A DNA stretch of 43,377 nt from Gemmatimonadales bacterium (lineage in GTDB: Bacteria > Gemmatimonadota > Gemmatimonadetes > Longimicrobiales > Gaopeijiaceae): contig REEG01000290.1 of the NCBI GenBank assembly GCA_007695195.1, positions 1-43,377 on the forward strand. Reading direction: 5' to 3'. The notes beneath the pieces are model-generated. The model worked only from the letters and a program-made list of their open reading frames with translations. It was not told where the DNA came from and did not search any database. Below, one piece after another: positions 1 to 43,377 of the stretch. Each line of letters begins with the position of its first letter. Positions within the stretch are counted from its first letter, which is position 1. Both the position numbers and the translations under genes were made by a program.

Positions 1-64
1 TCCCTTGGCCGGCGCTGAGGTTGCTCCCATGGCCGGCGGCGGGATTGCCCTCTCCGAAAGAGCC

Positions 65-196
65 TCACCCTCCCTCCCCCGCCACGTTCCGGAGTAACTT
101 CACCACGGCTTCCCGGGGATCCGGTGCCGCCATCACGGCCCCTACCACCGCAACCCCCGCAGCCCCGGTGCCGGCAAGCTCCCGGCTCCGGCCTTT
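65..196 (-). pseudogene. C-terminal remnant of a ThiE-like thiamine-phosphate synthase
   Basis: Reading leftwards, a 43-codon stretch ends at a TGA (65-67) and is closed upstream by an in-frame TGA (197-199). It encodes RELAGTGAAGVAVVGAVM followed by APDPREAVVKLL, which matches the last strand and helix of ThiE-family TIM barrels (GAxGVAVvsAi, then apDPxxA). The rest of the enzyme, including the phosphate- and pyrimidine-binding parts, is absent: none of the three minus-strand frames between 200 and 350 continues the homology, and era occupies the DNA beyond. It is most likely the tail of a gene cut away by rearrangement. Homology is judged by eye; another TIM-barrel phosphate-binding tail is possible. 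Confidence 0.5.
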
Positions 197-239
197 TCAA
201 GGGTATCCTTCCGGTGGAGGAAGGCCCTCATCCTTGAAG
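195..239. repeat. Nested inverted repeat at the end of the thiE remnant
   Basis: Outer arms TTCAAGG (196-202) and CCTTGAA (232-238), extended by a T-G pair, enclose inner arms CCTTCC (207-212) and GGAAGG (219-224) around a GGTGGA loop. No T-tract follows on the + strand, so it is not a clear intrinsic terminator. It starts exactly where ThiE similarity stops and lies in the era leader. The remainder of the gene-free stretch 1-350 shows no RNA gene and no convincing promoter. Confidence 0.45.
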
Positions 240-350
240 TGGCCCTGTTTCCCCGTTGGAGGGGCTACTAAGTTCCGAGTGGTAGGGCCTCTCCCATCAT
301 TGTATGCCAGCACCTGGCCGGAGGAAGGTTTGGGACGTGAGGATGAAGAC

Positions 351-1271
351 ATGGATTCCACATCCGTCAATGAGAGCAAAGCCGGGTTCGTGACCCTTCT
401 GGGGATTCCCAACGCAGGGAAGTCCACACTTCTGAACGCCATGTTGGGCGAGCGGCTCAGCATCGTGAGTTCCCGCCCGCAGACCACATGGCGCCGGATC
501 ACTGGAATCCATTCTGACGGTGGTGCCCAGATTGTCTTTCTCGATACTCCGGGCCTCCTTGAGCCGAAGGATCTCATTCACGAGGCACTTATGCTTGAGG
601 CGCGAGGGGCTCTGAGTGACGCTGACCTGGCCCTTGCCGTTCTGGATCCGACCCGGCCGATCCGCGAACTCCAGGACCGCTTCGTGGCCACGCTTCTTGG
701 GGGTGTCAAGGTGCCAAAGGTGGTGGCTGTGACCAAGGTCGACATCGCCTCGGAGCAACAGGTCGCTGAGTTGCGGGAATGGTCCGAGTCCCTTTCACCT
801 ATTGCTGTGCATGGGGTTTCCGGAGAGACTGGCCAGGGAGTGGGAGAACTCCTGGCCTGTTTGCAGGAGAATTTGCCCGTTAGCCCGTTCTTCTACCCGG
901 AAGATGAGATCGCCACTGCGCCGGTCCGGTTCTTCGTGGGCGAACTGGTACGGGAGACGGTGTTCGACCAGTTTCGCGAAGAGATCCCGTATGCGACCTT
1001 CTGCGAGGTCGAGGAGTTTCGTGACGGGGGCGGTAGGACCTACATCCAGGTGAACATCTTCGTGGAGCGGGCCTCCCAGAAGGGGATCCTCATCGGAGAG
1101 CGCGGGGCGGCCATTCGTACCTTGGGCCGTGATGCGCGGGCGAAGATCGAGGCATTTCTCGGAGAGCCGGTGTATTTGGACCTCTGGGTAAAGGTACTGC
1201 CCAAATGGAGGAAGAAGAGGGGGGAATTGCGTCGACTCGGATTACCCTTACCTGACGCCCGTCCTTCGTAA
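351..1271 (+). CDS. era: GTPase Era
   Basis: Era is an essential GTPase that binds the 3' end of 16S rRNA during 30S subunit maturation. The 306-residue product has the usual family length. The G1 loop GIPNAGKS is at residues 18-25, G3 DTPG at 65-68 and G4 TKVD at 128-131 (T replacing the commoner N). A C-terminal KH domain with the GxxG-like ILIGERGAAI segment and a basic end (KWRKKRGELRR) binds RNA. The frame stays open upstream to about base 21, but that part is Pro/Ala/Ser-rich, lacks Era similarity and overlaps the thiE remnant. The ATG at 351, preceded by a GTGAGGATG stretch, gives a normal N-terminus. The stop overlaps the next ATG by one base (TAATG), implying coupling. Confidence 0.95.
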   Translation: MDSTSVNESKAGFVTLLGIPNAGKSTLLNAMLGERLSIVSSRPQTTWRRITGIHSDGGAQIVFLDTPGLLEPKDLIHEALMLEARGALSDADLALAVLDPTRPIRELQDRFVATLLGGVKVPKVVAVTKVDIASEQQVAELREWSESLSPIAVHGVSGETGQGVGELLACLQENLPVSPFFYPEDEIATAPVRFFVGELVRETVFDQFREEIPYATFCEVEEFRDGGGRTYIQVNIFVERASQKGILIGERGAAIRTLGRDARAKIEAFLGEPVYLDLWVKVLPKWRKKRGELRRLGLPLPDARPS

Positions 1272-2344
1272 TGCCAATGGGGATACGGAGGTCTCGCACT
1301 GTCCAGGCTCCGTGGGCTGATTGGGGTCGGTGGCCTCGACGGTCCCTGTGGTTTTGCGCCTTCTTGTTCCTGGTGAGCCAACCCCCTTTGCTTTACGCCC
1401 AGGGAGTTCCCGAGGCCCGGACGGCAAGCGCAGAGGGCGCTCTTTTTCTCCTTCTCCCCAGTGGAGCCCAAGGGGTGGCGATGGGTCGGGCCATGACGGC
1501 AGTTGGTTCGGCGGAGTCGGCGTTCTGGAACCCGGCTGGGCTGGTGTCGTTGGAGGGGGGACGGGCCATCCTGGTCCGGGGCGAGCATGTTGCCGGAGAA
1601 GCCACAGGGGTCTCTTTCGTCCGGGGGGGTGGACGTGAGGAATGGGCGTTCGGCCTCTCCTACCAAATGCTTGACGTAGGCAGTCAGGATCTGACGGACC
1701 AGGACCGGCAGGTGGTTGGTTCCATCACCATCCGAAGCCATCAGGGGATTGTTTCCGTGGGGCGTCCCTTCGGCCAGCGCGTGAGAGGTGGGATCAACCT
1801 CAAGTCCATTCAATACCGGGTCACCTGTCGGGGTCAGTGCCCCGACGGCACCGTATCTGCTTCCTCCTGGGCCACCGATCTGGGGATTCAGGCAACTCCC
1901 TTCCTCAGTCATCCTCTGGAGGTGGGCTTCATGGTGGCCCACCTGGGAACCGACTTCACGGTTCGGGACTCGGGCCAGTCCGATCCGTTGCCAGCTCGGG
2001 TCCGAGTGGCGCTGTCTTACGACCTCCTCGAGCGATTCGTTGAGGATCAGGAGGTGGCGCTGCGAATCGTGAGCGAGGTGGAGGATCGGCTGCGGAACCC
2101 GGGCAACCTTGCCGTCTTTTTGGGCGGACAGGTCTCTGCGGCTGCTGCCGGGATCGATGAGGTGTCGGTTCGAGGAGGATATGTCTGGGGGGGAGGGCTC
2201 GATCGGAATCAAACGGCGGGAGCCGGTCTCGGCTTTGGAGTAAGATTTGACCGGTTCGAGTTTGGGATTGCCCGCTCGCTTTCCCGTGGCGGGCCAACCT
2301 CGGGCGAGGAGCCCGTTCACATTACTCTTGGTCTGGTCTTTTGA
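1271..2344 (+). CDS. PorV/UPF0164-like outer-membrane beta-barrel protein
   Basis: A 357-residue protein with a long basic N-terminus, a hydrophobic stretch (SLWFCAFLFLVSQPPLLYAQ) and a likely signal-peptidase site after YAQ. The mature protein opens with the signature of the PorV/UPF0164 group (GAQGVAMGRAMTAVGSAES, then FWNPAGL), related to the FadL-type fold. Alternating hydrophobic strands fill the rest and the chain ends in Phe, as BAM-inserted barrels do. In Bacteroidota PorV is a shuttle of the type IX secretion system, but many relatives have no assigned role and no other T9SS gene is visible here. Its function is therefore open. It overlaps era by one base and is probably co-transcribed with it. 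Confidence 0.75.
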   Translation: MPMGIRRSRTVQAPWADWGRWPRRSLWFCAFLFLVSQPPLLYAQGVPEARTASAEGALFLLLPSGAQGVAMGRAMTAVGSAESAFWNPAGLVSLEGGRAILVRGEHVAGEATGVSFVRGGGREEWAFGLSYQMLDVGSQDLTDQDRQVVGSITIRSHQGIVSVGRPFGQRVRGGINLKSIQYRVTCRGQCPDGTVSASSWATDLGIQATPFLSHPLEVGFMVAHLGTDFTVRDSGQSDPLPARVRVALSYDLLERFVEDQEVALRIVSEVEDRLRNPGNLAVFLGGQVSAAAAGIDEVSVRGGYVWGGGLDRNQTAGAGLGFGVRFDRFEFGIARSLSRGGPTSGEEPVHITLGLVF

Positions 2345-2355
2345 TCTTCATGCCT

Positions 2356-2384
2356 TTGACCCTGCTCTTTCTTTCCCCTATTCC
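2356..2384 (+). promoter_or_regulatory. Possible sigma70-type promoter for rnr
   Basis: TTGACC (2356-2361) and TATTCC (2379-2384) are separated by exactly 17 bases, in the only gap between the PorV-like gene and rnr. Initiation near 2391 would leave a leader of about 10-15 bases with no Shine-Dalgarno sequence. The -10 box matches consensus only in TAT, so support is modest. Confidence 0.35.
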
Positions 2385-2404
2385 CCATCCAACGGTGCCG
2401 TTTG

Positions 2405-4537
2405 ATGACACACCCTGACCTTCCGAACGCCCAGGCCATTCGATCTGCGTTGGAAGGATCCCGACGCGGTCCACTCCGAGCCAAGGAGCTGGCCCACGAG
2501 CTGGGTGTTCCCAAGGCACGGTACCGGGACTTCAAGGCGTACCTGCGCAAACTGGAAGAGGTGGGGGAGGTATACCGGATCCGGAGCAATCGGTATTCGA
2601 TTCCGGAAAAGATCAATCTGACTGTGGGTACGCTGCGGGTCATCCGCTCCGGCGATGGGTTTGTTCGTCCGGAGGCCCGGGGCGCGGAGGAGGTGTTTGT
2701 TCCCGCTGCCCGCCAGGATTCTGCCATGGATGGTGACCGTGTGGCGGTCCGGATCGAGGGAAGACCCCGCGGCCAGGCACCGGTGGGTCGGATCCTCAAG
2801 ATCTTCGAACGCGCTCGTCCCACGGTGGTTGGGACGTTCCGCCAGACCCGAAATTTCGGGTTTGTCGCCCCCCTGGACCGCCGCGTTTCCCGGGATGTCC
2901 TCGTACCTCAGGGGATGGGGGGATCCGCTCGTTCCGGGGATATTGTGGTGGTTCGAATCTCACAATACGGGAGTTCGAAACAGAATTCGGTGGGTGAGGT
3001 GGAGCGGGTTCTCGGGCCCATGGAAGCGCCTGGGGTGGATGTCCTGGCCATCCTCCACGGTCATGGGCTCCCTCGGGAGTTCCCGACAAAGGTGGAGGAT
3101 GCCGCAGCCGCTTCCGCAGAATGGATGGATCGCCCTGGAGAGCGCACCGACTGTCGGGATCTTCTGGTATTCACCATCGATCCGGTGGAAGCCCGGGACC
3201 ACGACGATGCCCTCTCGGTGCGCGAACTGGAGAACGGGAAGTTCCTTGAGGTGGGGATCCACATTGCCGATGTAGCCCACTTCGTTCGTGAGGGATCTCC
3301 CCTGGACCTGGAAGCCCGGACACGGGGAACCTCCGTCTATCTTGTGGACCAGGTGGTTCCCATGCTTCCACACTTGCTCTCATCCGACCTGTGTTCCCTT
3401 CGGACCGGGGAGGATCGACTGGCGTTCAGCCTGTTCCTTGTCCTGGATGCCGAGACCCGGGTGCGCGAGTATCGCTTCGAGAAGACCTGGATTCGCTGTC
3501 GGTACGGACTGCATTATCAGCAGGTGCAGGACGTTCTGGAAGGGAGGGGGACGGTGAACGACGTGGTGGATGCCGCCCTGCTGAAGCTCGACCGTCTGGC
3601 CCGCCGCCTGCGGACCCTGAGGCGGCAGCGAGGCTCCCTTGACTTCGACCTGCCGGAAGCGCGGGTCGTCCTTGATGACGAGGGCACTCCCCAGGATATC
3701 CGAAAGGTGACCCAACTGGATTCCAATCGCCTCATTGAGGAATTCATGCTCCTGGCCAATGAAACCGTGGCTCGAGTCGGACAGGACAAGCGGCTTCCCA
3801 TCCCCTTCAGGATCCATGAGCCTCCGCCTGCGCCGAGACTGGATGAGCTTCGAAGTTTTTTGGCATCGGTGGGCCACTCCCTTCCGCGGGGCCGTGTGGA
3901 CGGCAGGGCCCTGCAAGCCGTCCTGGAGCGTGTCGAAGGACGACCCGAGGAGGCTCTGGTGTCCACGGTCATACTACGGCACATGCAGAAAGCCCGCTAT
4001 GACGCGGAAAATCTCGGGCACTTCGGACTTGCGTCACCTGCCTACACTCACTTCACGTCTCCGATCCGCCGATACCCTGATCTAGTGACCCATCGGGTGC
4101 TCCATCAGGCCCTCCTCGCCTCAGGCGACGTTCCTGAGCGTTGGGGAGGGGAGTTCCTGGAGGAGATCGCCGAGTCCAGCAGTGAACGAGAGCGTCGCGC
4201 CCAACAGGCTGAACGGGACTCCGTCGAGATGAAGAAGATCGAATTCATGCGTCGGCACCTGGGTGAGGAGTTCCAGGGAACCATCGCGGGCGTAACCTCG
4301 TTCGGCTTCTTCGTCCTCCTTGATCGCTACTACGTAGAGGGACTTGTCCACGTGAGCACCCTGGGAGATGACTTCTACCGATTCATTGAAGAGGCCTACG
4401 CTCTGGTGGGTGAGCGAAGTCGGCGCCGGTTTCGGCTTGGAGATCGCGTCCGGGTTCAGGTCGTGCGTGCCGACAAGGAAGAGCGACAGGTCGACTTCAA
4501 ACTCCTGGAGCGGTTGCCCGCTCCGGCGGCGAACTGA
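2405..4537 (+). CDS. rnr: Ribonuclease R (RNB-family 3'-5' exoribonuclease)
   Basis: RNase R degrades structured RNA processively from the 3' end, acting in mRNA and rRNA turnover. The roughly 710-residue product starts with a winged-helix-like segment, then cold-shock/OB domains, the RNB catalytic domain and a C-terminal S1 domain (about residues 620-705). The catalytic motif TIDPVEARDHDDA, near residues 257-269, holds the four metal-binding aspartates of the family. The RNB segment LASPAYTHFTSPIRRYPDL is also intact. ATG 2405 is directly preceded by an in-frame TTG (2402), which could equally be the start. No Shine-Dalgarno sequence is seen and the leader is pyrimidine-rich. RNase II is a less likely reading, given the length and the N-terminal helix-turn-helix. 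Confidence 0.93.
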   Translation: MTHPDLPNAQAIRSALEGSRRGPLRAKELAHELGVPKARYRDFKAYLRKLEEVGEVYRIRSNRYSIPEKINLTVGTLRVIRSGDGFVRPEARGAEEVFVPAARQDSAMDGDRVAVRIEGRPRGQAPVGRILKIFERARPTVVGTFRQTRNFGFVAPLDRRVSRDVLVPQGMGGSARSGDIVVVRISQYGSSKQNSVGEVERVLGPMEAPGVDVLAILHGHGLPREFPTKVEDAAAASAEWMDRPGERTDCRDLLVFTIDPVEARDHDDALSVRELENGKFLEVGIHIADVAHFVREGSPLDLEARTRGTSVYLVDQVVPMLPHLLSSDLCSLRTGEDRLAFSLFLVLDAETRVREYRFEKTWIRCRYGLHYQQVQDVLEGRGTVNDVVDAALLKLDRLARRLRTLRRQRGSLDFDLPEARVVLDDEGTPQDIRKVTQLDSNRLIEEFMLLANETVARVGQDKRLPIPFRIHEPPPAPRLDELRSFLASVGHSLPRGRVDGRALQAVLERVEGRPEEALVSTVILRHMQKARYDAENLGHFGLASPAYTHFTSPIRRYPDLVTHRVLHQALLASGDVPERWGGEFLEEIAESSSERERRAQQAERDSVEMKKIEFMRRHLGEEFQGTIAGVTSFGFFVLLDRYYVEGLVHVSTLGDDFYRFIEEAYALVGERSRRRFRLGDRVRVQVVRADKEERQVDFKLLERLPAPAAN

Positions 4538-4579
4538 TCGATTCCGGGCGACGTCCACGCTCCTCCCCAGGTATCCGGC

Positions 4580-5647
4580 ATGAAACACGCCCCGACCGTC
4601 CTGTACTTCGGGGGGCCGCATTCGGTCCCGCCTGCGGTACTCCAGGCCTTCGTGGAAAACCACGACATGGTCCTGGTGCGCCAGGGCGACGGTTCCGGCG
4701 TCATGGATCGAGCCAATCGCTCCTTTCCGGCCTGCCTGGTTCTCGACGCCACAGGGGCCATCGAAGAGGCGCTCAGCCTCTGTCGGCGGATCAAAGCCGA
4801 CCCCTTCACGTCCATTATCCCGGTCGCGATCTTCGTCCCATCCCACCCACCGGGCCTCTCATCCCGCGGGCTGGAGGCCGGTGCCGATGAGGTTCTCCGG
4901 GAGGGCTTGGCGGAGCGGGAGTTGGAACTCCGTCTCGAACTCCTCCTTCGCCGGGCGGCCAGGGACGTGTCTGTGCACCCCACCACACGGCTGCCCGGAA
5001 CGGTTCAGATTGAACGGGATCTGGCCGGACGGATAGACTCGGGTTCTCCCTTCGCGGTGTGCTACGCGGACCTGGATCACTTCAAGGAGTTCAATGACCG
5101 GTACAGCTACGCTCAGGGTGACCGGGTCATTCTCCTCACGGCTCGGATCCTCCGGGATGTGGTCCGTGCCCTGGCACCTGATGGTTTTGTCGGGCACATC
5201 GGTGGAGACGACTTCATCTTCAGCCTGGCGGTGGATGGCCTGGACGAGGTTTGCGCCGAGATCCTCTTCCTTTTCGATGAGATCATCCCCTACCAGTATT
5301 CCGAAGCGGACCGGGCCGCTGGGTACTTTCTGGGTCAGGATCGACGGGGGACCGTTCACAGGGTGCCACTCATGACCCTGAGCATCGGAGTGGTTACCAA
5401 TCGTTTGGGTCAATTCGACCATCCGGCGCAGCTGGGCGAACGGGCGGCGGAGATGAAGGCTTTTGCCAAGACCATACCGGGATCGGTATATGTGGTAGAC
5501 CGTCGTTCCCCGTCATCCGGCCGCCTGGCTTCGGACGAAGGCCCCATGGATTCCTCGGCAGTCCAGAAGGTGGAAGGCACGATGCGGGGGAATGAAGGCG
5601 GCTCGGCCCGGGCCACCGAATCGATTAGCCAGAGGAGCGCAACGTGA
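4580..5647 (+). CDS. REC-like / GGDDF-domain signalling protein
   Basis: A 355-residue protein in two parts. Residues 1-130 resemble a response-regulator receiver: CLVLD puts a candidate phospho-acceptor at D56, but the acidic pair normally near residues 8-10 is missing (YFG). Residues 140-305 are a GGDEF-type cyclase domain with YADLDHFKEFNDRY and the signature HIGGDDF at 208-212. GGDDF replaces GGDEF/GGEEF, so diguanylate cyclase activity cannot be assumed; the protein may be a weak cyclase, a c-di-GMP or GTP sensor, or inactive. The last 50 residues look disordered. The stop overlaps the next gene's GTG (GTGA), linking it to the zinc-ribbon protein. The start ATG follows rnr by 42 bases. 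Confidence 0.8.
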   Translation: MKHAPTVLYFGGPHSVPPAVLQAFVENHDMVLVRQGDGSGVMDRANRSFPACLVLDATGAIEEALSLCRRIKADPFTSIIPVAIFVPSHPPGLSSRGLEAGADEVLREGLAERELELRLELLLRRAARDVSVHPTTRLPGTVQIERDLAGRIDSGSPFAVCYADLDHFKEFNDRYSYAQGDRVILLTARILRDVVRALAPDGFVGHIGGDDFIFSLAVDGLDEVCAEILFLFDEIIPYQYSEADRAAGYFLGQDRRGTVHRVPLMTLSIGVVTNRLGQFDHPAQLGERAAEMKAFAKTIPGSVYVVDRRSPSSGRLASDEGPMDSSAVQKVEGTMRGNEGGSARATESISQRSAT

Positions 5648-6282
5648 ATTCCATGATGGCGACCTTTCAGGTCAACTGTCCTTCCTGTGGAAGCGAGTTC
5701 GACATCGATCGGTACCGGGTCCCGACTCTGGGAATCGCGGCCATCTGCTCCGAGTGCTTCCGGACCTTTCGAATCGAGGTTCCGGCGGCCTCCGACGCGG
5801 ATCCAACAGACCCGGCGGATTGGGATGACGCCCCTGACCTGGAGCTGGAATCCGAATCGACCCCGGCGGACTCCACCGCAGAGCTGGTGATGGATGAGTC
5901 ACCCCCCCCTTCTCCTGCGCCGGTCGTGGATGAAGGGTTCCAGGACCTCTCCTCCCTCACTGCCGAAGCATTGGCCGAGACCGAGGAGGAGCGGGCGCCC
6001 CAGGGTGCCGTAGCCAGCGGGCTTTCCCGCTTCGGGCGTCGGGATCCCCATGACCGGGCCCGCCGCCTGGCTCGGGTGCTGGTGTCGGACATCATCGCGT
6101 ATTACCCCGAGAAGCATGCCGAAGCCGTGCGGGAGGGACGGGTCCGTGAGACCTTTGAGGAGGAGGTGGAGAAGTCTCGAAGAGAATACATCGAGCAGGT
6201 GGGGCGGGAGATGGCCGATTCCACTGACTATTTCCGGGTCGCGCTGAACGAGGTTCTGGCTCGAGGAACGGACGTCTACTGA
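5644..6282 (+). CDS. Zinc-ribbon protein with a conserved helical C-terminal domain
   Basis: A 212-residue protein. The N-terminus carries an MJ0042-type zinc ribbon, CPSC at 12-15 and CSEC at 35-38. A roughly 85-residue acidic, proline-rich linker follows, then a charged helical domain from about residue 130 (DPHDRARRLARVLVSDIIAYY, ending FRVALNEVLARG). I recognise similar tails in uncharacterised proteins of deltaproteobacteria and acidobacteria but know no function. The GTG start at 5644 is supported by AGAGGA about 7 bases upstream and by the GTGA overlap with the preceding GGDDF gene; ATGs at 5653 and 5656 are alternatives. The pairing suggests a regulatory role, which is inference. Confidence 0.7.
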   Translation: MNSMMATFQVNCPSCGSEFDIDRYRVPTLGIAAICSECFRTFRIEVPAASDADPTDPADWDDAPDLELESESTPADSTAELVMDESPPPSPAPVVDEGFQDLSSLTAEALAETEEERAPQGAVASGLSRFGRRDPHDRARRLARVLVSDIIAYYPEKHAEAVREGRVRETFEEEVEKSRREYIEQVGREMADSTDYFRVALNEVLARGTDVY

Positions 6283-6324
6283 TCCAAGCCAGGGTCCGGG
6301 GTTCTCGGGGGCGGACCGGTTCGG

Positions 6325-6353
6325 TTGAACGGTTCCGCTTCCATGGATACATT
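6325..6353 (+). promoter_or_regulatory. Sigma70-type promoter upstream of prfB
   Basis: TTGAAC (6325-6330), a 17-base spacer and TACATT (6348-6353) give a good housekeeping-type promoter with a start near 6360. It lies after the zinc-ribbon gene and about 45 bases before a strong intrinsic terminator, so transcripts would be either short (about 80 nt) or read through into prfB. Confidence 0.5.
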
Positions 6354-6399
6354 CCGACGTTGCGGGGTTCGAAAGGAATCCCCGCGATGGATTGCCGCG

Positions 6400-6441
6400 G
6401 GGCCGCCGCGGTGGGGTCGTCCCCCGCGGACGGCCCTTTTT
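6400..6441 (+). terminator. Intrinsic terminator between the zinc-ribbon gene and prfB
   Basis: The hairpin builds from GGGCCG (6400-6405) with CGGCCC (6431-6436), then CCGC (6406-6409) with GCGG (6426-6429), then GGGG (6413-6416) with CCCC (6421-6424) around a TCGT loop. T5 (6437-6441) follows immediately. A smaller hairpin lies upstream (GCGGGG 6362-6367 with CCCCGC 6380-6385). The second arm of that hairpin, CCCCGCG (6380-6386), can instead pair with CGCGGGG (6396-6402), which touches the base of the terminator. Confidence 0.7.
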
Positions 6442-6512
6442 CGTGTACGTGTGACTCGCCCCCGGCCGCCTTATCACGCTGCCGAATGGTGACCCAAGGA
6501 GAAGAAGCCCCG

Positions 6513-7623
6513 ATGAACCAAGACGATGTGAGCCGCGTACGTGGACTGCTGAAGCGGATCGATGAACTCAGGGGGTTCCTTTGACGTCGCTCATCGCGAA
6601 CGACGGATAGAAGAACTCCAGGCTCGCATGACTGAGCCGAGCTTCTGGGACCGACCCGACGAAGCCCGGGAAGTCATGGAGGAGTCGAACCGCCTGAAGG
6701 GGTGGGTCGAGCCATGGAATCGCCTTCATACCAAGGCGACCGAACTGGAGGAGTTGGCTGAACTCCTGGCGGATGAGGCCGATGCCGACCTGGAGAGTGA
6801 GTGGCGGCGGGAATTCCAGGCACTCAGCCGGGGCCTGGAGGAGTTGGAGCTCCGGACCATGCTCCAGGGCGAGAACGACCACCGAAACGCCCTCCTCACC
6901 ATCCACGCCGGGGCTGGAGGAACCGAGTCCCAGGATTGGGCCGAGATGCTCCTGCGCATGTACAATCGCTGGGCCGAGCGCCACGGACTCACCGTTGAGA
7001 TCCTGGACATCCAGTACGGAGAAGAGGCCGGCGTGAAGGGCGTGACCCTGCAGGTGACCGGTGAGGCCGCCTACGGGTTCCTCAAGGCAGAGAAGGGAGT
7101 CCACCGGCTGGTGCGGATCTCACCCTTCGATTCCCAGGCTCGGCGGCACACTTCCTTCGCCTCGGTCTTCGTCTATCCCGAGGTGGATGACGACATCGAC
7201 ATCGAGATCGATGAGGGCGATCTCCGGGTCGACACCTTCCGAGCCTCCGGCGCCGGCGGGCAGCACGTCAACAAGACAGACTCGGCGATCCGAATCACCC
7301 ACGAGCCCACCGGGATCGTGGTCTCCTGCCAGCAGGAGCGTTCCCAGCACAAGAACCGGGCGACGGCCATGAAGATGCTGAAGGCTGCCCTCTTCGAGCG
7401 CGCCGAAGAAGAGCGGGAGAAGGAGCGGCAGGCGGTAGAGGCGACCAAGACGGAGATCGGGTGGGGCAACCAGATCCGCTCCTACGTATTCCAGCCCTAC
7501 ACCATGGTGAACGATCACCGCACGGAGTTGAAGCTCGGCGATGTGGATGCGGTCATGGACGGTGACCTCGATCCCTTCATCGAAGCGTACCTGAAGAAAT
7601 TCGGAGCCCAAGCCACAGCATGA
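6513..7623 (+). CDS. prfB: Peptide chain release factor 2, with programmed +1 frameshift
   Basis: RF2 releases peptides at UGA and UAA codons. Translation starts at ATG 6513 (AAGGAG 11 bases upstream). It runs 23 codons to an in-frame TGA at 6582-6584, skips one base and continues from GAC 6583, giving about 369 residues. The downstream part carries the SPF stop-codon recognition tripeptide (RISPFDSQARRH) and the catalytic GGQ at residues 248-250 (SGAGGQHVNKT), close to the E. coli positions. Two ORFs in different frames are therefore one gene, not a broken one. The stop overlaps the ATG of lysS (ATGA). The prfB-lysS order is common in bacteria. Confidence 0.95.
6570..6585 (+). promoter_or_regulatory. 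prfB autoregulatory +1 frameshift site
   Basis: The internal Shine-Dalgarno AGGGGG (6570-6575), three spacer bases (TTC), slippery CTT (6579-6581), TGA (6582-6584) and a following C reproduce the classical arrangement. When RF2 is scarce the ribosome pauses at UGA, slips +1 on CUU and reads GAC, so RF2 controls its own synthesis. Confidence 0.95.
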
Positions 7624-9260
7624 GCCGAGACCAATCGCCGGAACTGACCGTGCCCACCCCTCGGGGAGGCTCGAATCCCATGACCACTCCGTCGGACACA
7701 GCGGCCCCTGCGGGAGCCGGGGAAGGCGACGATAGCCAACTCCTGCGCACGCGGCGGCAGAAGCTCGACACCCTCCGGGAGCGGGGGATCGAACCCTTCG
7801 CCTACCACTTCGACCGAACCCACCCGACCACCGAAACGCTGGCCGCCTTTGAGCGGGCGGAAGAGGGTGGGGAGCTGGACGAGGAGGGGCGAGGTGAGTC
7901 CGTCCGGGTCGCCGGTCGGATCGTCAGTTGGCGGGGACACGGTCGCAGCGCCTTCGCCCATATCGAGGACGGCTACGGCCGCATCCAGCTCTACTTCCGT
8001 CTGAATGTCCTGGGAGACGAGCGTTTCGGCGATTTGGATCTCCTGGATCTGGGGGACTGGGTCGGTGTGGAGGGTCCCCTGTTCCGGACTCGCACCGGAG
8101 AGGTGACGGTACTGGCCCAGGAATGGAGTCTCCTGTCCAAGTCCCTCCGGCCGCTTCCCCGGGGCAAGGAAGAGGTGGACCCGGAGACCGGAGAGCGGGT
8201 CGTCCATTCAGGCTTCGCCGATGTCCAGTCCCGCTACCGTCAGCGGTACGCGGACCTGGCGGTGAACCCCGAGGTCCGGGACGTCTTCCGGCTCCGGGCC
8301 CGGGTGGTGCGGTCCCTCCGTGCGTTCCTGGATGAGCGGGACTATCTGGAGGTGGAGACTCCGATCCTGCAGCCCCTCTACGGGGGAGCGGCGGCCAGGC
8401 CCTTCACCACGCACCACAATGCGCTGGACATGAAGCTCTACCTGCGCATTGCCGACGAGCTCTATCTCAAGCGGCTCATCGTGGGAGGGCTGGAGCGGGT
8501 CTACGAGGTGAGCAAGGACTTTCGGAACGAGGGGATCGACCGATCCCATAACCCCGAATTCACCATGCTGGAGTTCTACCAGGCCTTCGCCGACTACCGG
8601 GAGATGATGTCGCTGGTGGAGGCCATGCTCGAGGGGGTGGCTCTCGACGCCACCGGTGGAAGGCAGGTCAGCTATCAGGGGACGCGAATCGACTTCACCC
8701 CTCCCTTCCAACGGGTGTCCTTCGTGGACGAACTGAGTCGCGCCCTGGGCCGGGATCTCCACGACATGACCGACGCGGACCTTCGGGAGCGAGCCAAGCA
8801 GGAGGTGGACGATCAGGTGGAGGGGATGGGGCGTGGCCGCCTCCTGGACAAGCTCTTCGGGGCGCTGGTGGAGTCGGATCTGAGGGCCCCAACCTTCGTG
8901 GTGGACTACCCGGTGGAGCTCTCCCCGCTGGCCAAGCTCCATCGGGATGACCCCCGCCTCACCGAGCGCTTCGAACTCTTCGTGGCGGGTCGGGAACTGG
9001 CCAACGCCTTCTCCGAGCTGAACGACCCTCTGGACCAGCGGGCCCGTTTCCTGGAGCAGGTCCGGCTCCGGGACGCCGGGGATGATGAGACGCATCCGGT
9101 AGACGAGGACTACCTCCGGGCCATGGAGTACGGGATGCCGCCTACCGGTGGCGTCGGAATTGGTGTGGACCGACTGGTCATGCTTCTGGCCGACCAGCCA
9201 TCCATCCGGGACGTCATCCTCTTTCCCACCCTCCGGCCGGAGGAGGGAGAAGGCGGATGA
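7620..9260 (+). CDS. lysS: Lysyl-tRNA synthetase, class II
   Basis: Charges tRNA-Lys with lysine. The 546-residue product has an OB-fold anticodon-binding domain (about residues 80-190) followed by the class II catalytic core: motif 2 FRNEGIDRSHNPEFTMLEFY from about residue 301 and motif 3 GVGIGVDRL near 511. The first 20 residues are not typical of the family. An in-frame ATG at 7680, with GGGGAGG about 10 bases upstream, would give a 526-residue protein. The ATG at 7620 overlaps the prfB stop (ATGA), so both starts are plausible. The stop overlaps the next gene's ATG. Confidence 0.95.
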   Translation: MSRDQSPELTVPTPRGGSNPMTTPSDTAAPAGAGEGDDSQLLRTRRQKLDTLRERGIEPFAYHFDRTHPTTETLAAFERAEEGGELDEEGRGESVRVAGRIVSWRGHGRSAFAHIEDGYGRIQLYFRLNVLGDERFGDLDLLDLGDWVGVEGPLFRTRTGEVTVLAQEWSLLSKSLRPLPRGKEEVDPETGERVVHSGFADVQSRYRQRYADLAVNPEVRDVFRLRARVVRSLRAFLDERDYLEVETPILQPLYGGAAARPFTTHHNALDMKLYLRIADELYLKRLIVGGLERVYEVSKDFRNEGIDRSHNPEFTMLEFYQAFADYREMMSLVEAMLEGVALDATGGRQVSYQGTRIDFTPPFQRVSFVDELSRALGRDLHDMTDADLRERAKQEVDDQVEGMGRGRLLDKLFGALVESDLRAPTFVVDYPVELSPLAKLHRDDPRLTERFELFVAGRELANAFSELNDPLDQRARFLEQVRLRDAGDDETHPVDEDYLRAMEYGMPPTGGVGIGVDRLVMLLADQPSIRDVILFPTLRPEEGEGG

Positions 9261-10588
9261 CGCCTGATCCGGGCGTCGGTGGCGGGAGCCCTGGAGGTGG
9301 CGGGCGCGATCGGGGGAGGGGAGGGCGCCGCAGCGCGGCCGGGCTCTCCTGGTTCGTGGCCCGGCGGTATCTGGCCTCGTCCAAGCGAGGTCGGCTTCTG
9401 TCGTTCATCACCTGGATCTCCCTGGCGGGGGTGACGGTGGGCGTAACCGCGCTCATCGTGGTCCTGGGCGTGATGAACGGGATGCAGGAAGAGCTTCGGG
9501 ACAAGATTCTCAGCGCCACCCCCCACGTTCTCGTGCTCGAACACGGGACCGCCCTCCGAATGTCGGATTGGCGAACGGTGATGGATGAGGTGAGGGACGT
9601 GCCCCGCGTCCGGGCCGCAGCGCCCTTCCTCCTCACCAAGGTGGCGGTGCTCCGGTCGGAGGAGTACGCCCAGTCCGCGGACCTCTACGGGGTGTCGCTG
9701 GAGATGGATCCCGATGACGCCGTCACCGAGATGGAGGAGGAGATCCTCCGCGGCGTGCACGAACTGGGTCCCACCGCTTCCGGCTATCCACCGGTTGTCC
9801 TGGGAAGTCGACTGGCCGACCGGATCGGGGCCTTTCCCGGGGACACCCTGCGCGTCATCTCCCTGGAGAACATCCGACCCAGTGCCTTCGGCCACCTGAT
9901 CCCCACCATCCGGGCCTTTGAGGTGACCGGGACGTTCACCACGGGAATGTACGAGTACGACGTCTCGAACCTCTACGCCCCCATGGAGGACGTGCAGGGT
10001 CTCCTGGGGATCCGGGACCGGGACCAGGTCTCGGGGCTGAGCGTTCGCATCGACGACCCATGGGAGGCTACCGCCGTGGCCCGGACGATCCGGGACCGAC
10101 TGGGCTTCCCCTACTGGGTCCAGACCTGGATCGACACGAACCAGTCGCTCTTCGCTGCCCTGCAGTTGGAAAAGCTGGCCCTGGGCGTGATCCTCTTCCT
10201 CATCGTGATCGTGGCGGCGTTCAACATCGTCAGCACCCTGGTCATGGTGGTGGTTGACCGGACATCGGAGATCGGGATTCTCAAGTCCATGGGGATGAGC
10301 GATGGACAGGTGCTCCGTATCTTCGTTCTCCAGGGGATGGCCATTGGAGTCCTGGGCACCATCCTGGGGACATCCCTGGGCCTTTTCCTGTCATGGATTC
10401 TGCACCGCTATCAGATCATCCAGATTCCCCCCGACGTCTACTTCATCGAGCGCCTTCCCGTCTCGGTAAACCCGACTGACGTGCTCCTCATCATCGCGGG
10501 AAGCCTCACCATCGCTCTACTGGCCACCATCTATCCGGCACTTCAAGCCTCGCGGCTTCAGCCTGTGGAGGCCATCAAGCATGATTGA
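9257..10588 (+). CDS. LolC/LolE-type lipoprotein-releasing ABC permease
   Basis: Inner-membrane subunit of the transporter that extracts lipoproteins for delivery to the outer membrane. The 443-residue chain has a Gly-rich cytoplasmic start, a first membrane helix near residues 45-70 (ISLAGVTVGVTALIVVLGV), a large periplasmic domain, and three C-terminal FtsX-type helices from about residue 305 (LGVILFLIVIVAAFNIVSTL onward). The family motif RYLASSKRGRLLSFITW is present. Only one permease gene is seen, so the complex may be a homodimer of the LolF type rather than LolC/LolE; a second copy could lie elsewhere. It overlaps lysS by four bases and lolD by eight. Confidence 0.88.
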   Translation: MTPDPGVGGGSPGGGGRDRGRGGRRSAAGLSWFVARRYLASSKRGRLLSFITWISLAGVTVGVTALIVVLGVMNGMQEELRDKILSATPHVLVLEHGTALRMSDWRTVMDEVRDVPRVRAAAPFLLTKVAVLRSEEYAQSADLYGVSLEMDPDDAVTEMEEEILRGVHELGPTASGYPPVVLGSRLADRIGAFPGDTLRVISLENIRPSAFGHLIPTIRAFEVTGTFTTGMYEYDVSNLYAPMEDVQGLLGIRDRDQVSGLSVRIDDPWEATAVARTIRDRLGFPYWVQTWIDTNQSLFAALQLEKLALGVILFLIVIVAAFNIVSTLVMVVVDRTSEIGILKSMGMSDGQVLRIFVLQGMAIGVLGTILGTSLGLFLSWILHRYQIIQIPPDVYFIERLPVSVNPTDVLLIIAGSLTIALLATIYPALQASRLQPVEAIKHD

Positions 10589-11315
10589 ACACGGAGTGTC
10601 GGAAGCGGACGTGGCGGTTCCCCCGCTGGAGGCCAGGGAGGTTCGTCGGACCTTCACCATGGGTGACGGAAGTGAACTCGAGGTGCTCCGGGGAGTAGAC
10701 TTCACCCTCCAGCGGGGAGAGGCCGTGGCCATCGTGGGCACCAGCGGGTCGGGAAAATCCACACTTCTCCATCTCTTTGGGGCTCTCGACCGGCCTACCT
10801 CCGGGGAAATCCGCTTGGGAGGCGAGAATCTGGCCGGGCGCAAGTCCCAGGAGTTGGCCAGGATCCGGAACCGCTATGTAGGGTTCGTGTTCCAGTTTCA
10901 CCACTTGTTGCGGGAGTTCACTTCGCTTGAGAACGTGATGCTTCCCGGGCTCATCGAGGGGCGCCCACGCCAGGTGATGGAAGCCCGGGCGCGAGAATTG
11001 CTGGGTGAGGTGGGGCTGAGCGCCCGGCTCCAGCATCGGCCCTGGCAACTCTCCGGTGGGGAGCAGCAGAGGGTGGCGGTGGCCCGTGCCCTGGTCAATG
11101 ATCCGGCTGTAGTGCTGGCCGACGAGCCCTCCGGAAACCTGGATGATCGGACCAGCGAAGCGCTCCACGATCTCCTCTTCAGGCTTCGTGGGGAATGGAA
11201 CCTCTCTCTCGTGTTGGTGACCCATAACAGGGAGTTGGCGGCGCGCGCCGATCGTGCCCTTCTCCTCAGCGAAGGTAGACTCGACTCGACACATGCATCC
11301 GGGGAGACCCCATGA
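10581..11315 (+). CDS. lolD: Lipoprotein-releasing ABC transporter ATPase LolD
   Basis: ATPase subunit that powers lipoprotein extraction with the preceding permease. The 244-residue protein has Walker A GTSGSGKS at residues 53-60, the ABC signature LSGGEQQRVAVARAL near 155-169 and Walker B VVLADEPSGNLD. The Q-loop region FVFQFHHLLREFTSLENVMLP is typical of LolD/MacB-type ATPases. It starts inside the last codons of the permease gene, which supports assignment to LolD. Its stop overlaps the ATG of mcsA, placing lipoprotein export and the arginine-kinase module in one transcript. Confidence 0.9.
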   Translation: MIEHGVSEADVAVPPLEAREVRRTFTMGDGSELEVLRGVDFTLQRGEAVAIVGTSGSGKSTLLHLFGALDRPTSGEIRLGGENLAGRKSQELARIRNRYVGFVFQFHHLLREFTSLENVMLPGLIEGRPRQVMEARARELLGEVGLSARLQHRPWQLSGGEQQRVAVARALVNDPAVVLADEPSGNLDDRTSEALHDLLFRLRGEWNLSLVLVTHNRELAARADRALLLSEGRLDSTHASGETP

Positions 11316-11815
11316 TCTGTGACAACTGCGGAGCCGCAGAGGCGGTGATCCACCTGACGCAGATCGTCGACAATGAGATGAAGACCCTTCACCTCTGCCA
11401 GGCCTGCGGGGCCGATAAGGGAGTTCAGGGATCCTCCGCCCCTCCATCTCTTCCCCTCACAGACTTCCTCGCTCAAATGGGAAAGCCACCTTCCGCATCC
11501 ACCGCCGTCGCGACCCGGAATCGCTGTTCCTTCTGTGGACTCTCCTTCAAGCAGTTCAGGGAATCGGGGCGTCTGGGATGCTCCCATTGCTGGACCACCT
11601 TCGACTCCCATCTCAGTGGGTTGGTCCGGAGGATCCACGGGAGCAATCAGCACGTGGGTAAGGTCTACCTTTCGCCGGATCCCTCGGTGACCGAGCGCGA
11701 GAAAAAGCTGGAAGCCATGAGACGTAGGTTGCAGCGAGCAGTAGAGTTGGAAGACTTCGAGCGGGCGGCTGAACTTCGCGACGAGATTCGGACCCTGGAG
11801 ACGGAGCGGCCATGA
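11312..11815 (+). CDS. mcsA: McsA, zinc-binding activator of the McsB arginine kinase
   Basis: In Firmicutes McsA binds McsB and stimulates its protein-arginine kinase activity. The 167-residue product has four CxxC units: C3/C6, C29/C32, C72/C75 and C90/C93, forming two probable zinc sites. A C-terminal UVR motif follows (about residues 128-163, with [15 protein letters not shown]), the same motif used by UvrB, UvrC and ClpC for protein contacts. ATGA overlaps on both sides (lolD and mcsB) indicate coupling. No CtsR repressor gene precedes it, unlike the Bacillus operon. Confidence 0.9.
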   Translation: MICDNCGAAEAVIHLTQIVDNEMKTLHLCQACGADKGVQGSSAPPSLPLTDFLAQMGKPPSASTAVATRNRCSFCGLSFKQFRESGRLGCSHCWTTFDSHLSGLVRRIHGSNQHVGKVYLSPDPSVTEREKKLEAMRRRLQRAVELEDFERAAELRDEIRTLETERP

Positions 11816-12960
11816 CCGACTCTTCGGGCTCCCCCCTGTCTCCAGCGCCGGAAGATGTGGGTCTGGACTGGCTCGATGCTTCCGGCGAACACGCCGACAT
11901 CGCCCTTTCAACCCGGGTTCGTCTGGCGCGGAACCTCCAGGGTTTTCCCTTTGGACCGCAGGCCGGGGACCCGGACCGTGCCAGTGTCCTGGATCGGATT
12001 CGCTCGGCCATTTCCAGGGTTTCCTCGCTGGAGGGCGCCCAAGTCACCGATGTGACGGAGTTGAGCCCCCGGGCCAGGCGCCTCCTCCTGGAGCGCCGCC
12101 TCGCATCCCGGGAGTTGGTGGGAGGGGAAGGTCGGAAGCCCAATCCGGGAGCGGCCCTGGTGGTGGGGCGTCGGCGGCCCGTATCCATCATGGTGAACGA
12201 AGAGGATCACCTGAGACTCCAGACCCTGGGGTCCGGGTTGCGGGTCGACGAAGCCTGGCATGCCCTGGATACGCTGGACGAGGAGTTGGGTCGCGAAGTG
12301 CCCTACGCGTTCCACCCCCGATACGGCTTCCTCACGAGCTGCCCCACCAACGTCGGCTCAGGGCTTCGGGCCTCGGTGCTCCTCCACCTTCCGGCTCTGG
12401 TGCTCACCAAGGAGATCGGGAAGGTCCTGCAGGGGTTGGCCCAGGTCGGGCTCACCTTCCGGGGGCTCTATGGAGAAGGCTCCGAGGTGGTGGGCAACTT
12501 CTTCCAGCTCTCCAACCAGACGACGCTGGGGAAGAGCGAGGAAGACCTGGTGGACCACTTGGACCGGATCGTCCGGCAGGTCATCGAATACGAGACCCGG
12601 GCCCGAGAGGTTCTCCTCCGGGACGCCGCAGGAGTGACGGAAGACAAGATCTGGCGGGGGTACGGCCTTCTCCGCTATGCTCGGTCCCTGTCGTTTGAGG
12701 AGTTGATGAATCTCCTGAGCGGAGTTCGTCTTGGCGCTTCTCTGAAACTACTCCCGGGCCTCCGTGTATATCCGTTGAACAAAATCATGATCTTCGCCCA
12801 GCCGGCCCATCTGGCCGAGGCGGTCGGGCGAGAGCTTTCAGCGAGTGAGGAGGACGTCCACCGGGCGGCCTACGTCCGACGGATCCTCGCTTCCGAGGGT
12901 GAGGTAACCCCTGACGGAGGTTCCGCGGAGCGGCCCTCCTCATCCGATCCGACCGGTTGA
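11812..12960 (+). CDS. mcsB: McsB, protein-arginine kinase
   Basis: McsB phosphorylates arginine side chains, marking proteins for ClpC-ClpP degradation. The 382-residue protein has a phosphagen-kinase fold: STRVRLARNL near residues 33-42, CPTNVGSGLRASV near 177-189, and GSEVVGNFFQLSNQTTLG from about 223, holding the conserved catalytic Glu region. At the C-terminus, where Bacillus McsB has the phosphoarginine-sensing RDxxRA motif, this protein reads EDVHRA (347-352): Asp, Arg and Ala are kept but the first Arg is Glu. It overlaps mcsA by four bases and precedes clpC by 30. A metabolic creatine or arginine kinase is unlikely in this context. Confidence 0.92.
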   Translation: MTDSSGSPLSPAPEDVGLDWLDASGEHADIALSTRVRLARNLQGFPFGPQAGDPDRASVLDRIRSAISRVSSLEGAQVTDVTELSPRARRLLLERRLASRELVGGEGRKPNPGAALVVGRRRPVSIMVNEEDHLRLQTLGSGLRVDEAWHALDTLDEELGREVPYAFHPRYGFLTSCPTNVGSGLRASVLLHLPALVLTKEIGKVLQGLAQVGLTFRGLYGEGSEVVGNFFQLSNQTTLGKSEEDLVDHLDRIVRQVIEYETRAREVLLRDAAGVTEDKIWRGYGLLRYARSLSFEELMNLLSGVRLGASLKLLPGLRVYPLNKIMIFAQPAHLAEAVGRELSASEEDVHRAAYVRRILASEGEVTPDGGSAERPSSSDPTG

Positions 12961-12990
12961 CCCCCGGTCCCATCCCGGCAGAGGGACTCG

Positions 12991-15492
12991 ATGAATTACA
13001 ACTTCACAGACCGCGTTCGAAAGGTCCTGGCCATGGCCCGGGACGAGGCCATTCGGCTGCAGCACGATTACGTGGGCACCGAGCACATCCTCCTGGGCCT
13101 CATCCGCGAAGGGGAGGGAGTGGCTGCGGCCGTCCTCACCAACCTGAGCGCCGACCTGGATCAGATCCACGAGGGGATCGAGGAGGCGGTGAAGCCGGGG
13201 AAGGCGACCATCGCCCTCGGTGAACTTCCCTACACCTCCAGGGCGAAGAAGGTGTTGGAATTCGCCATGGCGGAGGCTCGGGAACTCAACCACTCCTACG
13301 TGGGCACCGAACACCTGCTTCTGGGGCTTCTACGCGAAGAGAAGGGGATCGCGGCCCAGGTCCTCAACTCCCTGGGCATCTCGCTGGAAGAGGCCCGGGC
13401 CGAGACCCTGAAGGTGCTGGGGTCCGACATGGGTCCATCGGAGCCGGCCGGGATCGGAACCACGCCCTCTTCGTCCTCGTCCTCTTCCTCCGGGTCACAG
13501 GGGGGCAAGGGTGACAAGAAGTCCAAGACGCCGGCGCTGGACCACTTCTGCCGGGATCTCACCGAGCTGGCGACGCAGGGCAAGCTTGATCCCACCATCG
13601 GTCGCAGCGAAGAGATCGAGCGGGTGGTGGAGATCCTCTGCCGGCGCAAGAAGAACAACCCGGTACTCATCGGGGAGCCGGGGGTGGGGAAGACCGCCAT
13701 CGTGGAGGGGCTGGCTCAGCTCATCTCCAAGGATGAGGTGACCGAGGCGCTGAAGGGGAATCGTGTTCTGGCCCTGGATATGGCGGCCGTCATCGCCGGG
13801 ACCAAGTACCGGGGTCAGTTCGAAGAGCGGCTGAAGGCCGTGATGAACGAGATCTCCCAGAACAAAAATGTGGTCCTGTTCATCGACGAGCTCCACACCC
13901 TGGTGGGCGCCGGGGCCGCCGAGGGCGCCATCGATGCCTCCAACATGCTGAAGCCCGCGCTGGCCCGGGGCGAACTCCAGTGCATCGGGGCCTCGACCCT
14001 CAACGAGTATCGCAAGTACATCGAGAAGGACGGGGCGCTGGAACGGCGCTTCCAGCCGGTCATCGTGGATCCGCCGGCGGTGGACGAGACGGTGGAGATC
14101 CTCAAGGGGCTCAGGAGCCACTACGAGGATCACCATAAGGTGACCATCCCCGATGAGACGCTGGACGCCGCATCGCGACTGTCGGACCGGTACATCACCG
14201 ACCGGTTCCTCCCGGACAAGGCCATCGACGTCATCGACGAGGCCGGCGCACGGGCCCGGATCGCCTCGCAGGTCCCGCCGCCGGACATGGAAGAGTTGAA
14301 GGGTGAGCTCCAGGACATCGCCGGGCGCAAGGAAGACGCCATCCGGGATCAGGACTTCGAGCGGGCAGCCGAGCTCCGGGATCAGGAGCGGGAGGTTCAG
14401 CAGCGGATCAAGGACCGCCAGGCCGAGTGGGAAGAGGAGCGGAAGACCAACCGGCCCGAGATCGAACCGGAAGATGTGGCGTTCATCGTGAGCCGTTGGA
14501 CGGGGATCCCCGTGACCCGGCTCCGTCAGGCCGAGACCGATCGCCTCGTCAACATGGAGGACGAACTCCACAAGCGCGTGGTAGGGCAGGATGACGCCAT
14601 TGAGGCCATCTCCCGGGCCATCCGTCGCAGCCGAGCCGGCCTGAAGGATCCGCGCCGTCCCATCGGCTCGTTCATCTTCTCCGGTCCTACCGGGGTGGGG
14701 AAGACCGAGCTTGCCCGGGCACTGGCGGAGTTCCTCTTCGCCGACCGGGATGCTCTCATCCGGGTGGACATGAGCGAGTACATGGAGAAGTTTTCCGTTT
14801 CCCGCCTCATCGGGGCGCCTCCCGGGTATGTGGGATACGAGGATTCGGGTACGCTCACCAAGGCTGTTCGGCGCCGGCCCTACTCGGTGGTGCTTCTGGA
14901 CGAGATCGAGAAGGCCCATCCGGACGTGTTCAACATCCTGCTCCAGGTTCTGGATGAAGGGCATCTGACGGACAACTACGGGCGGGTCATCGACTTCAAG
15001 AACACCGTCCTTATCATGACGTCCAACCTTGGGGCTCGGGATATCTCCAAGGGAGGCGGTCTCGGCTTCCACACCACCGACCCCGAGACCAGCTACGATA
15101 CCATGAAGTCCAAGGTCCGCGAGGAGATCGAGCGGGCCTTCAACCCCGAGTTCCTCAACCGGGTGGACGACACCATCGTCTTCCATCCCCTGAGCCGGGA
15201 GCAGATCGGAGAGATCGTGCACATTCTCCTGAGCGATGTTCGCGATCGCCTCAAGGAGGAGGAGCTCACTCTGAGCATCTCCGCTCCGGCCGTGGACTTC
15301 CTTGTTGAGCGGGGATACGACCAGAAGTTCGGGGCTCGCCCCCTCCGTCGCGCCATCCAACGGTATCTGGAGGATCCGCTCTCCGAGAAGATCCTCGTGG
15401 CCGAGTTCGGGGCCGGTGCCGAGATCGAAGTGGATGTGTCCGAGGATGGGAAGCAGTTGAGCCTTCGAGAGGCTTCCGCCACCAAGACCTGA
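12991..15492 (+). CDS. clpC: AAA+ unfoldase ClpC
   Basis: Hexameric unfoldase that feeds substrates, including arginine-phosphorylated ones, to ClpP. The 833-residue product has two N-terminal Clp_N repeats ([13 protein letters not shown] and [13 protein letters not shown]), a Ser-rich linker near 150-170, a first AAA domain with Walker A GEPGVGKT (228-235), a middle domain with a UVR-like helix pair (about 432-473, [14 protein letters not shown]), and a second AAA domain with GPTGVGKT (565-572). The LGF tripeptide at 691-693 sits where ClpP-binding loops occur, so partnership with ClpP is expected, although no clpP is in the window. The middle domain and mcsAB neighbours favour ClpC over ClpA or ClpB. 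GAGGG lies 5 bases before the ATG. Confidence 0.95.
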
Positions 15493-15494
15493 CC

Positions 15495-17963
15495 ATGCGC
15501 CTAGTTCGAGTTGTCTCGCCGCTCCGGCGCAGGATCCTGTTCGGGGTCCTGCTCGGAGCGGCGACGTTTATCTCCGCTCCCTCTCTGTGGGCTCAGACCC
15601 CGGGGGATCTGCCTGCCCAGGATCTGGCCGCAGGCGTGGTTGTCGATTCCATCCGCGTGGAAGGGAACCAGTGGGTGGAGTCAAACCTCATTGTCGGGAC
15701 CACCGGTCTTGTGGAGGGGAGCACCATCACCTTCGTGGACATCCAGGAGGCGGAGCGTCGCCTCTGGGCCACGGGGCGTTTTCGGGACATCCAGGTCTTT
15801 GCCCGAGGGGGGGCCACCGACGATGATCCGGTCTTCCTCACCTTCCGGGTCCAGGAGAATCCGGTGGTGAGCCGGCTCCGATTTGAAGGTCTCCAAAATC
15901 TGAGTGAGCGGGATGTTCGCGACGAAGCCGGGCTCCGGATCGGCGAACCCTATTCGCCCCAGCGCTCCATCCAGGCGCAGGCCTTCATTCGCCGGGGTCT
16001 GGCCGAGAAGGGGATTCCCTTCGCCAGTATCGAAGAAGAGCTCATCCCCATCGAGGGAAGGGACGGAGAGGTGGAGCTGGTCCTCAATGTGACGGAGGGC
16101 TCCCGGGTCGTGGTCTCGCAGGTCGCCTTCCAGGGAAATGAGGCCTTTACCGACTCGGAGCTTCGGGACGTTCTGTCGACCCGCCAGGAGGGGTTCTGGT
16201 GGTTCCGCACCGGTGAATTCCGCGAGGACGTGCTGGACGAGGATCTGACGGACCGCATCCCCGAGTTCTATGCGTCCAACGGATTTCTGGATGCCCGGGT
16301 GGTGGGAGATACGCTCATCATCGACCAGGACACCGGGAAGGCCCGGCTGGAGGTCCTTCTGGAGGAAGGCCCCCAGTACCGGGTGGCCGAGTTCTCCATT
16401 ACCGGGAATCGGCGCTTCCCCACCTCCGAACTGGAGCGTTATTACGCACAGGAGCGCGGTGGGCTGCTTCGCTCCCTCGGATTCAGCCGCGGCGGAGACG
16501 ACACGTCGGGGGTCTTCGATCGGTCCGCCTTCCAGGAGGCGACGCAGCAGGTTGAACAGCTCTATCGGAACCAGGGGTATCTTTACTCCCGGGTTCAGCC
16601 GATCATCGACCGTTTGCCGCCTGAAGAGGAGGGGCAGCCCCCGCGGGTGAATGTGGCGTGGCAGGTGGAGGAAGGACAGCCGGCCTACATCCGTCGAATT
16701 CATATCCGGGGCAACACCTTCACCCACGATCGGGTGATCCGTGAGCAGATTGCCCTCCTTCCCGGTGACATCTACTCGGAGGAGCGGGTGCTGCGGAGCT
16801 ATCAGGCCATCTCCGGCCTGGGCTTCTTCGAGACGCCGCTCCCCTTCCCGGACATCCGCCCCGATCCCGAAACGGGCGACGTGGATATCGTTTTCGAGGT
16901 GGAGGAGCAGCAGACCGGCTCCATCAACTTCGGGACCTCCATGGGTGGCGTGACCGGGGTGGCTGGCTTCCTTGGATACGAGCAGCCGAACCTCTTCGGA
17001 CAGGCCAAGTCCGGAAGCCTGCGGTGGGACTTCGGACGGTTCCAGAACAACTTCCAACTCCAGTACACGGACCCGGCGCTTCGCCAGAGCCGGATCAGTG
17101 GGTCACTGTCCCTCTTCCGGGCCCGGGACCGATTCTTCAGCTTCGCCACCGGTGAGCAGGTGCGCACCGGAGCGCTGACCCGCTTCGGCGTTCCCATTCC
17201 CGGCTCCATCTACTCCCGGCTCTTCCTGGGGTACTCGCTGTCGGAGACGGATTATCGGCTCCGGGCCGGCGCCGAGGACACGTCCCTCTTCGGGCGGCCG
17301 CCGGGAACCCAGAGTACGGTGAGCGTGGGGATCACCCGACGCACTCTGGATCACCCCATCTTCCCCACCGTCGGGTCCCACCTGTCGTTCGACAACAATC
17401 TGAGCGGCGGGATCCTGGGGGGAGACGGAAACTTCACCAAGCACACGGTTCGGGGTGAGTGGTGGGTACCGGTGGGCCGGATCGGTGGTGAGCAGCCGGG
17501 CTCCCGACCCATCATCTTCTCTCTGGGCCTGAAGGCGAGGGGTGGAGCGATCTTCGGGGATGCGGACCGCTTCCCCTTCGATCGTTTCTGGCTCGGCGGT
17601 GTACAGTTTGGAGAACAGCTGAGAGGGTACGAGGAGACGACCATCACGCCGCAGGGCTACTTTGCCCGGGGTTCGGGACAGATCTCCGATATCCAGCGGC
17701 TCGGTGACACCTTTCTGACGCTGACGGCGGAATACGCCATTCGGCTCAACGACAACATTTCTCTGTCCACCTTCTATGAGGCCGGGAATGTGTGGCGGCA
17801 CCCGAGTGAGGTCGATCCGTCCCGACTGTTCCGCGGTGCCGGGCTCGGGGTGCAGTTGGTGACACCCTTCGGACCCATCGGGCTCGATTACGCGTACGGA
17901 TTCGACAAGGCCGTTCCGGGCTGGCAACTCCACTTCCGCATGGGCGGACAGGGGATGTTCTGA
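15495..17963 (+). CDS. bamA: Outer-membrane protein assembly factor BamA
   Basis: Core of the BAM complex, which folds beta-barrel proteins into the outer membrane. The 822-residue precursor has a signal peptide (basic start, FGVLLGAATFISAPSLWAQ, cleavage probably after AQ), five POTRA repeats over about residues 45-460, and a C-terminal Omp85 barrel. The last residues, FRMGGQGMF, end in Phe as expected for a BAM substrate. Barrel motifs include FLGYEQPNLFGQ and FDRFWLGGVQFGEQLRGYE, the latter containing the conserved RGY-type loop of Omp85 proteins. It begins two bases after the clpC stop and leads the envelope block. Confidence 0.95.
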   Translation: MRLVRVVSPLRRRILFGVLLGAATFISAPSLWAQTPGDLPAQDLAAGVVVDSIRVEGNQWVESNLIVGTTGLVEGSTITFVDIQEAERRLWATGRFRDIQVFARGGATDDDPVFLTFRVQENPVVSRLRFEGLQNLSERDVRDEAGLRIGEPYSPQRSIQAQAFIRRGLAEKGIPFASIEEELIPIEGRDGEVELVLNVTEGSRVVVSQVAFQGNEAFTDSELRDVLSTRQEGFWWFRTGEFREDVLDEDLTDRIPEFYASNGFLDARVVGDTLIIDQDTGKARLEVLLEEGPQYRVAEFSITGNRRFPTSELERYYAQERGGLLRSLGFSRGGDDTSGVFDRSAFQEATQQVEQLYRNQGYLYSRVQPIIDRLPPEEEGQPPRVNVAWQVEEGQPAYIRRIHIRGNTFTHDRVIREQIALLPGDIYSEERVLRSYQAISGLGFFETPLPFPDIRPDPETGDVDIVFEVEEQQTGSINFGTSMGGVTGVAGFLGYEQPNLFGQAKSGSLRWDFGRFQNNFQLQYTDPALRQSRISGSLSLFRARDRFFSFATGEQVRTGALTRFGVPIPGSIYSRLFLGYSLSETDYRLRAGAEDTSLFGRPPGTQSTVSVGITRRTLDHPIFPTVGSHLSFDNNLSGGILGGDGNFTKHTVRGEWWVPVGRIGGEQPGSRPIIFSLGLKARGGAIFGDADRFPFDRFWLGGVQFGEQLRGYEETTITPQGYFARGSGQISDIQRLGDTFLTLTAEYAIRLNDNISLSTFYEAGNVWRHPSEVDPSRLFRGAGLGVQLVTPFGPIGLDYAYGFDKAVPGWQLHFRMGGQGMF

Positions 17964-18031
17964 TCCGGCTCTTTCCCGGCTCCGCCAGGCGCGGGCCACG
18001 TACCAACTCCATCCATCCGGAGACACGCACC

Positions 18032-18562
18032 ATGCATCTTCGTTCGTTCGTTCTGGCCGGTCTGGTCCTTCTTGTTTCGGCGGCGGCCGTCGAGGCGCAG
18101 ACCCCCCGGATCGGATACATCGATTCCCAGGCCATCCTGCAGGAGGCTCCGGGTGCCCAGGAAGCGCAGGCCGAGTTCGAGCGCGACATGCAGGGCTACC
18201 AGGACGAGATTCAGCGGATGGGCGAGGAGTTGGAGCGTCTGATCACCGCCTATCAACAGCAGGAGCGGACCCTGTCCCCCGAAGCGCGCCAGCGGCGCGA
18301 GGATGAGATCCGTCAGAAGGAGTTCGAATACCAGCAGCGTATCGAGCAGATGGAGCTTGAGGCGGCTCAGCGTCGCCAGCAGCTCGTAGAGCCCATCCTG
18401 GATCGGATGTCCGGAGCCATCGAGGAGATCCGGGCCGAGGGTCAGTACACCATGATCTTCGACGTAGCGTCCCGGGCCATCATCGCGGCGGATCCGGAGC
18501 TTGACCTGACTACTCAGGTCCTGCAGCGCCTGCGGGAGAGAGCCGGTTCGGAAGATCGGTGA
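18032..18562 (+). CDS. skp: Periplasmic chaperone Skp/OmpH family
   Basis: Skp holds unfolded outer-membrane proteins in the periplasm for BamA. The 176-residue precursor has a signal peptide ending AAAVEAQ (about residue 23), then the family opening RIGYIDSQAIL, long Glu/Gln/Arg-rich helices predicted to form the coiled-coil tentacles (about residues 40-125), and a C-terminal strand-helix region. Length and order match the family, and the position between bamA and lpxD is the usual one in Gram-negative genomes. GGAG lies nine bases before the ATG. A long hairpin follows the gene. Confidence 0.92.
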   Translation: MHLRSFVLAGLVLLVSAAAVEAQTPRIGYIDSQAILQEAPGAQEAQAEFERDMQGYQDEIQRMGEELERLITAYQQQERTLSPEARQRREDEIRQKEFEYQQRIEQMELEAAQRRQQLVEPILDRMSGAIEEIRAEGQYTMIFDVASRAIIAADPELDLTTQVLQRLRERAGSEDR

Positions 18563-18594
18563 CCTGGGATCGACCGTTCGGACCCCGGAACGAT

Positions 18595-18687
18595 GGTCCC
18601 TTTTGCGGGGGACCGGCACGGTAAGTCCGACAGTACGCCTGCGCCCCCGGCGGTAGCCTTCCTCAGGGAAGGCCTCGCTGGGGGCGC
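18595..18687. other. Two hairpins between skp and lpxD
   Basis: A short hairpin pairs GGTCCC (18595-18600) with GGGACC (18609-18614) around TTTTGCGG. A long one pairs GCGCCCCC (18641-18648) with GGGGGCGC (18680-18687) and GCCTTCC (18656-18662) with GGAAGGC (18667-18673) around a TCAG loop, with GCG-CGC pairing between. No T-tract follows, so it looks like an mRNA-processing or stability element, or a factor-assisted terminator, more than an intrinsic terminator. Confidence 0.55.
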
Positions 18688-18696
18688 TCGTGCCTT

Positions 18697-19839
18697 ATGC
18701 CTTCTCGTCCCGATGTCTGTCAGCGAATGAGTTCCTTTCCTCTGCGTAGTCCGTCTCGAGCCGAATTCCACCTCTCCGAGGCCGCGTCGGCGCTGGATAT
18801 CCCATGGCAGGGAACGCTCGGTGATCCAATCCTCGGAGGGATCGCCACTCTCCGGAACGCCGGTGCCGCCGATCTGGCTCCGGTGGGGGAGATCCGGTAC
18901 CTGACCACCCTCCCTGATTCGGCTGCCGGAGCTCTTCTGGTGGGCGGGAAGGTAGCGGACCGGATCCCGGCGGATGAGGTTCGCCCCCGCCTTGTGGTTC
19001 CCGACGTCCACGCGGCTCTGGCCACCCTCCTGGAGTGGCTGTATCCACCGGCGGAGCTGCCTGCGGGAGAAGTGCACCCCACCGCGGTGGTGGACTCCAC
19101 CGTCGAGATCGGCGCCGGTGCCTGGGTCGGGCCCTATGCCGTACTGGAAGGGGGCGTCGTGTTGGGTGAGGGGGCGCGCATCGGCGCCCACTCGGTGGTG
19201 GGTGCCTTCGCGCGGATCGGCGCCCGGTCCCTCCTCCACCCCCATGTGGTGGTCTATCCCCGGACCGAGGTGGGGGCAGACGTGATCCTCCACTCCGGTG
19301 TGCGCCTGGGCGTGGACGGCTTCGGGTATGTGTTCGATGGCCGTTCCCATCGGAAGGTCCCCCAGGTGGGTCGGTGCATCGTGGAAGACGATGTGGAGAT
19401 CGGAGCCAACACCACCATCGACCGGGGCTCCATCGGTGACACTCGGGTGGGGGCCGGCGGCCGGATCGACAATCTGGTGCAGCTCGGGCACAATGTGGAG
19501 CTGGACGAGTTGGTGATTCTGGTTTCCCAGGTGGGGCTGGCCGGCTCCACTCGTGTGGGGAAGGGAGCCATTCTCGGTGGACAGGCGGGGGTCGGGGGGC
19601 ACCTCGAGATCGGGTCTGGAGCCCGCATCGCCGGTCAGGCGGGAATCATCGGGGACGTTCCGCCGGGGGCCACCTACATGGGATTCCCAGGCCGGCCCCG
19701 AAGCGATTTCCTCCGCTCCACGGCGGCGCTGGGTAAGGTCCCGGAGCTCCTCCGACGAGTACGAGCCCTGGAGGCGGAACTGGAACGAATGAGGGCGGCG
19801 AGCGATTTGCCTGCGGCCAATGGGTCCGAGGACGTGTAG
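18697..19839 (+). CDS. lpxD: UDP-3-O-acyl-glucosamine N-acyltransferase LpxD
   Basis: Third lipid A enzyme: adds the N-linked 3-hydroxyacyl chain to UDP-3-O-acyl-GlcN. The 380-residue product has an N-terminal uridine-binding domain (to about 115), a left-handed beta-helix of hexapeptide repeats (about 120-340) and a C-terminal helix (about 350-370). The catalytic GHN histidine is H265, next to IDNLVQL, and [10 protein letters not shown] is intact. Two starts compete: ATG 18697 and ATG 18727, which would remove ten residues. Neither has a clear Shine-Dalgarno sequence. It is separated from skp by 134 bases containing hairpins. Confidence 0.94.
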
Positions 19840-19932
19840 GCCGCCCGTCGCGTCGTGGTTACATTACCTCGCTGCTGAGCCGAGGCTTCGCATACGGCGG
19901 GCCTCCCTTCAAACACTCCCGTCTGAATTCCA

Positions 19933-21228
19933 ATGATCGGTTCGAAACAGGCTACCCTGGTGGAGCGGGTCCGCCTCAGCGGAGTCGGGGTCCATTCCGG
20001 CACCGAAGCGACCCTCACCCTGGTCCCTGCGCCCGAGTGCACCGGGATCGTGTTCCAGCGCACGGATCTGGAGGGCTCGCCCCGGATTCCCGCCAATCTG
20101 GACCACGTTTCGGACACGGAGCTGGGGACGACGCTGGCCCTCCCCGATGGATCGGCCAAGGTCATGACGGTGGAGCATCTCATGGCCGCTCTGGCCGCCG
20201 CCGGTATCTCCAATGTGGTGGTGGAGATCGATGGGCCGGAGCCGCCAATCCTGGATGGCAGCTTCGGCCCGTACCTGGCTGCCATCCAGGCGGCGGGGGT
20301 TGAAGTACAGGAGGCCGACCTGCCCGTGATTCGCATCCGGCGCCCCGTCACCGCTTCGGGATCCCAGGGTTCATCCTATGTGGCCACTTCGGCCTCGGAC
20401 TACAGGATTTCGGCCACCATCGACTTCTCCCACTCCACCATCGGCCGCCAGTATGGAAGCTTCGAGGTTGGCAGGGACGTCTTCCGGGACCAACTCGCTC
20501 CAGCCCGGACCTTCGGCTTCCGTGCCCAGGCCGAGGCGCTTCGGGAGCGGGGCCTGGCCCAGGGGAGTTCTCTGGAGAATACGGTGGTCCTGGACGACGA
20601 CGGGGTCATGAACGACGGGCTCCGCTTCCCGGACGAGTTCCTGCGCCATAAAGTGGGAGATATGGTGGGCGATCTTGCCCTTCTGGGGGCAAGGCTCGAG
20701 GGACACATCGTGGCCGATCGTCCGAGTCATGAGGGGAACATCGCCCTGGCCCGCGCCATCGTGGAGGATCAACGGCGCTCCCCCGAGGGAGAGGCCATCG
20801 TGGACACCAAGCAGATCCTCCAGTATCTCCCTCACCGCTACCCAATGCTCCTGGTGGACCGGATCACCCACTTCGAGTCGGGGAAGCGGATCGTCGGGAT
20901 CAAGAACGTCACGGTGAACGAGCCCTTCTTCCAGGGACACTACCCCGGTCACCCCATCATGCCCGGGGTGCTCATCATCGAGGCCATGGCGCAGGTGGGC
21001 GGGCTCCTTCTCATGGACACCATCGAGAACCCTGACCAGAAGGTGGTCTACTTCATGTCCCTGGACCGGGTGAAGTGGCGTCGGCCGGTCACGCCGGGAG
21101 ATCAGCTCGTCTTCCAACTTGAACTCCTCCAGTTCCGGAGGAGTGTCTGCAAGATGAGGGGCGAGGGCTTCGTGGATGGGAAGCTGGTGGCGGAGGCGGA
21201 ACTCATGGCGCGGGTGATGGACCGATGA
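19933..21228 (+). CDS. lpxC/fabZ: Bifunctional LpxC-FabZ (UDP-3-O-acyl-GlcNAc deacetylase / 3-hydroxyacyl-ACP dehydratase)
   Basis: A natural fusion of the committed lipid A deacetylase with a fatty-acid dehydratase. Residues 1-285 are LpxC: zinc ligands H82 (in EHLMAAL), H239 and D243 (HKVGDMVGD), and the catalytic-site SHEGN histidine. Residues 290-431 are FabZ: LPHRYPMLLVDRI, then the active-site segment NEPFFQGHYPGHPIMPG with the catalytic His, and the Glu in IIEAMAQ. Length (431) equals the two domains joined by a short linker. Both enzymes compete for 3-hydroxyacyl-ACP-derived flux, so fusion may balance lipid A against fatty-acid synthesis. Such fusions are known in Bacteroidota and a few other phyla. 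The stop overlaps lpxA (ATGA). Confidence 0.95.
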   Translation: MIGSKQATLVERVRLSGVGVHSGTEATLTLVPAPECTGIVFQRTDLEGSPRIPANLDHVSDTELGTTLALPDGSAKVMTVEHLMAALAAAGISNVVVEIDGPEPPILDGSFGPYLAAIQAAGVEVQEADLPVIRIRRPVTASGSQGSSYVATSASDYRISATIDFSHSTIGRQYGSFEVGRDVFRDQLAPARTFGFRAQAEALRERGLAQGSSLENTVVLDDDGVMNDGLRFPDEFLRHKVGDMVGDLALLGARLEGHIVADRPSHEGNIALARAIVEDQRRSPEGEAIVDTKQILQYLPHRYPMLLVDRITHFESGKRIVGIKNVTVNEPFFQGHYPGHPIMPGVLIIEAMAQVGGLLLMDTIENPDQKVVYFMSLDRVKWRRPVTPGDQLVFQLELLQFRRSVCKMRGEGFVDGKLVAEAELMARVMDR

Positions 21229-22037
21229 CCGAACCCCTGCTGGATCCCCAACCCGTCACCGGCGTCCGGATCCACCCCTCGTCCATCGTGGACCCCTCGG
21301 CGGAGCTGGACGTGGGCGTGACCATCGGCCCCTGGTCCCTCATCGGCCCCGGCGTTCGGATCGGGGCGGGATGCACCATCGGCCCCAGTGTGCTCATCGA
21401 GCGCAACACCTCGCTGGGGCGGGAGTGCGAGATCCACAAGGGAGCGGTTCTGGGGACGGATCCCCAGGATCTCAAGTTCCGGGGCGAGGACACCCGACTC
21501 GAGGTGGGCGACCGGACCGTGATCCGGGAGTATGCCACCCTGAACCGGGGGACGTCGGCTGCGGGGCGAACCGTCGTGGGAGACGACTGCCTCCTCATGG
21601 CCTACACCCATGTGGCCCACGACTGCATCCTGGGAAACCATGTCATCCTCTCCAACGCGGTGAACATGGCGGGGCATGTGGAGCTTGAAGACTGGGTCAT
21701 CGTGGGAGGCATTACACCCATCCATCAGTTCGTTCGGGTGGGAACCCACGCCTTCGTGGGCGGAGGCTCCCGGATCTCCCAGGACGTACCGCCCTTCTGT
21801 CGTGCCGCCGGAAGTCCTGCCAAGCTCTACGGACTGAATTCGGTGGGGCTCGAGCGCCGTGGGTTCTCCAGGGAGACCCGGGCGTCCCTGAAACGCCTCT
21901 ACCGCATCCTCTTCCAGTCCGGTCTGAACGTGTCCCAGGGCATTGCCCGGGCCAGGGAAGAGCTGGAGCCTCTGCCGGAGGTTCTCCGGTTCCTGGAGTT
22001 CGTTGAATCATCGGAACGGGGGATCACCATCGGATGA
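21225..22037 (+). CDS. lpxA: UDP-GlcNAc acyltransferase LpxA
   Basis: First lipid A step: transfers 3-hydroxyacyl from ACP to the 3-position of UDP-GlcNAc. The 270-residue product is a hexapeptide-repeat beta-helix (to about 190) followed by a helical C-terminus. The catalytic histidine in AYTHVAHDC is H132, equivalent to E. coli H125, and the family signatures GTDPQDLKF and IREYATLNRGT are present. Acyl length and acceptor preference cannot be read by eye. If the adjacent Gfo/Idh gene makes a 3-keto or 3-amino sugar, the acceptor could differ from plain UDP-GlcNAc. It overlaps the genes on both sides by four bases. Confidence 0.95.
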   Translation: MTEPLLDPQPVTGVRIHPSSIVDPSAELDVGVTIGPWSLIGPGVRIGAGCTIGPSVLIERNTSLGRECEIHKGAVLGTDPQDLKFRGEDTRLEVGDRTVIREYATLNRGTSAAGRTVVGDDCLLMAYTHVAHDCILGNHVILSNAVNMAGHVELEDWVIVGGITPIHQFVRVGTHAFVGGGSRISQDVPPFCRAAGSPAKLYGLNSVGLERRGFSRETRASLKRLYRILFQSGLNVSQGIARAREELEPLPEVLRFLEFVESSERGITIG

Positions 22038-23104
22038 CCATCACCAGCGAAGCGCTTCGTATCGGCGTGGCCGGAGTGGGAAGTCTCGGCTTCCACCATA
22101 CCCGGATCGCCCGGGACCTCCCGGGAGTCCGGATGATGGGGTTCCATGAGCCTCGTCCGGAGCGGACCCGGGAAGTTGAGGAGCAGTTGGGCGTCCCCGG
22201 GTTCGCTGCTCTGGGCGACCTTTTGGACCAGGTGGACGCCCTTATCATTTCCACCCCCACCACCACCCACCGCGACGTGGCGGTTGCAGCCCTGGAACGC
22301 GGCATCCACGTCTTCATCGAGAAGCCCATCGCCCCCTCGCTGGACGAGGCCGACGAGATCCTGGAGGCGGCCGAGCGCGGAGGTGCCCTGGTGCAGGTGG
22401 GGCATGTGGAGCGGTTCAATACGGCGGTGGTGGCGGCGCGCCCCTATCTGGACCGGCCGGTCTTCATCGAATCCCATCGCCTGGCCCCGTTCACCGTGCG
22501 GGGGACGGACGTGGCCGTGGTCCTGGATCTCATGATCCACGATGTGGACCTCGTGGGGAGTCTGGTGGGCGCCCCGGTGAGTGAGATCCACGCCACGGGC
22601 GTCCCGGTTCTCACCCCGTCGGTGGACATCGCCAACGCCCGGATCCAGTATGAGACGGGGGCGGTAGCCAACCTTACCGCCAGTCGGGTCTCGGCGGAGC
22701 GGATGCGCAAGCTCCGCATCTTCCAACGGTCCGGCTACCTGAGCCTCGACCTGGCTGCGGGGACCGGCGAATTCCTCCGCTTGCGAGCCGACCTGCCGGC
22801 GCTGGCACCTCCCGCCGCGGCAGCCGGGGGTGAGTTCGGCTCCGAAGCTGCCCACGCCCGGAGCGGTGTCACCGGCACCGATGCTCCCCTGGCCCCGGAC
22901 CTCTGGTCCCTGGTGGAGCGGATCCCCCTCCACGCCCCGGAAGAGGAACCGCTCCGCCGGGAGCAGGAGAGCTTCGTCCACGCCATCTCCCGGGGAGTCA
23001 CGCCGGAAGTCACGGGCCGCGAAGGTCGGACGGCCCTGGAAGTCGCCCTTGCCATTGAATCCCGGATACTGAGTCATGTCGCTGATTCGCGTCCGAAATC
23101 GTAG
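22034..23104 (+). CDS. Gfo/Idh/MocA-family dehydrogenase in the lipid A cluster (GnnA-like)
   Basis: A 356-residue NAD(P)-dependent oxidoreductase. The Rossmann motif GVAGVGSLGFHH is near residue 11, the EKP lysine is K97 and the catalytic-loop IHD has H169 and D170. The C-terminal half includes an Ala/Gly-rich insertion (about 255-285). It overlaps lpxA by four bases and precedes lpxB. In Acidithiobacillus, gnnA (UDP-GlcNAc 3-dehydrogenase, same family) sits between lpxA and lpxB together with the aminotransferase gnnB. Here no aminotransferase is present, so a 3-amino lipid A cannot be concluded. Another sugar-nucleotide substrate is possible. Confidence 0.8.
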   Translation: MTITSEALRIGVAGVGSLGFHHTRIARDLPGVRMMGFHEPRPERTREVEEQLGVPGFAALGDLLDQVDALIISTPTTTHRDVAVAALERGIHVFIEKPIAPSLDEADEILEAAERGGALVQVGHVERFNTAVVAARPYLDRPVFIESHRLAPFTVRGTDVAVVLDLMIHDVDLVGSLVGAPVSEIHATGVPVLTPSVDIANARIQYETGAVANLTASRVSAERMRKLRIFQRSGYLSLDLAAGTGEFLRLRADLPALAPPAAAAGGEFGSEAAHARSGVTGTDAPLAPDLWSLVERIPLHAPEEEPLRREQESFVHAISRGVTPEVTGREGRTALEVALAIESRILSHVADSRPKS

Positions 23105-23117
23105 AAGGAAGGAAGGT

Positions 23118-23210
23118 GTGGACATCCGGAAGGGGAAATCCCCTCGGATGCTCATCTTCCTCCTGATCCTCGTGGGGTTTGCCATCTGGTACCTCAACAC
23201 CCAGTTCTGA
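23118..23210 (+). CDS. 30-residue single-pass membrane peptide
   Basis: A GTG at 23118, preceded by a strong purine run (AAGGAAGGAAGG), opens a 30-codon frame ending TGA at 23208-23210. The peptide has a basic start (MDIRKGKSPR), one hydrophobic helix (LIFLLILVGFAIWYL) and a short NTQF tail. It fits exactly between the Gfo/Idh gene and the lpxB ribosome-binding site (GGGAGG 23211-23216). An internal ATG at 23148 would leave almost only the helix. I do not recognise it. Placement suggests a small membrane partner or regulator of lipid A enzymes, which is inference. Confidence 0.55.
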   Translation: MDIRKGKSPRMLIFLLILVGFAIWYLNTQF

Positions 23211-23221
23211 GGGAGGCGCCT

Positions 23222-24391
23222 GTGGGAAGTGGCCCGGTCATCCTCCTCCTGGCCGGGGAACCCTCCGGCGACCTCCACGGAGCCCGGGTCGCCCGGGCGC
23301 TCCGGGAGCGCTGGCCCGAGGCCCGACTTCTGGGGCTGGGAGGGGAGCGGATGGAGGCGGAGGGAGTCGAACTCCTGGCCGGCCTCGAGGATCTGGCGGT
23401 CATGGGATTCGTCGAGGTGGCTGCCCGCCTCCCCTTCTTCTGGAGGCTGGAGCGTCGGGTGCGGCGCCTTCTGGATGAGGGTCACATCGACCTGGTGCTC
23501 CCCATCGACTATCCTGGCTTCAACCTGCGAATCACCGCAGCCGCCCACGACCGGGGGATCCCGGTCCTCTTCTTCATCGCCCCACAGGTCTGGGCGTGGA
23601 AGGCGCACCGGGCGGCCCGCCTGGCCCGAACCGCCGATCGCATCGCCGTGATCCTCCCCTTCGAAGAGGAGATCTTCCTGCGGGAAGGGGGGAAGGCCGT
23701 CTTCGTCGGGCACCCTCTCCTGGATCGACCCGACCATGTGGAGGACCGCGAGGCATTCTGCCGGAGGTGGGGCTTCGACCCGGATCGGCCCATCCTGGCC
23801 CTCTTCCCGGGTTCCCGGGCCCAGGAACTCTCGAGGCTCCTGGCTCCCTTCACCGGCGCGGCAAGGCTCCTTCGTGCTGAGCGCCCGGAACTCCAGTTGG
23901 GGGTGGCCCGGGCCCAGGGGGCCCGATTCCCACAGGAGGCTACGGAGGGATGTACGGTGGTGGATGACGGGCGCGCCCTCCTGCGCCACGCCCGGGCTGC
24001 GCTGGTGAAGTCCGGCACCTCCACCCTGGAAGCGGCGCTGGAGGGCGTCCCCTTCGTGGTGGCGTACCGGACCCACCCTCTGACCTTCCGGATCGCCAAG
24101 CGGGTGGTGCGGGTGGACCATGTGGCGTTGGCGAATCTGGTGGCGGGGCACCGGGCGGTGCCGGAGCTCCTGCAGGACGAGGTGACGCCGGAGCGGCTGG
24201 CCCGAGAGGTCGCGCCCCTGCTGGATGATCCGGAGCGACGGGAGCGGATGCGCCGGGAGCTGGCCGGCATCCGGAACGCCCTGGGCGAGCCGGGGGCCGC
24301 CGGTCGGGTGGCCGAACTGGCGGCGGAGATCCTCCACGAGCGCCAGGCTACCGGAACCGGAGCCGGGGCCGGCCGGCCGGGAGCATCATGA
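23222..24391 (+). CDS. lpxB: Lipid-A-disaccharide synthase LpxB
   Basis: Joins UDP-2,3-diacyl-GlcN to lipid X, forming the tetra-substituted disaccharide at the inner face of the inner membrane. The 389-residue product shows the GT19 signatures AGEPSGDLHGA (about 11-21), DYPGFNLR, the FFIAPQVWAWK segment, FPGSRAQE and KSGTSTLEAAL in the C-terminal nucleotide-binding half. The GTG start has GGGAGG five bases upstream. The hydrolase that makes lipid X (LpxH, LpxI or LpxG) is not in the window. The stop overlaps the acyltransferase gene (ATGA). Confidence 0.95.
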   Translation: MGSGPVILLLAGEPSGDLHGARVARALRERWPEARLLGLGGERMEAEGVELLAGLEDLAVMGFVEVAARLPFFWRLERRVRRLLDEGHIDLVLPIDYPGFNLRITAAAHDRGIPVLFFIAPQVWAWKAHRAARLARTADRIAVILPFEEEIFLREGGKAVFVGHPLLDRPDHVEDREAFCRRWGFDPDRPILALFPGSRAQELSRLLAPFTGAARLLRAERPELQLGVARAQGARFPQEATEGCTVVDDGRALLRHARAALVKSGTSTLEAALEGVPFVVAYRTHPLTFRIAKRVVRVDHVALANLVAGHRAVPELLQDEVTPERLAREVAPLLDDPERRERMRRELAGIRNALGEPGAAGRVAELAAEILHERQATGTGAGAGRPGAS

Positions 24392-25062
24392 ACCGCGACG
24401 AGCTGAAGGTTCGGGCCGTGGAGGTCCTGGGATCGGGGGTGCTGACCGGCCTGGGAGCCACCTTGCGGTACACCGTCTCCGAGACCCATCACTATGCTGG
24501 GTTCCGGGAGGCGGGCCGTCCGGTCATCTTCATCTTCTGGCACTCCCGTCTTCTCCCTCTCGTCCACCTGCATCGGGGGCAGGGGGTGGTGGCCCTGGTG
24601 AGTCACCACCGGGACGGCGAGTACATCGCCCGGGTGATCCGGAGACGCGGCTTCGAGGCGGCCCGCGGTTCGTCGACCCGCGGGGGCAGTGAGGCGCTTC
24701 GTGACCTGGTCCGCTGGGCGCGGAAGGGGCGTGACATCGGCATCACCCCCGACGGCCCCAAGGGGCCTGCCCGCCGGCTCAAGTTGGGTGCCGTGACCCT
24801 GGGCCGGATCACGGGTCTTCCACTGGTGCCCGCCGCCGCAGCGGCGAGCCGGGCCTGGCGGGCCCGGTCGTGGGACCGGTTCGTGGTGCCGGCCCCCTTT
24901 GCCCGGATCCACGTTCGCTACGCCGCTCCCATCACCATCCCCCGGGATGCCTCCGAGGAGGAGCTGGAATCCCTTCGCCTCCGGGCCGAGTCCGAGTTGA
25001 ACCGGATCACGGATCAGGTGGATGCCGAGGCCGGCGCCGCCGAAGGGGAGGCCCGCTCATGA
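24388..25062 (+). CDS. DUF374-type lysophospholipid acyltransferase-fold protein
   Basis: A 224-residue member of the LPLAT superfamily, DUF374 branch. WHSRLLPL (about 51-58) supplies the catalytic-type His with a variant of the HX4D box; GSSTRGG and TPDGPKGP are the other family blocks. It lies between lpxB and lpxK with ATGA overlaps on both sides, where a late lipid A acyltransferase is expected but no LpxL or LpxM homologue is seen. It may add a secondary acyl chain or another acyl group to lipid A; the substrate is not proven. No strong membrane helix is seen, so peripheral attachment is likely. Confidence 0.8.
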   Translation: MNRDELKVRAVEVLGSGVLTGLGATLRYTVSETHHYAGFREAGRPVIFIFWHSRLLPLVHLHRGQGVVALVSHHRDGEYIARVIRRRGFEAARGSSTRGGSEALRDLVRWARKGRDIGITPDGPKGPARRLKLGAVTLGRITGLPLVPAAAAASRAWRARSWDRFVVPAPFARIHVRYAAPITIPRDASEEELESLRLRAESELNRITDQVDAEAGAAEGEARS

Positions 25063-26108
25063 GGAGGCTTGTGGAGGCGCCGGTGCGGCGGTGGTGGCAC
25101 GGGGACGGGAGGGGAGGCGCGGTACTGGGGCCGTTGACCGCCCCCTTTTCCCTGGCCTTCGGCATCGGCGTCCGGGCTCGGAACTTCTTCTATGATCGTG
25201 GACTCTTCCGGACCGAGCTTCCCCCGGTTGCGGTGATCTCGGTGGGGAACCTCTCCGTGGGTGGGACCGGGAAGACCCCCGTTTCCCGGTGGCTCCTTGA
25301 GCGACTCCGGGCCCGGGGACGGCGACCGGCGCTGGTGAGTCGGGGCTACGGCGAAGACGAGATCCTCCTCCACCGGAGGTGGAACCCGGACCTTCCGGTG
25401 GTGACGGCGGCGCGCCGGATCGAGGCCGTCCAGGAGGCCGTGGCCAAGGGGGCCGATGTCTGCGTGGTGGACGACGGCTTCCAGCACCGGGCGCTGGGCC
25501 GGGACCTGGATCTGGTCCTTCTCTCGGTGGAGGACCCCCTACCGGTCCGCCTTCTTCCCCGGGGACCCTACCGGGAGCCCCTCCGGAGCCTTCGGCGCGC
25601 CGGACTCGTCCTGGTGACCTTCCACGGCCGGGATCGGGAGGGGGAAGCCCTGGAGGTCATCCGCCGGGTGGCCCGGCGTCGCGGGTGCCCCCGAAGTATG
25701 CCCTTTCCCTTCGTCCCGGGCCCGTGGCAGGATCTGGCGGGGCAGCCGGCCTCCCCTCCCGCCGGGAACCGGCCTCTCCTGGTGAGTTCGGTGGCCCGCC
25801 CGGAAGCGGTGGCGGCCATGGCCCGGCGGGCCGGGGTGACTCCGTCGGGAGCCCTGGCCTTTCCCGACCATCATGGGTACCGTCCGGCGGACCTGGCCGA
25901 GATCCGAACCGCCGCCGGCTCCGGCTCCGTGGTCACCACCGAGAAGGATGCGGTGAAGTTGGCCCCCCATGCCGGCGAGCTTCCCCCCACCCGGGTCCTC
26001 ACACTGGTGCCGGGACCGGACCGGGGTGTTGAGCGGATCATTGACGACGTCCTGGACGAGGCGCTGCGGCGGGGAGACGCGCGCCGGAAGGGACGGAGGT
26101 CCACATGA
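25059..26108 (+). CDS. lpxK: Tetraacyldisaccharide 4'-kinase LpxK
   Basis: Phosphorylates the 4' position of the lipid A disaccharide. ATG 25059 overlaps the preceding stop (ATGA) and gives 349 residues; the frame is open 63 codons further upstream but that part lies inside the acyltransferase gene. The P-loop GNLSVGGTGKTP is at 63-74, DDGFQHRAL around 140 and TTEKDAVKL near 294, all family signatures. An N-terminal hydrophobic segment (about 24-38) probably anchors it to the inner membrane. A KdtA/WaaA gene, often adjacent, is absent here. Confidence 0.95.
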   Translation: MRRLVEAPVRRWWHGDGRGGAVLGPLTAPFSLAFGIGVRARNFFYDRGLFRTELPPVAVISVGNLSVGGTGKTPVSRWLLERLRARGRRPALVSRGYGEDEILLHRRWNPDLPVVTAARRIEAVQEAVAKGADVCVVDDGFQHRALGRDLDLVLLSVEDPLPVRLLPRGPYREPLRSLRRAGLVLVTFHGRDREGEALEVIRRVARRRGCPRSMPFPFVPGPWQDLAGQPASPPAGNRPLLVSSVARPEAVAAMARRAGVTPSGALAFPDHHGYRPADLAEIRTAAGSGSVVTTEKDAVKLAPHAGELPPTRVLTLVPGPDRGVERIIDDVLDEALRRGDARRKGRRST

Positions 26109-26581
26109 AGATCCAGGTGGTGGCGGTGGGCGGGATCCGGGGACCCCTGGAGCCGGCGGTGGAGGAGTACCGTATCCGAGCGAGCCGGTACTGGAGTCTG
26201 GAGGTGGTGGAGGTGGACGCCGGAGCACCTGGTCGAAAGGTGGATCCGGACCGGGTGCGGGCCGCCGAAGCCGAACGACTCCGGGGGCGCCTCTCCGCCG
26301 ACGCGGACTGGTGGGTGCTTACCCGGGAAGGGAAGGCCCTCAGTTCCCCGCAGTTGGCCCGTCTCCTGGACGATCGGGTGCTCCTCGGGGGGCGGGAGGT
26401 CGCCTTCATCCTCGGGGGAGCCTTCGGGGTGGACGAGGCGTTGAAGAGGGAGGCGGCCCGGCGCATTTCCCTGGGCTCGGTGACCCTTCCCCACGAAATG
26501 GCCCGCCTGGTGGTGCTTGAGCAGTTGTACCGGGCAGGGACCATCCTCCGGAACGAACCCTATCACAAGGGGGCCCTGTGA
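26105..26581 (+). CDS. rlmH: 23S rRNA pseudouridine-1915 N3-methyltransferase RlmH
   Basis: SPOUT-class methyltransferase that methylates pseudouridine 1915 in helix 69 of 23S rRNA. The 158-residue product has the typical length, the trefoil-knot SAM motif AFILGGAFGVDE and the C-terminal LPHEMARLVVLEQLYRA followed by PYHK, which completes the active site. It overlaps lpxK (ATGA) and the next gene (GTGA). Confidence 0.95.
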   Translation: MKIQVVAVGGIRGPLEPAVEEYRIRASRYWSLEVVEVDAGAPGRKVDPDRVRAAEAERLRGRLSADADWWVLTREGKALSSPQLARLLDDRVLLGGREVAFILGGAFGVDEALKREAARRISLGSVTLPHEMARLVVLEQLYRAGTILRNEPYHKGAL

Positions 26582-27339
26582 ACCGCGATGACTGGTACCG
26601 CCACTGGTTCGGGGCGGACTATCTCGCCCTCTATCCCCACCGGGATCGTGACGAGGCCCGGCAGGCGGTGGAACTCCTGCTGTCGTGCATCCAGTTGCCG
26701 GCGGACGGGCGGATTCTGGATCTGGCCTGTGGAGCGGGCCGCCACCTGGAGGCACTGGCGGCCCACGGTGTCCGCGGGGTTGGACTCGATCTGTCGTCCC
26801 ACCTCCTGGCCCGAGCGCGGGAGGGGGACGGGAGCCCATGTCTCGTCCGGGCCGACATGCGGCGTATCCCCTTTTCAAACATGGCCTTCCATGCTGTGAC
26901 TTCATTCTTCACATCATTTGGATACTTTGCCCATGAACGGGACAACCGGGCGGTGCTGGACGAGGTCCGACGTGTGCTCCGACCGGGAGGCATCTTCCTC
27001 CTGGACTTCCTCAACGCCGACCGGGTCGTGGCAACGCTTCGCCCCAGGGATGAGCAGGTGATCCGGGGCCGCCGGGTGGTACAGGAGCGCAGGCTCCTGG
27101 AGGGCGAGCGGGTCGTTGAGAAGCGGATCCTGATCCGAACCGAGGCGGAGGGGGAGGGGGTCGGTCCTGCGCAGAGCTACACCGAGCGCGTCCGGCTGTA
27201 CCGTGCCCACGAGCTTGCCACCCTCCTGGAGGCGGCGGGCTACCGGGTGGTTCAGCGATACGGCGATTATGCCGGAGGTGCGCTCGGCCCCGACTCACCC
27301 CGAGTGATCCTCCTGGCGAGCCTGAGCCCGGATAGTTGA
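26578..27339 (+). CDS. Class I SAM-dependent methyltransferase, candidate bacillithiol N-methyltransferase
   Basis: A 253-residue Rossmann-fold methyltransferase. The SAM motif ILDLACGAGRH is at 46-56, GVGLDLS follows, and an MRRIPFSNMAFHAVTSFFTSF segment with PGGIFLLDFLN completes the core. The C-terminal half is a substrate lid. The opening (WYRHWFGADYLALY, then HRDRDEA) resembles a family I associate with NmbA of Chlorobaculum tepidum, which N-methylates bacillithiol; that link is from memory, not alignment. The next gene is bshC, strengthening the idea. The GTG start overlaps the rlmH stop (GTGA). The alternative is a small-molecule methyltransferase of unknown substrate. Confidence 0.75.
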   Translation: MNRDDWYRHWFGADYLALYPHRDRDEARQAVELLLSCIQLPADGRILDLACGAGRHLEALAAHGVRGVGLDLSSHLLARAREGDGSPCLVRADMRRIPFSNMAFHAVTSFFTSFGYFAHERDNRAVLDEVRRVLRPGGIFLLDFLNADRVVATLRPRDEQVIRGRRVVQERRLLEGERVVEKRILIRTEAEGEGVGPAQSYTERVRLYRAHELATLLEAAGYRVVQRYGDYAGGALGPDSPRVILLASLSPDS

Positions 27340-27382
27340 TGGTCACCTCCGTCCCCCCCACCGTCCCTGCCCGGGAACGCCC

Positions 27383-28996
27383 ATGAAGATCCAACCGGTC
27401 CCCCTCCGCGGGAGTGCCCTGGTGAACGACTGGCTTGCCGGGCACCCCACCGCCGAGGCGTTCTTTCCCGGTGCACCGGGCGACCCGCACCGGGTGCGGA
27501 CGGTGGCCGAGGAGGTAGCGGCCCGCTTCGACCGGGAGGCTCGCGTGAGAGCCGCCTCACTCCTCACCGGGGGAGGGGAATCCGGTGGAGAGCGTCTCCA
27601 CCGCTTCATTGAAGAGGGTGGGTTCGTGGTCACCACCGGCCAGCAGCCGGCGCTCCTGGGCGGGCCCCTCTATGTCCTCTTCAAGGCCTTCACGGCGGTG
27701 GCGTTGGCCGACCGGTTGGAGGAGCTACTGGGCCGACCGGTGCTTCCGGTGTTCTGGGTGGGCTCCGACGACCACGACTGGGACGAGGCTCGCCGTACCT
27801 GGATCCTGGATCCGGAGAACGAGCCCGTCGAACTGAACCTGCCACCTCGCGACGGTCCCTCCCCGGCGATCCACCGGATCCCCCTGGAGGGAAGTGCCGC
27901 CATGGCCGGCGTGCTGGAGGCCCTGGCGACGGCCCTGCCCGAGTCGGATTTCGCACCCCATTGGCGCGCCATGATCCAGGAATGCTGGGGACGGCCCGGA
28001 GTCACCATGGCCGATGGGTTCGCCGCCCAGTTGGAGCGGCTCACCGCCGACGCCGGGCTTTTCCTCACCCGGTCCCATGACCCGGAGCTCCGGTCCGCTG
28101 CCCGACCCCTGCTCCGCGCTGAACTCCGGTCCGCCGCCGCTTCGGAGGCCGAACTCCGTGCGCGTGCCCAGGCGCTGGAAGCGGCCGGATACGCGGTGCA
28201 GGTTCCCATTGCCGACGGCGCCACCAACGTCTTCCTGGACGGACCCGTGAGCCGGGACCGCATTCTCTGGCAAGCCGATGGAGCCTTGAACCTCAGGGGC
28301 CACCAGGCACGCCTATCCGAGGGTGACCTTTCCGGAAACGGGGACGCCGCCCTGACCCCGAACGTGCTTCTACGGCCGGTGGTGGAGGCCCATGTATTTC
28401 CGACGCTGGCCTATGTGGCCGGTCCCGGCGAGGCGGCCTACCTGGCCCAGAATGAACCCCTCTTCCGGCGCCATGGGGTGACCAGGCCCCTGGTCCACCC
28501 CCGATTCTCCGGGGTGGTCATGGAGCGGAAGGTGGAGAAGGTCATTCGCAAGTACGACCTGGAGTTGGCGGCGTTGGCCCTCCCCCATCACGAACTGGCC
28601 GGGCGCCTGGCACGGGACGATCTGCCCGAGGGCATCCGCCGGGAGCTGGGCCGGTTCCGGGGTGCCCTGGCCCGGCACACCACCGAACTGGGTCGGGAAG
28701 TGACGGAGCTGGATCCCACCCTCCGGGATTCGGTGGAGCAACTCCGGACCCAGGGCTTCGCCGGCCTGGCCGATGTGGAGAAGAAGGTGGTGCAGGCCCT
28801 CAAGCGCGAGAACGAGATCATGCTGGCCCAGATCGCCAAGGCCCAACTCCACCTCTTCCCCGAAGGAGTGCCCCAGGAGCGACGTATGAATGTATGGTAC
28901 TTCCTCTTCCGCTACGGCGACGCCTTCCTGGCCGAGATCCGGCGCCGCGCGGAAGCCTCCCTCGAGCCGTTGCAGTCCGGAACTCCCGTCGGGTAG
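27383..28996 (+). CDS. bshC: Putative cysteine ligase BshC (bacillithiol synthesis)
   Basis: BshC adds cysteine to glucosaminyl-malate, the last step of bacillithiol synthesis. The 537-residue length fits the family. Recognisable blocks are VVTTGQQPALLGGPLYVLFK (about 82-101), VFWVGSDDHDWDE with the conserved acidic/His cluster, and AYVAGPGEAAYLAQ in the synthetase-like core; a coiled coil occupies about residues 385-490 (HELAGRLARDDLPEG onward). BshA and BshB, which make the precursor, are not in the window. It is preceded by 43 non-coding bases and the candidate methyltransferase. Confidence 0.92.
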   Translation: MKIQPVPLRGSALVNDWLAGHPTAEAFFPGAPGDPHRVRTVAEEVAARFDREARVRAASLLTGGGESGGERLHRFIEEGGFVVTTGQQPALLGGPLYVLFKAFTAVALADRLEELLGRPVLPVFWVGSDDHDWDEARRTWILDPENEPVELNLPPRDGPSPAIHRIPLEGSAAMAGVLEALATALPESDFAPHWRAMIQECWGRPGVTMADGFAAQLERLTADAGLFLTRSHDPELRSAARPLLRAELRSAAASEAELRARAQALEAAGYAVQVPIADGATNVFLDGPVSRDRILWQADGALNLRGHQARLSEGDLSGNGDAALTPNVLLRPVVEAHVFPTLAYVAGPGEAAYLAQNEPLFRRHGVTRPLVHPRFSGVVMERKVEKVIRKYDLELAALALPHHELAGRLARDDLPEGIRRELGRFRGALARHTTELGREVTELDPTLRDSVEQLRTQGFAGLADVEKKVVQALKRENEIMLAQIAKAQLHLFPEGVPQERRMNVWYFLFRYGDAFLAEIRRRAEASLEPLQSGTPVG

Positions 28997-29004
28997 GTTC
29001 ACAT

Positions 29005-29292
29005 ATGACCTGGCTCGTCCTCATCGTCCTGCTCGTCGTGATCCCGGAGATCCTCTCCACCGTCCTGGACTCCCGTCTGGGCCGGGCGGCGGCGGCACGT
29101 CTGGAGTCCGGGGTGGAGCGGGCGCCGGACCAGGCCACCGCCGATCGGATCCGCTATCTGGAGGGAGAGGTGGACCGTCTCTCGGACGAGGTGACGCGGC
29201 TGTCGGAGGAGAGCGACTTCCTCCACAAGCTCCTGGCCGATCGCCCCACCCGCGACGCTCCCCGGATCCCTCCCGGTGACCCGAAAGCCTGA
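29005..29292 (+). CDS. Small membrane protein with coiled-coil tail (PspB-like architecture)
   Basis: A 95-residue protein starting at ATG 29005, eight bases after the bshC stop. Residues 2-20 are hydrophobic (TWLVLIVLLVVIPEILSTV). A heptad-rich helix follows at about 48-80 (RIRYLEGEVDRLSDEVTRL, then FLHKLLADR), and the end is Pro-rich. One membrane helix plus a short cytoplasmic coiled coil resembles PspB of the phage-shock response, but I cannot claim homology. The coding region overlaps murJ by 17 bases in another frame, so the two are probably co-translated. Confidence 0.6.
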   Translation: MTWLVLIVLLVVIPEILSTVLDSRLGRAAAARLESGVERAPDQATADRIRYLEGEVDRLSDEVTRLSEESDFLHKLLADRPTRDAPRIPPGDPKA

Positions 29293-30952
29293 GCCGCCCC
29301 CGGCCGGTGGCGAAGGTGCCGCCCCCGAGGCGACGCCTCCCGCCCCGGGGCCCGAGGCTCTGGATCCGGGGACGTCTTCCCGGGACGGGGCGCGAAGCCG
29401 GGCCTCGGCCCGGGTAACGGCGGGAATCCTCGCCAGCCGACTGAGTGGCCTGGTCCGGGAGCGGATCTTCGCCTACTTCTTCGGCGCCTCACCCACCGCC
29501 GATGCCTGGAAGGCGGCGCTGCGGCTCCCCAACGTCCTGCAGAACCTGCTGGGTGAGGGCACCCTCTCCGCCTCCTTCATCCCCATCTACGCCGAACTGC
29601 TGGAGGAAGGCCGGGACCAGGAGGCCGCCCGTTTCGCCGGAGCCGTCCTGGGGCTCCTCACCGTCACGGCAGGACTTCTGGCGGTGGTCGGGATCCTGGT
29701 GGCGCCCTGGCTGGTGGGATTCTTCTTCTACGGGTTCGATCCCGACCGCCAGGCCCTCACCGTTGAACTGGTCCGGATCCTCTTCCCCATGACGGCGATC
29801 CTGGTGATCTCGGCGTGGGCGCTGGGGATCCTGAACAGTCATCGGCGCTTCTTCCTCTCCTACGTGGCGCCGGTGGCGTGGAACGCCGCCATGATCACGG
29901 CCCTGGCGGTGGGGGGGCTCGTTCTGGGGTGGTCCGGGTCCGAGCTGGTTCGGCTCCTGGCGTGGGGAGCGCTGGTTGGGGGTGCCCTGCAACTCCTGGT
30001 GCAGCTTCCCCTGACGCTCCGGCTCCTGGGCGAGTTCCGGCCCTCCCTGTCCACCCAGGTGCACGGGGTCCGGGAGGCGATCCGGAACCTGATTCCGGTG
30101 GTGGCCGCCCGGGGGGCGGTGAATCTGGGGGGGTGGTTGGACTACGCCCTGGCCGCCTTCCTCACCGCCGGGGCCGTGGCTACCCTCTCCTACGCCCAGA
30201 CCCTCTACATCCTCCCCATCTCCCTCTTCGGGATGGCGGTGGCGGCCTCGGAGCTCCCCGAGATCTCCCGGAACCGGGGCGCCGACCGGGCGCGGCTGGC
30301 TCGGGAGGTGGCCGGCGGCGCCGAACGTGTAGCCTTCTTCCTGGTCCCCTCCACGGTGGCGTACCTCCTCCTGGGTGACGTCATCGTGTCGGCCCTCTAC
30401 GAGACCGGGGCCTTCGGTGCCGACGAGGTCCGGGTCACCTGGCTGATCCTTGCCGCCTACGCTGTGGGGATGGGGGCCTCGGCCACCTCGCGCCTCCTGT
30501 CGTCGGCCTTCTACGCCCTCCGGGACACCCGGACGCCGGCCCGGGTGGCCTACCTGCGCGTGGGTCTGGCCCTGGCTCTGGGCGCGGCGCTCATGCTCCC
30601 CATGGACCGGTTCCGGGTGGGTGCGCTGGGTCTCGGCGCCGTGGGGCTGGCCGCCGGGTCGGCAGTTGCGGCGTGGGTCGAACTCGGCCTCCTCAGGAGG
30701 CGGCTCCGGGAACAAGCTGGCCCCGAACTGCGATTGGCCGGGCCGGTGCTCCCGCGGCTCCTGGCGGCGGCTCTGCCGGCGGCGGGGGCGGGGCTCGGCG
30801 TCCACCTTCTGCTCCCACCCCTGCACCCCTGGCTTGTGGCCGCTGGAACGCTCATCCCCTTCGGAGTGATATATCTGGCGCTCACCCGCCTCCTGGGGGT
30901 GTCCGGTCCGTTGGACGCCCTCCTCTCCCGCCGCTCGGCGCCATTGCCATGA
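29276..30952 (+). CDS. murJ: Lipid II flippase MurJ
   Basis: Flips lipid II across the inner membrane for peptidoglycan synthesis. The 558-residue protein opens with about 45 Pro/Ala-rich residues, then ASRLSGLVRERIFAYFFG and ADAWKAALRLPN, the MurJ/MviN hallmark with the conserved Arg. About 14 hydrophobic helices follow. The GTG at 29276 lies within the previous gene; there is no ATG before the conserved core, so the disordered N-terminus may be partly an annotation artefact. The stop overlaps uvrC (ATGA). Confidence 0.93.
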   Translation: MTRKPEPPPAGGEGAAPEATPPAPGPEALDPGTSSRDGARSRASARVTAGILASRLSGLVRERIFAYFFGASPTADAWKAALRLPNVLQNLLGEGTLSASFIPIYAELLEEGRDQEAARFAGAVLGLLTVTAGLLAVVGILVAPWLVGFFFYGFDPDRQALTVELVRILFPMTAILVISAWALGILNSHRRFFLSYVAPVAWNAAMITALAVGGLVLGWSGSELVRLLAWGALVGGALQLLVQLPLTLRLLGEFRPSLSTQVHGVREAIRNLIPVVAARGAVNLGGWLDYALAAFLTAGAVATLSYAQTLYILPISLFGMAVAASELPEISRNRGADRARLAREVAGGAERVAFFLVPSTVAYLLLGDVIVSALYETGAFGADEVRVTWLILAAYAVGMGASATSRLLSSAFYALRDTRTPARVAYLRVGLALALGAALMLPMDRFRVGALGLGAVGLAAGSAVAAWVELGLLRRRLREQAGPELRLAGPVLPRLLAAALPAAGAGLGVHLLLPPLHPWLVAAGTLIPFGVIYLALTRLLGVSGPLDALLSRRSAPLP

Positions 30953-32790
30953 TCGACGCCCGAATCCTGGAGAATCTTCCCACCGACCCGGGGGTCTACC
31001 TCTTCCGGGACGGCGAGGGGGAGATCCTGTACATCGGGAAGGCCAAGTCGCTCCGGGCTCGGGTGCGGAGCTATTTCCGCTCCGGCGACGGCCAGGGGAT
31101 CCGGACCCGGGAGTTGGTCCGCCGGGCTCAGGATGTGGAGACCATCGTGGTGGGGTCCGAGGCCGAGGCGCTCCTCCTGGAGTCGAACCTCATCAAGGAG
31201 CACCAGCCCCGTTTCAACGTCCGGCTCCGGGACGACAAGCGGTATCCGTACATCAAGGTGACGGTGCAGGAGCCCTTCCCCCGCGTCTTCGTCACCCGAC
31301 GGACCCGCAACGACGGCTCCCGCTACTTCGGACCCTTCACCTCGGTGGGCCCCATGCGCCAGGCGCTGGAGGTGGTGAAGAAGCTCTACACCGTCCGGTC
31401 GTGCCGCTACGACCTTCCCCGGGAGGCGCCGCCCCGCCCCTGTCTGGACTACCACATCGACCGGTGCAAGGCCCCGTGCGTGGGGTACCAGAGCGAGGCC
31501 GAGTACGGCGCCATGATTGACGAGATCCTCCGGATCCTCTCCGGCGAGACCCGGGAGCTGAAGGCCGAGGTGAAGGCCCGCATGGAGGCGGCCTCCGCCG
31601 AGCTTCGCTTTGAAGAAGCGGCCCGCCACCGCGACGTCCTCCGGGGGCTCGAGTCGCTGGAGCGGGATCAGCGGGTCGAGAGCGTCCAGGGGGAGAACCA
31701 GGACGTTCTGGGGCTGGCTCGGGATGGGGAGCTGGGCGCCGCCGTGGTCCTCCGGATCCGGCGGGGGACCCTCCTGGGCCGGGAGAGCCGCCGCTTCAGC
31801 GGCCTCGGTGACGAGTCCGATGAGGAGCTTCTCGGCGCCTTCGCCTCCCAGGTGTACCTGGCCGGCGGAACGGAAGCCGTGCGCGAACTGCCCACAGAGG
31901 TCCTCCTCCCCTCGGGGTTCCCCGACCGGGCGGTGCTGGCCGAGCTCCTCACCGAAGAGGCGGGACGGAAGGTGTCGCTCCAGGTGCCGCTCCGGGGGCA
32001 GAAGCGCCGGCTGGTGGAGCTGGCCGCCGCCAACGCCCGCCACCTCCTGGAAGACCGGATCACGGCCCAGGAAGAGTCGGCGGATCGGGCCGACGCCGTC
32101 CTCTACGAACTCCAGGACCGTCTGGGCCTCAAGGTGGTCCCGCGACTCATGGCCTGCTTCGACATCTCCCACACCCAGGGCACCGAGGTGGTGGCCTCGG
32201 CGGTGGTCTTCCAGAATGGCGAGAAGAAGCGCGGCCTCTACCGACGGATGCGGATCCGCGGCGACTGGGGAAATGACGACTTCCGCTCCATGGCCGAAGC
32301 GGTGGGGCGGTGGCTCCGTCGCCGACTGGACGAGGGCGAGCCCCTCCCCGAACTTCTGGTGGTGGACGGGGGGAAGGGGCAGCTCTCCGCCGTCCTCCCG
32401 GTGCTGGATGAGGTGGGCGCACCGGAGGTGACGGTGGTGGCGCTGGCCAAGAAGGAGGAAGAGGTCTTCCTTCCCGGCTCGCCCGAGCCCATCCGCATGA
32501 GCCGTCGGGATCCGGCCCTTCGCCTCCTGCAGCGGATCCGCAACGAAGCCCACCGCTTCGCCGTGGAGTACAACCGGAAGCTCCGGAGTCGCCGCACCAT
32601 CCGGAGCGCGCTGGGAGACATCCCCGGCATCGGCGCTTCCCGGCAGCGGGCGCTCCTGACCCGCTTCGGCTCGGTACGGGGTGTCCAGCAGGCCGATGCC
32701 GACGAGATCAGCCGGGTCCCTGGATTCTCCCGGGTCCTGGCCGAGCGCGTCCTGGCGCACCTGGGTGAGGCGGAGCCTGACGGGAGCTGA
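30949..32790 (+). CDS. uvrC: Excinuclease ABC subunit UvrC
   Basis: Makes both incisions around DNA lesions in nucleotide excision repair. ATG 30949 overlaps the murJ stop and gives 613 residues; the frame is open 92 codons upstream but only as murJ shadow. The GIY-YIG nuclease domain is at about 12-90 (PGVYLFRDGEG, then LYIGKAKSLRARV), a UVR motif near 205-240, the RNase H-like 5'-incision domain around 390-530 (ACFDISHTQGTEVVAS, VVDGGKGQL), and helix-hairpin-helix repeats at the end (DIPGIGASRQRALLTRFG). All domains are complete. Confidence 0.95.
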   Translation: MIDARILENLPTDPGVYLFRDGEGEILYIGKAKSLRARVRSYFRSGDGQGIRTRELVRRAQDVETIVVGSEAEALLLESNLIKEHQPRFNVRLRDDKRYPYIKVTVQEPFPRVFVTRRTRNDGSRYFGPFTSVGPMRQALEVVKKLYTVRSCRYDLPREAPPRPCLDYHIDRCKAPCVGYQSEAEYGAMIDEILRILSGETRELKAEVKARMEAASAELRFEEAARHRDVLRGLESLERDQRVESVQGENQDVLGLARDGELGAAVVLRIRRGTLLGRESRRFSGLGDESDEELLGAFASQVYLAGGTEAVRELPTEVLLPSGFPDRAVLAELLTEEAGRKVSLQVPLRGQKRRLVELAAANARHLLEDRITAQEESADRADAVLYELQDRLGLKVVPRLMACFDISHTQGTEVVASAVVFQNGEKKRGLYRRMRIRGDWGNDDFRSMAEAVGRWLRRRLDEGEPLPELLVVDGGKGQLSAVLPVLDEVGAPEVTVVALAKKEEEVFLPGSPEPIRMSRRDPALRLLQRIRNEAHRFAVEYNRKLRSRRTIRSALGDIPGIGASRQRALLTRFGSVRGVQQADADEISRVPGFSRVLAERVLAHLGEAEPDGS

Positions 32791-32914
32791 CCGGCGCCTT
32801 GGACCACCGACGTCCCACCCTTCACGCCCGCCCCATCACACGCACCCGCCCTTCACCCGATGCCACTGCCCCTGTCATCCGATCCAACCACCCCCTTCAC
32901 CCCACGCCATCGTC
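32791..32914 (+). promoter_or_regulatory. C-rich, G-poor leader upstream of gltX
   Basis: These 124 bases contain about 55% C and 15% G by manual count, in contrast to the surrounding G-rich coding strand. No hairpin, Shine-Dalgarno sequence or convincing promoter was found. Such C-over-G stretches are typical Rho-utilisation sites, so Rho could act between uvrC and gltX. This rests on composition only. Confidence 0.4.
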
Positions 32915-34351
32915 ATGACCCAGGTCCGTACCCGCTTCGCCCCCAGCCCCACCGGTCGCCTCCATGTCGGCAACCTGAGGGTGGCCGTCTTCAATCATCT
33001 CTTCACCCGCCGCCATGGGGGCCGCTTCATCCTGCGGGTCGAGGACACCGATGTGGAGCGGAATGTGGAAGGGTCCCTGGAGGGGATCATGGAGGACCTC
33101 CGCTGGGCGGGGTTGGACTGGGACGAGGGGCCTGGGGTGGAGGAGGGCGGGCGAGGTCCCTATCGCCAGTCCGAGCGCGGGCGGCTGTACCGGGAGGCGG
33201 CCCACCGCCTCGAGGCCGAAGGACGGGCCTACCGGTGCTTCTGCCCCGATGAGGGGGCGGAGCGGGAACGGGATGGAGCCGCGGAGATCGGATGTCCCGG
33301 AGGGTGCCGCTTTCTCCCGGCCACGGAGCGGACTGGCCGTCTCGAGGCCGGCGAACCCTCGGTGCTTCGCTTCGCCACCCCGGACGAGGTGGTCTCGTTC
33401 CGGGATGAGGTGCGAGGGGTCATCGCCATGTCGGCAAAGGATCTGGGCGACTTCATCATTCTCCGTGCCGACGGTCGACCCACCTACAACTTCGCCGTGG
33501 TGGTCGACGATGTCGGCATGGAGATCACCCATGTGATCCGGGGAGCCGGCCACCTCTCCAACACCCCCAAGCAGGTCCTGCTCTTCGACGCCCTGGGGGT
33601 GGACCGTCCCATCTTCGCCCACCTTCCCACCGTGCTGGGTCCGGATCGGAAGAAGCTCTCCAAGCGCCGGGGCGCGCCCGGGGTGGCCGACTTCCGAGCC
33701 CAGGGCGTTCCTGCCGACGCCGTGGTCAACTACCTCTCCCTGCTGGGGTGGTCGCCGGGAGACGACCGGGAGATCCTGACCCGGGATGAGTTGGTGGAGG
33801 CCATGGACCTGGGCCGGATCGGGGCTTCCAACACCATATTCGATCCCGAGAAGCTCCGCTGGGTGTCGTCGCAGCATCTGGCCGCCATGCCGCTGGACGA
33901 AGTGGCGCGGGTGGTGGAGCCCTATCTGGACCGGACTCGCTTTCCCCTGCGGGACGAACAGATCGCTCCTGCCCTGGACGCCATCCGTACGCGTCTGGAA
34001 GCTCTGGGTGAGGTGAACGAGCATCTGGCCATCCTCTTTCCAACGGATGAGGTGCTCCAGGGCGCACGGGACGAGTTGCGCCATGACCCTGGTGCCCCTT
34101 CCGTGCTCCTAGCCGTTCGGGAAGCGCTGGCAGCGGTGGATCCGTGGGAGGCGGATGCGTTGGCCGCCGCCGTTCGGGCGGCGGGGAAGGAGGTGGGGGC
34201 CCGGGGAAAGGCGCTCTTCCACCCTGTGCGCCTGGCGTTGACCGGCGACCGGCAGGGGCCTGACCTGGGAAAGGTTATGGCGGGGCTCGGTCGGAAGCGG
34301 GTCCTGATGCTCCTTGATGAGAGCGCGGGATGGGTGAACTCCCAGCCATGA
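32915..34351 (+). CDS. gltX: Glutamyl-tRNA synthetase
   Basis: Charges tRNA-Glu (and perhaps tRNA-Gln). ATG 32915 places the class I signature near the N-terminus: RFAPSPTGRLHVGN with HVGN (17-20) as the HIGH box, and KKLSKR near 247 as KMSKS. Length from this start is 478 residues, normal for bacterial GluRS; the in-frame upstream extension runs through the C-rich leader and uvrC and is not supported. Four cysteines (C108, C110, C127, C131) sit where E. coli GluRS binds zinc, with altered spacing. No Shine-Dalgarno sequence is visible. Discriminating or non-discriminating specificity cannot be told. Confidence 0.95.
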   Translation: MTQVRTRFAPSPTGRLHVGNLRVAVFNHLFTRRHGGRFILRVEDTDVERNVEGSLEGIMEDLRWAGLDWDEGPGVEEGGRGPYRQSERGRLYREAAHRLEAEGRAYRCFCPDEGAERERDGAAEIGCPGGCRFLPATERTGRLEAGEPSVLRFATPDEVVSFRDEVRGVIAMSAKDLGDFIILRADGRPTYNFAVVVDDVGMEITHVIRGAGHLSNTPKQVLLFDALGVDRPIFAHLPTVLGPDRKKLSKRRGAPGVADFRAQGVPADAVVNYLSLLGWSPGDDREILTRDELVEAMDLGRIGASNTIFDPEKLRWVSSQHLAAMPLDEVARVVEPYLDRTRFPLRDEQIAPALDAIRTRLEALGEVNEHLAILFPTDEVLQGARDELRHDPGAPSVLLAVREALAAVDPWEADALAAAVRAAGKEVGARGKALFHPVRLALTGDRQGPDLGKVMAGLGRKRVLMLLDESAGWVNSQP

Positions 34352-34422
34352 TCCGATCTCTCGAGCCCACACGACCTTCCATGGGAAATTCCGGGAAGCC
34401 CCTCGCTCGGCCACGGCGAGGT

Positions 34423-34452
34423 TTGACCCTGTAGTAGGACCCTGGATAGATT
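34423..34452 (+). promoter_or_regulatory. Sigma70-type promoter for the TPR lipoprotein gene
   Basis: TTGACC (34423-34428) and TAGATT (34447-34452) are separated by 18 bases in the 194-base gap after gltX. The start would be near 34459, giving a leader of about 87 bases. The leader contains two CCCGGG palindromes (34489-34494 and 34500-34505) that can pair with each other. Confidence 0.55.
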
Positions 34453-34545
34453 ACGGGGTTATCCAAACGAAGTGCCTGTACGATCCGGCCCGGGGGCTAC
34501 CCGGGTTCAAACACCTACGAATTGCCTACCATCAGGAGGAGCTGG

Positions 34546-35982
34546 ATGAGCTTCCGATTCGGAGTCGTCGGGGCGGCGGTGTTCGCCCTGATGCTCGGAG
34601 GATGTGCCTCGACCGGGAACGGGCCTGAAGCGGGCCCGTCACTGCAGGATTTTTCCGAGGAGGATCTTCCCCAGTGGATGCAGGATCTTCCGGAGGGGCA
34701 GCCCCCGGAGGACAACGACCTGACCGATGAAGCAACCCTCCTCCTCTTCCAGGCCATGTCGGCCTCGGGCGAGCGGGCGGAGGACTTCTACCGGCAGACG
34801 CTGGAGGTTGCACAGCAGGGGATCTCGGACAACCCCGAGAACGCCCAGCACTACTTCCAGGCCGGTGAGGCGCTGCTGGGCCTCGGCGACCTGCGTGGTG
34901 CCGGCGAGATGTTCGACCGGGCCGAGGAGATCTATCCGCGCTATGTCATCGAGACGGAGTTCCGGCGCGAAGAGGCCTGGTTTGAAGCCTTCAACCGCGG
35001 CGCCGAGCTGGCCCAGGCCGGGGACCGCCAGGCGGCTCTGCCGTACTTCGAGGATGCTCACGCCATCTATCAGCGGCGGCCCGAGGCCATGCTGAACATC
35101 GCCGAGATCTACGCCGCGGAAGGCCGGTTGGACGAAGCCGCAGACCTCTACGGCCAGTCCATCGATGTGATCCAGAGTCCCGAAGCCGCCGAGATGGATC
35201 CGGAGCTCCGGGACAACTGGGGTGATTTCCTGGAGCTGGCGAGGTTCAACCAGGCCCAGATCTACTTCCAGCTCGAGCGCTACGCCGACGCGGCGGACGT
35301 CTACGCCGCCATCGTGGAAGAGGATCCCGAGAACCTCATGGCCATCTCGAATCTGGCGGTGGCCTACGTGGCCAGCGGTCAGGAAGAGCGGGCTCGTGCC
35401 GTATATGACGAGCTTCTCACCCGTCCGGACCTGTCCGCCCGGGATCTCTTTGGAATCGGCATCGGGCTCTACCAGTCCAATGAGTTTGCCGAGGCGGCCC
35501 AGGTGTTCCGGCAGGTCTGGGAGCGCGTTCCGCAGCATCGGGAGGCGCTGTTCAACTACACCCAGTCCCTCTATCTGGCCGATGAGTTCGCCGAGTTGGT
35601 GACGGCGGCCCAAGAGCTCATCGAGGTGGATCCCTTCAATGAGACCGCCTACCGCTTCGCGGCCCAGGCGCTGGTTCAGGAGGGGCGGGAGCACGAAGCC
35701 GTGGAGAAGATGGAGGCCATGGAGGCGCTCCCGTACTTCGTTGACGCTCTGGAACTGGTTCCCGTGGACGGCGGATATGCCATCGTGGGAATGGTGGTGA
35801 ATCGGAGCGCTCCCGCAGGTGAGACGGTCCGCCTCCGCTTCCACGTGGTGGATGTGGACGGCAACGAAGTGGGAACCACCGATACCGAGGTGTCGCTGGG
35901 AGACGAGGGCGTGGGCATGGAGTTCCAGGCCGACCTCTCCACCAACCAGAGCGCCTTCGGGTTCGTCTACGAGGTACTCTGA
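34546..35982 (+). CDS. TPR-repeat lipoprotein
   Basis: A 478-residue protein. The N-terminus is a lipoprotein signal ending LMLGGC, so C20 would be acylated. After an acidic linker come TPR-like helix pairs from about residue 70 to 390 (for example QHYFQAGEALLGLGDLRGA and ALFNYTQSLYLADEF). The last 80 residues form a beta-rich domain resembling FxLYD folds (GYAIVGMVVNRSAPAGETV onward). ATG 34546 is chosen because AGGAGG lies six bases upstream; an in-frame ATG at 34522 lacks this and would break the signal peptide. It is probably sorted to the outer membrane by the Lol pathway. Function is unknown; scaffolding is the usual TPR role. Confidence 0.8.
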   Translation: MSFRFGVVGAAVFALMLGGCASTGNGPEAGPSLQDFSEEDLPQWMQDLPEGQPPEDNDLTDEATLLLFQAMSASGERAEDFYRQTLEVAQQGISDNPENAQHYFQAGEALLGLGDLRGAGEMFDRAEEIYPRYVIETEFRREEAWFEAFNRGAELAQAGDRQAALPYFEDAHAIYQRRPEAMLNIAEIYAAEGRLDEAADLYGQSIDVIQSPEAAEMDPELRDNWGDFLELARFNQAQIYFQLERYADAADVYAAIVEEDPENLMAISNLAVAYVASGQEERARAVYDELLTRPDLSARDLFGIGIGLYQSNEFAEAAQVFRQVWERVPQHREALFNYTQSLYLADEFAELVTAAQELIEVDPFNETAYRFAAQALVQEGREHEAVEKMEAMEALPYFVDALELVPVDGGYAIVGMVVNRSAPAGETVRLRFHVVDVDGNEVGTTDTEVSLGDEGVGMEFQADLSTNQSAFGFVYEVL

Positions 35983-35998
35983 GGCCATTAGGCGTGAC

Positions 35999-36030
35999 GG
36001 GGGGAGGGGGGCTCAGGTCCCTCTCCCCCC
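35999..36030 (+). terminator. Hairpin terminator after the TPR gene
   Basis: GGGGGGAGGGGG (35999-36010) pairs with CCCTCTCCCCCC (36019-36030) over 12 positions with one G-T wobble and an 8-base loop, starting 16 bases after the stop. The T-rich stretch CTTGATCTTTTCC comes some 12 bases later and overlaps the tRNA promoter, so termination may be only partly intrinsic. Confidence 0.55.
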
Positions 36031-36043
36031 AGGGCGGTGCGGC

Positions 36044-36071
36044 TTGATCTTTTCCTGCCCTGCCGTAGATT
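36044..36071 (+). promoter_or_regulatory. Promoter for tRNA-Gly
   Basis: TTGATC (36044-36049), a 16-base spacer and TAGATT (36066-36071) put the start near 36078, six bases before the tRNA. The -10 box is identical to that proposed for the TPR gene. Confidence 0.6.
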
Positions 36072-36083
36072 GGTTGGGCAGTC

Positions 36084-36156
36084 GCGGGCGTAGCTCAGTT
36101 GGTAGAGCATCAGCTTCCCAAGCTGAGGGTCGCCGGTTCGAATCCGGTCGCCCGCT
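36084..36156 (+). tRNA. tRNA-Gly (anticodon CCC)
   Basis: A 73-base cloverleaf: acceptor GCGGGCG with CGCCCGC, D stem GCTC/GAGC, anticodon stem TCAGC/GCTGA with loop TTCCCAA (anticodon CCC, reading GGG), variable loop GGGTC, and T arm GCCGG-TTCGAAT-CCGGT. Discriminator base is T. CCA is not encoded. It is a single gene with its own promoter and terminator. Confidence 0.97.
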
Positions 36157-36195
36157 TGAGCATCTCGGTCCCCGGGTCGAGGTGGCAGGATTCAG

Positions 36196-36230
36196 GGCCT
36201 CGTCGCCACCTTCGGCGGCGAGGCCTTTTT
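36196..36230 (+). terminator. Intrinsic terminator after tRNA-Gly
   Basis: GGCCTCGTCGCC (36196-36207) pairs with GGCGGCGAGGCC (36214-36225), 12 pairs with one T-G wobble and a six-base loop, followed directly by T5 (36226-36230). This is a textbook Rho-independent terminator and separates the tRNA from the next operon. Confidence 0.9.
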
Positions 36231-36345
36231 CGTGGTCCGAGGGTACCATCTACCTGGTTGTGACCGGATGGTCTTTGATCCGGGCATGGACCGGCGGACC
36301 CCTGAGACGTGGCAAACCCCAGAGCGGTGTGGAGGAAGGGATCAG

Positions 36346-37620
36346 ATGGTACGGATCGCAGAGATCGAAATGGGAACCATTGCCGAGGAGCTGGAGCTCC
36401 GAATCGGGACGCGGATCGTTCGGGTGAATGGCGAGCGCGTCCGGGACGGGATCGACCTCACCTTCCTCCTGGCCGACAATGAGCTCGTTCTGGAGACGGT
36501 GGATCCGGACGGCACGGAAACCCACTACGAGATCGAGCGGGAGTTGGGTGAGCCCCTGGGCATCGTGCCGGCGCCGGACACGGTGCGCGAATGCGCCAAC
36601 GAGTGCGTCTTCTGCTTCATTGACGGAAACCCCAAGGACGTGCGGCCGACCCTCTGGATCCGGGACGATGACTTCCGGCTCTCCTTTACCTATGGGAGCT
36701 ACGTCACCCTCACCAATCTGGGACCGCGTGGGCTGCAGCGCCTGGTGGATCAGCGGCTCTCGCCCCTCTACGTAAGTGTCCACGCCACGGACCCGGATGT
36801 GCGTATCCGGCTCTTGAAGAATGACCGGGCCGGCCTCATCATGGACCAGCTTCGGTTTCTGCTGGACGGGGGGCTGGAGGTCCACACCCAGATCGTGCTG
36901 TGCCCCGAGTGGAACGACCGGGAGCACCTGGACCGGACCCTGGCTGAACTCTGGGAGCTGGGCGAGGGGATCCGGACCCTGTCGGTGGTGCCCGTGGGGC
37001 TCACCAAGTACAACCTGAACCGGCCCGTGCGCCCCCTGACCACGGCGGAGGCTGCGTACGCGGTGGACCAGGTGGAGGAGGCCCGGCAGCAGGGGGTCCG
37101 TGAGCGAGGCTATGGGTGGGCCTACTCCGCCGACGAGCTCTTCCTCCTGGCCGGGCGTCCGCTCCCGGGACCGGCGTACTATGATGACGCCTCCCTCCTG
37201 GAAAACGGGGTGGGGGCGGTGCGCCACTTCCTGGACGAGTTGGATGGGGAGATGGCCGCCGGGCTCCCGGAGCTCCACGGCCATCGCCTGCGCATCCTCA
37301 CGGGCCGCTCCATGTTTCCCTTCCTCCAGGAGCGTGCGCCCTTCCTGGCCTCGGCTACGGGAGCCGAAGTCCAGGTCCGGGAGGTGGAGAACCGGTTCTA
37401 TGGCTCCTCGGTGACGGTAGCGGGCCTCCTGGCCGGGGAGGATCTTCTGCGGGCGGTGGACGACCCGCGCGACGGGGATCTTGTCCTCCTCCCCGCCGAG
37501 ACGCTGAATCAGGATGATCTCTTCATCGATTCGCTCCCCCTGGAACGGTTCCGGACGGAGTTGGCTCCGGCCCGGATCGTTCCCGCCTATGAGATTCCCG
37601 ACGCGCTGAGGTCACTGTGA
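36346..37620 (+). CDS. DUF512 family radical-SAM-like protein
   Basis: A 424-residue protein of the DUF512 family. Residues 1-70 resemble a PDZ-like domain (RIGTRIVRVNGERVRDGIDL). A cysteine motif C83-x3-C87-x2-C90 (ECANECVFCFID) follows in a radical-SAM-like barrel (SFTYGSYVTLTN, YVSVHATDP), and the C-terminal DUF512 domain includes LTGRSMFPFL and VTVAGLLAGEDL. The motif could hold a 4Fe-4S cluster; no reaction is established that I know of. ATG 36346, with GGAGG ten bases upstream, is preferred over the open frame to 36232. It is coupled to der by GTGA, an arrangement widely seen in bacteria, which hints at a role in ribosome or RNA biology. Confidence 0.85.
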   Translation: MVRIAEIEMGTIAEELELRIGTRIVRVNGERVRDGIDLTFLLADNELVLETVDPDGTETHYEIERELGEPLGIVPAPDTVRECANECVFCFIDGNPKDVRPTLWIRDDDFRLSFTYGSYVTLTNLGPRGLQRLVDQRLSPLYVSVHATDPDVRIRLLKNDRAGLIMDQLRFLLDGGLEVHTQIVLCPEWNDREHLDRTLAELWELGEGIRTLSVVPVGLTKYNLNRPVRPLTTAEAAYAVDQVEEARQQGVRERGYGWAYSADELFLLAGRPLPGPAYYDDASLLENGVGAVRHFLDELDGEMAAGLPELHGHRLRILTGRSMFPFLQERAPFLASATGAEVQVREVENRFYGSSVTVAGLLAGEDLLRAVDDPRDGDLVLLPAETLNQDDLFIDSLPLERFRTELAPARIVPAYEIPDALRSL

Positions 37621-38954
37621 GTCGGCGTCTGCCGGTGGTGGCGGTGGTGGGGCGGCCCAATGTGGGCAAGTCCACCCTGTTCAACCGCGTGCTTGGCGAG
37701 CGGACGGCCATTGTGGACAACCGTCCCGGGGTGACCCGGGACCGCAATTTCGCCCAGGCCGACTGGGCCGGCCACGAGTTCTTCATCGTGGACACGGGTG
37801 GGGTCATCGAGGGGAGCGATGAGCCCATGGATCGCCATATCCGTTCCCAGGCGCTCACGGCAGTGGAGGAGGCGGACCTCATCCTCTTCGTGGTGGACGG
37901 CAAGGCCGGTATCCATCCGCTGGATGAGCGCCTCACCGAGGTGCTACGCGATTCGGGGCGCCCCGTCCTGGTGGTGGTGAACAAGGTGGACAACCTCCCC
38001 GGTGATGTGGCCTACCACGAGTTCTGGGGCCTGGGCCTCGGGGAGCCGCTTCCGGTAAGCTCCATCTCGGGACTGGGCTCCGGCGATCTTCTGGACCGGG
38101 TCGTGGCTGCGTTCCCCGAGGATCCGGGAGAGGCTCCGGCCGACGGGGCATTGAAGGTGGCGGTGATCGGAAAGCCCAACGCCGGCAAGTCCTCCTTTGT
38201 GAATCGACTCTTCGGCGAGGAACGGGTGGTGGTGAGCGAAGTCCCCGGGACAACCCGGGATCCCGTGGACTCCCGCCTCCGCTACCATGGGCGAGATGTG
38301 ATCTTTGTGGACACGGCGGGGCTCCGTCGCCAGTCCCGCATCTCCGATTCGGTAGAGTACTACTCCTCCCTCCGGACCGCCCGGGTGATCCGGGACGCCG
38401 AGGTGTGTCTGGTGATGGTGGACGCCGCCGAGGGTCTGCACCAGCAGGATCTGAAGATCATGGAGGCCGCATGGGAGGCTGGGTGCGGGGTGGTGGTGGC
38501 GGTGAACAAGTGGGACCTGGTGGACAAGGAGGACAATCCCACCCCCCGGATCGAGCGGGAGCTCCGCGCCCGGGCGACCCTCCTCCAGTTCGTTCCCATC
38601 ACCTTCATCTCGGCCCTCACCGGCCAGCGCGTCCGAGGGACCCTGGATCTCATCCTGAGAGTAGCCGAGGAACGGCGCCGACGCATTCCCACCCACGAGG
38701 TGAATGAGGTGATGGAGGCCCTCTTCCGCCACCAGCCTCCGCCCCACTCCCGGGGGCGCCCTGTGAAGCTCCGCTACGCCACCCAGGCCGATACAGCTCC
38801 ACCCACCTTCGTGATCTTCTCCAACATCCCCGACGCCATCCCGGATCACTACATCCGATATCTGCACAACGGATTCAGGAAGGCATGGGGATTCAACGGG
38901 GTCCCGCTCCGAATCCGGATCCGGGCCTCCACCGAGGGGCGGACTCCGGCATGA
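37617..38954 (+). CDS. der: Ribosome-assembly GTPase Der (EngA)
   Basis: Double-GTPase needed for 50S subunit maturation. The 445-residue product has two G domains: GRPNVGKS (12-19) with DTGG and NKVD, and GKPNAGKS (about 184-191) with DTAGL and NKWD, followed by a KH-like C-terminal domain (PVKLRYATQ, PDHYIRYL). The GTG start overlaps the upstream stop and the stop overlaps plsY (ATGA). Confidence 0.97.
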   Translation: MSRRLPVVAVVGRPNVGKSTLFNRVLGERTAIVDNRPGVTRDRNFAQADWAGHEFFIVDTGGVIEGSDEPMDRHIRSQALTAVEEADLILFVVDGKAGIHPLDERLTEVLRDSGRPVLVVVNKVDNLPGDVAYHEFWGLGLGEPLPVSSISGLGSGDLLDRVVAAFPEDPGEAPADGALKVAVIGKPNAGKSSFVNRLFGEERVVVSEVPGTTRDPVDSRLRYHGRDVIFVDTAGLRRQSRISDSVEYYSSLRTARVIRDAEVCLVMVDAAEGLHQQDLKIMEAAWEAGCGVVVAVNKWDLVDKEDNPTPRIERELRARATLLQFVPITFISALTGQRVRGTLDLILRVAEERRRRIPTHEVNEVMEALFRHQPPPHSRGRPVKLRYATQADTAPPTFVIFSNIPDAIPDHYIRYLHNGFRKAWGFNGVPLRIRIRASTEGRTPA

Positions 38955-39625
38955 CGGTCGGGGTCCTCCTCCTCCTCTCCTACGTTGTGGGGGCCACCCC
39001 CACGAGTCTCTGGGTAGGTCGCGCTCTCCACGGTGTGGATCTACGTGAGGTGGGTAGTGGCAACCTGGGAGCCACCAATACCTTCCGGGTGTTGGGTCCA
39101 GGGGCGGCGACCCCGGTGATGGTGGTGGACGTCCTGAAGGGATACCTTCCGGTGGTGCTCCTCCCGCCCCTGGCGGGGCTCGAGGGGTCCATCTGGGTCC
39201 TGGCCCTTGGTGCGGCGGCGATCCTGGGGCACGTCTTCTCGTTCTGGGTGGGCTTCCGGGGAGGGAAGGGAGTGGCCACCAGCGCCGGAGTATTCCTGGC
39301 CCTGGCGCCCCTCCCCCTCCTGATCACCGTGGGGGTCTGGGCCGCGCTGGTCTTCATCACCCGGATCGTATCGGTGGCGTCCATCACGGCGGCGCTGCTC
39401 CTGCCGGTGCTGGTGCTGCTCATGCCTACGCCCCGACATGAGGGGGATGCCCTGGTGGTCTTCACAGCATTCCTGGGCGCCTTCGTGATCTGGGCCCACC
39501 GGGCCAACATCCGGCGGCTCCTCCGGGGAGAGGAGAGCCGGTTCGCTCGCTCTCGCCGATCCGGAGCCGCCCTAGCGGATCAGCCGGTTCATGACACCCC
39601 TGAAGAGACGGGAGAGCGACCATGA
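38951..39625 (+). CDS. plsY: Glycerol-3-phosphate acyltransferase PlsY
   Basis: Integral membrane enzyme that acylates sn-1 of glycerol-3-phosphate from acyl-phosphate. ATG 38951 overlaps the der stop; upstream in-frame codons are der shadow. The 224-residue product has about five hydrophobic helices and the three PlsY motifs: GSGNLGATNTFR, FWVGFRGGKGVATSAG, and a C-terminal RHxxNIxRLL-like WAHRANIRRLLRG. A charged cytoplasmic tail of about 30 residues follows. PlsX is not in the window. GpsA, which makes its acceptor, is the next gene. Confidence 0.95.
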   Translation: MTVGVLLLLSYVVGATPTSLWVGRALHGVDLREVGSGNLGATNTFRVLGPGAATPVMVVDVLKGYLPVVLLPPLAGLEGSIWVLALGAAAILGHVFSFWVGFRGGKGVATSAGVFLALAPLPLLITVGVWAALVFITRIVSVASITAALLLPVLVLLMPTPRHEGDALVVFTAFLGAFVIWAHRANIRRLLRGEESRFARSRRSGAALADQPVHDTPEETGERP

Positions 39626-40689
39626 AGGAACTGGGATCCCCCAAATCCATGGGTGTGCTGGGGTCTGCCTCGTCTGTTCCCACCGCCATAGGTGTCGTGG
39701 GCGCAGGGAGTTGGGGGACGGCCCTGGCCCTCCTCCTTCATCGGAATGGCCACCGGGTCCGGCTCTGGAGTTGGGATGAGGCGGTGGTTCGAGAAGTTCG
39801 GGAAGCGGGAGAGAACCGCAGTTTTCTGCCGGGGTTCCGACTCCCCGAAGGTTTGGAGGTGTCCGCCGACCTGGAGCACGTCCTGGACGAGGCATCCCTG
39901 GTGGTCTCGGTGAGCCCCGCGCAGTTCGTGGACTCCGTCATGAGCCAGGCGGTGCGCTGGCTCCCCCCCGCGGCTCTGGTGGTGAGTGCCTCCAAGGGGA
40001 TTGAGACCCGGACCCTTCGACGGATGGATGAGGTCCTGAAGGAGCATCTGCCGCAAGACCAGCACCAACGACTCTGCGTCCTTTCGGGGCCTTCGTTTGC
40101 CCAGGAGGTGGCCGAGGCCCATCCCACGGCCGTGGTTCTGGCCAGTCGCTCCCGGGAGGCTCGCCTGGAGGCTCAGGCCGTCTTCTCGTCGGACTCGTTC
40201 CGCGTCTATACCGACCCCGACGTGGTGGGGGTGGAGCTGGGCGGGGCCGTGAAGAACGTCATCGCCCTGGCGGCGGGGATGGCCGTGGGGCTGGGACTTG
40301 GCCGGAACGCGCAGGCGGCGCTCATTACCCGCGGGTTGGCCGAGATCACCCGTCTCGGACGGGCCCTGGGTGCGGACCCCCTCACCTTCTCAGGGCTGGC
40401 CGGGGTGGGAGACCTGGTTCTCACCTGCACCGGAGAACTCTCCCGGAACCGGACGGTGGGGGTGCGCCTGGGACGGGGTGAGAAGCTGGATCGGATCCTG
40501 GGCGAGATGCGGGCGGTGGCCGAGGGCGTTCGGACCACCGAGGCCGTCCACCAGTTGGCCCTCCGCCACGATGTGGAGATGCCCATCACCGCTCAGGTGC
40601 AGCGGATGCTCAAGGACGAGGTGACGCCAGCCGACGCCCTCCACGAACTCATGACCCGGGATCCGAAACCGGAGCGCTGGGGCCGATGA
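39622..40689 (+). CDS. gpsA: NAD(P)-dependent glycerol-3-phosphate dehydrogenase
   Basis: Makes sn-glycerol-3-phosphate from DHAP for phospholipids. The Rossmann motif GAGSWGTA begins at residue 27; SASKGIE, LSGPSFAQEVA, the catalytic lysine in GGAVKNVIALAAG, and LAGVGDLVLTC are all family signatures. The 355-residue length includes about 20 extra N-terminal residues; an internal ATG at 39649 would trim nine. It overlaps plsY and the MerR gene by ATGA, so acceptor synthesis and first acylation are in one operon. Confidence 0.96.
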   Translation: MKELGSPKSMGVLGSASSVPTAIGVVGAGSWGTALALLLHRNGHRVRLWSWDEAVVREVREAGENRSFLPGFRLPEGLEVSADLEHVLDEASLVVSVSPAQFVDSVMSQAVRWLPPAALVVSASKGIETRTLRRMDEVLKEHLPQDQHQRLCVLSGPSFAQEVAEAHPTAVVLASRSREARLEAQAVFSSDSFRVYTDPDVVGVELGGAVKNVIALAAGMAVGLGLGRNAQAALITRGLAEITRLGRALGADPLTFSGLAGVGDLVLTCTGELSRNRTVGVRLGRGEKLDRILGEMRAVAEGVRTTEAVHQLALRHDVEMPITAQVQRMLKDEVTPADALHELMTRDPKPERWGR

Positions 40690-41057
40690 CGGCACCGGAT
40701 GAGACAGGCGGCAGGCCCTTGGTGCCCAAGGCCTACTACTCCATTGGAGAGGTCTGCGACCTGACGGGTCTCAAGCCCCATGTGCTCCGCTACTGGGAGA
40801 CCCAGTTCCGCATCCTGCAGCCATCCAAGAACCAGGCCGGAAATCGGGTCTACCGCCCCCGGGAGATCAAGATCATCCTCCTCCTGCAACACCTTCTCCA
40901 CAAGGAGAAGTTCACGGTGGAAGGTGCCCGGCAGCGCCTGGAACGCCTGCGCCGGGACGGGGACCCGGCCGATGAGGCCGAGGGTATTCTGGCTTCTTCG
41001 TTTCTGGACTCGCTCAAGAACGACCTACACGAACTCCGCGACATTCTCACGCCATGA
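40686..41057 (+). CDS. MerR-family transcriptional regulator
   Basis: A 123-residue DNA-binding protein. The winged-helix MerR domain covers about residues 17-85 (YYSIGEVCDLTGLKPHVLRY, then NRVYRPREI), and a short helix (about 95-120) can form the dimer coiled coil. There is no metal- or drug-binding C-terminal domain, so its signal is unknown. It overlaps gpsA and surE by four bases each. This small MerR type is often found in such phospholipid/housekeeping operons; autoregulation is possible but not shown. Confidence 0.85.
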   Translation: MTAPDETGGRPLVPKAYYSIGEVCDLTGLKPHVLRYWETQFRILQPSKNQAGNRVYRPREIKIILLLQHLLHKEKFTVEGARQRLERLRRDGDPADEAEGILASSFLDSLKNDLHELRDILTP

Positions 41058-41806
41058 AGATCCTCTGTACCAATGACGACGGGTATCTGGCCACCGGCCT
41101 CCAGGTCCTGGCCTCGGCGGCGCGCCGCTTCGGTGAGGTCACGGTTGTGGCTCCGGACCGGGAACAGAGCGCCACGAGTCACTCCCTGACCCTCCACCAT
41201 CCGCTCCGGAGCCGACGGGCGTCGGACGGCGCCCTGGTGGTGGACGGCACGCCCACCGACTGCGTGATCCTGGCGGTGAACGCGCTCCTGGACAGCCGCC
41301 CGGACATCTGCTTCTCCGGGATCAATCACGGCGCCAACATGGGTGAGGACGTCCTGTACTCGGGGACGGTGGCGGCGGCCATGGAGGCTACGGTGCTTGG
41401 GATTCCCTCGGTGGCCCTCTCCTACGCCAGCCCCCAGTTCGAGTCCATCGAGGCCTGGGAAGATCCGGTGGCTCGGCTCCTGGAGGGGATCGTTGACCAG
41501 CGGGGCTTCCCGGCCTCGACGCTTCTCAACATCAATCTTCCCCCCATTCATCCATCCGATGTCCAGGGGGTTCGCATCACGTCGCTGGGAGAGCGTCGGT
41601 ACTCGGAGTCGCTCACCCGGGCCCACGACCCCAGCGGACGGGAGTATTTCTGGATCGGCGGTGGTGAGCGTCAGTGGAAACGAGGCAATGGGGACTCGGA
41701 TTTCCAGGCCATCGAGGATGGGTACATCTCCCTGACTCCCCTCCACCTCGATCTGACGAACTATGCCCTCCTCGAGGAGATTCGCGAGTGGAACCTGACG
41801 CTCTAG
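41054..41806 (+). CDS. surE: 5'/3'-nucleotidase SurE
   Basis: Metal-dependent nucleoside monophosphatase linked to stationary-phase survival. The 250-residue product opens with ILCTNDDGY, D8 and D9 being metal ligands, followed by VVAPDREQSATSHSLT, the DGTPTDCV segment and SGINHGANMGEDVLYSGTV with the active-site Asn. The pairing surE-pcm is conserved in many bacteria. The pcm start lies 19 bases inside this gene. Confidence 0.96.
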   Translation: MKILCTNDDGYLATGLQVLASAARRFGEVTVVAPDREQSATSHSLTLHHPLRSRRASDGALVVDGTPTDCVILAVNALLDSRPDICFSGINHGANMGEDVLYSGTVAAAMEATVLGIPSVALSYASPQFESIEAWEDPVARLLEGIVDQRGFPASTLLNINLPPIHPSDVQGVRITSLGERRYSESLTRAHDPSGREYFWIGGGERQWKRGNGDSDFQAIEDGYISLTPLHLDLTNYALLEEIREWNLTL

Positions 41807-42477
41807 GCGATTTCCGGTACGTGGGGGCGCGGAGACGCCTCATCGAGCGGATTCGGGACGAGGGGATCGAGGACCTGGAGCTCCTCCGCCTCTTCGATCG
41901 GGTTCCGCGGCACCTGTTCATCCCTGAGGCGCTCCTCCACCGGGCCTATGACGATGCTCCGGTGCCCATCGGGTACGGACAGACCGCGTCGCAGCCTTCG
42001 CTGCAGGCGTTCTATCTGGAACTCCTCCGGCCCACCTCCGACGATCGGATCCTGGAGGTGGGTACGGGGAGCGGCTACCTCACTGCGCTCCTGGCCCTCA
42101 TGGGAGACCGGGTCTACTCGGTTGAGCGGGTCCGTAACCTCTCGACCCGTGCCCGATCGGTGCTGGATTCCCTCGGATACCGCAACGTGGCCCTGATGGT
42201 GGGCGACGGGACCATCGGGTGGCGCAAGTTCGCCCCCTTCGACATCATCACCGTGTCGGCAGCATCGCCTGAGGTGCCCCCGGCCCTGCTGGACCAACTG
42301 GCGGACGGGGGCCGGATGCTGGTGCCTGTGGGAGACCGGACCGTCCAGGATCTCCTCCTGATTCGGCGGGTGGGCGACGACCTCCACCGGACCAGCGTGC
42401 GAGAAGGATGTACCTTCGTCCCTCTCCTGGGGCGGTACGGCTGGTCCCCTTCGCCAGGTGATCTGGACGGCGACTGA
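41788..42477 (+). CDS. pcm: Protein-L-isoaspartate O-methyltransferase
   Basis: Repairs isoaspartyl residues in aged proteins using SAM. The GTG at 41788 has GAGGAG eight bases upstream and gives 229 residues, close to the family length; GTG 41821 (218 residues) is an alternative, and the open frame back to 41674 lies within surE. Signatures: PRHLFIPE, the substrate loop GYGQTASQPSLQAFY, SAM motif ILEVGTGSGYLTALL from residue 88, and TVSAASPEVP. The end, FVPLLGRYGW, is typical of Pcm. Confidence 0.93.
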   Translation: MEPDALGDFRYVGARRRLIERIRDEGIEDLELLRLFDRVPRHLFIPEALLHRAYDDAPVPIGYGQTASQPSLQAFYLELLRPTSDDRILEVGTGSGYLTALLALMGDRVYSVERVRNLSTRARSVLDSLGYRNVALMVGDGTIGWRKFAPFDIITVSAASPEVPPALLDQLADGGRMLVPVGDRTVQDLLLIRRVGDDLHRTSVREGCTFVPLLGRYGWSPSPGDLDGD

Positions 42478-42556
42478 CCCACGCCGGCTTGGGAACACTT
42501 CTCTCCCTTCCTTTCCCTATCCGACCACCCTCTGACTTCATCAGCCCGAGACCATC

Positions 42557-43063
42557 ATGACGCCTCGCCCGTTCTCTCCCGTTCAACTCGTGGAAGGTGG
42601 ACCCGCCGGCGGGTCCGGCGCCGGACCGAACCCGGACACCGATTCCCACGCCAAGAGTCCCGGAACCGCCCTGGCGGGTGTGAGCGAGGCCGGCGCCGGT
42701 CAGGCCGTGTCCCGGAACCGCCGTCTGCCCCCGCCGGCGTTTCCCCCGGGGCGCAGGCGGGACTGGGTGCATCGGCCGCGGCGCCTGGAGGGAGGAGGTC
42801 GCAGCGCCACAGGTGAGATCCCGTCAGCGGCCTTTCTTTCCACCGATGAGGGACACTCCGGGCCCCCTAACCCCGTGGTGGATCAGGAATCCATTTCCGA
42901 CGAACAGGTGGCCGAGATCCTGGAGTCCCTGGCGCAGGAGATTCGGGACTACTCCGGGGGGCGTTTCCTCTGGAAGCCCGGTGTCCCTCCGCTTGAGGGG
43001 GCCCTCCGCGGACTCGTTTCCGGCTATCTGCGGCTCGGGAGGAGGGAAGGGGAGCGGTCCTGA
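42557..43063 (+). CDS. Unrecognised 168-residue protein
   Basis: I do not recognise this product. Residues 1-105 are Pro/Gly/Ala-rich and probably disordered. Residues 110-168 look folded, with a helical DEQVAEILESLAQEIRDY, then FLWKPGVPPLEGALRGLVSGYLRL and a basic tail. The start ATG has no Shine-Dalgarno sequence; the preceding 79 bases are pyrimidine-rich, like the rnr and gltX leaders. The coding case rests on the open frame, the protein-like C-terminus and position; a shorter C-terminal protein from a later start is possible. Confidence 0.5.
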   Translation: MTPRPFSPVQLVEGGPAGGSGAGPNPDTDSHAKSPGTALAGVSEAGAGQAVSRNRRLPPPAFPPGRRRDWVHRPRRLEGGGRSATGEIPSAAFLSTDEGHSGPPNPVVDQESISDEQVAEILESLAQEIRDYSGGRFLWKPGVPPLEGALRGLVSGYLRLGRREGERS

Positions 43064-43173
43064 TTCTGCCTGGGTCCAAGGTGATTCGGGTCCACCGATC
43101 CTCCTATCCCTCGCATCCGACCCTCCCCCGTGGTGGTGGGGAGGGGCCACCCGGAAGAACTCCGCCGGATGGG

Positions 43174-43202
43174 CTGACGAGGACGGAGCGGAAGGTTACC
43201 TT
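43174..43202 (+). promoter_or_regulatory. Possible promoter for tRNA-Arg
   Basis: CTGACG (43174-43179), a 17-base spacer and TACCTT (43197-43202) place a start near 43209, six bases before the tRNA, the same spacing as for tRNA-Gly. The boxes match consensus only partly. Confidence 0.4.
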
Positions 43203-43214
43203 ATCCCCGTCAAT

Positions 43215-43288
43215 GTCCTCGTAGCTCAGATGGATAGAGCGACCGCCTCCTAAGCGGTAGGTCCCCGGTTCGAATCCGGGCGAGGACA
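43215..43288 (+). tRNA. tRNA-Arg (anticodon CCT)
   Basis: A 74-base cloverleaf: acceptor GTCCTCG with CGAGGAC, D stem GCTC/GAGC, anticodon stem ACCGC/GCGGT with loop CTCCTAA (anticodon CCT, reading AGG), variable loop AGGTC, T arm CCCGG-TTCGAAT-CCGGG. Discriminator base is A. CCA is not encoded. Confidence 0.97.
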
Positions 43289-43304
43289 CTGCGGTAACGT
43301 GATG

Positions 43305-43337
43305 CCCCTCAACGGTTTGGAGCCGTTGGGGGGTTTT
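43305..43337 (+). terminator. Intrinsic terminator after tRNA-Arg
   Basis: CCCCTCAACGG (43305-43315) pairs with CCGTTGGGGGG (43323-43333), 11 pairs with one T-G wobble and a seven-base loop, followed by TTTTCGTTT. It ends the tRNA transcript 17 bases after the gene. Confidence 0.85.
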
Positions 43338-43377
43338 CGTTTGCCCGGCTTGTGTGCCAACAGTCCCACGAACTGTC

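Follow-up and report, generated by a model that had tools for sequence, protein, structure and literature searches.

The methyltransferase NmbA has been described from Chlorobaculum tepidum (CtNmbA, encoded by CT1040) and Paenibacillus polymyxa (PpNmbA), both of which methylate bacillithiol (BSH) in vitro, and neither BSSB, glycine nor GSH is methylated in NmbA assays (PMC12719100). Deletion of CT1040 leads to the loss of N-methyl-bacillithiol (N-Me-BSH) in vivo, with BSH being retained (PMC6282198). NmbA has already been reported as frequent in Gemmatimonadota, in a survey that admitted homologues with an E value of up to 1e-20, an identity above 25%, a coverage above 80% and a similar length (PMC12719100). 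Three features that are presented here, i.e. the adjacency of nmbA and bshC, a set of signature residues and a look-alike paralogue in a mutase operon, were not found in the two primary NmbA papers.

The DNA under analysis (the window, 43,377 nucleotides) represents one whole contig of a 3.9 Mb Gemmatimonadales genome with a completeness of 96%, the closest relatives of which, among the survey genomes and named records, are Gemmatimonadota. The predicted nmbA gene lies within a larger gene cluster (Table 1), in which its start codon overlaps the stop codon of rlmH by 4 nt and a gap of 43 nt separates it from bshC. The first-pass annotation had placed a class I SAM methyltransferase directly 5' of bshC, and this arrangement was borne out by the short gap, by the Pfam and TIGR03998 matches and by the genome survey described below. 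The N-terminus of the nmbA product reads NRDDWYRHWFGADYLALY. The DUF374-like acyltransferase of the cluster was named from its sequence, with no NCBIfam match, while gltX is the next gene after uvrC. Additionally, a 95-aa ORF (29005-29292) is located between bshC and murJ; its position is kept in many relatives, and an NCBIfam search with this ORF returned no match.

Table 1. Coordinates of the nmbA-bshC locus in the window and of the NmbA-like paralogue loci
Feature	Position	Strand	Description	Evidence
nmbA	26578..27339	+	SAM-dependent methyltransferase of class I (253 aa, GTG start); predicted to N-methylate bacillithiol	9RI2 match, signature residues, tree, AU test
bshC	27383..28996	+	bacillithiol biosynthesis cysteine-adding enzyme, 537 aa	TIGR03998, Pfam BshC N- and C-terminal domains
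rlmH	26105..26581	+	5' flank of the nmbA slot	RlmH family matches of at most 126 bits, under sub-model cut-offs
lpxA, Gfo/Idh oxidoreductase, lpxB, DUF374-like acyltransferase, lpxK	21225..26108	+		NCBIfam; same order in relatives
small ORF, murJ, uvrC	29005..32790	+	3' flank	NCBIfam for murJ and uvrC; same order in relatives
Paralogue loci	L113-L125, L130-L132, e.g. L121:5043-5774		NmbA-like methyltransferase without the NmbA signature	

The window methyltransferase scored above the Pfam cut-offs for Methyltransf_25, Methyltransf_11 and Methyltransf_23. A search against all solved structures identified CtNmbA (9RI2) as the best PDB match (E 6e-39), with residues 2-249 of the window protein aligning to residues 12-261 of 9RI2, i.e. 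over the full length; the runner-up (E 2e-13) matched part of the SAM domain only. BLAST comparison with CtNmbA gave 36% identity over 94% of the latter (E 3e-39 for an effective database of 1e9 letters), values that lie within the published NmbA limits. The NmbA-like N-terminus that had been remarked upon in the first-pass annotation is reflected in seven residues (W6, W10, F11, Y15, Y19, H21 and R22) common to the window protein and CtNmbA, and the alignment with CT1040 proposed therein as a check is favourable, being full-length and including the signature residues; the protein also groups with NmbA against the paralogue. A search of NCBIfam with the window methyltransferase encountered no NmbA model, and all methyltransferase matches were sub-threshold. 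A structure model of the protein (pLDDT 88.8) retrieved 9RI2 as the second Foldseek match (TM 0.66-0.67), just below 3D2L; the 9RI2 crystal has a narrow cap domain, and according to its authors the cap strands of NmbA are misplaced by AlphaFold. At the level of such models, the fold search cannot tell NmbA from other methyltransferases with a four-strand cap.

The remainder of the BSH route was located in the same genome. With the NCBIfam equivalog TIGR03998, which has a cut-off of 265.8 bits, BshC of the window scored 347.6 bits. Outside the window, the genome encodes bshA, at 540 bits against a threshold of 274, and bshB1, at 207 bits against one of 182.5; with all three above cut-off, the BSH route is complete. 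Models for glutathione synthetase and MshC gave nothing over cut-off against this genome. The bshB1 gene is followed by an apparent cysteine desulfurase gene and then mnmA (L221:4135-7640; G000:C19), both named by eye only, forming a sulfur-handling neighbourhood. The first-pass annotation had suggested a candidate N-methyl-bacillithiol pathway, a proposal that is supported by the presence of bshA and bshB1 and by the affinity of the methyltransferase to NmbA, although it is not new, as NmbA of Gemmatimonadota had been published (PMC12719100).

The window protein was used to search 200 Gemmatimonadota genomes. Strong matches (>150 bits) were obtained in 83 of these, and weaker matches (approximately 94-125 bits) in at least 58 genomes among the matches listed, at least ten of which carry both groups among the same matches. 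Of the 70 strong-group genomes that could be scored, 69 had the gene directly 5' of bshC and in the same orientation, the single exception being a genome in which nmbA and bshC are both situated at contig ends, and four further strong-group genomes outside this 70-genome table displayed the same adjacency by sequence. Conversely, none of the 35 weak-group genes scored adjoins bshC. Chance adjacency of nmbA and bshC was ruled out by the linkage conserved in 69/70 genomes. The co-occurrence of the two genes at genome level is uninformative, since a bshC match was present in 195/200 genomes (over the TIGR03998 cut-off in 160). BshC proteins of several Gemmatimonadota families (e.g. G130, G174, G025 and G033) score near or under this cut-off, and cut-off-based surveys would thus undercount BSH producers.

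In most loci examined, the two methylmalonyl-CoA mutase genes (large subunit and B12-binding small subunit) enclose the gene of the weaker, unlinked group; meaB lies upstream of it and a gene for an acyl-CoA carboxylase subunit downstream (names from NCBIfam). As this paralogue is approximately 36% identical to the window protein, is found in so many of the surveyed genomes and in some of them accompanies the linked gene, it might be argued that the window gene represents a distinct NmbA-like group acting on some other substrate, and that the unlinked homologue is the real NmbA. We consider this very unlikely. The window genome itself contains no second NmbA homologue, save for a weak partial match (E 6e-4), and the unlinked proteins resemble CtNmbA less closely (mostly 26-32% identity, with a few of the loosest members at 33-34%) than do the linked ones (33-40%). 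Furthermore, 11 near-invariant residues were identified in NmbA and the bshC-linked clade, namely W10, H21, R22, A27, D143, N146, K182, E203, V205, G229 and R242 (in the same order W20, H32, R33, A38, D161, N164, K198, E214, V216, G240 and R254 of CtNmbA), and all 11 are present in the window protein. Six of them (W10, H21, R22, K182, E203 and V205) are wholly missing from the unlinked paralogue and the others are reduced. The least strict signature residue is H21, found in 79% of the Bacteroidota rows, which here and in the tree are mostly NmbA homologues by sequence, few having been individually assayed.

In a tree of 96 proteins, the linked group, CtNmbA and the Bacteroidota and Holophagae homologues were separated from the unlinked group and other methyltransferases by a branch of moderate support (91/85), while branching inside the NmbA side was poorly resolved. 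An AU test rejected a single clade of linked and unlinked proteins (p 0.0002, at a cost of 109 log units), this constraint having been picked after the first tree had been viewed. The absence of the unlinked gene from the vicinity of bshC and its home in the mutase operon likewise speak against its being the real NmbA. The reversed assignment, with the linked gene as paralogue and the unlinked gene as true NmbA, was accordingly ruled out by CtNmbA identity, linkage, signature and the AU test. The published NmbA criterion would admit many of the paralogue proteins, more so with a seed from within the phylum, and published NmbA counts for Gemmatimonadota may, on these comparisons, be inflated by the paralogue. 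Members of the Holophagae, including Geothrix (L075, L077, L082, L085; G201, G501-G508), possess an NmbA homologue with the signature; their BshC-like ORF is short and very divergent (at best approximately 38-47 bits, the cut-off being 266) and does not adjoin the NmbA homologue.

The gene neighbourhoods were also inspected for the presence or absence of nmbA. In relatives of the same family or order that are devoid of nmbA, the remaining cluster is intact and bshC follows straight after rlmH, or, in one such genus, straight after lpxK. Mapped onto a BshC tree, nmbA switches between present and absent at this position at least four times, two of these switches being forced by well-supported branches. 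In Gemmatimonadota nmbA therefore occupies a fixed slot flanked by rlmH and bshC, at which it has been gained or lost repeatedly, and the survey of bshC neighbourhoods that the first-pass annotation had recommended agrees with its reading in both linkage and presence/absence at the slot. A record labelled Gammaproteobacteria (JAHEKL010000053.1; L063) contains the lpx-rlmH-nmbA-bshC cluster of Gemmatimonadota, with identities of 49-73%, and is probably a MAG contig that was mislabelled or mis-binned. Since the flanking lpx, rlmH, murJ and uvrC genes are unrelated to thiols, and a gene order conserved inside a single phylum can reflect shared descent rather than function, nmbA could be seen as a chance neighbour in a housekeeping and lipid A cluster with no role in bacillithiol metabolism. 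This is extremely unlikely given the full-length homology to NmbA and the signature, and because nmbA-bshC pairs recur outside the lpx cluster, namely in records of Planctomycetota and Fibrobacteria where lpx flanks are missing. Among the Bacteroidota stretches examined with the window BshC as query, no bshC was found beside nmbA, bar one approximately 2 kb away on the opposite strand.

Taken together, the window methyltransferase is very probably an NmbA orthologue that would methylate the amine of BSH to yield N-Me-BSH, with the caveat that SAM methyltransferases at approximately 36% identity can change substrate. Regarding the chemistry, the co-transcription and the actual cellular thiol, we infer that BshA, BshB1 and BshC would produce BSH, and that NmbA would then use SAM to place a single methyl group on the cysteine nitrogen of reduced BSH; the gene arrangement suggests that nmbA and bshC are probably contained in one transcription unit. 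Judged from its gene content, this Gemmatimonadota bacterium probably makes N-Me-BSH as a protective thiol. It is conceivable, albeit improbable, that BSH is methylated to a different product, by a second N-methylation or at another position: CtNmbA is able to methylate a by-product at a secondary amine (PMC12719100), and such product detail is unreadable from sequence. However, the residues common with CtNmbA are conserved across the linked clade, and the physiological product of the assayed NmbA homologues is the mono-N-methyl thiol (PMC12719100). If BSH methylation did differ, the outcome would be a low-molecular-weight thiol that has not yet been described.

The present case thus confirms a published prediction at phylum level, to which the neighbourhood, residue-level and presence/absence evidence and the mutase-operon paralogue are additions; the signature separates NmbA from a look-alike that published criteria partly admit. 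Moreover, since nmbA varies in its presence at one slot whereas bshC is retained, matched relatives are available for asking what purpose the N-methylation of BSH serves. The window protein resembles CtNmbA (CT1040, 9RI2) as a full-length class I SAM methyltransferase with motif I (LDxACGAGRH), a YF aromatic pair and the signature residues. The NmbA proteins of Paenibacillus polymyxa and Bacteroidota belong to the same family according to the literature (PMC12719100), those of Bacteroidota also by tree and signature. The mutase-operon paralogue is alike in methyltransferase superfamily, degree of identity and length, and differs in its six missing signature residues and in its location between mutase subunits, away from bshC. 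Finally, C. tepidum likewise combines nmbA with bshA, bshB and bshC in one genome; in contrast to that organism, where the locus tags of nmbA (CT1040) and bshC (CT1558) put the two genes far apart, nmbA of the window lies directly 5' of bshC and overlaps rlmH.
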